From a virus: a stretch of 38,279 bases of DNA. Below, piece after piece: positions 1 to 38,279 of the stretch. Each line of letters opens with the position of its first letter. Positions within the stretch are counted from its first letter, which is position 1. The stretch lies in the IMG/VR virus record IMGVR_UViG_3300020474_001067, positions 1 to 38,279 of that record. One strand, given 5' to 3'. Both the position numbers and the translations under genes were made by a program. The notes below the pieces were generated by a model. The model was not told where the DNA came from, searched no databases, and worked only from the letters and a program-made list of their open reading frames with translations.

Positions 1-416
1 GCACCTTGTGACCGTGCGCCAGCGTCCGCCACTAAACACTCTTCTTCTCGGGCAGTCAACTTTCCCTCGCCGTCTCCTCCAACACCTCCTAAATTTCTAG
101 TGCCGTCCATAGTGAATTGGTCTTTACGCCACTCACGACGATTTTCATGACCACCACGACCAAAAAATCCTTTCTTTTCTTTATCCAATGATAAAGATTT
201 TTGTGACTCAAGAATAGCAGGATCGTTTGCTTTATATTCTATACTATAACCTTCTTTACCTGCCTCAATTTTATAAGAGGAATAATCTCCCCTCGGAAAA
301 TTAATAACTGGTGCTTCTGGAACTTTAGTTGCATTGATTATATGTCCCAGAACACCGATGTGTGCTACGGCAACAACACCACCAACTCCTAATGCAGTCC
401 ATTTAAAGAAGTTCAT
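1..416 (-). CDS. Membrane-anchored protein of unknown function (partial, runs off left edge)
   Basis: I do not recognise this gene. An open frame starts at ATG 416-414 and stays open to base 1, about 138 codons, so the C-terminus is outside the window. The first 25 or so residues (MNFFKWTALGVGGVVAVAHI) form a single hydrophobic segment that could be a signal anchor. The rest is charged and Gly-rich, with a GRGGHENRREWRKDQF stretch and a GGVGGDGEGKLT stretch. It lies four bases after the stop of the next membrane protein gene, so the two are probably co-transcribed. It could be a phage membrane or virion-associated protein; nothing visible decides this. Confidence 0.65.
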   Translation of the reverse strand, partial: MNFFKWTALGVGGVVAVAHIGVLGHIINATKVPEAPVINFPRGDYSSYKIEAGKEGYSIEYKANDPAILESQKSLSLDKEKKGFFGRGGHENRREWRKDQFTMDGTRNLGGVGGDGEGKLTAREEECLVADAGARSQG

Positions 417-420
417 AAGA

Positions 421-849
421 TTACATCTGGTAAGGTTTTTCTGTTGAAGCAAATCCAATTTGGATTGGTGCTTGTTCGATACGAATAGTTTGAGCAGGTG
501 CAGTTTGTGCTGCTGCTGCAATCAATCTTTCCATATCTGCTTTACTGATACCACCACCATTGCCATTACTTTCTCCTGCTTTCTTTGCTGCCTGGACGCC
601 AAAAGTAGCCAGCACCCCCGTGAAGACACTGGCTATGAAAGTCGGATCTAGTTTTTGCTCTGGTATACCGAGTGCAGGTGGAAGTTTGATGTATGCCAGC
701 GTGAGTATTCCGCCAGACCAAACAAGGATGCCGAGCCTAACAAAAGTAGACAGAATAGCAAGCTGTTCTTCTTTGTCATCTGCTGCTGCCTTTAACTTTC
801 CAAGAATACCCTTCTTTTTGGGTTCTTCTTTTTTGACTTCTTCCGGCAT
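421..849 (-). CDS. Two-segment membrane protein, unknown function
   Basis: 142 residues. The N-terminus is very lysine- and glutamate-rich (MPEEVKKEEPKKKGILGK). It is followed by two hydrophobic segments near residues 32-58 (LAILSTFVRLGILVWSGGIL region) and 68-88 (TFIASVFTGVLATFGVQAA). A soluble tail carries GNGGGISKADMERLIAAAAQ and an Ala/Gln/Ile-rich end. The topology would suit a small holin-like or membrane-associated phage protein, but no family signature is visible and I do not assign one. It sits between the secreted metallopeptidase gene and the truncated gene at the window edge, in the same direction. Confidence 0.7.
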   Translation of the reverse strand: MPEEVKKEEPKKKGILGKLKAAADDKEEQLAILSTFVRLGILVWSGGILTLAYIKLPPALGIPEQKLDPTFIASVFTGVLATFGVQAAKKAGESNGNGGGISKADMERLIAAAAQTAPAQTIRIEQAPIQIGFASTEKPYQM

Positions 850-870
850 TCCATATGGAGCAACGCATCT

Positions 871-1545
871 CTATTTAGAAATATAACCTTCTTTAACTAG
901 ATACTCTCTAGTTAAAGGAGTTGGTTCATATTCAGTCCACATTTGACCAGCAGCACAAGCATTCAATGCATTCATAGTCATACCTTCTGTCTTACCTGCC
1001 CACATTGCTTCCTTCTCCCACGGAATTGCTGCTGGTTGCAATGCATATGCCCTACGTGTCATCTCCTGCCACATCTCAGGAACACTTTCTTCTGGTAGGA
1101 TAAGAGCAATCAAACTATTATCAATCGTTCCTGCCATACAATCTTGTGCAGCGTGCCATCCTTCATGTCGCATCACACTCATTAGGACATGAGGACGACC
1201 CATGAATGTTTTGTTTAGATAGAAGTTATTACTCACAGTATGATAGACACCACGATGTCCTACTGGAAAATACTTCTCATCAGCAAGATATACCCTTACA
1301 CCAACATGATTCAGTGAAGACATCATATGATTGAACTCTTGTGCCACTGAAGTAAATGATTCAGAGTTGTCATAATTTGAGGAGACATCCAACAAACTAT
1401 GCACTTCCTTCACATCATCAGTGCATTCCTGAAGAAGCATACATCCCATAGAATGATTAGTATAATAATCATCCTTTCCAATAGGGTCTGCCATTGCAGG
1501 AGCAGCAAGACATGCTGCCATCAAGGCCATAATAATCTTTTTCAT
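871..1545 (-). CDS. Secreted HExxH zinc metallopeptidase-like protein
   Basis: 224 residues from the chosen ATG at 1545. That start gives a clean signal peptide (MKKIIMALMAACLAAPAMA, then DP), and ATG 1545 falls two bases after the stop of the upstream gene; a longer reading frame to 1596 would overlap that gene. Residues around 120-130 read MRHEGWHAAQDC, an exact HExxH (HEGWH), the zinc-binding and catalytic motif of many metallopeptidases. A third ligand is not certain; glutamates follow in LILPEESVPEMW. Several cysteines (MGCMLLQECTDD, QDCMAG, NACAAG) could form disulfides in an exported protein. Seen: signal peptide and motif. Inferred: a periplasmic or released peptidase made by the phage. 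The target is unknown. Confidence 0.65.
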   Translation of the reverse strand: MKKIIMALMAACLAAPAMADPIGKDDYYTNHSMGCMLLQECTDDVKEVHSLLDVSSNYDNSESFTSVAQEFNHMMSSLNHVGVRVYLADEKYFPVGHRGVYHTVSNNFYLNKTFMGRPHVLMSVMRHEGWHAAQDCMAGTIDNSLIALILPEESVPEMWQEMTRRAYALQPAAIPWEKEAMWAGKTEGMTMNALNACAAGQMWTEYEPTPLTREYLVKEGYISK

Positions 1546-1546
1546 A

Positions 1547-1831
1547 TCAGAAAGGTAGAGCGGGTCCAGTAGTTGTGGGAAGTGGTAGAGCACCACCAGT
1601 GGCAGCAGGCATACCTATAGCACCACCAGTAGCACTAGGAAGTTCTGGCATTGCAGAATCCATCATTCCAGGTAGAGCACCAGCAATTGCTTCTGATGCT
1701 GCTGCTGCGATTTGATTTTTTGCATTCTCAATAATAGAATCCTTATTGAGATATAGTGCGGTGCCTCCACCGATGATACCTGCAGTTCCTACAAATGATA
1801 GGACTGCTAAAACATTAATTACTTTTTGCAT
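1547..1831 (-). CDS. Small membrane protein with Ala/Gly/Pro-rich repeat tail
   Basis: 94 residues. One N-terminal hydrophobic segment (VINVLAVLSFVGTAGIIGGGTALYL, about residues 4-28) is followed by an amphipathic stretch and a low-complexity tail. The tail has near-repeats, GGAIGMPAATGGALPLP, with ATGGA occurring twice. Its start overlaps the preceding gene by 17 bases and its stop is one base before the metallopeptidase ATG, so the three genes are tightly coupled. No family recognised. The tail looks like a flexible linker, possibly a small anchored lipoprotein-like or spanin-like protein, but this is only a guess. Confidence 0.65.
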   Translation of the reverse strand: MQKVINVLAVLSFVGTAGIIGGGTALYLNKDSIIENAKNQIAAAASEAIAGALPGMMDSAMPELPSATGGAIGMPAATGGALPLPTTTGPALPF

Positions 1832-2036
1832 AATACGCCTCGTAGTATTTGGTAATGCCGTTACAATTTACATTGCCTTGAGATACCCAGTCATGGGCAC
1901 ACTCGTATATAGATTGATTAGTATACTTTGATTTTCTTGTGTTGTCAAGTTCAACACCATACCTACTTAACAAAATGAGAAGAGCTTGTTCTCTGAGTTT
2001 CAGTTTCTCTTTACTGTACCTCCAATCATCAACCAT
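1815..2036 (-). CDS. Small conserved-looking hypothetical protein
   Basis: 73 residues from ATG 2036 (MVDDWRYSKEKLKLREQALL). A longer frame to 2078 would overlap the upstream gene by 50 bases, while ATG 2036 overlaps it by only 8, the usual spacing here. The protein is mostly helical and charged, with RYGVELD, a tyrosine-rich end and two cysteines. No membrane segment or known motif is visible. A good sigma70-like promoter lies inside this gene at 1920-1948 and would serve the next two genes. Confidence 0.6.
   Translation of the reverse strand: MVDDWRYSKEKLKLREQALLILLSRYGVELDNTRKSKYTNQSIYECAHDWVSQGNVNCNGITKYYEAYYAKSN
1920..1948 (-). promoter_or_regulatory. Sigma70-like promoter inside the 73-residue gene
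   Basis: On the minus strand TTGACA (1948-1943), 17 bases, TATACT (1925-1920, 5/6). It would start about 80 bases before the 94-residue membrane protein and drive the secreted metallopeptidase. It is in coding sequence, so confidence is limited. Confidence 0.4.
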
Positions 2037-2439
2037 GAATATTCTCCGATCCTCCTTGGAAGTTTTCTGACCCACCAACTGGGTCTAACTGAGTTGTAGT
2101 CTTACCACACTTGGTTGCCATATCATACATCACTTCATGGATGTTGTCAGGTTCTTTGGGGTCTTGCCACTCAGGACACAACCACCATCCATCATGAGGA
2201 TCATCGTTGATGTGTTCATACTCTAGTTGTTTTTCTGATTTCACGGGTTCTCCAAACCAAGGATCATTTTTTAAAACTTTTGGTGCAGGAATACCAACAT
2301 AAGGACTATATCCATGACTGAAGTGTCCTGGTCCACATTCAAATAAAGGTGCTTCTAAGTCATCAATAGTACATTTAACTTCTTTCTGTTTAGTAAATCC
2401 TAAAATATTCTTAAGAGTATCTGTAAGTGTATTAATCAT
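2029..2439 (-). CDS. Hypothetical protein with duplicated GGSEN tail
   Basis: 136 residues, acidic, Pro/Trp-rich and not recognised. The middle reads HDGWWLCPEWQDPKEPDNIHEVMYDMATKCGK. The extreme C-terminus contains a small tandem duplication, VGGSENFQ followed by GGSENIH, encoded by near-identical DNA just before the stop. It starts inside the last codons of the lysozyme-like gene (ATGA overlap at 2436-2439) and its end overlaps the next start by 8 bases. No catalytic motif or membrane segment is visible. Confidence 0.65.
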   Translation of the reverse strand: MINTLTDTLKNILGFTKQKEVKCTIDDLEAPLFECGPGHFSHGYSPYVGIPAPKVLKNDPWFGEPVKSEKQLEYEHINDDPHDGWWLCPEWQDPKEPDNIHEVMYDMATKCGKTTTQLDPVGGSENFQGGSENIHG

Positions 2440-3011
2440 GCCAGTACAAGTTTTTTTGTGTAGTCGTATGCGTAAAGTTCTCTGTTACCTTTGATTCCCC
2501 ATCCCAACCAATAGTATGCAGGAACCATGTATTGGTGGACAGTTTTACCACTGCCCTCAAATTCAGGGAGGTAGCGTTGGAAGATGTTCTCGTTAATCAT
2601 ATAGCGAGTCTGACCTTCTAGAGTGCTGGGGTCACAATCGAATTTATTACAAAATCTCCCAAGATTATCATAACGATTAACGCTGGTCCACTGAATCAAA
2701 CCATACCCACCAACAAGACAGTCCTCATAATTTACCCGAGTACCACCTTCACAGATGTTGGAGATGAACTTAGATTCCTGTTTGATGTTACCCATGATCG
2801 TTGCTAAGGCATTACGATCTGTAATTCTTGTTTTGTCTTGTAGTTGTTCAAGAACATACTTTTCTTCTGGAGTGCAATCTTCACACTTCCAAGTAGGTAC
2901 ATAGGGTTCTACAGGAATACTCACAACTTCTTTCTCCATCTCTACAGCCTTAGTAGCGCATGAAGCACTAAGAAGTATCAAAGAAGTATAAGCAGCGATT
3001 CGGCCAAGCAT
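2436..3011 (-). CDS. Lipoprotein with phage tail lysozyme-like domain
   Basis: 191 residues. The N-terminus (MLGRIAAYTSLILLSASCATK) is a signal peptide with a lipobox (SASC), so the mature protein is predicted to be a lipoprotein. Residues 70-170 contain NIKQESKF, then GGYGLIQWTSVNRYDNL, the pattern of the phage tail lysozyme family: a catalytic-type Glu in a helix, then G-L-x-Q-W with Arg. Known of the family: cleavage of peptidoglycan glycan strands. Inferred here: an envelope-anchored muralytic enzyme acting in lysis, or in remodelling the wall from inside the cell, rather than a tail protein. It is preceded by its own promoter and hairpin at 3013-3067. Confidence 0.75.
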   Translation of the reverse strand: MLGRIAAYTSLILLSASCATKAVEMEKEVVSIPVEPYVPTWKCEDCTPEEKYVLEQLQDKTRITDRNALATIMGNIKQESKFISNICEGGTRVNYEDCLVGGYGLIQWTSVNRYDNLGRFCNKFDCDPSTLEGQTRYMINENIFQRYLPEFEGSGKTVHQYMVPAYYWLGWGIKGNRELYAYDYTKKLVLA

Positions 3012-3012
3012 T

Positions 3013-3036
3013 AAAAAGGGGGTGCGTAGTACCCCC
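3013..3036 (-). terminator. GC-rich hairpin plus T run before the lysozyme-like gene
   Basis: On the minus strand GGGGGT pairs with ACCCCC around the loop ACTACGC and is followed by TTTTT, a textbook intrinsic terminator. It sits 28 bases after the stop of the 47-residue gene, so it can end the hli operon transcript. It also lies directly between the -10 box at 3039-3044 and the lysozyme ATG at 3011. A transcript started there would begin with this hairpin. Confidence 0.75.
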
Positions 3037-3038
3037 GA

Positions 3039-3067
3039 ATTATAAACTCTTTTGTTTTCTGTGTCAA
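3039..3067 (-). promoter_or_regulatory. Sigma70-type promoter for the lysozyme-like operon
   Basis: On the minus strand a perfect -35 TTGACA (3067-3062) is followed, after 17 bases, by a perfect -10 TATAAT (3044-3039). The stop codon of the 47-residue gene lies inside the -35 hexamer. It shares the CTTGACA-AGAAA neighbourhood with the promoters at 4103 and 20521. With the following hairpin it forms a promoter plus stem-loop unit like the mobile PeSL cassettes described in T4-type phages. Confidence 0.75.
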
Positions 3068-3207
3068 GAGGGTGACGGTGCGTAAACTGGTGTCATCATC
3101 CCTCCGTCTGGTGGTCCATCATCATCTTCATTAGTTTCTATGAAGAGGAGCATAAAGAATAGGGGTGCTAAGAAAAAAATAGTTGCCTGTGCCCATTCTA
3201 TACTCAT
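3064..3207 (-). CDS. 47-residue single-span membrane protein, end of hli operon
   Basis: The frame reads MSIEWAQATIFFLAPLFFML and continues to a soluble acidic tail (ETNEDDDGPPDGG) ending MTPVYAPSPS. One membrane segment spans about residues 8-23. The ATG at 3207 overlaps the stop of the preceding 21-residue gene as ATGA, which supports it as a real coupled gene. No family recognised. As the last of seven coupled small genes containing two Hli proteins, it may act in the thylakoid or cytoplasmic membrane (inference). Confidence 0.6.
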   Translation of the reverse strand: MSIEWAQATIFFLAPLFFMLLFIETNEDDDGPPDGGMMTPVYAPSPS

Positions 3208-3269
3208 GAGTTTCTAACTGCTGCGCCAATTGGAATAAGAAACAGCAGTGCTGCTACTACAAATCCCAT
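3204..3269 (-). CDS. 21-residue hydrophobic microprotein in hli operon
   Basis: The whole product is MGFVVAALLFLIPIGAAVRN plus a final S, a single membrane span. Its ATG shares one base with the stop of the short Hli gene (TGATG) and its stop overlaps the next ATG (ATGA). The case for coding is this double overlap and the clean span. The size resembles tiny photosystem or cytochrome b6f subunits, but I cannot match it to one. It may be an accessory membrane peptide; alternatively it is a chance open frame used only for translational coupling. Confidence 0.45.
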   Translation of the reverse strand: MGFVVAALLFLIPIGAAVRNS

Positions 3270-3376
3270 CACCAAATACCTGGAATGATTTGTCCTGTTG
3301 TTGCATAACTACCCATTGCGGCAATGACTCCGATCATTGCTGCCCAACCATTAATCCGTTCTGCGTTTTCGTTCAT
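3269..3376 (-). CDS. hli: Short high-light-inducible protein (Hli)
   Basis: 35 residues, MNENAERINGWAAMIGVIAAMG then SYATTGQIIPGIW. It carries the Hli / one-helix chlorophyll-binding core (AERINGWAAMIGVIAA, variant of ExxNGRxAMxGF), with Glu and Asn of the chlorophyll-binding pair present and Trp in place of Arg. The ATTGQIIPGI ending is typical of the short marine picocyanobacterial Hli type. Known of the family: thylakoid membrane proteins that bind pigment and protect photosystem II under stress. Its start overlaps the preceding stop (ATGA). It is too short to appear in long-ORF scans. Confidence 0.85.
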   Translation of the reverse strand: MNENAERINGWAAMIGVIAAMGSYATTGQIIPGIW

Positions 3377-3522
3377 TTTTCTAGTTCCTGTGTTTTGTTG
3401 TAAATGATAATTTTGCTTCCATCATGACTAAACATCAGTTCGTCATCATGATCCCAGCAAAGTTCTTCGTATAAAGCATTGAGTTTCTCCATGTCATCAT
3501 AGAGAGCATTGGGATCAGGCAT
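3373..3522 (-). CDS. 49-residue acidic soluble protein in hli operon
   Basis: Reads MPDPNALYDDMEKLNALYEE then LCWDHDDELMFSHDGSK and IIIYNKTQELEK. It is acidic with no membrane segment, one cysteine, and an amphipathic N-terminal helix. It starts 22 bases after the 75-residue gene and ends in an ATGA overlap with the short hli gene. No family recognised. It is the only soluble member of the operon and could be a regulator or a partner of the small membrane proteins. Confidence 0.6.
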   Translation of the reverse strand: MPDPNALYDDMEKLNALYEELCWDHDDELMFSHDGSKIIIYNKTQELEK

Positions 3523-3544
3523 AATAATTAGAAATGTTTTCTAT

Positions 3545-3772
3545 CTATTCGCCTTCACTCAATACGAAGTAGAATTTGCTTTGGTCTACTGGTGCATTCT
3601 CATAAGACGAAATGTCACCATACTGTTTGTGGTCTTTGTAACCTACCATACGACCCTTCGTATTTTGAAGAGCTGACATGAAGACTACGAAAAAGAATAC
3701 TGCTGGCGCACCGACAAGCAGTGCTCCTCCAATTACATAATAAGTCAGAATTTCAAGTAGAGAGTTTTCCAT
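3545..3772 (-). CDS. 75-residue membrane protein in hli operon
   Basis: An N-terminal region (ENSLLEILTYYVIGGALLVGAPAVFFFVVFMSAL, residues 2-36) is long enough for one long or two short membrane spans. It is followed by a basic then tyrosine-rich soluble tail (GYKDHKQYGDISSYENAP) ending in acidic residues. Its ATG overlaps the stop of the preceding 28-residue gene by one base. I do not recognise a family. Its position between two Hli genes suggests a membrane role during infection in light (inference). Confidence 0.7.
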   Translation of the reverse strand: MENSLLEILTYYVIGGALLVGAPAVFFFVVFMSALQNTKGRMVGYKDHKQYGDISSYENAPVDQSKFYFVLSEGE

Positions 3773-3858
3773 CAGTAGGTTTCTGAAAGTTGTTCCACAG
3801 TATAACCGAGCAGACAGAAAAAAGCAACTGTCGTGACGGTGAAGATAATTTCAGTCAT
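3772..3858 (-). CDS. 28-residue single-span microprotein in hli operon
   Basis: The product is MTEIIFTVTTVAFFCLLGYT followed by VEQLSETY: a short N-terminus, one membrane span and a small acidic tail. Its ATG overlaps the stop of the full-length hli gene (TGATG) and its stop overlaps the next ATG in the same way. The paired overlaps and clean span support it. Size and layout recall small photosystem subunits, but no identity can be claimed. Confidence 0.5.
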   Translation of the reverse strand: MTEIIFTVTTVAFFCLLGYTVEQLSETY

Positions 3859-4076
3859 CAGAATCCGAAGACACCAAAGAAAAATACACTACCGGAAGTA
3901 GCATAAGAGATAACAGCAGCAACAAATCCAAGCATAGCAGTGCGTCCATTTAGTTTCTCTGCTTTCTCAGCATAGGTTTCATAACCATAACGCTTTGCTG
4001 CAGTCTCATCAATATACATACGTGGTTCGGTGGCCCACATATTTGTGCGTCCGCCATCTTCTGTCGTTACAGTCAT
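3858..4076 (-). CDS. hli: High-light-inducible protein (Hli)
   Basis: 72 residues. The C-terminal half holds AEKLNGRTAMLGFVAAVISY, an exact ExxNGRxAMxGF chlorophyll-binding motif of the Hli / LHC-like family, followed by a Phe-rich end (SGSVFFFGVFGF). The N-terminal extension is hydrophilic. Known role: binding chlorophyll and carotenoid and protecting photosystem II; cyanophages carry it to keep host photosynthesis running. It is the first gene of a seven-gene coupled operon and has its own strong promoter at 4103-4132. Confidence 0.93.
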   Translation of the reverse strand: MTVTTEDGGRTNMWATEPRMYIDETAAKRYGYETYAEKAEKLNGRTAMLGFVAAVISYATSGSVFFFGVFGF

Positions 4077-4102
4077 TTACCTTTTGTTTCATAACTTTAC
4101 AT

Positions 4103-4132
4103 ATTATATAGTAATGTTAAGATTTCTGTCAA
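4103..4132 (-). promoter_or_regulatory. Sigma70-type promoter of the hli operon
   Basis: On the minus strand TTGACA (4132-4127) is followed by an 18-base spacer and TATAAT (4108-4103), with the start codon 27 bases beyond. Both hexamers are perfect. The sequence CTTGACAGAAA is shared with the promoter at 20521-20550, which suggests a common early or middle promoter class read by host RNA polymerase. Confidence 0.8.
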
Positions 4133-4161
4133 GCCCCTTTTCTTAAGATTTCCAGTTTTCT

Positions 4162-5136
4162 TTAGATTTCAGAGATTGTTTCTACAGCAGCAAGGGACTT
4201 CTGTCTCAGATTCTCAGGCAGAGGAACGAATCCAAGACTATCTGACAGGGCCTGTGACTCTTCACTCAACATATACCGGAGCATATCCTTGACACCAGTT
4301 CTAGATTCAGGGTACGCAAGAATCCATGTCAGAGAGACAATAGGATATGCATTGGCACCAGCAGGGTTAGCATCAGTACCACGAAGTTTATCATCAAGAA
4401 CAATCTTACTCAGACCAGCAGCAGATGTTTCAGCATTTGCCGTGACATAATTACCTGCCTTGTTCTGTAATTTTACTTGAGTGAGTTTGGGATTCTTGGA
4501 ATAGTCATAGTTCATATATCCAATAGCACCATCCTGTTGGATTACTTGAGCAGCGACACCAGAGTTGCCCTTGGCACCCACACCAACAGGCCACTTGACC
4601 GATTTAGCAGTGCCCAATTTTTCCTTCCACTCAGGAGAGAATGCTGCCAGGGAGTTGGTGAATCCCTTGGTGGTTCCTGAACCATCAGAACGATGAACCA
4701 CTAAAATATTTTTATCCTCACACCCAAACTCTGACCAGTTAGTAATCTTACCCATGAAGACATCAGCAAGTTGGGTCTGTGTCATCTTGGCTTCACATCC
4801 TTTATTGTTATAGGCAGGAACGATTGCCCCACCGGTCATTGGGATCTGAACCATTCCACCCTCAGGAATCTTTGAGTCCTTTACAGCAGCATCTGAGGCA
4901 CCGAAATCAATGGTCTGAGCATTATACTGACGTACTCCAGCACCACTACCAACAGCCTGGTAGTTAACCCTATTACCTGTTGCCTGTGAATATCTAGTAA
5001 ACCATGCTTGATACAGGGTAGCAGGGAATGTAGCACCTGCTGCATCTAATCTGAATGTAGTATTATCTGATCCACTGCCACAGGCAACCATCAGAGGAGT
5101 GACAGCAGCGATTGTTGCGATTGCTTTGAGTTTCAT
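4162..5136 (-). CDS. pstS: Periplasmic phosphate-binding protein PstS
   Basis: 324 residues. The N-terminus ends in a lipobox-like MVAC at residues 16-19, predicting a lipoprotein in the periplasm. Phosphate-binding landmarks are in order: DAAGATFPATLYQAW near the start, DFGASDAAV, IPMTGGAIVPAYN, HRSDGSGTTKGFTNSL and VGVGAKGNSGVAAQVIQQ with GAIGYMNYDY. This is the PstS layout at the usual length. Known role: captures phosphate for the PstABC transporter. In cyanophages pstS is a recurrent host-derived gene thought to raise phosphate uptake in infected cells. No pstA, pstB or pstC is present, so it must use the host transporter. A Pho-box-like region lies upstream. Confidence 0.95.
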   Translation of the reverse strand: MKLKAIATIAAVTPLMVACGSGSDNTTFRLDAAGATFPATLYQAWFTRYSQATGNRVNYQAVGSGAGVRQYNAQTIDFGASDAAVKDSKIPEGGMVQIPMTGGAIVPAYNNKGCEAKMTQTQLADVFMGKITNWSEFGCEDKNILVVHRSDGSGTTKGFTNSLAAFSPEWKEKLGTAKSVKWPVGVGAKGNSGVAAQVIQQDGAIGYMNYDYSKNPKLTQVKLQNKAGNYVTANAETSAAGLSKIVLDDKLRGTDANPAGANAYPIVSLTWILAYPESRTGVKDMLRYMLSEESQALSDSLGFVPLPENLRQKSLAAVETISEI

Positions 5137-5155
5137 TTTAGTAAAAAAACTTTTT

Positions 5156-5190
5156 TATATAGAGACATTTAATACAATTTTAACCATTAA
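5156..5190 (-). promoter_or_regulatory. pstS promoter with Pho-box-like TTAA repeats
   Basis: On the minus strand upstream of pstS, GGTTAAAATTG and TATTAAATG place two TTAA cores 11 bases apart, with a third (TTTAATGG) seven bases before. About 10 bases later comes TATATA (5161-5156), a plausible -10 with no -35 in front. This is the layout expected if a PhoB-type activator replaces the -35. Cyanobacterial Pho boxes are built from TTAA-centred direct repeats. Functional use of the site is inferred. Confidence 0.4.
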
Positions 5191-5215
5191 AAAGGGGACC
5201 CTCGTCAGGATCCCC
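5189..5215 (-). terminator. Intrinsic terminator after the beta-barrel gene
   Basis: On the minus strand GGGGATCC pairs with GGGTCCCC (one G-T wobble) around the loop TGACGA, followed by TTTTT. It ends the transcript of the 122-residue exported protein before the pstS promoter begins. Confidence 0.8.
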
Positions 5216-5216
5216 G

Positions 5217-5230
5217 AACATCTAGATGTT
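5217..5230. repeat. Perfect 14-base palindrome AACATCTAGATGTT
   Basis: Seven bases on each side pair exactly. It lies between the stop of the exported beta-barrel gene (5247) and its terminator. It could extend the terminator fold or be a protein-binding site; neither is shown. Confidence 0.4.
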
Positions 5231-5246
5231 TAGTTTATATGAACAA

Positions 5247-5615
5247 TCAGAAGTTGTACTTGACGCCCAACTTACCACCCAGACCGAAGTCATCATCGTC
5301 GTCTGCAGTCAGGAAGGAGAGCTCACCATATACTCCGAGGGCATCGGAAACGGGGAGTCCAACTCCTGCTTTACCAGAGAACTGGGTGTCAGTTTCTTCA
5401 CCGTCAACAGCGACGATTGCAGGTCCAGCCTGCACGTAGTAAGAAGCAGTACCTGCTTCGCCTTCAAAACCTACGTGAAGGTCTGTCGTGGCAGCAGTGT
5501 AATCATCGCCAACCCAACCTGCATTTGTCTCTACGTTGACGTAGGGACCGGCTAGGGCAGCAGCTGGAGCAAGAGCAATTGCAGCGGCAGCTGCAGCGAT
5601 AGTCGTTTTAAACAT
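5247..5615 (-). CDS. Exported beta-barrel / porin-like protein
   Basis: 122 residues with a strong Sec signal peptide (MFKTTIAAAAAAIALAP, cleavage after AALA before GPYVN). The mature part alternates polar and hydrophobic residues in short strands (AGPYVNVETNAGWVG, DLHVGFEGEAG, SYYVQAGPAIVAV, FSGKAGVGLPV, GVYGELSFL, GGKLGVKYNF) and ends in aromatic Phe, the usual outer-membrane barrel signal. A DDDDD run sits in one loop. Inferred: a small outer-membrane or virion-surface barrel. It has a late promoter, a long leader with two hairpins and its own terminator, so it is an independent late unit. Whether it enters the outer membrane or the virion is unknown. Confidence 0.75.
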   Translation of the reverse strand: MFKTTIAAAAAAIALAPAAALAGPYVNVETNAGWVGDDYTAATTDLHVGFEGEAGTASYYVQAGPAIVAVDGEETDTQFSGKAGVGLPVSDALGVYGELSFLTADDDDDFGLGGKLGVKYNF

Positions 5616-5635
5616 TTGTTTTACCTTTAGTTACT

Positions 5636-5678
5636 TGCGGAATGGATACCCGCAGATGAATAGGGACTCGACTGTCCC
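5636..5678 (-). promoter_or_regulatory. Two hairpins in the leader of the beta-barrel gene
   Basis: Between the late promoter and the ATG at 5615 the leader is about 100 bases, unusually long for this genome. It holds two small perfect stems: GGGAC/GTCCC with loop AGTCGA (5663-5678) and TGCGG/CCGCA with a nine-base loop (5636-5654), minus-strand sense. They could stabilise the mRNA or control translation. Confidence 0.4.
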
Positions 5679-5725
5679 GTTTGTTTCCTTTTGTTACTTT
5701 AATTACTGAAAGACAAAAGGTTAAG

Positions 5726-5733
5726 TATTTATA
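5726..5733 (-). promoter_or_regulatory. T4-type late promoter TATAAATA
   Basis: On the minus strand the exact late consensus TATAAATA sits 110 bases before the beta-barrel ATG. TTGACA occurs 20 bases further upstream (5759-5754), so an additional sigma70 contribution is possible but its -10 spacing is poor. Confidence 0.7.
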
Positions 5734-5755
5734 TTACTCGAAGTTTCGTAATATG

Positions 5756-6565
5756 TCAACTGGGTGGGTTTTCACTACCTTGTTGTTGTGAGTGGTGGGT
5801 AACCCTACCCAAATATGGGTCATAGTTCATCCAGTCTCCAATATTAACACTGGCACCTTGTTGTTGCCAATAGTTTGTGAGAGCAGCATGAGGACCCTGG
5901 TGAAAGACCCCAATATGTTCTTGATGAATCGTAGAACCGAATTCCAGATTATACAAGAACAATGGAATGGTATAGGTCTTTCCAGTTTCCAAAATTACAT
6001 CTTCGGAAACTGCTCTGGGAACGACTCCGTTATCCAGTTTGTATTTGTCACCACGGATGTGATGCTTGATTATTTTAGCAGCATGGTGGCGAGAAATCAA
6101 GTAGGCAGCAGCAGAAAAATCATTGATAAATTTCAGATGCAGTTTAACGTGAATGTCTCCCGTTGTGATCGTGGTCATCTGAACACAGTCCCAGTCATAG
6201 GGAAGGTATCCAATAAACTCACGCCAAGTGAAATTCCAATACTTCACTGTGAAGAAGTCTACATCATCTTCAAGAATCATGCAATACTCATCATCAGTCT
6301 CCTCATAGAAGTGCTTGATTGCCTTAAGATGCGACATACAACATCCCAACTCAGCAGGACTGACATTATCAGGAACCTTACCCTTCAGATGCTCAGAAGG
6401 ATCATCCTCCCTAGCATCGTATCCAGCAATTCTAGTATGAGTTTTAATATCCCAATACTTAAACTGCTCCTCCATGAAGAATCTCCGATTCTCATCGGCA
6501 TCTAGATTCAACCAATAGATTGCGGGGAGTCCTTCTAGTTTATGGGTGGACTTATTCTTGTCCAT
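5756..6565 (-). CDS. Glycosyltransferase family 25-type
   Basis: 269 residues from ATG 6565 (MDKNKSTHKLEGLPAIYWLNLD), just past the upstream stop; ATG 6589 (MDGHEF...) is an alternative that overlaps by 20 bases. The GT25 pattern is clear: IYWLNLDADENRR at the start, AELGCCMSHLKAIKHF (the G-C-x-x-SH motif) and CMILEDDVDF, the acidic LEDD motif that binds sugar nucleotide and metal. Known of the family: LPS galactosyl- or glucosyltransferases. It is the last gene of the glycan cluster. The C-terminus is Gln/His-rich (THHSQQQGSENPPS). Donor and acceptor cannot be told from sequence. Confidence 0.85.
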   Translation of the reverse strand: MDKNKSTHKLEGLPAIYWLNLDADENRRFFMEEQFKYWDIKTHTRIAGYDAREDDPSEHLKGKVPDNVSPAELGCCMSHLKAIKHFYEETDDEYCMILEDDVDFFTVKYWNFTWREFIGYLPYDWDCVQMTTITTGDIHVKLHLKFINDFSAAAYLISRHHAAKIIKHHIRGDKYKLDNGVVPRAVSEDVILETGKTYTIPLFLYNLEFGSTIHQEHIGVFHQGPHAALTNYWQQQGASVNIGDWMNYDPYLGRVTHHSQQQGSENPPS

Positions 6566-6569
6566 CTTA

Positions 6570-7370
6570 CTAAATTCGTGTCCATCCATCGGGCGTTACG
6601 TCTTTTGTATCGTGAATTTTTGTATAACCCTCAGCGCCAAACCACTGACGGGGAGCAATTACTTGCTTATCTACATTAGCAGAGAGCCATGCCCCCCACC
6701 AAGAGAAAGTAGAATTGGCAATGATGAAATCATCACAAAGAGACATCAAACACAAGTCGATACGATTGTCCTCGTTCTCAGAAATCATAAAATTATTTCC
6801 GGAAAAGAGTTCTTGCTGATTACACCATGCAGGATCATCAGAGAAAACAATCACACTACGGTATGCCTCAAAGTTCGACAATGCTTTCTTGTAATAATCA
6901 AGAGTGCATGGAGGATGATTAGCAGAGTTGGTCACATAATCAGTACGGCGAACGTGCAATGCAATGGGACTCTCTACACCCTCCATCATTTCCTTACATG
7001 GATTTAGAATCGCATCTTTAAATGTAAAGTCTTGACGAATCTCATCTGCAATGTGCTTAAAGTATTTTTCTGTTTGGAAGTATCCCTGCAAAACTACATC
7101 GTCAGGACACTGGTCAAACAACTCCTTGTCAAAGTGAAAGTGTCTTTCAGCAAGAGTAGGTGCCTCGTATATGCCAGTCTTAACTTTCAAGTCAAAAGAG
7201 TCAAACAACTCTGTCCGAAGCATGTTACCAATGCCATCATCCATAAAGTCAGAATGATATGAAATCATATAATCATATCCATGATGCCTAGCAATGCCCT
7301 TTAGAGAGGCATACTGGAACATCTGATTGGCAAGTCTGCCCATTCGTCCAAGATTATTAAATCCAATCAT
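6570..7370 (-). CDS. GT11 alpha-1,2-fucosyltransferase-like protein (copy 1)
   Basis: 266 residues of the GT11 type. The N-terminus MIGFNNLGRMGRLANQMFQYAS matches the family start (GxxGRLxNQMFQYA). LHVRRTDYV near residue 140 is the HxRRxD GDP-fucose-binding motif, and ANSTFSWWGAWLS near residue 225 is the second conserved motif. Known reaction: transfer of L-fucose from GDP-fucose to galactose. It overlaps the upstream gene by four bases (ATGA). A second, diverged GT11 copy lies at 12582-13439 in the same cluster. Confidence 0.9.
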   Translation of the reverse strand: MIGFNNLGRMGRLANQMFQYASLKGIARHHGYDYMISYHSDFMDDGIGNMLRTELFDSFDLKVKTGIYEAPTLAERHFHFDKELFDQCPDDVVLQGYFQTEKYFKHIADEIRQDFTFKDAILNPCKEMMEGVESPIALHVRRTDYVTNSANHPPCTLDYYKKALSNFEAYRSVIVFSDDPAWCNQQELFSGNNFMISENEDNRIDLCLMSLCDDFIIANSTFSWWGAWLSANVDKQVIAPRQWFGAEGYTKIHDTKDVTPDGWTRI

Positions 7371-8188
7371 TCGACTTTTGCTTTCTGAGTTTTAAGGTAC
7401 TCCTGTGCATCATAATAGTCCAAGAGCTGTTGAGTGTCAAACTTAAGAATCATCTCATACAGGTTTTTATTGTTTTCAATATATGGGTTGGTAAACCAGG
7501 AGTTAGGAGTTCTCTCATGCTCCATATGATAGACGTTTCCATCATATCTACCAACATTATATCCAAGGAGTTTGAATCGATGATACCTTTCATTATCTTC
7601 ATACCCGTAAGCAATGAAGTTCTCATTCTCTAGACCACCTTGAATATATTTTTCAGTAGAATAGAACTGACAGAATCCATACTTAGCATCATATACTCTA
7701 GACTGCTCACGCAGAATACTCAGATCGTAATCGTTGTTAATGAACCTAGAGACTAAATCATCGTCAGTGAAAATCTGATATTGCCAATTACCATCACCAT
7801 AAGGATAGACCATATCATAGGTGCCATCCAAGATCATCTCTTCACATTTTTGGTAGGACTCAAGGGGGAGAAGAATGTCACAGTCATAATTAACAACAAC
7901 AGGAGTCTTTGTCATCATCACCATATCATTGAGAAGTCTAGTTCTATGGAAGAACTGATCATCGTTCTTCTCAAAGACGTGAATCAATCGCTTACACTTC
8001 TCTTCACCTACACACTCTTTAATTTGAGATAGTGCAGATGCCTCAAAAGCAGATTCCGAATCTGCCTCTTTGATAATAAGAGTGCAGTCGGTATTATCAA
8101 GGAGATAGATTGAACTAACTACCACATTTCGCAATCGATCAAACGATTCGATTCGCAGTGGCACAATAAAAGTAGTATTACTCAGCAT
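7367..8188 (-). CDS. GT2/GT7-like glycosyltransferase
   Basis: 273 residues. It opens like a GT-A enzyme (TTFIVPLRIESFDRLRNVVVSS) and carries VVVNYDCDILLPLESY, an acidic D-x-D-type donor site. The second half has GLENENFIAYGYEDNERYHRF and VYHMEHERT, which resemble the galactosyltransferase GT7 C-terminal signature (G-Y-E-D-x-D/E with a following His-rich motif). The likely job is to extend a polysaccharide chain. The ATG overlaps the upstream stop by 11 bases. Specificity is unknown. Confidence 0.75.
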   Translation of the reverse strand: MLSNTTFIVPLRIESFDRLRNVVVSSIYLLDNTDCTLIIKEADSESAFEASALSQIKECVGEEKCKRLIHVFEKNDDQFFHRTRLLNDMVMMTKTPVVVNYDCDILLPLESYQKCEEMILDGTYDMVYPYGDGNWQYQIFTDDDLVSRFINNDYDLSILREQSRVYDAKYGFCQFYSTEKYIQGGLENENFIAYGYEDNERYHRFKLLGYNVGRYDGNVYHMEHERTPNSWFTNPYIENNKNLYEMILKFDTQQLLDYYDAQEYLKTQKAKVE

Positions 8189-8915
8189 AGTCTCTTGTCT
8201 CCTTGTGCTTTTCAGTTACGTATTCTAACTCCTTACTGTTTGCTTGCCAAGACCCATCAGGGTGTTCGCAAGTGATATCTAGTTCAGCGTTGGATGAGAT
8301 TCTATAATCTCCCTCTCTACTACAAACACAGATGTCATCAATAATATCAGGCATACCATGAAAATATCTCATCCTATGATAGAACTCTGTGTCCATCAAC
8401 ATCTTACATTCAGGGTCAAAGTATTCTAGACACTCTCTCCTCAATGCAACAATAGAAGGTCCACCCATAAAGTTCTGTCCCTCTAAAAGATGTTCAGACC
8501 AACGTGGAACCATAGGACGATAGAAGTTTTTTCCATCAGACGTATGAGAAAATCCTGTCACCACCCACGCGCATTCACTTTCATTGAATCGATTACGAAT
8601 CTTTTCCAATGCAGCATCATCAGTAAACAAATCATCCTGGAACATAATCTTAACCAGGTCACCAGAGCAATGCTTTAATGCGTTGTTAGTGTTAGCAGGA
8701 CCGTTCCCTCTATCATAAAAGTTTCTAATGTATGTTACGGGAAAAGTATTGGAATACTTATCACATACATCAAGAATGTCATTGTCCTGTGAGTGATCAG
8801 AAACAACAACTTCTATATCTCTATATGTCTGATTATCAATAGTATCGAACATTTCTGTAAGAAACTTTGCACCAAGACCACTCATACCATAGGCAGGGAT
8901 AGCAATAGAAATCAT
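8178..8915 (-). CDS. Glycosyltransferase family 2
   Basis: 245 residues. The start ISIAIPAYGMSGLGAKFLTEMFDTI, then TYRDIEVVVSDHSQDNDI and NGPANTNNALKHCSGDLVKIMFQDDLF, give the GT2 Rossmann-like core with a Q-D-D metal-binding motif. MLMDTEFYHRM further on resembles the catalytic-base region (ED/D-T-E). It is an inverting transferase of unknown donor. ATGA overlap with the preceding fucosyltransferase-like gene supports one operon. Confidence 0.85.
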   Translation of the reverse strand: MISIAIPAYGMSGLGAKFLTEMFDTIDNQTYRDIEVVVSDHSQDNDILDVCDKYSNTFPVTYIRNFYDRGNGPANTNNALKHCSGDLVKIMFQDDLFTDDAALEKIRNRFNESECAWVVTGFSHTSDGKNFYRPMVPRWSEHLLEGQNFMGGPSIVALRRECLEYFDPECKMLMDTEFYHRMRYFHGMPDIIDDICVCSREGDYRISSNAELDITCEHPDGSWQANSKELEYVTEKHKETRDYAE

Positions 8916-9781
8916 CGTAGTGCTGTCCCCACTCGTTTTGCCATCCTCAGGAAAGTGCTCTGTTTGCCCGTGTCAAAGGGGTTAGAAAGAGATAGGAGAA
9001 TAAAGTCTACCACTGCCTCTTTAACGTGCTCAGCACCCCTCTCTACGTTGAACACAGAGTGCCTACCATCATCATCGGTATATGGATGATGCCATTCTCC
9101 TTCAGGAATATACTTTTCAGTCTGATGAACCTTCTGATAAGAGAATGCATTAGGTAACTCATTAAACCTTGCTTCAGTATCAGGGTCATCAGAACATACA
9201 AAGAACTTCTTATCACCTGCTTTTGCGACTGTCTGAATCCAGTGATCAACATCAAACGATTCGATATTCACAAAGTCAGTCATACGCAGGTGAATACCAT
9301 AGTAACCCTGCCGCAATTCATTTTCATCCAAGAACTTACCAACAGTGGCAAGAACATCATCACTGAATTTAAGGTCTCTAATAGTCTTCTTGATTTCCTC
9401 CTCAGGAATCCAATCATATAGCAAAGGAGTGTAATAGAAGACTGGTTTGTCTGAAGAGTTTACGAAGTTTCGAAATGACTCAACATTCATATTACTTGGT
9501 TCCATCCTACCAGGACTTCTGAAGAACTGTAGATAGGATGCGTCACATGAGAGAAGATTATATTGTTCTCCAATAGAATAATATTCTCTAATGTTTGTAT
9601 CAGTTGCCTCAAGATCATTTTCTCTGGAGAAAAGTTCATAGAACCTTGCTCTACACATATTTGTGCTAGGCCAACTTACCGTGACTGGTAGATTACACAG
9701 TCTCGCTAGTGTAATGCCACCAATCAAACCACTATATCTATTACCAAAACTGCCGTCGCAGCATACATGAAAATGTTTCAT
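8912..9781 (-). CDS. Fucosyltransferase-like protein of the GT23/GT65/GT68 fold
   Basis: 289 residues from ATG 9781, which overlaps the methyltransferase stop as TGATG (a GTG one codon earlier is possible). The N-terminus HVCCDGSFGNRYSGLIGGITLARL has the glycine-rich G-N-R-x-x-G loop, and GIHLRMTDFV near residue 165 is an HxRxxD motif, as in GDP-fucose-using O- and alpha-1,6-fucosyltransferases. The family assignment is by these motifs only. Together with two GT11 genes and a GT10-like gene it makes four likely GDP-fucose-type transferases in one cluster. Confidence 0.6.
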   Translation of the reverse strand: MKHFHVCCDGSFGNRYSGLIGGITLARLCNLPVTVSWPSTNMCRARFYELFSRENDLEATDTNIREYYSIGEQYNLLSCDASYLQFFRSPGRMEPSNMNVESFRNFVNSSDKPVFYYTPLLYDWIPEEEIKKTIRDLKFSDDVLATVGKFLDENELRQGYYGIHLRMTDFVNIESFDVDHWIQTVAKAGDKKFFVCSDDPDTEARFNELPNAFSYQKVHQTEKYIPEGEWHHPYTDDDGRHSVFNVERGAEHVKEAVVDFILLSLSNPFDTGKQSTFLRMAKRVGTALR

Positions 9782-10575
9782 CACTCACTCAGGTCATCAA
9801 TGTAAAATGCTTCTGTCTCTTTTTGGAAGTAACCAAGGACTCTATTTCTGTCTTCAAAAATGTCAGACCAGTCATCAATATTCTCTTTATAGTTCTTCTT
9901 TTTCTTGATGTGAACTGTAGTCAGTCCCCAAGATTCAGGACGATGAAGCACAGAGATGTAATCATCTTCATAAGTAAATCCTTCGTTACCATGCTTCTCA
10001 AATAGTTCAGTGATACCAAAGAAGCGACCAACTGCAACCTCAGGACGATCCCACTGAATACCTTTCTCCTTAACTTCAGGAACCCAAGTAAGGTCATGCA
10101 TTCCTGCTGGCCAGTTAGTATCATGGAAGACAATATATCCATCCTCCTCCATATGATCCCACCAATTATAGAGTTCTGATGCAACCTGAGCAGCAACATG
10201 AATAGAATCTACAAAGAGAAGTTTTACAGTACCATACTCTTCAGTATCCCATGCCTTACCTACACTAGAACTGTCACCCTGAATTATTTTATAAGTTGGA
10301 TACTCACCAAGGTCAAATCCAAGACGCCTGAACTGAGTATCAACTCCGTAGACTGTATTGTTTCGCTCTACAGAATCATATGTCATGGTAAGAGAGGACA
10401 CACCATAGTCAACCCCCAGGTCAACAAAGACGTTATTCTCTCCACACTTGTCTACTACTCTTGCAAGTTGATAGAGGTTTGTTCCAAGGTTACTAAAAAC
10501 AAAATTCTCTTCCGTTGAGAAGTTCCATCCACCATAGTTACCGGCACGGATGCCTTTTCCAATCGTTACTGTCAT
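9781..10575 (-). CDS. Class I SAM-dependent methyltransferase
   Basis: 264 residues from ATG 10575 (MTVTIGKGIRAGNYGG), two bases after the AsnB-like stop; ATG 10596 gives a seven-residue longer protein. FVDLGVDYGVSSLTM is motif I for S-adenosylmethionine. VKLLFVDSIHVAAQVASELY then GYIVFHDTNW match the Methyltransf_24 / cephalosporin hydroxylase-like group, which modifies sugars in polysaccharide clusters. Likely job: O- or N-methylation of a sugar in the phage-directed glycan. The target cannot be read from sequence. Confidence 0.8.
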   Translation of the reverse strand: MTVTIGKGIRAGNYGGWNFSTEENFVFSNLGTNLYQLARVVDKCGENNVFVDLGVDYGVSSLTMTYDSVERNNTVYGVDTQFRRLGFDLGEYPTYKIIQGDSSSVGKAWDTEEYGTVKLLFVDSIHVAAQVASELYNWWDHMEEDGYIVFHDTNWPAGMHDLTWVPEVKEKGIQWDRPEVAVGRFFGITELFEKHGNEGFTYEDDYISVLHRPESWGLTTVHIKKKKNYKENIDDWSDIFEDRNRVLGYFQKETEAFYIDDLSE

Positions 10576-10576
10576 G

Positions 10577-11911
10577 TCAGAATCCAATTTTTTCATTTTC
10601 ACAGAAGGGATAATTATTTTCAGTCAGATAATTATAAAGAACTGATTTATATTTGGAGTTCTTTAACTCAGGAGCAAGTGAAAGAAACTCTTGTACGACA
10701 TATTTATCCAGGTACGGGTATCTGGTTTCAAGACCAAAAGACCCTGCGACGTGTTCTTCTTTTGCGATGTATGTTTCTTGTGAACTGCCATAAAACGATG
10801 CCCAAGGGAAAATAGTTGTAAGGTCGTCAGGAAATAGTCCACCAAAGTTACTGTGAGAATACTTTTTAGTCCCACCGAAACCATAATCCGAAAACAGTTC
10901 ATCTGCTCCAGAACCAGAAAGATAGATTTTTCTTTCATCTTTTTTTGCCAAAGTGCAGACAGCAACTAAACTTCCTGCTCCATGGTCATCTTTAATGTTC
11001 ATATGATATTCATTATAGTCGCTGGAACTAGAGTGAATAGTATTCTTAAATGGTTCTACATTATCAATCAGATACTTGGTAAGTGACTGGCGACCAGGAC
11101 CATACTCATCGATAGTAAACTTTTCATACTGAGATTCGCCACTGATAAGGTCATGTCTACCAGTAAGCACAGGCATATTCTCAGTGCCAGTGATACTGTA
11201 TGCTTTATATGGGATGCCTTGCCGTCTCAATTCACATGCAATAGAACCACTATCGTATCCACTAGAGAGTCCGATAAAGACTTTCTCCCGAATACCCTTA
11301 GTTCTCTTACGAATGGACTCCGCAAACGCAGCATTCCAATCATCAAAGGTAGTCTTGTTCTGAGTCAAATCAAACTTAAACACTGGACCTTGATCCAGAA
11401 CCTTCAGAGTGTCCATGTCCAGGAGCATCCTGGTGTTTGCAGGTATCTTCTTGATATCAGTAAACCCAAGGGCAAGCAGGGCAGACTCAAAGGTCGCTAC
11501 ACCAATCTTATCTCCATTGATAGCATACCAAATCGGTTTAGTGGCGAAGACATCTGACGATAAAACAATACGTTCGTTCGCATAATCCACAAGGCAAATT
11601 GCAAACTCACCATCCAACATATTTGGAAAGTGAAATCCATGCTGCAGATACTTTGGAATAATACATTCACCATCGGAGTTGTAGTGCTCCATGGCGTTGT
11701 AAATCTCTCCATTGTATACACATGCAATTTGCCTCTCCTCATTGAGGAAAGGTTGTGGAGTGAACTCACCACTAATACTGAGAAGATTGTGAACGAAAGT
11801 ATAATCACCAACTTCTACAACATTAGTACTGTCTGGTCCACGATCTTCCATGTATCGGTTTACATGGTCAAGATCCTCTATCTCTTTATTCGTAAAAAGA
11901 AAACTACACAT
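10577..11911 (-). CDS. AsnB-like glutamine-dependent amidotransferase with altered synthetase site
   Basis: 444 residues, shorter than the usual 500-600 of AsnB. The glutaminase half is intact: Cys2 right after Met (MCSFLF), RGPDS and CVYNGEIYN. The synthetase half has the PP-loop as GLSSGYDSG (SGGxDS expected) and LSGSGADELFSDY where AsnB has SGEGxDExFGGY, so the conserved Glu of that motif is Ser. ETRYPYLDKYVV is conserved. Asparagine synthetase makes Asn from Asp and Gln. Here the cluster context and changed residue suggest amidation of another carboxylate, for example a uronic acid (inference). It overlaps the neighbouring gene by one base. Confidence 0.85.
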   Translation of the reverse strand: MCSFLFTNKEIEDLDHVNRYMEDRGPDSTNVVEVGDYTFVHNLLSISGEFTPQPFLNEERQIACVYNGEIYNAMEHYNSDGECIIPKYLQHGFHFPNMLDGEFAICLVDYANERIVLSSDVFATKPIWYAINGDKIGVATFESALLALGFTDIKKIPANTRMLLDMDTLKVLDQGPVFKFDLTQNKTTFDDWNAAFAESIRKRTKGIREKVFIGLSSGYDSGSIACELRRQGIPYKAYSITGTENMPVLTGRHDLISGESQYEKFTIDEYGPGRQSLTKYLIDNVEPFKNTIHSSSSDYNEYHMNIKDDHGAGSLVAVCTLAKKDERKIYLSGSGADELFSDYGFGGTKKYSHSNFGGLFPDDLTTIFPWASFYGSSQETYIAKEEHVAGSFGLETRYPYLDKYVVQEFLSLAPELKNSKYKSVLYNYLTENNYPFCENEKIGF

Positions 11912-12585
11912 TATCGTTGATGATCTGACGTAATTACTTGGGGTAAAATCTCATTTAACATAAGTCCATTTGCTCTACCCGGCATGATTGCAGGCGTGAT
12001 GCCATGCATATCCATAGCAAAAGGAAGACTCAGTTGATCTCTAGAAGAGAACTTACAAATCAACTCCCACCATGTTAGCATAAGTGCTTGAATCTCCAAA
12101 GTATTTCTTTGGATTCTACAGGGGAGTTCATACAAACCACCATGCTTCCTATAACGACGTGATTCATAGAAAACCATTTGACTCTGAACAAACTCAAGGG
12201 AGTCAAACTTAACTTGCTTGATAAGTTCTGCCTCCTCATACACACAATCCCTTTCAGGGTGCTTGAAGAGAGCAATGTCACTGTCCTTCAGATACGTTTC
12301 TATAATCTCTTTTGGGTCCATCTTGACTGCATGAGTAGCGTCAACCCAAATATAGTAGTCGTATCCAGGGACAAATAGGTGAGGCATGATCTTGTAGATC
12401 TTTGCATTCCTTCTGTTCGCATATCTGTTATCAATAGAGAAGTTACGCAGTGGCATACGAGTCCACATGGAATCCTCAATCAATTCTTCTTCTGTAAAAG
12501 CAAAGTAATCTGCAGAATCATATTTAACACTAACCTCTGCAGGTAAAGAGGCACCCACAGAGGAAGTCAAGACAGCAATTTTCAT
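11911..12585 (-). CDS. TOD1/MUCI70 (DUF616)-like putative glycosyltransferase
   Basis: 224 residues. The motif run RNFSIDNRYANRRNAKIYKIMPHLFVPGYDYYIWVDAT (about residues 47-84) matches the DUF616 / TOD1-MUCI70 family, whose core is an N-R-x-AK-x-x-K-x-x-PH-x-x-F block followed by a Y-x-IWVD acidic motif. The WVD likely binds metal and sugar nucleotide. HPERDCVYEEAELI follows, a conserved His-Pro-x-Arg-x-C block. Family function is glycosyltransferase-like and little characterised in bacteria and phages. ATG overlaps the upstream gene as ATGA. Confidence 0.7.
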   Translation of the reverse strand: MKIAVLTSSVGASLPAEVSVKYDSADYFAFTEEELIEDSMWTRMPLRNFSIDNRYANRRNAKIYKIMPHLFVPGYDYYIWVDATHAVKMDPKEIIETYLKDSDIALFKHPERDCVYEEAELIKQVKFDSLEFVQSQMVFYESRRYRKHGGLYELPCRIQRNTLEIQALMLTWWELICKFSSRDQLSLPFAMDMHGITPAIMPGRANGLMLNEILPQVITSDHQR

Positions 12586-13439
12586 AACTCAATCCAATTT
12601 TTATTTTCAGGGACTAGATCAGAGGTGTCGTGGTCATATGCTTTACCAAACCACATCTTAGGTGAAATCAGTTTACGGGTTCTATCTTTCTGAAGATAAC
12701 CACCCCACCATGATAGCGAACTGTTGGCAGTGATGCCACCATCACACAGAGACATGAGGCACAAGTCCACAAAGGGAACCAGAGCACCATCTTCATGCGT
12801 ATCAGTTGACTCTGACATATTAAACCTATCAGCAGAGAAGAACTCCTGCTCTTTACACCAATCAATAGAGTCAGAGAAAACAATCACAGGAGTATCTTCT
12901 GGGAAGTACTCAAGTGCATTCTGATAATATTCAATAGGTTGGAGTGGATGATGGTCCTGAAGGTTGGTATATGCCCATTTAAACCCTCTCTTGTCTGCAA
13001 GATTAGGATCACCACGACGAACATGCAACATTATAGGACGAGTATCAAATCCACTCATCATTTCTTCACAAGGTTTTACAATTTCATCATGAAACTGTAA
13101 GTCATTCCGAATGACATCTTCAATCTCTACAAAATACTTATCTGTCTGATAGCAACCAAGCAGGTTCACATTGTCAGGACAGTTGTCATACAGGTTCTCA
13201 TCAAAATGAAAATGTGCCTCCTGAACCCCTTGCTGGGTATTCAGAAAAGCAATGTTCTCTTCTTTGATTCCATCCAACTTAAAGCATTCATGAACACCAT
13301 AGTTATCAATACTGTCGTATGGGGGAGGAAATACAAAGTCAAATCCTTTATGTGCTGCAATGCCACGGAGAGAAGCATACTGGAACAGTTGATTGCCTAA
13401 GCGACCACTGTTACCAAGTCCGTTAAATCCAATAGTCAT
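12582..13439 (-). CDS. GT11 alpha-1,2-fucosyltransferase-like protein (copy 2)
   Basis: 285 residues. MTIGFNGLGNSGRLGNQLFQYASL at the start, MLHVRRGDPN near residue 145 (HxRRxD donor motif) and ANSSLSWWGGYLQ near residue 240 define GT11. It has an insertion around FKWAYTNLQDHHPLQP that copy 1 lacks, so the two copies probably use different acceptors. It overlaps both neighbours by four bases. Confidence 0.9.
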   Translation of the reverse strand: MTIGFNGLGNSGRLGNQLFQYASLRGIAAHKGFDFVFPPPYDSIDNYGVHECFKLDGIKEENIAFLNTQQGVQEAHFHFDENLYDNCPDNVNLLGCYQTDKYFVEIEDVIRNDLQFHDEIVKPCEEMMSGFDTRPIMLHVRRGDPNLADKRGFKWAYTNLQDHHPLQPIEYYQNALEYFPEDTPVIVFSDSIDWCKEQEFFSADRFNMSESTDTHEDGALVPFVDLCLMSLCDGGITANSSLSWWGGYLQKDRTRKLISPKMWFGKAYDHDTSDLVPENKNWIEL

Positions 13440-14287
13440 TTGTAGTTTTTCCTCATTTCATTATACACCTTTCTAATACCAACATCAATGGTAGTTTTGG
13501 GGACCCACCAATTTAAAATATAATTATCTGCTTCATTTCTCTTATCCATCTGAACACTATCTTTTGCTAGACCAGGTTTGATCTCAATGTCATAGTTACC
13601 ATCAACAGCAAAGCATCCTTTAATAATAGAGGCAACTTCTTTGATTGTTTCTGACCTGAATGATGTAATGTGAAGAGGATCCTCTGGTTTGAAGTCAGTA
13701 TAGTTTTCCATAACCGTCTCCAATGCTTCACAGCAGTCTTCAGCATAGAGAAACTGACGTTCTTCAGTGCCATCGGTCAACATCTCAAATTGACCCTCTT
13801 CAAACCCTCTACGGATAAAGTCAGTGATGACATGTGCTTTCTCCATATCCTTTTCAATTCCATAGACATTCCAGAACTTAACAGTCAGTCCTTTGAGTGC
13901 AGTAGTATGAAGTTCACCAACACGTTTCATCACACCATAAGGAGAGTAAGACATGTTACTCATTTGGGATGAAGCAAAGACAAATCTCTTTTTATATTTG
14001 CCAAGTAAACGAAAAGTATTTGCCATCATACGAGTATTGTTATTCACAAACTCAAATGTATGTTGATACTTTTTCAAGTATCTGGAACCTCCTACATCAA
14101 AAGCAAGAAAGAATACAAAATCAGCGTACTGAATTGCATTCTCTACTACAGTATTAGGTGTCACTCTTAAATCATATTGAACACCATTTACAATATCAAC
14201 ATTGCTTACATGATGTCCTTTGTCTTTTAGGTACTCAGATAGATAAGCACCAATCTGTCCAGAAGATCCTAGGATTGTAATATTCAT
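13436..14287 (-). CDS. NAD-dependent epimerase/dehydratase (extended SDR)
   Basis: 283 residues. ILGSSGQIGAYLSEYL is the GxxGxxG dinucleotide loop; FVFASSQMSNMSYSPYGVMK gives the Ser and the YxxxK catalytic pair. FWNVYGIE and EERQFLYAEDCCEAL are typical sugar-nucleotide SDR motifs. The substrate is unknown. In this cluster it could reduce or epimerise the keto sugar left by the ColD-like enzyme, in the way ColC does (inference). It overlaps both neighbours by four bases. Confidence 0.85.
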   Translation of the reverse strand: MNITILGSSGQIGAYLSEYLKDKGHHVSNVDIVNGVQYDLRVTPNTVVENAIQYADFVFFLAFDVGGSRYLKKYQHTFEFVNNNTRMMANTFRLLGKYKKRFVFASSQMSNMSYSPYGVMKRVGELHTTALKGLTVKFWNVYGIEKDMEKAHVITDFIRRGFEEGQFEMLTDGTEERQFLYAEDCCEALETVMENYTDFKPEDPLHITSFRSETIKEVASIIKGCFAVDGNYDIEIKPGLAKDSVQMDKRNEADNYILNWWVPKTTIDVGIRKVYNEMRKNYK

Positions 14288-15339
14288 TCTTCAGAATTAG
14301 CAGCAATTTGTTCTTTAATCCAGTGATATGTATAACGAATACCTTCCTCCAGAGTCATGCTGTAGTCCCATTGTAGTGCTTCACGAATCAATTCGTTGTT
14401 GGAGTTACGTCCACGCACACCCAGAGGACCGTCAATATGAATCTTCCTTACTTCTTTACCAGCAACCTTTCCAACAGTATCTACCAGTTGATTGATAGTC
14501 ACCATCTCCTCAGAACCAATGTTTACAGGTCCAAGGAAGTCTGATTCCATCAGGCGACGAGTTGCTTCGATACACTCATCAATATAAAGGAATGAACGAG
14601 TCTGCTCTCCATCACCCCAAACCTCAATAGCACCACCGTCTTCAGGAAGATATGCTACTTTACGACACATTGCAGCAGGAGACTTCTCCTTACCACCATC
14701 CCAGGTGCTATCAGGTCCATAGATGTTATGGAAGCGAGCAATACGAACAGGAATGCCATGGTTACGGTTAAACGTCAAATACAGACGCTCAGAGAACAGT
14801 TTCTCCCAACCATATTCAGAGTCAGGACCAGCAGGATAAGCATCACTTTCCTTGAGTCCAGGGTTGTCCACATCCATCTGAGCATACTCAGGATACATGC
14901 AGGCAGATGAGGAATAGAAAATCTTAGTTCTGTTCTGTTCAGTCTGCTTATTCAACTCCAGTTGACACTTAAGCATGTTAAGGTTGATAGCAGCAGAGTT
15001 ATACATCACCTCAGAGTCATTGTCTCCAGAGAAGATATAACCAGCACCACCCATATCAGCAGCATACTGATAGATTTCATCAAAAGGTTCTACAAACTTC
15101 TCTGCCACATTTGCATAGAAGTTACCCTGATATCCAGAGAACCTGATGACACGACCCATCAGACTGATGTCCGTAAGATCTCCAAGGATGAACTCATCAG
15201 CAAGAGTAGGAGAATATTCTGGACGCTTGATATCTACACCACGTACCCAGTATCCCTCACTCTTGAGACGGCGAACCATATGACTACCAATAAATCCACC
15301 AGCACCACAAACAAGTGCAGTCTTTTGTCGCTCAGACAT
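14284..15339 (-). CDS. GDP-mannose 3,5-epimerase, plant-type
   Basis: 351 residues from ATG 15339, chosen because GGAGG lies about six bases upstream; an upstream TTG would add four residues. After the GAGGFIGSHM dinucleotide loop come AADMGGAGYI, SSSACMYPE, LKESDAYPAGPDSEYGWEK, ARFHNIYGPDSTWDGGKEK, SPAAMCRKVAY, WGDGEQTRSFLYIDECIE and PLGVRGRNSNNELI. These match plant GDP-mannose 3,5-epimerase in order, including the Cys of SSSAC and the YxxEK pair. Known reaction: GDP-D-mannose to GDP-L-galactose (and GDP-L-gulose). An insertion of about 18 residues (FSGYQGNFYANVAEKFVE) precedes the AADMGG motif. It would give the cluster an L-galactose donor. Confidence 0.85.
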   Translation of the reverse strand: MSERQKTALVCGAGGFIGSHMVRRLKSEGYWVRGVDIKRPEYSPTLADEFILGDLTDISLMGRVIRFSGYQGNFYANVAEKFVEPFDEIYQYAADMGGAGYIFSGDNDSEVMYNSAAINLNMLKCQLELNKQTEQNRTKIFYSSSACMYPEYAQMDVDNPGLKESDAYPAGPDSEYGWEKLFSERLYLTFNRNHGIPVRIARFHNIYGPDSTWDGGKEKSPAAMCRKVAYLPEDGGAIEVWGDGEQTRSFLYIDECIEATRRLMESDFLGPVNIGSEEMVTINQLVDTVGKVAGKEVRKIHIDGPLGVRGRNSNNELIREALQWDYSMTLEEGIRYTYHWIKEQIAANSEE

Positions 15340-16099
15340 TCTGTCCTCCAATAAATTCAGAAATTTCGTGTTTTACTCTAGCATGAAAGTCCCAGTATTC
15401 CTTGGACTTTTCGTAGTTTTCTTCTACTACATCTACACGATCATCATAAAACTTCTCATCAAGATTGTCAAGAATATCCTTGAGTTCTTCGATAGTATTA
15501 AAAATAATCATGCCATCGGTATTGAAATAATCACCGATGTTCGATGCACCCCAATAGATTGGGATAGTTTTAGAAGCAAGGCAATCGATCAACTTTTCAG
15601 TAATCCAGTTATCTCGCTGCTCGTTCTCTATAACTATGTGATATTTAGCAGTTTCAAAGAGAAAGTTCTTGTTCGGTGTTCGCGGTGGCGACTTGTGCTT
15701 GACAATACTAAAACCGTTCAGGTCCTCTGCCTCTTGCAATCCTTCCCAAATTTGCTGGCGGAGTTTATGTCCAGGTGCCCATCCCTTATTACTGGTGTTG
15801 AAAGAGCAAACCTTCTGTTTGTTTGGTTTGAACTCATCCCATTCAATCCAACAGCAACCAAAGATAAACTTCTGCGCGTTAGGAAGGTCTAGAAGGTCTT
15901 CCCTCCAGGTAAGAATTAAATCAAACTGTTCTGCGTTTGCTCTTACGTTATCAGCAATGTCAAGAATAGAAGGTGGTTCACATAAAACCAATACATTTAT
16001 ACGATCTGCTTTCCATGAGATTGCATCATAGGAAATATGAACCTTCTTCTCAAACTGACCCTCTGTGGACAGTGTTCCACTACACTCAATGTCATACAT
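15332..16099 (-). CDS. GT10 alpha-1,3-fucosyltransferase-like protein
   Basis: 255 residues. The C-terminal half has FETAKYHIVIENEQRDNWITEKL followed by IDCLASKTIPIYWGASNIGDYF, the GT10 core (F-x-x-x-N/EN...TEKL...PIYWG) that binds GDP-fucose. The N-terminal acceptor half is short and less conserved. Known reaction: transfer of fucose to GlcNAc or glucose in an alpha-1,3 link. The ATG overlaps the stop of the ColD-like gene by eight bases. Confidence 0.85.
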   Translation of the reverse strand: MYDIECSGTLSTEGQFEKKVHISYDAISWKADRINVLVLCEPPSILDIADNVRANAEQFDLILTWREDLLDLPNAQKFIFGCCWIEWDEFKPNKQKVCSFNTSNKGWAPGHKLRQQIWEGLQEAEDLNGFSIVKHKSPPRTPNKNFLFETAKYHIVIENEQRDNWITEKLIDCLASKTIPIYWGASNIGDYFNTDGMIIFNTIEELKDILDNLDEKFYDDRVDVVEENYEKSKEYWDFHARVKHEISEFIGGQNV

Positions 16100-17267
16100 T
16101 TGGAATTACCTCATTCAAAATTTCAAGAAGTCTATCTACTTTTCTGCCAGTTACGAATTGACTGTTACCCACATACAATCCATTCTTATGTAGGATCTCT
16201 ACATTGGGTTCCTTTCGCTTAGTGCAGAGTTCATACTTCTTAAATGCCGGATGACGAAGAAGATTGCCGCTGATAATAGGACGAAACTCAATTTCATTCA
16301 CTCTTAAAGTTTCTTTTAGTAAAGGAATATATCTTTCCTCAAAAGGAATGATTGGTAGACAAAAACTACTGTTGCCTGTCTGATATTGTGGTGTTCTTAT
16401 CCCCTCACGAAAGAGAACTCCATTATAGAAACGACGATAATTTTGTTTACGGATTTCAATATTCTTATTAAGTTTCTTCAGTTGAGAGAGACCAAGGACA
16501 GCACATAATTCATGGTTACGGAAGTTATATCCATCCGTCATAAAGAGAAATGCAGGGTCAATATCAGGATTTTCTGCTACATATTTGTCACGATTAAAGT
16601 CTGACTCCCTTGCCATACCATGAGATCTCTTCATTCGCATCAAATCATAAAGGTCTGGATTGTTAGTACAGACCATTCCACCTTCAACAGTAGTGATGTG
16701 ATGTCCAAAATAAAAACTAAAAGTTGACCCAGCAGAGAGAGTTCCTCTCTTGTTTAGATTAGAATCTTGAACACCATGAGACTCACAAATGTCTTCAAGA
16801 ATCAATGCGTTAGGAAAAATATCCTCAATCTTCTCCACATCAGAGGACAATCCAATCAAGTGTGTGACAAAAACTACCTTAATATCAGGATGTTGGGTAG
16901 CAACATACTTCAATTCTTCAATATCAAAGGAGAAATTGTTCAGATTAATGTCACAAAAGATGGGTTGTAATCCATTTTGAATGACTGGACCAACATTAGT
17001 GACCCAAGTCGTAGCAGGAACTAGAACTTTGTCTCCATCTTTGAGACCACAGAGTTCTTTGATAGATGCAATCAAAAGAGAGTTGGCAGTGCTACCACTA
17101 GAAACATAAAGAGAGTAATCAACACCCAACCACTCTGCCCACTTCTTTTCAAATTGACGAACCTTAGGTCCATTTGTCAATCTCGAACTAGTGAGAAGAA
17201 ATGCTGCCATTTTGAGACGATCTTTGAAGGTAATCGTCTCCTCCATCAGAGGCCAAGATTCAATCAT
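16092..17267 (-). CDS. ColD-like PLP-dependent 3-dehydratase (His replaces catalytic Lys)
   Basis: 391 residues from ATG 17267 ([14 protein letters not shown]), overlapping the fcl stop by eight bases; a longer frame to 17297 would overlap by 38. The fold-type I DegT/DnrJ/EryC1/StrS family is clear (YVSSGSTANSLLIAS, PATTWVTNVGPVIQNG, LILEDICESHG). The PLP lysine of aminotransferases is replaced: the motif reads SFYFGHHITTVEGGM. His at that place is the mark of the sugar 3-dehydratases ColD and E1/RfbH. E1 also needs an iron-sulfur Cys cluster that I do not see, and the length matches ColD (388). Predicted: removal of the 3-hydroxyl of GDP-4-keto-6-deoxymannose made by Gmd. Confidence 0.8.
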   Translation of the reverse strand: MIESWPLMEETITFKDRLKMAAFLLTSSRLTNGPKVRQFEKKWAEWLGVDYSLYVSSGSTANSLLIASIKELCGLKDGDKVLVPATTWVTNVGPVIQNGLQPIFCDINLNNFSFDIEELKYVATQHPDIKVVFVTHLIGLSSDVEKIEDIFPNALILEDICESHGVQDSNLNKRGTLSAGSTFSFYFGHHITTVEGGMVCTNNPDLYDLMRMKRSHGMARESDFNRDKYVAENPDIDPAFLFMTDGYNFRNHELCAVLGLSQLKKLNKNIEIRKQNYRRFYNGVLFREGIRTPQYQTGNSSFCLPIIPFEERYIPLLKETLRVNEIEFRPIISGNLLRHPAFKKYELCTKRKEPNVEILHKNGLYVGNSQFVTGRKVDRLLEILNEVIPNV

Positions 17268-18186
17268 GTGGTTTTTTCTCCAACTTGTAGTACTCATAAG
17301 TATTTTTCAACCCCCTTTCCAGGGAAGTTTTAGGTTTCCAACCAAGGTTTTCTAGTTTTGAGACATCAAGAAGTTTTTTCATCATGCCATCTGGTTTATC
17401 AGTGTCCCACTTTATATCCCCTTTAAACTCAACCACATCTTTAATGATGTCTGCAAGTTCTTCAATGGAATAATCAACGCCACTTCCTACATTGATTATA
17501 TCACCATCATTGTAGTTCTGCATCAGGAATGCACAGGCATCAGCGAGGTCTTCAACGTAGATAAACTCCCTCCTAGCAACTCCAGTTCCCCAAAAAGTAA
17601 CACTATCACCACCTTCATGGAACTTAGAGAGCATAGATCCTACCACATGACCCGTAGCTTGGTTAAAATTATCCTTTGGACCATATACATTACATGGTTG
17701 AGCAGTGATGAAGTTGCAATCATACTGCTTTCTATACGCTTGACACAGTTTAATACCAGCAATTTTGGCGATAGAGTATGCCTCGTTGGTGGGTTCAAGT
17801 GGTCCTGAAAGAAGATGCTCCTCCCTCATTGGTTGAGGACAGTGCTTAGGATAGATGCATGATGAACCCAGGAACAAAAGTTTCTTTACCTTGTATTTGT
17901 GAGAACACTTAATAATATTGTTCTGGATTGCAAGATTGTCAAGCAAAAAGTCAACTGGATGAGCAACATTGTCGCCAATGCCACCGCATTTTGCTGCTGC
18001 TAAGAAGACATAATCAGGTTTTTCCTTCTTAAAGAAAGTAGAAACCTGATCATAATTACACAAATCTACCTCTTTTCTAGTCTTGAGGACCAGATTTCGA
18101 TAACCAAGTTCTCTCAATCGCCTTACGATTGCAGATCCAACCATCCCAGTGTGACCTGCAACGTAAATTTTATCACTCATATGCAT
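17260..18186 (-). CDS. fcl: GDP-L-fucose synthase (Fcl/WcaG)
   Basis: 308 residues from ATG 18186 ([12 protein letters not shown]); GGGAGGA lies 11 bases upstream. ATG 18180 (MSDKIY) is the alternative. [15 protein letters not shown] is the NADP loop, [18 protein letters not shown] and [11 protein letters not shown] follow, then [17 protein letters not shown] with the YxxxK pair, and [12 protein letters not shown]. These are the E. coli Fcl motifs at the same length. Reaction: GDP-4-keto-6-deoxy-D-mannose to GDP-L-fucose by 3,5-epimerisation and NADPH reduction. Its substrate comes from the overlapping gmd. Confidence 0.93.
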
Positions 18187-19243
18187 AACGGCTGAATCCT
18201 CCCGACGTAAGAAGTTCATCTCTTTTAGCAAACTCGATGTCCTTATTTACCATCTCTTCAATCATCTCATCCAGAGTAATTTCTGGTTTCCAACCAAGAG
18301 TCTCTCTTGCTTTGGTTGAATCGCCAAGCAAAGTCTCAACTTCAGCATCCCTAAAGTACCTAGGACTCACTTCAATAACTTTTTTTCCACTAATGATATC
18401 CCACCCACATTCATCAATACCTTCACCTTCCCAATGAAGTGACATCCCAAGACACTTACCAGTACGTTCACAAAACTCTCTGACAGTGATTTGCTCCATG
18501 GTAGATATCACAAAGTCATCCGGTTCGTTCTGCTGCAGCATCATCCACATAGCACGGACATAATCCTTAGCGTGTCCCCAGTCACGTTTAGCATCTAAGT
18601 TACCCAGTCTCAGAGTCTTCATAAGTCCAAGACTAACCCTTGCGAGATCCCGTGTAATTTTTCTAGTGACAAAAGTCTCACCTCTACGGGGAGATTCATG
18701 GTTAAAAAGTATACCAGAACATGCAAACATACCGTATGATTCACGATAGTTCTTTGTAATCCAGTGAGCATATAGTTTTGCTACTCCATAAGGAGACCTT
18801 GGATAGAAAGGAGTGGTCTCTTTCTGAGGATTTTCTTGCACCAACCCAAACATTTCTGAAGTGGATGCCTGATAAAACTTGGTCTTCTTCTCCAAACCAA
18901 GGATACGAATTGCCTCAAGGATACGAAGAGTTCCAATCGCATCACTATTGGCAGTGTACTCGGGAGTTTCAAAAGAAACCTTCACATGACTCTGAGCACC
19001 TAAGTTGTAGATCTCATCAGGTTGAATCATCTGAATCAAACGAATCAAATTCGTAGAATCAGTCAAGTCTCCATAATGCATATAAAAGTTTTTACTTCCA
19101 TTAAAGACATGATTCACTCTATCAGTGTTAAATGAAGAACTTCTTCTTTTAATACCATGCACTTCATATCCTTTTTCCAAGAGTAACTCAGCAAGATAAG
19201 AACCATCTTGCCCCGTTAGTCCCGTAATCAGTGCTCTTTTCAT
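18173..19243 (-). CDS. gmd: GDP-mannose 4,6-dehydratase (Gmd)
   Basis: 356 residues. Starts [22 protein letters not shown] (NADP loop) and [11 protein letters not shown], with [51 protein letters not shown] (catalytic Thr/Glu and YxxxK) and [18 protein letters not shown]. This is the full Gmd pattern at normal length. Reaction: GDP-D-mannose to GDP-4-keto-6-deoxy-D-mannose. It is the first gene of the 15-gene glycan operon, and its product can feed both Fcl and the ColD-like dehydratase. A terminator and a TATAAT lie directly upstream. Confidence 0.95.
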
Positions 19244-19265
19244 ACGTTCATTCTACTATCTCAAC

Positions 19266-19294
19266 ATTATACAAAAAAAGACAGGTTTATGCAA
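19266..19294 (-). promoter_or_regulatory. Putative promoter of the glycan operon, overlapping a terminator
   Basis: On the minus strand TATAAT (19271-19266) sits 22 bases before the gmd start. Seventeen bases upstream is TTGCAT, only a 3/6 match to -35, located in the loop and 3' arm of the terminator hairpin. The -10 is good and the -35 poor, so an activator or a phage factor may be needed. Confidence 0.45.
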
Positions 19295-19302
19295 CCTGTC
19301 TT
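19273..19302 (-). terminator. Strong intrinsic terminator before gmd
   Basis: On the minus strand AAGACAGGTT pairs perfectly with AACCTGTCTT (10 base pairs) around the loop GCATA, followed by a seven-T run. It insulates the glycan operon from the upstream 67-residue gene. Confidence 0.85.
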
Positions 19303-19406
19303 AGAGGGAACTTTCATGCACGCCACTTACTCTTTTACCTGAAGCAAGAAACAGGGCGGGAGTTACCTCCATCCGCACCACTTGCTCTTAGGTAAAGCAA
19401 GAAACC
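19303..19406 (-). repeat. Two imperfect direct repeats between the 67-residue gene and gmd
   Basis: CACTTACTCTTTTACCTGAA then GCAAGAAAC (19324-19352) and CACTTGCTCTTAGGTAAAGC then AAGAAAC (19379-19405), plus-strand sense, are about 27-29 bases each with their starts 55 apart. The second also contains a perfect hairpin, CTTGCT/AGCAAG; the first has it with one mismatch. A 23-codon frame (19301-19372) spans the interval but has no good ribosome site. Purpose unknown. Confidence 0.45.
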
Positions 19407-19610
19407 TCAGAGATCGGCAAACTTAGCAGGAAACTCACGCTTGAGAGCAGCAGCAATCTGTTCGACTCTTGCGGAATCGGAACTATCACCACCATCACAT
19501 TTTTGATGTGCTTTTGCTTCTAATGCCTTTACCCTTGCTTCGATTTCTACATCATACCTAGACATTGCTGCCCCGGTTGCAGACTTCGCTGCTTTTCCTT
19601 GAATTGCCAT
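19407..19610 (-). CDS. Small hypothetical protein behind a late-type promoter
   Basis: 67 residues: an Ala/Lys-rich N-terminus (AIQGKAAKSATGAAMSRY), a predicted helix (DVEIEARVKALEAKAHQK), a Gly/Asp/Ser linker (CDGGDSSDSAR) and a second helix (VEQIAAALKREFPAKFADL). No family recognised. It is isolated, with an ATAAATA-like box upstream and a terminator downstream, so it forms its own late unit. Confidence 0.65.
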   Translation of the reverse strand: MAIQGKAAKSATGAAMSRYDVEIEARVKALEAKAHQKCDGGDSSDSARVEQIAAALKREFPAKFADL

Positions 19611-19635
19611 TTTAATAAATTAATAACTCTTCCTT

Positions 19636-19643
19636 TATTTAGT
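19636..19643 (-). promoter_or_regulatory. Late-promoter-like box ACTAAATA
   Basis: On the minus strand ACTAAATA, a 6/8 match to the T4 late consensus TATAAATA, lies 26 bases before the ATG of the 67-residue gene in an otherwise AT-rich leader. Confidence 0.4.
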
Positions 19644-19681
19644 TTTTAGAGGGTCTTATGACTCCACCAGTTCTGTTATAG

Positions 19682-20026
19682 TCAATCCGTGACTCGATTA
19701 TAATCGTCTTCTAATCGAACGATATCATCTTCAGTACATTCACCCCTCTGAACTTCAACAAAAGTTAATCCTTCAGCATCAGATTCAAGTCTGTGAACAG
19801 ACCCTCTACCAATACTAAAGGAATCACCAGGTCCAACCTTTTTAATAAGATTATCAATAGTGATAGTTCCTGTTCCAGATACAATGTACCAGAACTCATC
19901 TCTCTTAAAATGTTTTTGAAGAGAGAATCTAGAATGAGGATTAATGTACAATTTCTTAATAACAAGATTGTAATCTCGTTCAAGATCTGTATACCAACCC
20001 CAAGGTTTTTGTACTGTATCTTTCAT
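19682..20026 (-). CDS. Mannose-6-phosphate isomerase-type cupin
   Basis: 114 residues, equal to the C-terminal cupin domain of type II mannose-6-phosphate isomerase / mannose-1-phosphate guanylyltransferase. Landmarks are KPWGWYTDLERDYN, INPHSRFSLQKHFKRDEFWYI (metal ligands in QKHxxRxE form), VSGTGTITID, SIGRGSVHRLES and FVEVQRGECTEDDIVRLEDDY. Predicted reaction: fructose-6-phosphate to mannose-6-phosphate. No nucleotidyltransferase domain is attached, so the host would still have to make GDP-mannose. Its place just upstream of the Gmd cluster fits precursor supply. Confidence 0.85.
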   Translation of the reverse strand: MKDTVQKPWGWYTDLERDYNLVIKKLYINPHSRFSLQKHFKRDEFWYIVSGTGTITIDNLIKKVGPGDSFSIGRGSVHRLESDAEGLTFVEVQRGECTEDDIVRLEDDYNRVTD

Positions 20027-20052
20027 TTAGATAAAGGTTATCCCGACCAGGG

Positions 20053-20289
20053 CTAGTTTACACGACTTACCGAGTCTTTGATATAGCAGGGTTTACCTGT
20101 CAACCACTTAGGATACTCTGCGTCTTCCATTGCTAGAAGGCATTGTGCCTGGTTGTCGAACAGGTAAACATCAAACCACTTACGATTGTAGTAGTCTTGC
20201 TCCTGTAATCTATAATCAGGTTTACCATTGAGTTCAATGATACCCTTTTCAACAAACCTAAAAGGTCCACGTTCTAATAGAACTTTCAT
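20053..20289 (-). CDS. Small hypothetical protein
   Basis: 78 residues, not recognised. Tyr/Trp-rich centre (DYRLQEQDYYNRKWFDVYLFDNQAQCLLAM) then EYPKWLTGKPCYIKDSV. It looks like a compact alpha/beta domain without membrane segments. It starts in an ATGA overlap with the preceding 70-residue gene, and the cupin gene follows 27 bases later. Confidence 0.65.
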   Translation of the reverse strand: MKVLLERGPFRFVEKGIIELNGKPDYRLQEQDYYNRKWFDVYLFDNQAQCLLAMEDAEYPKWLTGKPCYIKDSVSRVN

Positions 20290-20498
20290 GCTTCGACTGC
20301 TTCAAGATCGACAGAGATTTGTTCCATCAAAATATCATAATCATCAAGAGCATCGCCCGAAAAGACAACGCCAGTGTTCTCATAATAACGACGGACCTTT
20401 TTGAGAAGTTTCGGATTCTTCACATCCAGGAAGAACTCTCCATTTACCGCACCCTTAAGGGTTTGGATGTCTTTCTTGAACTTAGTAGTCAGTGTCAT
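20286..20498 (-). CDS. Small hypothetical protein behind an early-type promoter
   Basis: 70 residues: TTKFKKDIQTLKGAVNGEFF, LDVKNPKLLKKVRRYYENTG, then VVFSGDALDDYDILMEQISV. A basic first half and an acidic second half, no membrane segment and no motif I can name. It is first in a short operon (this gene, the 78-residue gene, the cupin) driven by the perfect promoter at 20521-20550, so it is probably expressed early. Confidence 0.65.
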   Translation of the reverse strand: MTLTTKFKKDIQTLKGAVNGEFFLDVKNPKLLKKVRRYYENTGVVFSGDALDDYDILMEQISVDLEAVEA

Positions 20499-20520
20499 TG
20501 TTCCGTTTGTTGACCTTAGT

Positions 20521-20550
20521 ATTATAAGGGTTTGACAGGGTTTCTGTCAA
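20521..20550 (-). promoter_or_regulatory. Sigma70-type promoter with 7-base-pair inverted repeat over the -35
   Basis: On the minus strand TTGACA (20550-20545), an 18-base spacer and TATAAT (20526-20521) are both perfect. The -35 is one arm of a perfect inverted repeat, TTGACAG-AAACC-CTGTCAA. It starts one base after the tRNA-Met gene. The repeat could be an operator or a stem-loop ending the tRNA transcript. Confidence 0.8.
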
Positions 20551-20551
20551 G

Positions 20552-20624
20552 TGCTTCCTGTGAGGATCGAACTCACCTTAGGCAAATTATGAGTTTGCTG
20601 CATTCACCAGATTGCTAAGGAAGC
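20552..20624 (-). tRNA. tRNA-Met (CAT)
   Basis: 73-base cloverleaf on the minus strand: acceptor GCTTCCT/AGGAAGC, anticodon stem GCAAA/TTTGC with loop CTCATAA (anticodon CAT), T stem GTGAG/CTCAC with loop TTCGATC. No CCA is encoded. A CAT anticodon could also be a lysidine-modified isoleucine tRNA; the sequence alone does not settle this. Confidence 0.88.
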
Positions 20625-20627
20625 AAA

Positions 20628-20699
20628 TAGGACTGCTGGGAATTGAACCCAGTTTACCCCGTTATAAGCAGAGAGCATTAACCAATATGCGACAGTCCC
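20628..20699 (-). tRNA. tRNA-Ile (TAT)
   Basis: 72-base cloverleaf: acceptor GGGACTG/CAGTCCT (first pair G-T), anticodon loop CTTATAA (anticodon TAT, decoding ATA), T arm CTGGG-TTCAATT-CCCAG. The anticodon stem CTCTG/CGGGG has two wobble pairs. It directly abuts the stop codon of the Phd-like gene. An ATA-reading tRNA suits an AT-rich phage. Confidence 0.85.
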
Positions 20700-20873
20700 T
20701 TAGGATCCTTCGTTGTTTTGCTCTGTGTATATTCGTATGAGTTCATCATCAGCAGGCACCATCACTGCCCTTTCACCCCTTTTATTTTCTACACCTATTG
20801 TCTCACCACCCTCAACTCTATCCATGAGTTCTTCCCAGTTCTCCTGCCAGTATTCCACTGAATAAAATTTCAT
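20700..20873 (-). CDS. Phd/YefM-like antitoxin-type protein
   Basis: 57 residues: MKFYSVEYWQENWEELMDRV then EGGETIGVENKRGERAVMVP and ADDELIRIYTEQNNEGS. The layout matches the Phd/YefM (prevent-host-death) fold: a short strand, a helix ending E-L-x-x-x-V-E-x-GE, a strand pair with a KRG turn, then AVMVP. No toxin gene follows; the next things are tRNA-Ile and tRNA-Met. A strong promoter (20895-20923) and a perfect palindrome (20879-20892) lie immediately upstream, as expected for an autoregulated antitoxin. Inferred role: DNA-binding regulator, or protection against a host toxin. Confidence 0.65.
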   Translation of the reverse strand: MKFYSVEYWQENWEELMDRVEGGETIGVENKRGERAVMVPADDELIRIYTEQNNEGS

Positions 20874-20878
20874 AGTTG

Positions 20879-20892
20879 CATTATGTATAATG
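20879..20892. promoter_or_regulatory. Palindrome CATTATGTATAATG at the Phd-like promoter
   Basis: A 14-base inverted repeat, CATTAT/ATAATG around GT. It begins three bases below the -10 hexamer (20895-20900) and lies six bases before the ATG of the Phd-like gene, covering the expected transcription start. Phd proteins bind such palindromes at their own promoters, so this is a good operator candidate. Confidence 0.6.
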
Positions 20893-20894
20893 AA

Positions 20895-20923
20895 ATTATA
20901 CTACTTGATATGTCCGCTGTCAA
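20895..20923 (-). promoter_or_regulatory. Sigma70-type promoter for the Phd-like gene and two tRNAs
   Basis: On the minus strand TTGACA (20923-20918), 17 bases, TATAAT (20900-20895); both perfect. The -35 is inside the last codons of the 57-residue membrane protein gene and the -10 starts right after its TAG stop. Confidence 0.8.
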
Positions 20924-21074
20924 ATGGTGCCCAATGCTGCCATCCATTCTTATGAACTAAATGCATACCAATAATAGGCACAACAACTAATGCTAAACTT
21001 AGAGTGCCAATTCCAAAAGGATTATTGAGTGTAGCAGCTGCAAAGTGTGCTGCCTTAAGTGCTATGTTGCCCAT
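20901..21074 (-). CDS. 57-residue membrane protein
   Basis: Reads MGNIALKAAHFAAATLNNPF then GIGTLSLALVVVPIIGMHLV and HKNGWQHWAPFDSGHIK. One strong membrane span (about residues 21-40) follows a weaker hydrophobic N-terminus. The C-terminal tail is His/Trp-rich. Its start overlaps the preceding gene by 20 bases. No family recognised. It belongs to the string of tiny membrane proteins around gnd. Confidence 0.6.
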   Translation of the reverse strand: MGNIALKAAHFAAATLNNPFGIGTLSLALVVVPIIGMHLVHKNGWQHWAPFDSGHIK

Positions 21075-21285
21075 AAGTATTTTCTCTATTTTTCCAGAGT
21101 TCTAGGAAGTAACGATCAACATGATACAAATCACCTTGAGGTGGTTGTTCTTCAATTTTAGACCATTTATCACACAATTGTCTCATCTCTGGTGAGATAC
21201 CATGTGGAGTAAACATTCTACCAAAGGAAGACATAGCAAATGCAAACCTCATTCTAATGCGCTGTTCCATTTCCATCATAGTCAT
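21055..21285 (-). CDS. Small hypothetical protein
   Basis: 76 residues from ATG 21285 (MTMMEMEQRIRMRFAFAMSS); four in-frame ATGs within 16 bases leave the start uncertain, and a longer frame to 21324 would overlap the neighbour further. Contains GRMFTPHGISPEMRQLCDKWSKIE and LYHVDRYFLELWKNREN. Soluble, not recognised. It lies in the gnd operon and overlaps both neighbouring small membrane-protein genes. Confidence 0.55.
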   Translation of the reverse strand: MTMMEMEQRIRMRFAFAMSSFGRMFTPHGISPEMRQLCDKWSKIEEQPPQGDLYHVDRYFLELWKNRENTYGQHST

Positions 21286-21385
21286 CACTTTCGTAGTAGA
21301 AATTCTCACCCTTATAAAGTCCAAAGGTTATAGTAAGAAGCACAAATGGAATTGAAATACATAATAGAATTGTACCAAAAGTCAT
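21254..21385 (-). CDS. 43-residue single-span membrane protein
   Basis: Reads MTFGTILLCISIPFVLLTIT then FGLYKGENFYYESDDYDGNG and TAH: one N-terminal membrane span and an acidic, tyrosine-rich tail. Its ATG overlaps the stop of the 157-residue gene (ATGA), which supports it as a coupled gene. Its last 32 bases overlap the next gene. Unknown function. Confidence 0.55.
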   Translation of the reverse strand: MTFGTILLCISIPFVLLTITFGLYKGENFYYESDDYDGNGTAH

Positions 21386-21855
21386 TTGAAAAATACCTTT
21401 AATCCTAGAGATGTTCTACCACCTTCAAATTCTTTTATACTACTTAAGTATTCAGCAAATAATTTTAAATCATTACCATACTCAATACCAATAGATCCTA
21501 GAGGACCTTCAAAGTTATCTTTACTATCAAACTTTGAGTTATTCACAGATATACCACTATACACCGTAAGATCCTGTGATAGTGGTGCTAAAAATTTCAC
21601 ACCAGCATGATTGATACCGGGATGATCATTACACTGTACTGGAGATGAAAGATGTTCAGCAAACAATCTTAAATGTTTGTACATATCATATTCAATACCA
21701 AAGGAACCTACAGGTTCACTTAAATTAATTTGCTCACTATCATAGGGTTCTAAAGTAACTCCAACATAAGTTTTCACTTCATCAGGACTCATAACTCCAA
21801 GTATTGCAGTTGTTATTGTTCCGACAATCGTACTTGGTCCAAGACATAAACTCAT
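21382..21855 (-). CDS. Possible small beta-barrel protein coupled to gnd
   Basis: 157 residues. Repeated strand-turn units with a shared pattern, GSFGIEYDMYKHLRLFAEHLSS and GSIGIEYGNDLKLFAEYLSS, show an internal duplication about 70 residues apart. The end SLGLKVFFK is aromatic, like an outer-membrane barrel terminus. The N-terminus (LGPSTIVGTITTAILGV) is hydrophobic and might be a poor signal. Inferred: a second barrel-like envelope protein, besides the one at 5247-5615. It overlaps gnd by four bases. Confidence 0.6.
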   Translation of the reverse strand: MSLCLGPSTIVGTITTAILGVMSPDEVKTYVGVTLEPYDSEQINLSEPVGSFGIEYDMYKHLRLFAEHLSSPVQCNDHPGINHAGVKFLAPLSQDLTVYSGISVNNSKFDSKDNFEGPLGSIGIEYGNDLKLFAEYLSSIKEFEGGRTSLGLKVFFK

Positions 21856-22898
21856 CTTACGTTGTGTCCTCCAAACATGTAACGCATTCCATTCAAGATT
21901 TTGTTTCCGAATTCCCCCAGTCTGCGAGAATTAAAGCGTTCAAATAGTGCGGCAGAGATAACAGGTGTGGGTACACCAAGATCCACAGCAGCGTGAAGAG
22001 TCCAACGACCCTCACCACTGTCTGATACTCCCCCATCGAATCTGCTAAGTTTTGGATCATGCCGTAATACATCAGCGGTAAGATCGAGTAACCAACTACC
22101 AACCACGCTACCACGACGCCAAAGCTCAGCCACTTCAACAGTGTCAATATCATACTGATAGTCTGCCGGATTTTCCATCGGAGCCACCTCAGCATCACCC
22201 TCCTTGATGTAATGGGAACCAAGATTGCCATGATGCAGGATATTAAACCCCTCGGCATACGCTTGCATGATTCCATACTCTACACCATTGTGAACCATCT
22301 TGACAAAGTGTCCTGCACCTGGTCCACCACAGTGGAGCCAACCGTACTCAGCACTGGTTGCCCTAGTATATGGGTCTGTGCGGGTTGCAGCGGTAATACC
22401 AGGTGAGAGTGCCCTGAAAATGGGGGCACAGACAGATACTGCGCCACTTGTACCACCAACCATAAGACAGTATCCACGCTCCAGACCATAAACTCCACCA
22501 CTAGTACCGCAGTCAAGATATTGGATGCCCAACTTAGCCAACCTTTCTGCTCTCCTGCGAGTATCCTTAAAGTTGCTATTGCCATGGTCAATAATAATAT
22601 CCCCGTCGCCAAGTAGTGGTAGTAACTCATTTAACGTGTCCTCTACTAATTCTGCGGGGATAACAAGTTGAAAGATGCCAGGAACTTTTCCTGCACTTGT
22701 ATGAACCTTTTTATCAGATTTAACTATTTGAACAAGGCTTTCCAGAGAAGTGGTACATCCACTAATATAACCCGCTTCAAATTGTTCACAAGCTTTTTCA
22801 TAATTGTTTCTGTAACCCCAAACTTCAATACCTTCTTTCATCATGCGACGAGACATACCCTCGCCCATTCTTCCTAATCCAATTAATCCTACTTTCAT
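21852..22898 (-). CDS. gnd: 6-phosphogluconate dehydrogenase, decarboxylating (Gnd)
   Basis: 348 residues from ATG 22898 (MKVGLIGLGRMGEGMSRRMM), which overlaps the upstream stop as ATGA; a longer frame adds 16 unrelated residues. VGLIGLGRMG is the dinucleotide loop, IIDHGNSNFKDT, LDCGTSGGVYGLERGYCLMVGG and GPGAGHFVKMVHNGVEYGIMQAY are the 6PGDH signature and substrate site, including the catalytic Lys and Glu. It is the short type, well below the usual 468. Reaction: 6-phosphogluconate to ribulose-5-phosphate, CO2 and reduced cofactor. Cyanophages use it to push the pentose phosphate pathway for nucleotides, matching the nrdAB genes here. Confidence 0.93.
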   Translation of the reverse strand: MKVGLIGLGRMGEGMSRRMMKEGIEVWGYRNNYEKACEQFEAGYISGCTTSLESLVQIVKSDKKVHTSAGKVPGIFQLVIPAELVEDTLNELLPLLGDGDIIIDHGNSNFKDTRRRAERLAKLGIQYLDCGTSGGVYGLERGYCLMVGGTSGAVSVCAPIFRALSPGITAATRTDPYTRATSAEYGWLHCGGPGAGHFVKMVHNGVEYGIMQAYAEGFNILHHGNLGSHYIKEGDAEVAPMENPADYQYDIDTVEVAELWRRGSVVGSWLLDLTADVLRHDPKLSRFDGGVSDSGEGRWTLHAAVDLGVPTPVISAALFERFNSRRLGEFGNKILNGMRYMFGGHNVR

Positions 22899-23044
22899 GG
22901 GTTTCTTGGGTCCATTCCTAAACTTTTTAAATAATCTATCCACCAATCTTGGTCTTTAATATACCTCCAATTAGGGACTTCTTTACCACGCTCCACAACA
23001 TAATATTGATAGAGTGCTTCATCGATAGTCTGTGCTATCTCCAT
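22895..23044 (-). CDS. 49-residue soluble protein upstream of gnd
   Basis: Reads MEIAQTIDEALYQYYVVERG then KEVPNWRYIKDQDWWIDYLK and SLGMDPRNP. The start at 23044 is favoured because AGAGGA lies eight bases upstream and the overlap with the previous gene falls to 26 bases; an ATG at 23125 would give a 76-residue form with a large overlap. Acidic, Trp-rich, not recognised. It ends in an ATGA overlap with gnd. Confidence 0.55.
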   Translation of the reverse strand: MEIAQTIDEALYQYYVVERGKEVPNWRYIKDQDWWIDYLKSLGMDPRNP

Positions 23045-23228
23045 AATCATCTTCCTCTGCGTCAACGTCTTCATACGGATTTGCCACAAAGGGTCCTCGT
23101 TTTCGTAAGGGTTCTTTTCTGACATAATTGGTTTCAGCATTTACGACAGAAACCCATACAGCGAGTTTCATTACTATGTAGATAATACCTAGTGGTAAAA
23201 AACATGCAAATAGAACAAGTGGATTCAT
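23019..23228 (-). CDS. 69-residue single-span membrane protein
   Basis: Starts MNPLVLFACFLPLGIIYIVM then KLAVWVSVVNAETNYVRKEP, giving one long membrane span, then a basic stretch (LRKRGPFVANPYE) and an acidic end (DVDAEEDDYGDSTDYR). It overlaps the upstream 28-residue gene as ATGA. Unknown function, in the gnd operon. Confidence 0.6.
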   Translation of the reverse strand: MNPLVLFACFLPLGIIYIVMKLAVWVSVVNAETNYVRKEPLRKRGPFVANPYEDVDAEEDDYGDSTDYR

Positions 23229-23311
23229 TTACTTCTATACCTCCCTGGCCATGTTAACTCCATACCAGTAATAAGCAACATTATGAAAGCAAACACAAAC
23301 AAAGTACTCAT
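23225..23311 (-). CDS. 28-residue single-span microprotein in gnd operon
   Basis: Product MSTLFVFAFIMLLITGMELT then WPGRYRSK: one membrane span with a short basic tail. It begins three bases after the stop of the preceding gene and ends in an ATGA overlap with the next. The size and overlaps resemble the microproteins of the hli operon. Confidence 0.5.
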   Translation of the reverse strand: MSTLFVFAFIMLLITGMELTWPGRYRSK

Positions 23312-23314
23312 ATT

Positions 23315-23485
23315 TTAAATTCTACCAACTAAAGAAAGAACTCCATGCGAATAGAACGCAAGGAGTATTCCACCAAGAATGGCACTTATAACAGTGGCAG
23401 TTTTATTGTGTTTGTCAATTGCTTTGTCAATCATTTCCTGACACTCCTTTTTAGATACAAGGTGGTCAGGTATGATTTCATCCAT
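23315..23485 (-). CDS. 56-residue protein with C-terminal membrane span
   Basis: From ATG 23485: MDEIIPDHLVSKKECQEMID then KAIDKHNKTATVISAILGGI and LLAFYSHGVLSLVGRI. A soluble helical N-terminus (residues 1-28) precedes one membrane span (about 30-50), a tail-anchored layout. ATG 23497 would add four residues. It overlaps the preceding gene by eight bases. Not recognised. Confidence 0.55.
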   Translation of the reverse strand: MDEIIPDHLVSKKECQEMIDKAIDKHNKTATVISAILGGILLAFYSHGVLSLVGRI

Positions 23486-23633
23486 CCTGTGAGGCATTTG
23501 GAAAATTCTTCATTGGGTCAGGTTGTCCTCCTACTATAGCACAAGCTCGCTTATAATAGTAGTTGTCTGTTGTGCCGTTTTCCTCAAATTTCTCTTTGAT
23601 GATTGCCCAATTGGCGGATTCGTCTGGATGCAT
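23478..23633 (-). CDS. 51-residue hypothetical protein, first of gnd operon
   Basis: Reads MHPDESANWAIIKEKFEENG then TTDNYYYKRACAIVGGQPDP and MKNFPNASQDG. Soluble, one cysteine, not recognised. It is the first gene of the gnd run; upstream lie 72 non-coding bases with a hairpin. Good reading frame, but no homology can be judged here. Confidence 0.5.
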   Translation of the reverse strand: MHPDESANWAIIKEKFEENGTTDNYYYKRACAIVGGQPDPMKNFPNASQDG

Positions 23634-23665
23634 GGTAGAAAGAAAGTGTCTACAATGCTATTTAA

Positions 23666-23682
23666 TGTAGCGAGATGCTACA
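23666..23682. promoter_or_regulatory. Hairpin TGTAGC/GCTACA before the gnd operon
   Basis: A perfect six-base-pair stem with loop GAGAT lies in the 72-base gap between the Zn-ribbon gene and the gnd operon. No T run follows on the minus strand, so it is not a standard terminator. A weak promoter (TTGGTA-17-TACATT) overlaps it. Confidence 0.35.
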
Positions 23683-23705
23683 CTGATACCAACTATGTTG
23701 ATATC

Positions 23706-23954
23706 TTAACGAACATCAAAGTCTAATCGACGAATTTTACGCCTACGTCTTTCTTCTTGGTAGAGAAGTTCTCCTGAAGAGAAATGACTATCAATCTTTC
23801 TCTCTACATTATTAGTTACCATTACAACCTTATCTAAATCTTTGGCACCAATTTTATTATCAATCAAACTCATCTGATTGAGACAACCACAGAACTGAAT
23901 TTTACTGGTGCTTGTTAGTTCTTTTTTACACTCTTTACATCTAATAGTAATCAT
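23706..23954 (-). CDS. Small zinc-ribbon-like protein
   Basis: 82 residues. MITIRCKECKKELTSTSKIQ then FCGCLNQMSL gives four cysteines, C-x2-C and C-x-C, at residues 6, 9, 22 and 24, a plausible treble-clef or zinc-ribbon site. A basic end (QEERRRRKIRRLDFDVR) could bind nucleic acid. No named family. It follows tRNA-Val by 22 bases. Confidence 0.65.
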   Translation of the reverse strand: MITIRCKECKKELTSTSKIQFCGCLNQMSLIDNKIGAKDLDKVVMVTNNVERKIDSHFSSGELLYQEERRRRKIRRLDFDVR

Positions 23955-23976
23955 TGGAAATACTTTGAATTCGACA

Positions 23977-24048
23977 TGGGCGAAGAGGGGATCGAACCCC
24001 CGACAATCTCCGTGTAAAGGAGGTGCTCTACCTCTGAGCTATTCGCCC
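23977..24048 (-). tRNA. tRNA-Val (TAC)
   Basis: 72-base cloverleaf: acceptor GGGCGAA/TTCGCCC, D arm GCTC-AGAGGTA-GAGC, anticodon loop TTTACAC (TAC), T arm GGGGG-TTCGATC-CCCTC. It closely resembles bacterial tRNA-Val. No CCA is encoded. Confidence 0.92.
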
Positions 24049-24066
24049 GTAACACTACACTTATCC

Positions 24067-24222
24067 GTATGCTATATGGGCATTTAAACCCAACATACTG
24101 ACAGTTTGTAATGGAGTAGGACAGGGGTCCACCCTGAACATCCAAAGGGGGCTGATTCCTATCAACAGGGTTTCGGTATATCCGAACCGATAGGCACCTT
24201 TGGCTGGAACGTCTCAAGTTCC
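24067..24222 (-). ncRNA. Candidate structured RNA between tRNA-Asn and tRNA-Val
   Basis: The 177 bases between the two tRNAs hold no convincing gene but four consecutive foldable elements (plus coordinates). A: GTATG/CATAC enclosing TGGG/CCCA (24067-24098). B: CAGGG/CCCTG (24122-24136). C: a nested stem, CCAAAGG/CCTTTGG (24142-24148 with 24197-24203) enclosing CCTATC/GATAGG, stacked on GGTT-T-CGG/CCGAACC with loop TATAT. D: GGAAC/GTTCC (24206-24222). This density is far above the rest of the window. The strand is set to minus because the flanking tRNAs are; function is unknown. Confidence 0.45.
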
Positions 24223-24225
24223 TAA

Positions 24226-24297
24226 CTCCCCCGGCAGGATTCGAACCTGCGACCAGACGATTAACAGTCGTCGGCTCTACCGCTGAGCTACAGAGGA
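24226..24297 (-). tRNA. tRNA-Asn (GTT)
   Basis: 72-base cloverleaf: acceptor TCCTCTG/CGGGGGA, D arm GCTC-AGCGGTA-GAGC, anticodon stem GACGA/TCGTC with loop CTGTTAA (GTT), T arm GCAGG-TTCGAAT-CCTGC. Its first ten bases are shared with the end of the upstream 65-residue gene. Confidence 0.92.
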
Positions 24298-24485
24298 TTG
24301 TTGTACTCTTTCTTTGTTTTGAAGTAGAGTTTATAATATCTCTTCTTCATTTCATTAAGAGTATTCATATCATCTTGAAATCCCATGTATTTACACATTT
24401 GGGATGACCCTTCCAATTCACTAATCAATCTTAGTATATTAACAGGGTGTTTTTCAAGTCCTCCAAAATCATACTGAGACATCAT
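24288..24485 (-). CDS. 65-residue hypothetical protein between tRNAs
   Basis: From ATG 24485: MMSQYDFGGLEKHPVNILRL then ISELEGSSQMCKYMGFQDDM and a basic helical end (NTLNEMKKRYYKLYFKTKKE). The longer frame to 24557 is only translated tRNA-Gly. Its stop codon lies inside tRNA-Asn. Not recognised; helical and positively charged at the C-terminus. Confidence 0.5.
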   Translation of the reverse strand: MMSQYDFGGLEKHPVNILRLISELEGSSQMCKYMGFQDDMNTLNEMKKRYYKLYFKTKKEYNNPL

Positions 24486-24499
24486 AATAAACTGAAGGA

Positions 24500-24571
24500 A
24501 GCGGGTGATCGGGTTCGAACCGACGACATTCAGCTTGGAAGGCTGACGTTCTACCACTGAACTACACCCGC
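24500..24571 (-). tRNA. tRNA-Gly (TCC)
   Basis: 72-base cloverleaf: acceptor GCGGGTG/CACCCGC, D arm GTTC-AGTGGTA-GAAC, anticodon stem TCAGC/GCTGA with loop CTTCCAA (TCC), T arm GTCGG-TTCGAAC-CCGAT. Confidence 0.92.
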
Positions 24572-24579
24572 ATATAAGT

Positions 24580-24625
24580 GGGCCTTACACAAGAGAGGAG
24601 GTGGTGGTGGTCTCTCTTGATGCCC
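24580..24625. promoter_or_regulatory. Spacer hairpin between tRNA-Arg and tRNA-Gly
   Basis: An eight-base-pair stem, CAAGAGAG/CTCTCTTG, closes a 14-base GGT-repeat loop and is itself enclosed by GGGC/GCCC. Probably a processing or stabilising fold in the tRNA transcript. Confidence 0.4.
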
Positions 24626-24627
24626 AG

Positions 24628-24701
24628 CGACTCAGATAGGATTTGAACCTATGACCGACTGCTTAGAAGGCAGTTGCTCTATCCAGCTGAGCTACTGAGT
24701 C
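24628..24701 (-). tRNA. tRNA-Arg (TCT)
   Basis: 74-base cloverleaf: acceptor GACTCAG/CTGAGTC, D arm GCTC-AGCTGGATA-GAGC, anticodon stem ACTGC/GCAGT with loop CTTCTAA (TCT, reading AGA), T arm ATAGG-TTCAAAT-CCTAT. Confidence 0.92.
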
Positions 24702-24705
24702 AGGT

Positions 24706-24738
24706 GGTAGTTCCTATCGCCGCTAACCCTGAACTACC
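24706..24738. promoter_or_regulatory. Spacer hairpin upstream of tRNA-Arg
   Basis: A perfect eight-base-pair stem, GGTAGTTC/GAACTACC, with a 17-base loop fills most of the gap between the tRNA-Arg gene and the upstream protein gene. No T run, so it is not a clear terminator. Confidence 0.4.
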
Positions 24739-24758
24739 AAGGGGATCACCGCAGTTGA

Positions 24759-24989
24759 CTATGCTCTTTCGATACCGTCTGAGTGGTCAACAAAATCATC
24801 ATACTGCTGTTGAGTGATTTCGTCAAGTGATACAACTTCTAAATCTTCTTTAGGGTCGAACCATTCATCAAATTCTGCCATGATGGCCATTTGATCGTAG
24901 ATTCGTTCTACACCTTTGTCATTGTACTCTTGGACTTTACCAATTGCCCATTCGCGAACTTCGGATACAATTTCTTCAGTCTCCACCAT
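24759..24989 (-). CDS. Acidic hypothetical protein
   Basis: 76 residues from ATG 24989 (MVETEEIVSEVREWAIGKVQ), which overlaps the nuclease gene by 14 bases. ATG 25028 (MATYSAGTSE) gives 89 residues but lies at or before the start site of the promoter at 25027-25055. Contains VERIYDQMAIMAEFDEWFDP and EEDLEVV-type acidic runs. No family recognised; strongly acidic. Confidence 0.55.
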   Translation of the reverse strand: MVETEEIVSEVREWAIGKVQEYNDKGVERIYDQMAIMAEFDEWFDPKEDLEVVSLDEITQQQYDDFVDHSDGIERA

Positions 24990-25416
24990 AATAATCTTTT
25001 CGGAAGTACCTGCTGAGTATGTTGCCATTGTAGTATGCAGGTTCTCCTGTGTCAAGGGATTCGGTGAGGACTCCGTTGAGGAAGAGTTGTTTTGTTTCTT
25101 CGAAGTTTGTTTTGCCAGGTGTTTTATGTAATGACAGGATAGTTCTACTAAAATTTTGTCTACCCAATCGTTCAATGTCTTCTTTAAGTTCCGGACAAGA
25201 CCCATAATACTTTTTCCAATCAGATTCTTTTTTTACTCGGCGTTTCTTTCCTGGAGGTTTTCGATGACTCCAAAAATACTTTCGCCCAATGTACTGTCGT
25301 TGGTTGGTGAGATTGGTAATGTTATAAACAAAACCATAGTAGTCGTGAACATCGTCACTAGTAAAAGGTCTCTCCAAATAGATCCATGGATTTTCATAAT
25401 CAATATCGATACTCAT
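24976..25416 (-). CDS. GIY-YIG nuclease of the SegE type
   Basis: 146 residues from ATG 25416 (MSIDIDYENPWIYLE); a TTG one codon earlier is possible. YYGFVYNITNLTNQRQYIGRKYF contains the GIY-YIG half motifs (GFVYNIT ... YIGRK), with conserved Arg in WSHRKPP, KKESDWKKYYGSCPELKEDI in the middle and NFEETKQLF as the likely catalytic Glu region. It resembles the phage SegE_GIY-YIG group. Such nucleases are homing or genome-targeting enzymes. It is small and free-standing in the tRNA region. Confidence 0.75.
   Translation of the reverse strand: MSIDIDYENPWIYLERPFTSDDVHDYYGFVYNITNLTNQRQYIGRKYFWSHRKPPGKKRRVKKESDWKKYYGSCPELKEDIERLGRQNFSRTILSLHKTPGKTNFEETKQLFLNGVLTESLDTGEPAYYNGNILSRYFRKDYYGGD
25027..25055 (-). 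promoter_or_regulatory. Sigma70-like promoter inside the nuclease gene
   Basis: On the minus strand TTGACA (25055-25050), 17 bases, TACAAT (25032-25027, 5/6). It would drive the 76-residue gene and the tRNA-Arg to tRNA-Val run. It lies in coding sequence, so chance is possible. Confidence 0.5.
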
Positions 25417-25561
25417 CAATAATGTTTAATACCTTATCGAGATATTTATGTGCCATATCTCGATCTCCTTGCCATACTGTATCGGGCTCTTCGTATACAT
25501 CGTTTTTCAATTTAAGTACACGATTTTTCAACTCTTCTTTCTTCAATTCATTCTTAGGCAT
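25400..25561 (-). CDS. 53-residue helical hypothetical protein
   Basis: Reads MPKNELKKEELKNRVLKLKN then DVYEEPDTVWQGDRDMAHKY and LDKVLNIIDEYRY. A basic amphipathic N-terminal helix (likely coiled coil) and an acidic helical end. It overlaps the nuclease start by 17 bases. Upstream lies the terminator of the nrd operon. Not recognised by name. Confidence 0.65.
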   Translation of the reverse strand: MPKNELKKEELKNRVLKLKNDVYEEPDTVWQGDRDMAHKYLDKVLNIIDEYRY

Positions 25562-25569
25562 AAGTATAT

Positions 25570-25604
25570 AAAAAAGTTGTTTCCCCTATTTAAGCAACTT
25601 TTTT
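25570..25604 (-). terminator. Intrinsic terminator of the primase-nrd operon
   Basis: On the minus strand AAAAAAGTTG pairs with CAACTTTTTT (10 base pairs) around a 15-base loop. The T run is the 3' arm. It overlaps the last codons of the 44-residue gene. Confidence 0.75.
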
Positions 25605-25724
25605 CTCCTTGTCATCATTTTTGAGCATTTCAACAAGTTCTTTGTAGCGAAGTACTTGATCTGGTAGATATGTTTGAGGACCAAAACGCAATAAGTGTTG
25701 GTCCTTTTCTGAAAGTTCTTTCAC
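25590..25724 (-). CDS. 44-residue protein starting with GTG after nrdB
   Basis: Reads (V/M)KELSEKDQHLLRFGPQTY then LPDQVLRYKELVEMLKNDDK and EKKVA. The GTG start overlaps the nrdB stop as TAGTG, which strongly suggests translational coupling. One helix-turn-helix-like helical pair with a basic tail; no named family. Its end is folded into the operon terminator. Confidence 0.55.
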   Translation of the reverse strand: MKELSEKDQHLLRFGPQTYLPDQVLRYKELVEMLKNDDKEKKVA

Positions 25725-26854
25725 TATAGTTGGAATCCCGAGAATGTATCTTTCTTGACATCTTGTTTGATGCCGCCTACCACATAAGACTCTACTTCCG
25801 TCTCTTGAGGTGCAACCTGAAGACCCTTAGAGGAAATCCAGTGTTGTGTCCAGGGGAGTGGATTGTTCTTAGCAGGGATATCATATTGTCTCTTCAGACC
25901 TATTGCAACTAAACGACGGTTTGCAATCCACTCAACGTACTGCTGAAGTAGTTTGTCATTCAAACCAATCATAGAACCATCTTTAAATAGATAATCTGCC
26001 CAACGCTTCTCTTCGTTAACAGCGTTAGCAAATAATTTATAAGTCCACTCTTCTTCTTCCTTCATGATTTGTCTCATTTCAGGATCATCACCACTCCTCC
26101 ATTTGTTTAAAATATTTTGGGTGATTGCTAGGTGCTGATTTTCGTCTCTTGCGATGAGAGAGATAATTTTTGCGGATCCTTCCATGAGTTTAAGTTCACC
26201 AAAGGCGAAACTACAAGCAAAGCTAACGTAGAACCGAATACCCTCAAGAACATTAACATTTGCAATTGCTCTGTAGAGTTTGCGTTTGACATCTTTAATT
26301 TCCCATTTAGATGAAGGTGAATCTCTAAAATCCTGTTGCCACATATTACCATTGCCCCAAGTTTGGGCACTATTGATAAAGTCATCATATGCTCCTGTAA
26401 CGCTTGCAGCACGTTCCAGAATACGTGGGTCAGTGACAATCTTATCAAATACCTCAGATGGGTCTGAATAGACGTTCTTAATGATGTATGTGTATGAGCG
26501 ACTGTGGATCATCTCCATGAACCCCCAGACCTCCATACACGCTTCTAGTTCGGGTAAACTGCAATAAGGTATAAAAGCCATCCCAGGACCACGCCCTTGT
26601 ATGGAGTCAAGCATAATCTGATACTTGAGGTTACTTGTATAGATATGCTTTTGTTCTGGACGAAGTGTTTGATAATCTCCACGGTCTTTCTGTAGTGAAA
26701 CTTCTTCTGGTCTCCAGAAATAACCCAACTGTTGTGTGGTAAGTTTATCGAATACTGGATATTTGTATGAATCATATCTCTGGACACCCAGAGGTTTACC
26801 GAAAAACATCGGTTGCTTCTTAGTATTAACTTGTTCTGTGTTAAAGACTGTCAT
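25724..26854 (-). CDS. nrdB: Ribonucleotide reductase class Ia, beta subunit (NrdB)
   Basis: 376 residues from ATG 26854 (MTVFNTEQVNTKKQPMFFG), the length of E. coli NrdB. A GTG at 26914 would add 20 residues not found in the family. LDSIQGRGPGMAFIPYCSLPELE, then FMEMIHSRSYTYIIKN carries the Glu and His iron ligands and the radical Tyr (SRSY). RDENQHLAITQNIL gives the second Glu and His. Makes the di-iron tyrosyl radical used by NrdA to turn ribonucleotides into deoxyribonucleotides for phage DNA. It follows nrdA by 40 bases. Confidence 0.95.
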   Translation of the reverse strand: MTVFNTEQVNTKKQPMFFGKPLGVQRYDSYKYPVFDKLTTQQLGYFWRPEEVSLQKDRGDYQTLRPEQKHIYTSNLKYQIMLDSIQGRGPGMAFIPYCSLPELEACMEVWGFMEMIHSRSYTYIIKNVYSDPSEVFDKIVTDPRILERAASVTGAYDDFINSAQTWGNGNMWQQDFRDSPSSKWEIKDVKRKLYRAIANVNVLEGIRFYVSFACSFAFGELKLMEGSAKIISLIARDENQHLAITQNILNKWRSGDDPEMRQIMKEEEEWTYKLFANAVNEEKRWADYLFKDGSMIGLNDKLLQQYVEWIANRRLVAIGLKRQYDIPAKNNPLPWTQHWISSKGLQVAPQETEVESYVVGGIKQDVKKDTFSGFQL

Positions 26855-26894
26855 GCCTTTAACTTTGGTTCCCACTTCTTCCACTGATGATACC

Positions 26895-29195
26895 TTAAAC
26901 TGCACAGGATTCACACTCTCCCTCCTCGGTTTGTTCTAATTCGTTTAACAGATTATTTAAATTTGATTTGGGTTCTTCTACTACCTCATCATTTTTCATG
27001 TCATGAGTGTTCTGATAGTAGGAGGTTTTCCAACCGTACTTATATGTAGTCAAAAAGTCTTGTGCCATGGTGGACACTGGGACTTCATTGTCAGGATACT
27101 GTTCTGGATTATAACTCCAGTTACCAGAGATTGCTTGGTCAAAGAATTTCTGCATTACAGCAACAATGTTAATGTAACCACGATTAGATTGCATATCCCA
27201 TAAAAGAGTATAATTATTCTTCAATGTATTAAATTGAGGAACAATCTGCTTAAGAGGTCCTTTCTTTGATTTTTTAATGGACAGGTAATCTCTAGGTGGT
27301 TCGATTCCATTGGTTGCATTTGACACAACGGAACTGCTCTCTGAAGGCATTTGTGCGGACAATGTTGAGTGCCTGAGACCGAACTGATTGATAGATGACC
27401 TAAGACCCTCCCAATCATGCTCATACTCCTGAGATGAAATCTCGTCTACATCCTTCTTATATGTATCAATTGGAAGAATACCATCAGCATATTTGGTACG
27501 ACCAAAGTTTTCACACCATCCCTTCTCCTTGGCAAGTTGATTAGATGCTTTAAGAAGATAATATTGGAAGGATTCTGATAGTCCATGAACAGCATCCCAT
27601 GCCTCCTGTGAGTCATAGTTATAACCCAACTTGGCGAGGTAATGTGCCAAACCAATAAATCCTACTCCAAGCGATCTACGTGCCTTTGTAGCGCGTTCTG
27701 CTGCTATCACAGGATACTCTTGATAGTCAATTAGTTCTTCAAGACCACGAACAGAAAGATCGCAAAGATCTTCTAGTTCTTCATCAGATTTAATTTTACC
27801 AACATTAACAGCAGAAAGAATACATAGAGCAATTTCACCGAACTTATCATCAATATGATTGATTGGATCTGTGGGGAGGGTAATCTCCTGACACAGGTTA
27901 CTCATATTCACCTTATCCTTAAAGGAAGAGTGACTATTACAGTGGTCGATGTTCATGATATATAAACGACCAGTCTCTGCTCTCTCCTTTAGGATGTTCA
28001 GAATTAATTCTTGTGCGCCGATAGTTTTTCTTGGAACAGACTCATCTCGTTCAAACCCCACATATAAATCATCGAACCTGTCAGTACCAAAGGAATCATA
28101 CAGACCCGGTACATCATGCGGTGAGAACAAGCTAATCTCTCCATTCGCAATGAAACGTTCGTAGAAAATCTTTGAAATTTGGATTGAGTAGTCAAGTTTG
28201 CGTACCCGATTGTCTTCTGTACCTTTGTTGTTCTTGAGAACAATAATATCTTCTATTTCTTGGTGCCAGATAGGAAAGTGAACTGTAGCAGAACCACCTC
28301 TGATGCCGTTTTGAGTGCAGCATCGTACAGTTGATTCAAACTTTTTAAGGAAGGGGACCACGCCTGTGTGTTGTACCTCTCCGCCTCTGATTTTAGCGTT
28401 GATGCCACGGATTCTACCTGCGTTGATACCGATTCCTGCGCGTTGTGCAACGTATTTACCAATAGCCATGTCACTGCTAAAGATAGAATCGAGGGTGTCA
28501 TCAACATCAACGAGAACACAACTCGCAAACTGACGCAGTGGGGTTCTGACCCCTGCCATGATTGGCGTTGGGATGTTGAGTCTGTGTTTGGAGATTGCGT
28601 CATAATACCTTTTGACGTATGACATCCTAGTATCTTTAGGATATTCTTGGAAAATGGTGAGAGCAATCATGATATACATGAACTGAGGAGTTTCATAAAC
28701 TCCACCATTGCTTCTGTCTTGCACTAGATATTTATCTGCAACCTGCCGTAGACCGGCATAGGTAAACATCATATCTCGATCATGATCGATAAATGTGTTT
28801 GCCTTTTCAATTTCTTCTTTAGAATACTTATTGAAAATTTCCTTATCGTAAACTTCTTGATTGACGCACGCATAGATGTGATGCTCAAGGTGAGGGAGTT
28901 CTCTCATCTTTCCATAGAGTTGCTTACGTAAAGAGAACAAAAGCAATCTTGCAGCAACAAACTGATAGTTAGGATGGTCAAGATCAATGAGGTCAGAAGC
29001 AGATCGAATCAAGATTTCTTGAATTTCTCCTGTAGTAATACCATCATAGAACTGGATACCAGATTTCATCTCGACCTGACTCGCAGAGACCCCTGCAAGT
29101 CCCTCACATGCCTCTTCGACCATGATATGCATTTTATCTAAGTCAAGAGACTCAATTCGACCGTCTCTTTTTTTAACCTTGGTGCCGTTGCTCAT
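26895..29195 (-). CDS. nrdA: Ribonucleotide reductase class Ia, alpha subunit (NrdA)
   Basis: 766 residues, near E. coli NrdA (761). N-terminal ATP cone (KVKKRDGRIESLDLDKMH). Catalytic set: FASCVLVDVDD (first Cys of the redox pair), NLCQEITLPT (thiyl Cys and Glu), CILSAVNVGKI (second Cys). SYYQNTHD holds the radical-transfer tyrosine pair. The C-terminus ECESCAV is the CxxC tail reduced by thioredoxin or glutaredoxin. The allosteric cone looks complete, so the enzyme is probably feedback-regulated. The ATG overlaps the primase stop as ATGA. Confidence 0.96.
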   Translation of the reverse strand: MSNGTKVKKRDGRIESLDLDKMHIMVEEACEGLAGVSASQVEMKSGIQFYDGITTGEIQEILIRSASDLIDLDHPNYQFVAARLLLFSLRKQLYGKMRELPHLEHHIYACVNQEVYDKEIFNKYSKEEIEKANTFIDHDRDMMFTYAGLRQVADKYLVQDRSNGGVYETPQFMYIMIALTIFQEYPKDTRMSYVKRYYDAISKHRLNIPTPIMAGVRTPLRQFASCVLVDVDDTLDSIFSSDMAIGKYVAQRAGIGINAGRIRGINAKIRGGEVQHTGVVPFLKKFESTVRCCTQNGIRGGSATVHFPIWHQEIEDIIVLKNNKGTEDNRVRKLDYSIQISKIFYERFIANGEISLFSPHDVPGLYDSFGTDRFDDLYVGFERDESVPRKTIGAQELILNILKERAETGRLYIMNIDHCNSHSSFKDKVNMSNLCQEITLPTDPINHIDDKFGEIALCILSAVNVGKIKSDEELEDLCDLSVRGLEELIDYQEYPVIAAERATKARRSLGVGFIGLAHYLAKLGYNYDSQEAWDAVHGLSESFQYYLLKASNQLAKEKGWCENFGRTKYADGILPIDTYKKDVDEISSQEYEHDWEGLRSSINQFGLRHSTLSAQMPSESSSVVSNATNGIEPPRDYLSIKKSKKGPLKQIVPQFNTLKNNYTLLWDMQSNRGYINIVAVMQKFFDQAISGNWSYNPEQYPDNEVPVSTMAQDFLTTYKYGWKTSYYQNTHDMKNDEVVEEPKSNLNNLLNELEQTEEGECESCAV

Positions 29196-30160
29196 ATTTT
29201 CTTCCAGGTGTTGAATTTAAGTTTTGCTTCTAATCCAGAATATGTGTTTAATTCTATCACGGACTGCACATCCAGTCCAGACATTACCATATCATTTATG
29301 TCTTTATCATCGATGCTCTCAGGCCAGATGACTACCGACTGACCAGAATCGATGGTCTTAGAGATTCTGTTTGTAATTTCTCTGTTGCGGGGTTCGTTAT
29401 CATAAATCCACACAGGATTGCTAATCCCCCACTTATTAACATCAGCGTCAGCGCCGCACATTGCAATCGAATTGCGAATGAACGTGCTGTCGAAAGGTCC
29501 CTCTGTAACATAGACTGGAGCATCTGTTCTGATGTTATCCAATCCGTAGATTTTTGGTGCGTCATCATCAAGCATCACGGTAATGTATTTAACAGGGCTG
29601 GGATTGATAGATCTTCCCTGAAATCCAATTAAATTCTTTTCATAATAAAGAGGAATGATGATTCGTTCATCATCATATTCTTCACTATCAAAAGTTGGTT
29701 TAAGACTATTAGAAAACTTCTTAAAATGTTTAGTATAATAAAAATTTTCTGGATTTAGTTTCCTTGCTGTCAAATATCCTGCTGATTTAGGATTGTCTGC
29801 TGCCTTGGGTAGTTTAAGTTTCCTTTTGAATTTGGGTGACTCAAATTTAAATTCAGGTTCATCAATAACAAAATTTCTACCAGTATGACCACTCTTAAAC
29901 TTCTCCATAGTATATTGCTTTTGAATAACAGGATCTACCTGCTTCAAAAAATTATTAAGAGACATTGAAGCACCACAATTATGGCACTTAAAATTAGTGT
30001 TTGCTTTTACAGCATAGATATAACCTCTCGTCTTACTCTTATTCTTCTTAGAGTCTCCGCAAATAGGACAGCGAAAATTATAAAGGTTTGCCTTTACTCT
30101 CTTAAACTTTTCTAGTTTTGAAGATATGAGTCCAATGAACTTGGAATCAATGTGATCCAT
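29192..30160 (-). CDS. DNA primase, T4 gp61-type
   Basis: 322 residues (T4 gp61 is about 340). N-terminal zinc ribbon: FRCPICGDSKKNKSKTRGY then NFKCHNCGASMSLNNFL, CPxC and CxxC. The middle has a basic linker; then IIPLYYEKNLIGFQGRSI, VYVTEGPFDSTFIRN (the acidic Toprim-like motif) and VWIYDNEPRNREITNRI. Makes RNA primers for lagging-strand synthesis with the phage helicase. It overlaps the upstream coiled-coil gene by 14 bases and nrdA by four. Confidence 0.88.
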   Translation of the reverse strand: MDHIDSKFIGLISSKLEKFKRVKANLYNFRCPICGDSKKNKSKTRGYIYAVKANTNFKCHNCGASMSLNNFLKQVDPVIQKQYTMEKFKSGHTGRNFVIDEPEFKFESPKFKRKLKLPKAADNPKSAGYLTARKLNPENFYYTKHFKKFSNSLKPTFDSEEYDDERIIIPLYYEKNLIGFQGRSINPSPVKYITVMLDDDAPKIYGLDNIRTDAPVYVTEGPFDSTFIRNSIAMCGADADVNKWGISNPVWIYDNEPRNREITNRISKTIDSGQSVVIWPESIDDKDINDMVMSGLDVQSVIELNTYSGLEAKLKFNTWKKI

Positions 30161-30548
30161 GCACGAAAGTAACTGCTGGTGACACTATAGCACTTTCAGC
30201 AGAGGATAACAAGGGTTTGAGAGTTTTGATTGCTTGTGGATTAGTTAAAACTAGAATTGCTCCCAGTGCTCCGATTCCAATCCAAAGTTTCCGTTCCAAT
30301 AATGATAGTCGTTGAGTAACACTGTCATGATCGCTGTCCATTTTATCACGGAGTTTGTCGATTTTATCAAACAATACTTCGTCGATCTCTTCTTGCTTAG
30401 AAATTCTCTGCTCATGGACCGCCAACATGCGCGACACATTATTATTTACCTCTGCAATTTTTTCTATTGCAGAGTCTAACCTTGAAACCAAAGTCTCAAA
30501 GTTTTCTAATCTTGTTTCTAAAACAGCAACCTTGACTTCCTCTTCCAT
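30147..30548 (-). CDS. Coiled-coil protein with C-terminal membrane span
   Basis: 133 residues. A long coiled coil (about residues 5-85: VAVLETRLENFETLVSRLDS and KIAEVNNNVSRMLAVHEQRI) ends at a membrane span (LWIGIGALGAILVLTNPQAI, about 88-107). This layout resembles the XhlA haemolysin-like small phage proteins, but that link is only structural. It might tether a complex to the membrane. It overlaps the primase start by 14 bases. Confidence 0.65.
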   Translation of the reverse strand: MEEEVKVAVLETRLENFETLVSRLDSAIEKIAEVNNNVSRMLAVHEQRISKQEEIDEVLFDKIDKLRDKMDSDHDSVTQRLSLLERKLWIGIGALGAILVLTNPQAIKTLKPLLSSAESAIVSPAVTFVHGSH

Positions 30549-30549
30549 C

Positions 30550-30732
30550 TTAAGGTTTCCAAGTTTTTCTCACACCCTTCATATAGATATATTTTTTCTT
30601 CTTTTTTACTGGAGGGTCATCACCTGCCTCTACCGTACCAGCAATCTGACCACCGCCAACATTATTGGTGGGTTGCTCATGTAGATAAGCACGAACAATA
30701 TCTAGAACCTTATCAAGAGTTTCCTTTTTCAT
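30550..30732 (-). CDS. 60-residue hypothetical protein with lysine run
   Basis: A helical start (MKKETLDKVLDIVRAYLHEQ) is followed by a Gly/Asn linker (PTNNVGGGQIAGTVEAGDDP) and a very basic tail with five consecutive lysines (VKKKKKYIYMKGVRKTWKP). Not recognised. It overlaps the upstream gene by 20 bases. The basic tail could bind DNA or RNA. Confidence 0.6.
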   Translation of the reverse strand: MKKETLDKVLDIVRAYLHEQPTNNVGGGQIAGTVEAGDDPPVKKKKKYIYMKGVRKTWKP

Positions 30733-31105
30733 TGTAGATTTTGTAAAGTTCCTCTAAACAGTTCATATCAACACCGATATCATGAATTGAAGAGTGTGGA
30801 TACTCTGGCAGTTTTCCTAAAAAAATGATAAAACTTTTCATTGCAGACCAAAGTTCATTCTCAATTTTAAAAAACAACATTGGAGTTGTTGCTTCACCAA
30901 AAATATTATAGAGAATAATAAAATGATTTAGAAGGAGGTGTGTTTTGAGTTGACCTGTATTTTTATATCTCTTCAATAATCGTTTGATATATTTGAAGTG
31001 ATTCAGGTCTCTGTCAAAGTCCTCCTTCGTAACCGCTTGTGGGTTCTCGTAGTTTCGTATAGCGAATAATAAAAAATTATCCTCATTCAATTCATTAAAA
31101 AGCAT
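30713..31105 (-). CDS. 130-residue helical hypothetical protein
   Basis: FAIRNYENPQAVTKEDFDRD then LNHFKYIKRLLKRYKNTGQL, LKTHLLLNHFIILYNIFGEA and LFFKIENELWSAMKSFIIFL. Helical throughout, Phe/Tyr/Leu-rich with no membrane segment long enough to be clear. Probably a conserved phage protein whose family name I do not know. First of the primase-nrd run; a TATAAT at 31108-31113 is too close to the ATG to serve it. Confidence 0.65.
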   Translation of the reverse strand: MLFNELNEDNFLLFAIRNYENPQAVTKEDFDRDLNHFKYIKRLLKRYKNTGQLKTHLLLNHFIILYNIFGEATTPMLFFKIENELWSAMKSFIIFLGKLPEYPHSSIHDIGVDMNCLEELYKIYNEKGNS

Positions 31106-31113
31106 ATATTATA

Positions 31114-32172
31114 TCATGCAGGAGGATAAGCAACACTGGTGGTGATGCCAGACATTGCTACCAGAGTCTCTTTCTTGACTCTTGCATTGCCATGCATATC
31201 GGTGTAAGTGGTAATACCAACCCAACCTGTAGAGGTCAGTTGATAGGAAGTACCAGATGCGTTGGATGCACCTGTTTGTGCAATACCGATAACGGTTGCT
31301 TCTTTTCCAGATTCAGTTTCAGAACCAATAAACTCAATAGCAGTTCCGACTGCAATTCCTCTCTTAATTTCTACAGCTTGTCTAAATCCAACTGCCTGAG
31401 TCAGAGGAGTATCAAGAACAACAGTGATCCTATTTGGTTCTGATGTTCCAGGACTGATAAACGGTCTAATGGTTCCAATACCAATAGAGTTTGTTCCAGC
31501 AGCGAAAGTATCACCAACTCTGATAGAGGTTACGTGATTATCTCTTCCGAATAGGTATCTGTCGAACAGGGTTACTTCAGATTGACCGATGGCTCTAAGA
31601 CCGTGAGCATGATAGTGAAGGGATTGTGTTGCGATTCCACTTGCCTGAACTCTGGCGAAGGTGGCACCAACAGAAACAACAGAAGCAACTCCAACAGGAA
31701 GATCACCACCACCAAAGAGAACAGTATCTCCAGCAGTAACGTTTTCTCCAGAGGGATTACCAGAAACAAAAATAACAGTAGATCCAATACCAACTCTAGC
31801 GTGGTTGGTAGTTGTTGCCAGTTTGACTGTTCTGAACTTAGCAGAATTGGTCATCTGGTTATGATTAGGATCATGAGTCGCAGACTTAGGCGACTGAGTG
31901 ACCCTATAGTTTACATTCTCAATCATACCATGACTCAAACCAGCAGTCGAATCAATGGTTAACTCAAGGGTGCTGCCAATCGCGACGATTACCGCATCAC
32001 CATGATAATTTTTAGGACCGTCAAAAGGAGTACCAAAACTAATTACGTCTCCAACAGAAGCGGACCCAGTATTACCGAAAGAGGTCGCTGTTCCTACTAC
32101 TCTATTTGTACCATATTGGAGAGTGACGGTGCCCCCCGAAAATACGTTGTCGTTATTACCCCAGAGTGCCAT
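31114..32172 (-). CDS. Probable virion structural protein
   Basis: 352 residues, beta-rich, with many Gly, Thr, Ser and Val and almost no Cys. Repeated strand blocks (VIVAIGSTLELTIDSTAGL, TAGDTVLFGGGDLPVGVASV, VGDTFAAGTNSIGIGTIRPF, IGIAQTGASNASGTSYQLTS) suggest repeated beta-sandwich domains, as in tail or baseplate proteins. No named family. An exact TATAAATA late promoter 33 bases upstream supports a virion role. Confidence 0.7.
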   Translation of the reverse strand: MALWGNNDNVFSGGTVTLQYGTNRVVGTATSFGNTGSASVGDVISFGTPFDGPKNYHGDAVIVAIGSTLELTIDSTAGLSHGMIENVNYRVTQSPKSATHDPNHNQMTNSAKFRTVKLATTTNHARVGIGSTVIFVSGNPSGENVTAGDTVLFGGGDLPVGVASVVSVGATFARVQASGIATQSLHYHAHGLRAIGQSEVTLFDRYLFGRDNHVTSIRVGDTFAAGTNSIGIGTIRPFISPGTSEPNRITVVLDTPLTQAVGFRQAVEIKRGIAVGTAIEFIGSETESGKEATVIGIAQTGASNASGTSYQLTSTGWVGITTYTDMHGNARVKKETLVAMSGITTSVAYPPA

Positions 32173-32204
32173 GTCTCGTCTCTATAAAATGTTTTGCTAA
32201 TTAA

Positions 32205-32212
32205 TATTTATA
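32205..32212 (-). promoter_or_regulatory. Late promoter TATAAATA before the structural gene
   Basis: On the minus strand the exact T4-type late consensus, 33 bases before the ATG at 32172, inside the gap after the 67-residue gene. Confidence 0.75.
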
Positions 32213-32230
32213 AAAAGGATAGGTTGCAGA

Positions 32231-32434
32231 TTATCCTTCCTCGCGGTTTTTAATCGCCTTTGTAACTACTTCTAGAAGTTGATCGTCCATATCAGTCTTG
32301 GTCAACTTAACTGCCTTAGCAAGAATAACAAGACAGATCTCAACCATCTTCTCACCGAGTTCTTCATTCTCTGGAATATTTGAAACGGCATCTTTGATAA
32401 TCTTTGATGCTAATGGAAGTAAAAATGCAAGCAT
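32231..32434 (-). CDS. 67-residue hypothetical protein
   Basis: Starts MLAFLLPLASKIIKDAVSNI, then PENEELGEKMVEICLVILAK and AVKLTKTDMDDQLLEVVTKA. A short hydrophobic N-terminus, then three amphipathic helices. Not a clear membrane protein. Same direction as the late genes; function unknown. Confidence 0.65.
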   Translation of the reverse strand: MLAFLLPLASKIIKDAVSNIPENEELGEKMVEICLVILAKAVKLTKTDMDDQLLEVVTKAIKNREEG

Positions 32435-32462
32435 GGTAAATCTCAGTTACTAATACTATATA

Positions 32463-32945
32463 TCAATCCTTATTTGAAACCCACTTACCTTTTGCTTTAT
32501 CATAACGTTTTACTTCACCAGGACGTAAGCGATCTCTTGCCTCTTCGGCACGTTTGGAAAACTTACCAAACTTCATTCTCCTATCCTGTTCCTTATGTTT
32601 CTTTTTCTCATCAGCAAATCTTTTCATTTGCTTAGAGTCAGCATAATCAATTCTTTCATTAACATCACCAGAAGTATCCTTCTTGTGAAGCGTCTTAAAT
32701 AAGTGCTTATGGAGAGGTTTTGCTCTCTTCATAATCTTATCTCTCTGTGAGAAATCTGCTGCTTCTTTAGCAACTTTCTTCTCAGGGAGTTTCTTATGCT
32801 TAGTCGAAGCAAAGTCTTTCGCATCACTCCTCTTCATTGATGCTGCTGCTTTAGCAACCTCAGGAGAAGGGTTGGTCATGTCACCTTTCTTGGTGGCATA
32901 GACCATACCCATGAACCTTTGTTGTGCCCTTGATACGGCAGGCAT
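32463..32945 (-). CDS. DUF3008-like basic protein
   Basis: 160 residues. The N-terminus MPAVSRAQQRFMGMVYATKK then ASMKRSDAKDFASTKHKKLP is the DUF3008 pattern. The rest is very basic and helical (KPLHKHLFKTLHKKD, DEKKKHKEQDRRMKFGKFSK), which suggests binding to DNA or to another acidic partner inside the head. It overlaps the 686-residue gene stop by one base. Family function is unknown. Confidence 0.75.
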   Translation of the reverse strand: MPAVSRAQQRFMGMVYATKKGDMTNPSPEVAKAAASMKRSDAKDFASTKHKKLPEKKVAKEAADFSQRDKIMKRAKPLHKHLFKTLHKKDTSGDVNERIDYADSKQMKRFADEKKKHKEQDRRMKFGKFSKRAEEARDRLRPGEVKRYDKAKGKWVSNKD

Positions 32946-35005
32946 TACTTCTTCTTGGTGTCCATGATAGCACCCTGACCATGCTTGGCACGGATGCTTG
33001 CCTTTACTTTCTCAAGTGCAGACATACCATCATAGGGTTTCTTCTTTCCACCACCCATAGCAACATTTTTAGGAGCACTATTATAGCGGTTGTTACCATC
33101 AACACCACCACGCTCCATGCGACGATCTCTCAAAGAGTCTTCGGTTGCTTCACCCATTGCTTTCGCGGGTGCCTCAGACTTTTTTGCAGTGTTCAATCCC
33201 TGCTGTCTTTTCTGAGCAATCATTCTATCGAGCATTGCCTTTCTTTTTTGAAGTGCAATCTCTTGAGGAGACATCGATGCATCTTCTTTTCTCAGGTTTG
33301 CTTTCTGCATCTTCAAGTATGCCCTGTCCTTGGAACCCATACGGGCTTGACCTTGTGGTTTCTTAGAACCACCAGCGGGATTAGAACCAGTGTTCTTTGC
33401 TCTGTATGAGTAGTTTGCACCGCTACCCTTGGAGTCACCAGAGATCATCTTACCAGCATCAGATCTACTGTCCTGATACTGCTTCTCAGTCTGACCGTGC
33501 TTACCCTTGTAGATTTCCTCTACGTTCTCAACTTCTTCGTTTGCTTTGTTTAAAGTTTTGACAATTTTCTTAGAACGATCATATGCTTTCTGACGCTGAT
33601 CATCAGTAACGGAAGGACTTACAACATCACGTCCAAGATTACCTGCCTTACGGAACATCTTATTCTTAGGAAGTGGCTTCATACCCTCTTCAACCTCAAC
33701 CTCTTCGTTATCACCTTCTTTCATGTGATCGGCAGCCTTATACATTGGTTTGCCACCTTTATCTTTTTTGCCTGCTTTATATGCTTGATATGCAGGAGTA
33801 TTTCCTTTCTTATCAGCATTAGTAACAGTCATTGCTTCATCAACACTCTCTTCCTTCAATTTGTCTGCAACCTTAAGTGCCGCCTTTCTGACGCCACGCT
33901 TAGCAGAAGTTTTGATTCTTTGAAGCATAGGTGATGCTGCTCTCTTAGCATCTCTAGCAGCATGATATCCTTTATATGCAACCTTACCAAGAAAACCCTT
34001 TGCTTTCTTCTTCATCTTGTCTCTGGTTCCTTCCTTGTTACCAGGAGTATCATGACCCATAGTCACTTTTGCTTCCTCAAGAGCATAGTTTACTGCTTCA
34101 GGATCGTGTCCCTCATCAATAAGTTCCTGACGAAGACCCTCTACCATGAACTCATACTCACTAATCTCAGTCATTTCAATGAGTTCTCCACCCATCTCAT
34201 CAACTGCCTCACCAAGTTTTGGATTGATTTTAATTTTATTCTTTACGTTCTTTTCTTTGATTGGTTTAGAATCAACATCATCAGTCATGATTTCGGAAAG
34301 GTCTTGTCTCCAATTTGATGAACGGGATTCTTTCTGAACCCAACGTTGAACATCATTCTTTCTTTCTGCTTCTTTTACTTTAGCAACAGTTTCAATATAC
34401 TTATCAACATCTGTGTCTTCTTTCTTCATGCTGCCCATCTTGCCTTTGATGGCCTTGCCAATTGCTTTACGGCGATTCATCAGATACTTATCAGTACTAT
34501 CCTTCTTACCATCATTGTTGACATCACCGTCTTCCTTACCAACAGGATCTAATCCTTCCATTTTTGCACCAGACTTATGGCGCGTGGTGCCCTTTTCATC
34601 TGTGTAAGTTTCTCTCTCCTTATTAGGAGTTACATAACCTACACCAGGAACTACACCAGTCTTACCGGCAGCTCTGGCAGCATTTCTGTCTGCTGCTCTC
34701 TGTGCTGCTCTCTTACGATTTCTGTCGTAAGAAGACATTGCCTCATCTACTTCATCAGTCCCTTTGCTCATATTTTTATAAACATCAGTGAGAGAATTTA
34801 CAGCATCCCATCCTTGCTGCTTCTCTTCAAAGTGAGGGTTCTTCTGACCCTTCACCTTTGCCATTTCCTTACGGGCTTTCTCATTATTCGTCTGACGTTT
34901 CTTCATGTCAGGTTCAAGATACGTATCGTCTTTTTTATTTTCAGAGATACACTCCAAATAAATCTTTGAAAGAGGATTCAAAGGATTAGGTCCAATTCCT
35001 GACAT
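32945..35005 (-). CDS. Large lysine-rich charged protein, probable head or assembly protein
   Basis: 686 residues, highly charged with long stretches of Lys, Glu, Asp and Ala and few hydrophobic residues, so largely disordered or coiled. KEDGDVNNDGKKDSTDKYLM near residue 165 is an exact DxNxDGxxDxxD calcium-loop (EF-hand/dockerin-type) motif. Acidic/basic blocks recur (EEVEVEEGMKPLPKNKMFRK, NEEVENVEEIYKGKHGQTEK). Inferred: a capsid-internal or scaffold-like protein. It has a late promoter in the end of the upstream gene. No named family is visible. Confidence 0.65.
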   Translation of the reverse strand: MSGIGPNPLNPLSKIYLECISENKKDDTYLEPDMKKRQTNNEKARKEMAKVKGQKNPHFEEKQQGWDAVNSLTDVYKNMSKGTDEVDEAMSSYDRNRKRAAQRAADRNAARAAGKTGVVPGVGYVTPNKERETYTDEKGTTRHKSGAKMEGLDPVGKEDGDVNNDGKKDSTDKYLMNRRKAIGKAIKGKMGSMKKEDTDVDKYIETVAKVKEAERKNDVQRWVQKESRSSNWRQDLSEIMTDDVDSKPIKEKNVKNKIKINPKLGEAVDEMGGELIEMTEISEYEFMVEGLRQELIDEGHDPEAVNYALEEAKVTMGHDTPGNKEGTRDKMKKKAKGFLGKVAYKGYHAARDAKRAASPMLQRIKTSAKRGVRKAALKVADKLKEESVDEAMTVTNADKKGNTPAYQAYKAGKKDKGGKPMYKAADHMKEGDNEEVEVEEGMKPLPKNKMFRKAGNLGRDVVSPSVTDDQRQKAYDRSKKIVKTLNKANEEVENVEEIYKGKHGQTEKQYQDSRSDAGKMISGDSKGSGANYSYRAKNTGSNPAGGSKKPQGQARMGSKDRAYLKMQKANLRKEDASMSPQEIALQKRKAMLDRMIAQKRQQGLNTAKKSEAPAKAMGEATEDSLRDRRMERGGVDGNNRYNSAPKNVAMGGGKKKPYDGMSALEKVKASIRAKHGQGAIMDTKKK

Positions 35006-35015
35006 GGTGATACTA

Positions 35016-36248
35016 CTACTTCTTTTTCTTATTTTTATTTATGAAATTCTTAATACCAGTGGTTCCTGTTGCTGCCATAGCGTTCTTAAGATATCCAGTA
35101 GTTCCAACAAGAGTATTCGGATGCTTACTATCTCTCATCCTACTATTCATAGTCTTCTCATCATACTCCATAACATCACGTATCCAAGACTTAAACATAT
35201 AGTTTTCTCTGGTTACACAGATTAAATGATTAGTTCCACGACGAACAATCTCACCAATCAAACCAGTATGAAGACTTTCAACAATGTCACCAATCTTGTA
35301 GATGAATCCATTTACATACTGTTCACGAAGTCCTCTTGCATCAAACTTAGGAGCAATCTCCCACATCTCAGTAACTTCTTTTTTCTTTGCTTTAATTTTC
35401 ATACCACCGCGAACGGCATCGAAGAGTGCCTGCGTGTCACCGTCATTCAATTCCTTTGGAGTTCCACGACGGAAAGCAGCAAAGTCACCATCAACAACTG
35501 CCTTTCTCATCTTGGATGCTGACATACCCTCAACACCCTCAGCATCCGCATCTCTTACACCAGCAGAGATAACACGAATGTTATCGAAGTTATAGAGTTC
35601 ACCATTATATTTGGTTGCCAAGTTTTCAAACTCAGATTGACGATCTGATCCTACAATAATATTGACGTTCTTATATCCTTGCTCGTCTGCTGTTGTGAGG
35701 ACATTAAAAATAGACCTCATCTCATTATCATTTACAATGTTCTCCTCATACTCAGGGAACATTTTCTTCATAAATCCAACCTTCATATCAGGATCCAATG
35801 GATTCTTTTTAGGATCCTGTGAGCGTGAAGGATAGATTTTCATATCCTCTCCTGCTGATGCTTTCTTAGCGGCAGCAAGAAGTTTACCATGACCTACAGT
35901 TGGAGGATTAAAACGTCCAAATGCAACGGTCAGAGTTTCCGTAGTTTCATCAGTACCTTCTCCGCCCTCACCATCTTCTGCCTTTGCTTTTCCAGTCGTT
36001 TCAGGTGCAGTCTTCTTAGGTTCTGCTTTGGGTTCTGGTCTTGCTGCTTTTGATTGTGCAGGTTTGTCATCCTCTGCTTTCTTTTTTTTCTTATCTACAA
36101 ACTGCAACTTACCATCTTCAGTAGTCGCAACAAATTTTCCACGGGAGTCTAACCAACCACCGTGACCATCGCTTACTAGGTTCAGTTTTTTCGCCTGCAT
36201 TGATGCCTGCGATTGTGCTTCTTTAAGGAACTGAAAGAAGTTCTTCAT
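35016..36248 (-). CDS. Nucleotidyltransferase with N- and C-terminal extensions
   Basis: 410 residues. Residues 1-55 (KLNLVSDGHGGWLDSRGKFV) are a small domain of unknown role. A Lys/Glu/Pro-rich linker follows. Residues 105-280 are a cytidylyltransferase-like Rossmann domain with TVAFGRFNPPTVGHGKLL (HxGH form is T-V-G-H) and GMSASKMRKAV as the second conserved motif. After 300 comes VESLHTGLIGEIVRRGTNHL, a KOW-like strand set. Known of the fold: adenylyl- or cytidylyltransfer to small molecules. The substrate here is unknown. It has a late promoter and lies among virion genes. Confidence 0.75.
   Translation of the reverse strand: MKNFFQFLKEAQSQASMQAKKLNLVSDGHGGWLDSRGKFVATTEDGKLQFVDKKKKKAEDDKPAQSKAARPEPKAEPKKTAPETTGKAKAEDGEGGEGTDETTETLTVAFGRFNPPTVGHGKLLAAAKKASAGEDMKIYPSRSQDPKKNPLDPDMKVGFMKKMFPEYEENIVNDNEMRSIFNVLTTADEQGYKNVNIIVGSDRQSEFENLATKYNGELYNFDNIRVISAGVRDADAEGVEGMSASKMRKAVVDGDFAAFRRGTPKELNDGDTQALFDAVRGGMKIKAKKKEVTEMWEIAPKFDARGLREQYVNGFIYKIGDIVESLHTGLIGEIVRRGTNHLICVTRENYMFKSWIRDVMEYDEKTMNSRMRDSKHPNTLVGTTGYLKNAMAATGTTGIKNFINKNKKKK
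35036..35043 (-). promoter_or_regulatory. Late promoter CATAAATA inside the nucleotidyltransferase end
   Basis: On the minus strand CATAAATA, a 7/8 late-consensus match, lies 31 bases before the ATG of the 686-residue gene, within the last codons of the preceding gene. Confidence 0.6.
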
Positions 36249-36271
36249 TGATATTGATAATCCTTATATTG

Positions 36272-36279
36272 TATTTATC
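36272..36279 (-). promoter_or_regulatory. Late promoter GATAAATA before the nucleotidyltransferase
   Basis: On the minus strand GATAAATA, a 7/8 match, 24 bases upstream of the ATG at 36248, followed by AAGGA as a ribosome site. Confidence 0.6.
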
Positions 36280-37627
36280 ATCTTTCAATCACACACTCAT
36301 CATGCATTTGTGCGATAAACTCATCAGACAAAGTAGCAAAGAATTGTGGTTGTTGTTTAAAATCTCCTTTATATCTCAATTGCAAGTCAAGAATAGTAAC
36401 TCCATCTCTTTTTAGTTTGTAAAAAACTTTTGCAGCCTCTGCATCTTTTTTTGCATCTCCATCATATACCATAAGATACGGTTTATTATTTGCAGCCAGA
36501 TTTGCCAGTCCACATAAGATAGTATGTTGCGGAAGAACTTTTGCTGGTTTCAAATTTAATACATCATCACCTTTCTTCTTAGGAGTATAATCAGCATATC
36601 CAGTAACTAAAGCAAATTCAAAAAAATAATCCCCAATTTCTTTTGCTTTAAGTTTTGTTTGCATTTGTGTTTTTAATACGATATCAATTAAACTAGTAGC
36701 AAAAAACTCAGCATTTTCCTGAATAAGTTTATTGAATCCTTGGTATAGTTCATTATCTTCTTTTGCAAGATCGGCATTTATAAAATCTCTCAGTCCAACT
36801 TGACCTTTTTTAGTTGCATCAAAAAAAGTTGTTCCCTCTATAGTTCCATCAATATCAGACAAATCAACTGGATTATCTGTATTATTAAATCCTTTTATAT
36901 TAATTAAGTCATATTTTTTACCACCGTTTGGAGCCTGCACTTTCATACTCCAAATGTCACTATTGGACATCCTATCCAGTCCTTTAATATTAATAACTCC
37001 TGCTTCTTGAGCCTTTCTTATAACATTTGGAAAATAATTTTGACGTATTTCATTTAACTTATCTCTCTGTTTTTGAAAGGAGGGACCATCAATAAATGTA
37101 GAATATGCTTTATTGATGATAGTTGGATCAGCTCCCTTTACATTTTTTTTCTTCTTTAAAGAAATTCCATAAAAAGTTTTATTATCAACCTCAACAACAA
37201 AGTCTGATGAATTATAATCAAAACCACTCTTTTCATTCTTTAACTGAAATTTCTCTACTGCAGTAGGCCACTTTGCTCCAGTCAAATATACATTATCTAC
37301 AATATCAACATTATCTCCCATTGATTTTACGAATTTTTTAACTCCAATTGCAGCAGAAAATCCAGCAACAATATTTGCAACTAAATCGTTTCTTGATTTT
37401 CCACTCAAAGATGCAGCACCAGAAAACATTGCTTTAAATTTTGGATCTAGTGGTTTAACTTTAGAAACAACATTCAATCCATCTGTTGATGCCCATTTCA
37501 ATAAATCTCCACCACTAGAATCTTTAACTAGTTCATTAATCTTTCTTGTAGGCATCAAAAGTCCAGCAGCACAAAACACTTCTGATGGTTCAAGAGAAGT
37601 TTTCTTCTCAGTACTTTTAGTTGCCAT
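36278..37627 (-). CDS. 449-residue protein, possible PD-(D/E)xK nuclease-like
   Basis: Not recognised by family. The segment SSDFVVEVDNKTFYGISLKK (about residues 140-160) has the D...E-x(n)-x-S-L-K spacing of the PD-(D/E)xK nuclease core (D, then a strand, then a lysine in ISLKKKK), preceded by WPTAVEKFQLKNEKSGFDYN. KPYLMVYDGDAKKDAEAAKV follows much later. This is a motif impression and not a confirmed fold. Codon use looks more AT-rich than the neighbours, which may mean recent acquisition. A late-type box lies just upstream. Confidence 0.55.
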   Translation of the reverse strand: MATKSTEKKTSLEPSEVFCAAGLLMPTRKINELVKDSSGGDLLKWASTDGLNVVSKVKPLDPKFKAMFSGAASLSGKSRNDLVANIVAGFSAAIGVKKFVKSMGDNVDIVDNVYLTGAKWPTAVEKFQLKNEKSGFDYNSSDFVVEVDNKTFYGISLKKKKNVKGADPTIINKAYSTFIDGPSFQKQRDKLNEIRQNYFPNVIRKAQEAGVINIKGLDRMSNSDIWSMKVQAPNGGKKYDLINIKGFNNTDNPVDLSDIDGTIEGTTFFDATKKGQVGLRDFINADLAKEDNELYQGFNKLIQENAEFFATSLIDIVLKTQMQTKLKAKEIGDYFFEFALVTGYADYTPKKKGDDVLNLKPAKVLPQHTILCGLANLAANNKPYLMVYDGDAKKDAEAAKVFYKLKRDGVTILDLQLRYKGDFKQQPQFFATLSDEFIAQMHDECVIER

Positions 37628-37639
37628 TACCTTTTTAGG

Positions 37640-37647
37640 TATTTATG
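37640..37647 (-). promoter_or_regulatory. Late-type box CATAAATA before the 449-residue gene
   Basis: On the minus strand CATAAATA lies only 12 bases before the ATG at 37627. If it is used, the transcript leader would be very short, so either the start is near-leaderless or the box is not the promoter. Confidence 0.4.
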
Positions 37648-37650
37648 GAG

Positions 37651-37842
37651 TTATAACCCCTTGAGATAGTCCCTCTCGTTTTGATAGGGAACTGTTTCTC
37701 CGGTGTATAGTTTCCATCCCTCATGAAGTTCAGGAACTAACCACTGATCAACCCGATAACAGTATTGCCAATTAACGGGTTGAATACAATTCATTACAAC
37801 AACAGACCAGAATGCTGATATGTAGTTGATTGCAGTAAGCAT
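37651..37842 (-). CDS. 63-residue hypothetical protein
   Basis: MLTAINYISAFWSVVVMNCI then QPVNWQYCYRVDQWLVPELH and EGWKLYTGETVPYQNERDYL. A weak hydrophobic N-terminus and a Tyr/Trp-rich body with two cysteines. Its ATG overlaps the MazG stop as TAATG. Not recognised. Confidence 0.6.
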   Translation of the reverse strand: MLTAINYISAFWSVVVMNCIQPVNWQYCYRVDQWLVPELHEGWKLYTGETVPYQNERDYLKGL

Positions 37843-38249
37843 TAAACGTCGTCCTCTTTTCTGTTCTCAGAACTATAAACATCAAACTCACCACCAGGAT
37901 AGCGTGCTTTGAGTTTCTCTACATTCATCTCAATCACTTCATCAAAGGTTGTATCAAGTGCCATACATGCCTGTGCCAGATACCAACAGATATCTCCAAG
38001 TTCACGTTTCATGTGAAAGACATTCTCTTCGTTGTAGGGTTTACCTTGCAAGAAGATCTTCTTTACTACTTCAGTAAACTCACCTGCTTCTGCAGATAGT
38101 CCAAGAGCAGCAGTCAAGAGTTGTGAGACGTTTGCATCATTCACTTCTAGTTCACTAAGTCGTGCAGCAAGAACAGGCCAGTCAAGACTTGGAGCACTAG
38201 TGACTCCTTCTACAAATTCAAGGTACTTTTCGGTATCAACTTTAGTCAT
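37842..38249 (-). CDS. mazG: MazG-like nucleotide pyrophosphohydrolase
   Basis: 135 residues. The MazG fold core is plain: LGLSAEAGEFTEVVKKIFLQ (E-x-x-E metal site), then HMKRELGDICWYLAQACMAL (E-x-x-D) and DEVIEMNVEKLKARYPGG. This is the single-domain cyanophage type. Known of the family: hydrolysis of (d)NTPs to monophosphates. In cyanophages it was proposed to alter host (p)ppGpp, later work favours dGTP and dCTP. It would recycle host nucleotides along with NrdAB. The upstream region lies at the window edge. Confidence 0.93.
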   Translation of the reverse strand: MTKVDTEKYLEFVEGVTSAPSLDWPVLAARLSELEVNDANVSQLLTAALGLSAEAGEFTEVVKKIFLQGKPYNEENVFHMKRELGDICWYLAQACMALDTTFDEVIEMNVEKLKARYPGGEFDVYSSENRKEDDV

Positions 38250-38279
38250 GAAAATCAGGGATAAATGGTTCTTGGCAAT

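Follow-up and report, generated by a model that had tools for sequence, protein, structure and literature searches.

Inside its tRNA cluster, phage T4 encodes two small stable RNAs, RNA C and RNA D (species 1 and 2), which are derived from tRNA precursors and whose function is unknown. Other noncoding RNAs have been described from comparable surroundings. GOLLD is found in phage and prophage tRNA islands, is often longer than 800 nt, has a conserved 3' region and a less conserved 5' region and forms 14-mer cages, and ROOL is a large and highly complex phage RNA that contains pseudoknots and is often located near tRNA islands; both are of unknown function (PMC12286853). In T4-like cyanophages, the structured RNAs wcaG, manA and PhotoRC-II are tied to protein genes (PMC2864571), and the noncoding RNA CfrI of phage S-PM2, about 225 nt in length, is antisense to psbA (reviewed in PMC12197685). 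The described cyanophage RNAs wcaG, manA, PhotoRC-II, glnA, abiF and CfrI do not include the RNA reported here (PMC2864571, PMC9964418, PMC12197685), and no description of it was found in the open-access papers that were searched.

A folded interval between two tRNA genes

The stretch of DNA analysed, referred to as the window, comprises a viral record 38,279 bases in length. Its closest relatives are T4-like cyanophages, e.g. S-SM2, SynMITS9220M01 and Bellamy. The gap between its minus-strand genes for tRNA-Val and tRNA-Asn spans exactly positions 24049-24225 (177 nt). The sense strand of the predicted RNA is the minus strand, the same as for both flanking tRNAs, and it reads from 24225 to 24049. 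A first-pass annotation, in which no strand was assigned, had described a densely folded 177-base interval in the tRNA cluster, with a 62-base nested hairpin at 24142-24203 and with neither a tRNA nor a credible protein inside. The interval was confirmed and fills the gap exactly, the hairpin is present with CCAAAGG/CCTTTGG as its closing stem, and the searches for tRNAs and open frames given below agree with the remainder of the description. A second tRNA group of the window, Met and Ile at 20551-20699 on the minus strand, lies apart from the Arg-Gly-Asn-Val group and does not contain the new RNA.

When the interval was compared with shuffled sequence, the minus strand fell outside the shuffled range, with a folding energy of -57.6 kcal/mol (z = -3.33) that was equalled by 1 of 200 shuffles. 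The plus strand stayed inside the range (z = -0.72). For 25 relatives the folding energies are modest, with a mean z of -1.24 for the sense and -0.97 for the antisense strand. Because these family values are weak, folding energy is not relied on as proof, and the case is made by covariation instead.

A search of the window against Rfam 15 matched only tRNAs and wcaG, with no match inside 24049-24225; the wcaG motif (RF01761, 90.9 bits) is located at 19312-19409 on the minus strand. Under permissive limits, a search of 23900-24350 gave only chance scores inside the element, among them YrlA, which was rejected as a chance match at 14.5 bits. At the loci of four relatives Rfam detected tRNAs only. 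Neither ARAGORN nor the tRNA model (RF00005) matched inside the interval, and the covariance models of GOLLD and ROOL likewise gave no match there.

Any of the six frames is interrupted by stops in at least 81% of the 148 distinct relatives, no open frame is conserved, and the lengths, 131-200 nt, cover all three phases. Judged from these sequences, the interval is not protein coding. Public records annotate hypothetical proteins over the RNA at L003 (2466-2750, minus), L005 (1466-1750, minus, and 1698-2021, plus), L009 (1431-1637 and 1643-1735, plus), L010 (1443-1625, plus) and L014 (1509-1625, plus), and in the S-TIM54 record the annotated start of petE overlaps it. These small proteins and the S-TIM54 petE start are probably spurious where they cross the RNA.

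Two types with a common 3' domain and a pseudoknot

Used alone as a blastn query, the 177 nt returned 34 phage records, including two weak chance matches from Gordonia, and scans with short patterns located more copies in many IMG/VR stretches. In total, 167 distinct relatives whose flanks could be read were obtained by BLAST and pattern scans. Relatives occur in tRNA clusters of many marine cyanophages, and the element is a discrete block regardless of its neighbours. It lies between tRNA-Asn and tRNA-Val in S-CAM9, S-PRM1 and S-8S55, between tRNA-Thr and tRNA-Asn in Syn1 and S-RIM44, and after tRNA-Gly and before petE in S-TIM5, and it is flanked by tRNA-Gly and tRNA-Asn in S-SM2 and by tRNA-Met and tRNA-Leu in S-T4. 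Cultured phages carrying the RNA are S-T4, S-PRM1, S-TIM5, S-SM2, Syn1 and S-CAM9.

The relatives form two types that have one common 3' domain (CUCC AUUACAAACUGUCAG ... GGAUAAGUGUAAUGU) and unlike 5' halves, type A as in the window and type B beginning with GACGGGGAAUGAGCUCGCCCGCGACGGUGCUAACCACACUG... Both types start with a hairpin that carries GAG in its loop. Of the 80 distinct 5' halves, 24 were found joined to at least two different 3' halves, and five complete 3' halves were seen with both type A and type B; the halves are thus exchanged. The features of the window are as follows.

24226..24297, minus strand: upstream tRNA-Asn(GUU), CCA not encoded; its 3' end marks where the RNA is predicted to begin
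24049..24225, minus strand: whole structured RNA, type A, the predicted mature RNA; a conserved block with its ends taken from the abutting tRNAs or a promoter
24206..24222, minus strand: P1 hairpin, GGAAC-UUGAGAC-GUUCC (RNA 4-8 with 16-20); double changes in 2/5 pairs
24213..24215, minus strand: GAG of the P1 loop, 5' strand of the pseudoknot, with CUC at 24114-24116 as its partner
24142..24203, minus strand: P2 nested hairpin, closed by CCAAAGG/CCUUUGG (RNA 23-29 with 78-84)
within 24142..24203, minus strand: P2 inner helix, CCUAUC/GAUAGG (RNA 32-37 with 63-68); double changes in 5/6 pairs
24119..24139, minus strand: P3 hairpin, CAGGG/CCCUG with an outer G-C pair (RNA 87-94 with 100-107); double changes in 5/6 pairs, 99.3% of cells paired
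24114..24116, minus strand: CUC in the P3/P4 junction, 3' strand of the pseudoknot; type B has compensatory changes here
24053..24113, minus strand: P4-P6, long irregular 3' stem-loop (RNA 113-173), common to types A and B; P4 and P5 covary
23977..24048, minus strand: downstream tRNA-Val(UAC); its 5' end marks where the RNA is predicted to stop

Covariation analysis across related cyanophages found covarying pairs in both types. In the type A fold (49 sequences), 96.2% of cells are paired and 20/49 pairs show double changes; those in P1 are A-U/G-C and C-G/G-C. The type A covariation score of 0.255, against 0.122 (sd 0.005) for shuffled data, was reached by 0/500 shuffles, and controls with slid partners scored at most 0.066. 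Type B scored 0.117 against 0.070 for shuffled data, again with 0/500 (25 sequences). The apical part of P2 differs in length among phages. The window, row 1 of alignment A1, has the P1-P2-P3 arrangement, the pseudoknot and the 3' domain of the new family, and R1, a covariance model of the 3' domain, matches its P4-P6 with 88.6 bits (E = 1.8e-23).

In the pseudoknot, GAG(Y) of the P1 loop pairs with (R)CUC immediately before P4, thereby enclosing P2 and P3. It is almost invariant in type A, where a small number of copies have the wobble variants CUU and UUC, so that its support comes from type B. There, all of the 66 scored occurrences pair and none is broken (GAGC:GCUC 45, GAGU:GCUC 9, GAGU:ACUC 7, GGGC:GCCC 5), as do 39/39 distinct sequences. 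The GGGC:GCCC forms, at L209, L210, L212 and L276, came from scan patterns that left both strands free and did not fix CUCC. The CUCC motif itself is not invariant, and CCCC, CUUC and UUCC variants were found in scans without it. The shape, including the knot, is kept while the letters change, and the element is therefore almost certainly a working RNA.

Three irregular copies were observed. Near 6114-6133 of L278 (plus strand), a 5' half of type B has its pseudoknot partner (GCUCCA) but lacks the 3' domain and is directly followed by tRNA-Val; from this copy, the 5' domain may be able to stand alone. Near 11491 of L170 (plus strand), a type A copy has lost a large internal segment, so that P2 adjoins the end of the 3' domain. 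Near 10366 of L016 (plus strand), a fusion unites a type B element with the beginning of a tRNA-Leu gene; it probably arose through recombination at AGACGG, a short sequence that both share.

Ends of the RNA and its possible roles

The downstream tRNA begins at most 5 nt, mostly 2 or 3 nt, from the 3' end of the element in 151 of the 160 copies that could be judged, and an upstream tRNA abuts its 5' end in 134/161. Many different tRNA pairs flank the copies. Where tRNAs of these arrays lie close together, the gaps are mostly 0-3 nt, and the element is thus spaced like an additional tRNA. Where no upstream tRNA abuts, 22 of the 27 copies have a TATAAT-type box, which ends exactly 7 nt before the element in type A and 6 nt in type B; most of these promoters read TTGACA-17 nt-TATAAT. 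This position places the predicted transcription start at, or within 1-2 bases of, the usual end of the upstream tRNA. Two unrelated routes lead to the same 5' end, indicating a defined RNA. No close downstream tRNA is present in S-TIM5 and S-TIM54 (before petE), S-N03, MA10 and L152, and there the 3' end must form otherwise. Downstream of 1700 in L007 and L008 (S-N03 and MA10), a G+C-rich stretch has predicted hairpins and no tRNA. In L025, L042, L051, L074 and L196, a spacer of 52-53 nt with a strong hairpin (CUACAGG...CCUGUA) separates the element from tRNA-Thr.

Model R1 found a single copy per genome in all 13 complete carriers tested and none in ten other tRNA-bearing cyanophages. A clean cassette made up of tRNA-Thr and the element, located between tRNA-Arg and tRNA-Asn, distinguishes isolates of S-RIM44. 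A host origin was considered and rejected on a scan of prokaryote genomes with one exact motif, which remote host relatives could escape; it returned three strings from Bacteroidota contigs, which R1 does not match and which were put down to chance. Going by the comparative data, the element is a new family of structured noncoding RNA, confined to cyanophages so far, and a putative extra member of the tRNA operon. The earlier suggestion of a new phage small RNA is borne out by a covarying conserved structure, a defined 5' end and the lack of an Rfam 15 match. A regulator, which was suggested alongside it, would be a possible role.

The reading ranked first is that of a stable RNA which is cut from tRNA precursors and acts in trans. 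This is probably correct; fold and position are observed, and the maturation is predicted. The RNA would be co-transcribed with the tRNAs and freed by the tRNA enzymes. Its 5' end would come from either RNase Z or the transcription start, and its 3' end from RNase P trimming of the following tRNA. In general tRNA maturation RNase Z cuts after the discriminator base, which would free the 5' end of the RNA directly, and RNase Z is the proposed enzyme because CCA is not encoded in the upstream tRNA. The product would be a stable, compact RNA of approximately 131-200 nt. Action in trans during infection appears most likely, with a host protein, the ribosome or another RNA as candidate partner, and the 5' half, which varies, and the 3' half, which is constant, may make different contacts. 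The single copy whatever the number of islands, the varying neighbours and the occasional copies that no tRNA follows closely favour action after release over local assistance to a single operon.

In second place, and considerably less probable, is a cis-acting element of the tRNA operon, i.e. an antitermination-like leader or spacer or a means of presenting tRNAs to the processing enzymes, with no role after cleavage. A tRNA within 5 nt downstream in 151/160 copies is expected for such an element, and the near-constant downstream tRNA makes a role in cis possible; moreover, transcription from a promoter can begin with the element itself. On the other hand, each carrier genome has a single copy although its tRNAs number 1-12 and are often spread over several islands, and S-PM2 has 24 tRNAs but no copy. 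In addition, the neighbouring tRNA varies among phages, some carriers lack a close downstream tRNA, and two unlike 5' halves and a pseudoknot exceed the needs of a spacer.

It is improbable that the element is a riboswitch or a 5' leader of a downstream protein gene. Its location just upstream of petE in S-TIM5 and S-TIM54 would suit that role, but nearly all other copies precede a tRNA gene rather than a protein gene, and a conserved expression platform or terminator was not noticed. Equally little credit can be given to a mobile or recombination module that acts as DNA and lands in tRNA arrays, with the RNA fold being incidental. Such a module would account for the shuffled halves (24/80 5' halves with more than one 3' half, five 3' halves with both types) and for a cassette that is cleanly present or absent, yet the compensatory changes in the helices and the non-nested pseudoknot indicate selection on RNA, no open frame is conserved, and the promoters align with the 5' end of the element. 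A decayed pair of tRNA genes, which the first-pass annotation had also considered, is rejected: the position between tRNA genes and the resemblance of the 7-bp P2 closing stem to an acceptor stem point to tRNAs, whereas no tRNA model matches inside, there is no cloverleaf, and more than 100 phage sequences are conserved and covary in a different fold.

Returning to a stable RNA acting in trans, a more specific and tentative proposal is a modular phage RNA in which a constant 3' stem is combined with exchangeable pseudoknotted 5' heads, cut from tRNA precursors. While marine cyanobacteria are being infected, it might bind a component, from host or phage, of translation or tRNA metabolism, with heads being swapped under an arms race.

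Comparison with known phage RNAs

GOLLD resembles the new RNA in being a structured phage noncoding RNA beside tRNAs, with a conserved 3' region, a less conserved 5' region and no assigned function. Association with phage tRNA islands, a trait of GOLLD, is also seen for the element, which indicates a shared setting and not homology. In contrast to GOLLD, the new RNA measures 131-200 nt, has an unrelated fold and lacks an Rfam match. ROOL is likewise found near phage tRNA islands, bears pseudoknots and has no assigned function, but is far larger, and the new RNA has no Rfam match. The RNAs wcaG, manA and PhotoRC-II are other Rfam families, none of which matches the interval, and S-PM2, the phage of CfrI, does not carry the new RNA.

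The closest analogues in a T4-like phage are RNAs C and D of T4, a likeness in kind that does not imply homology. The element is reported as a new family within a known kind of RNA, with its own modular architecture. To the few RNAs of phage tRNA clusters it adds a compact and well-supported family that has two domain types and a pseudoknot backed by covariation and which, unlike GOLLD and ROOL, is short enough for routine probing and structure work. The presence of stable RNAs other than tRNAs in the tRNA clusters of T4-like phages is an old question, which can be put to a direct test with the S-RIM44 isolates, as some carry the cassette and others lack it.
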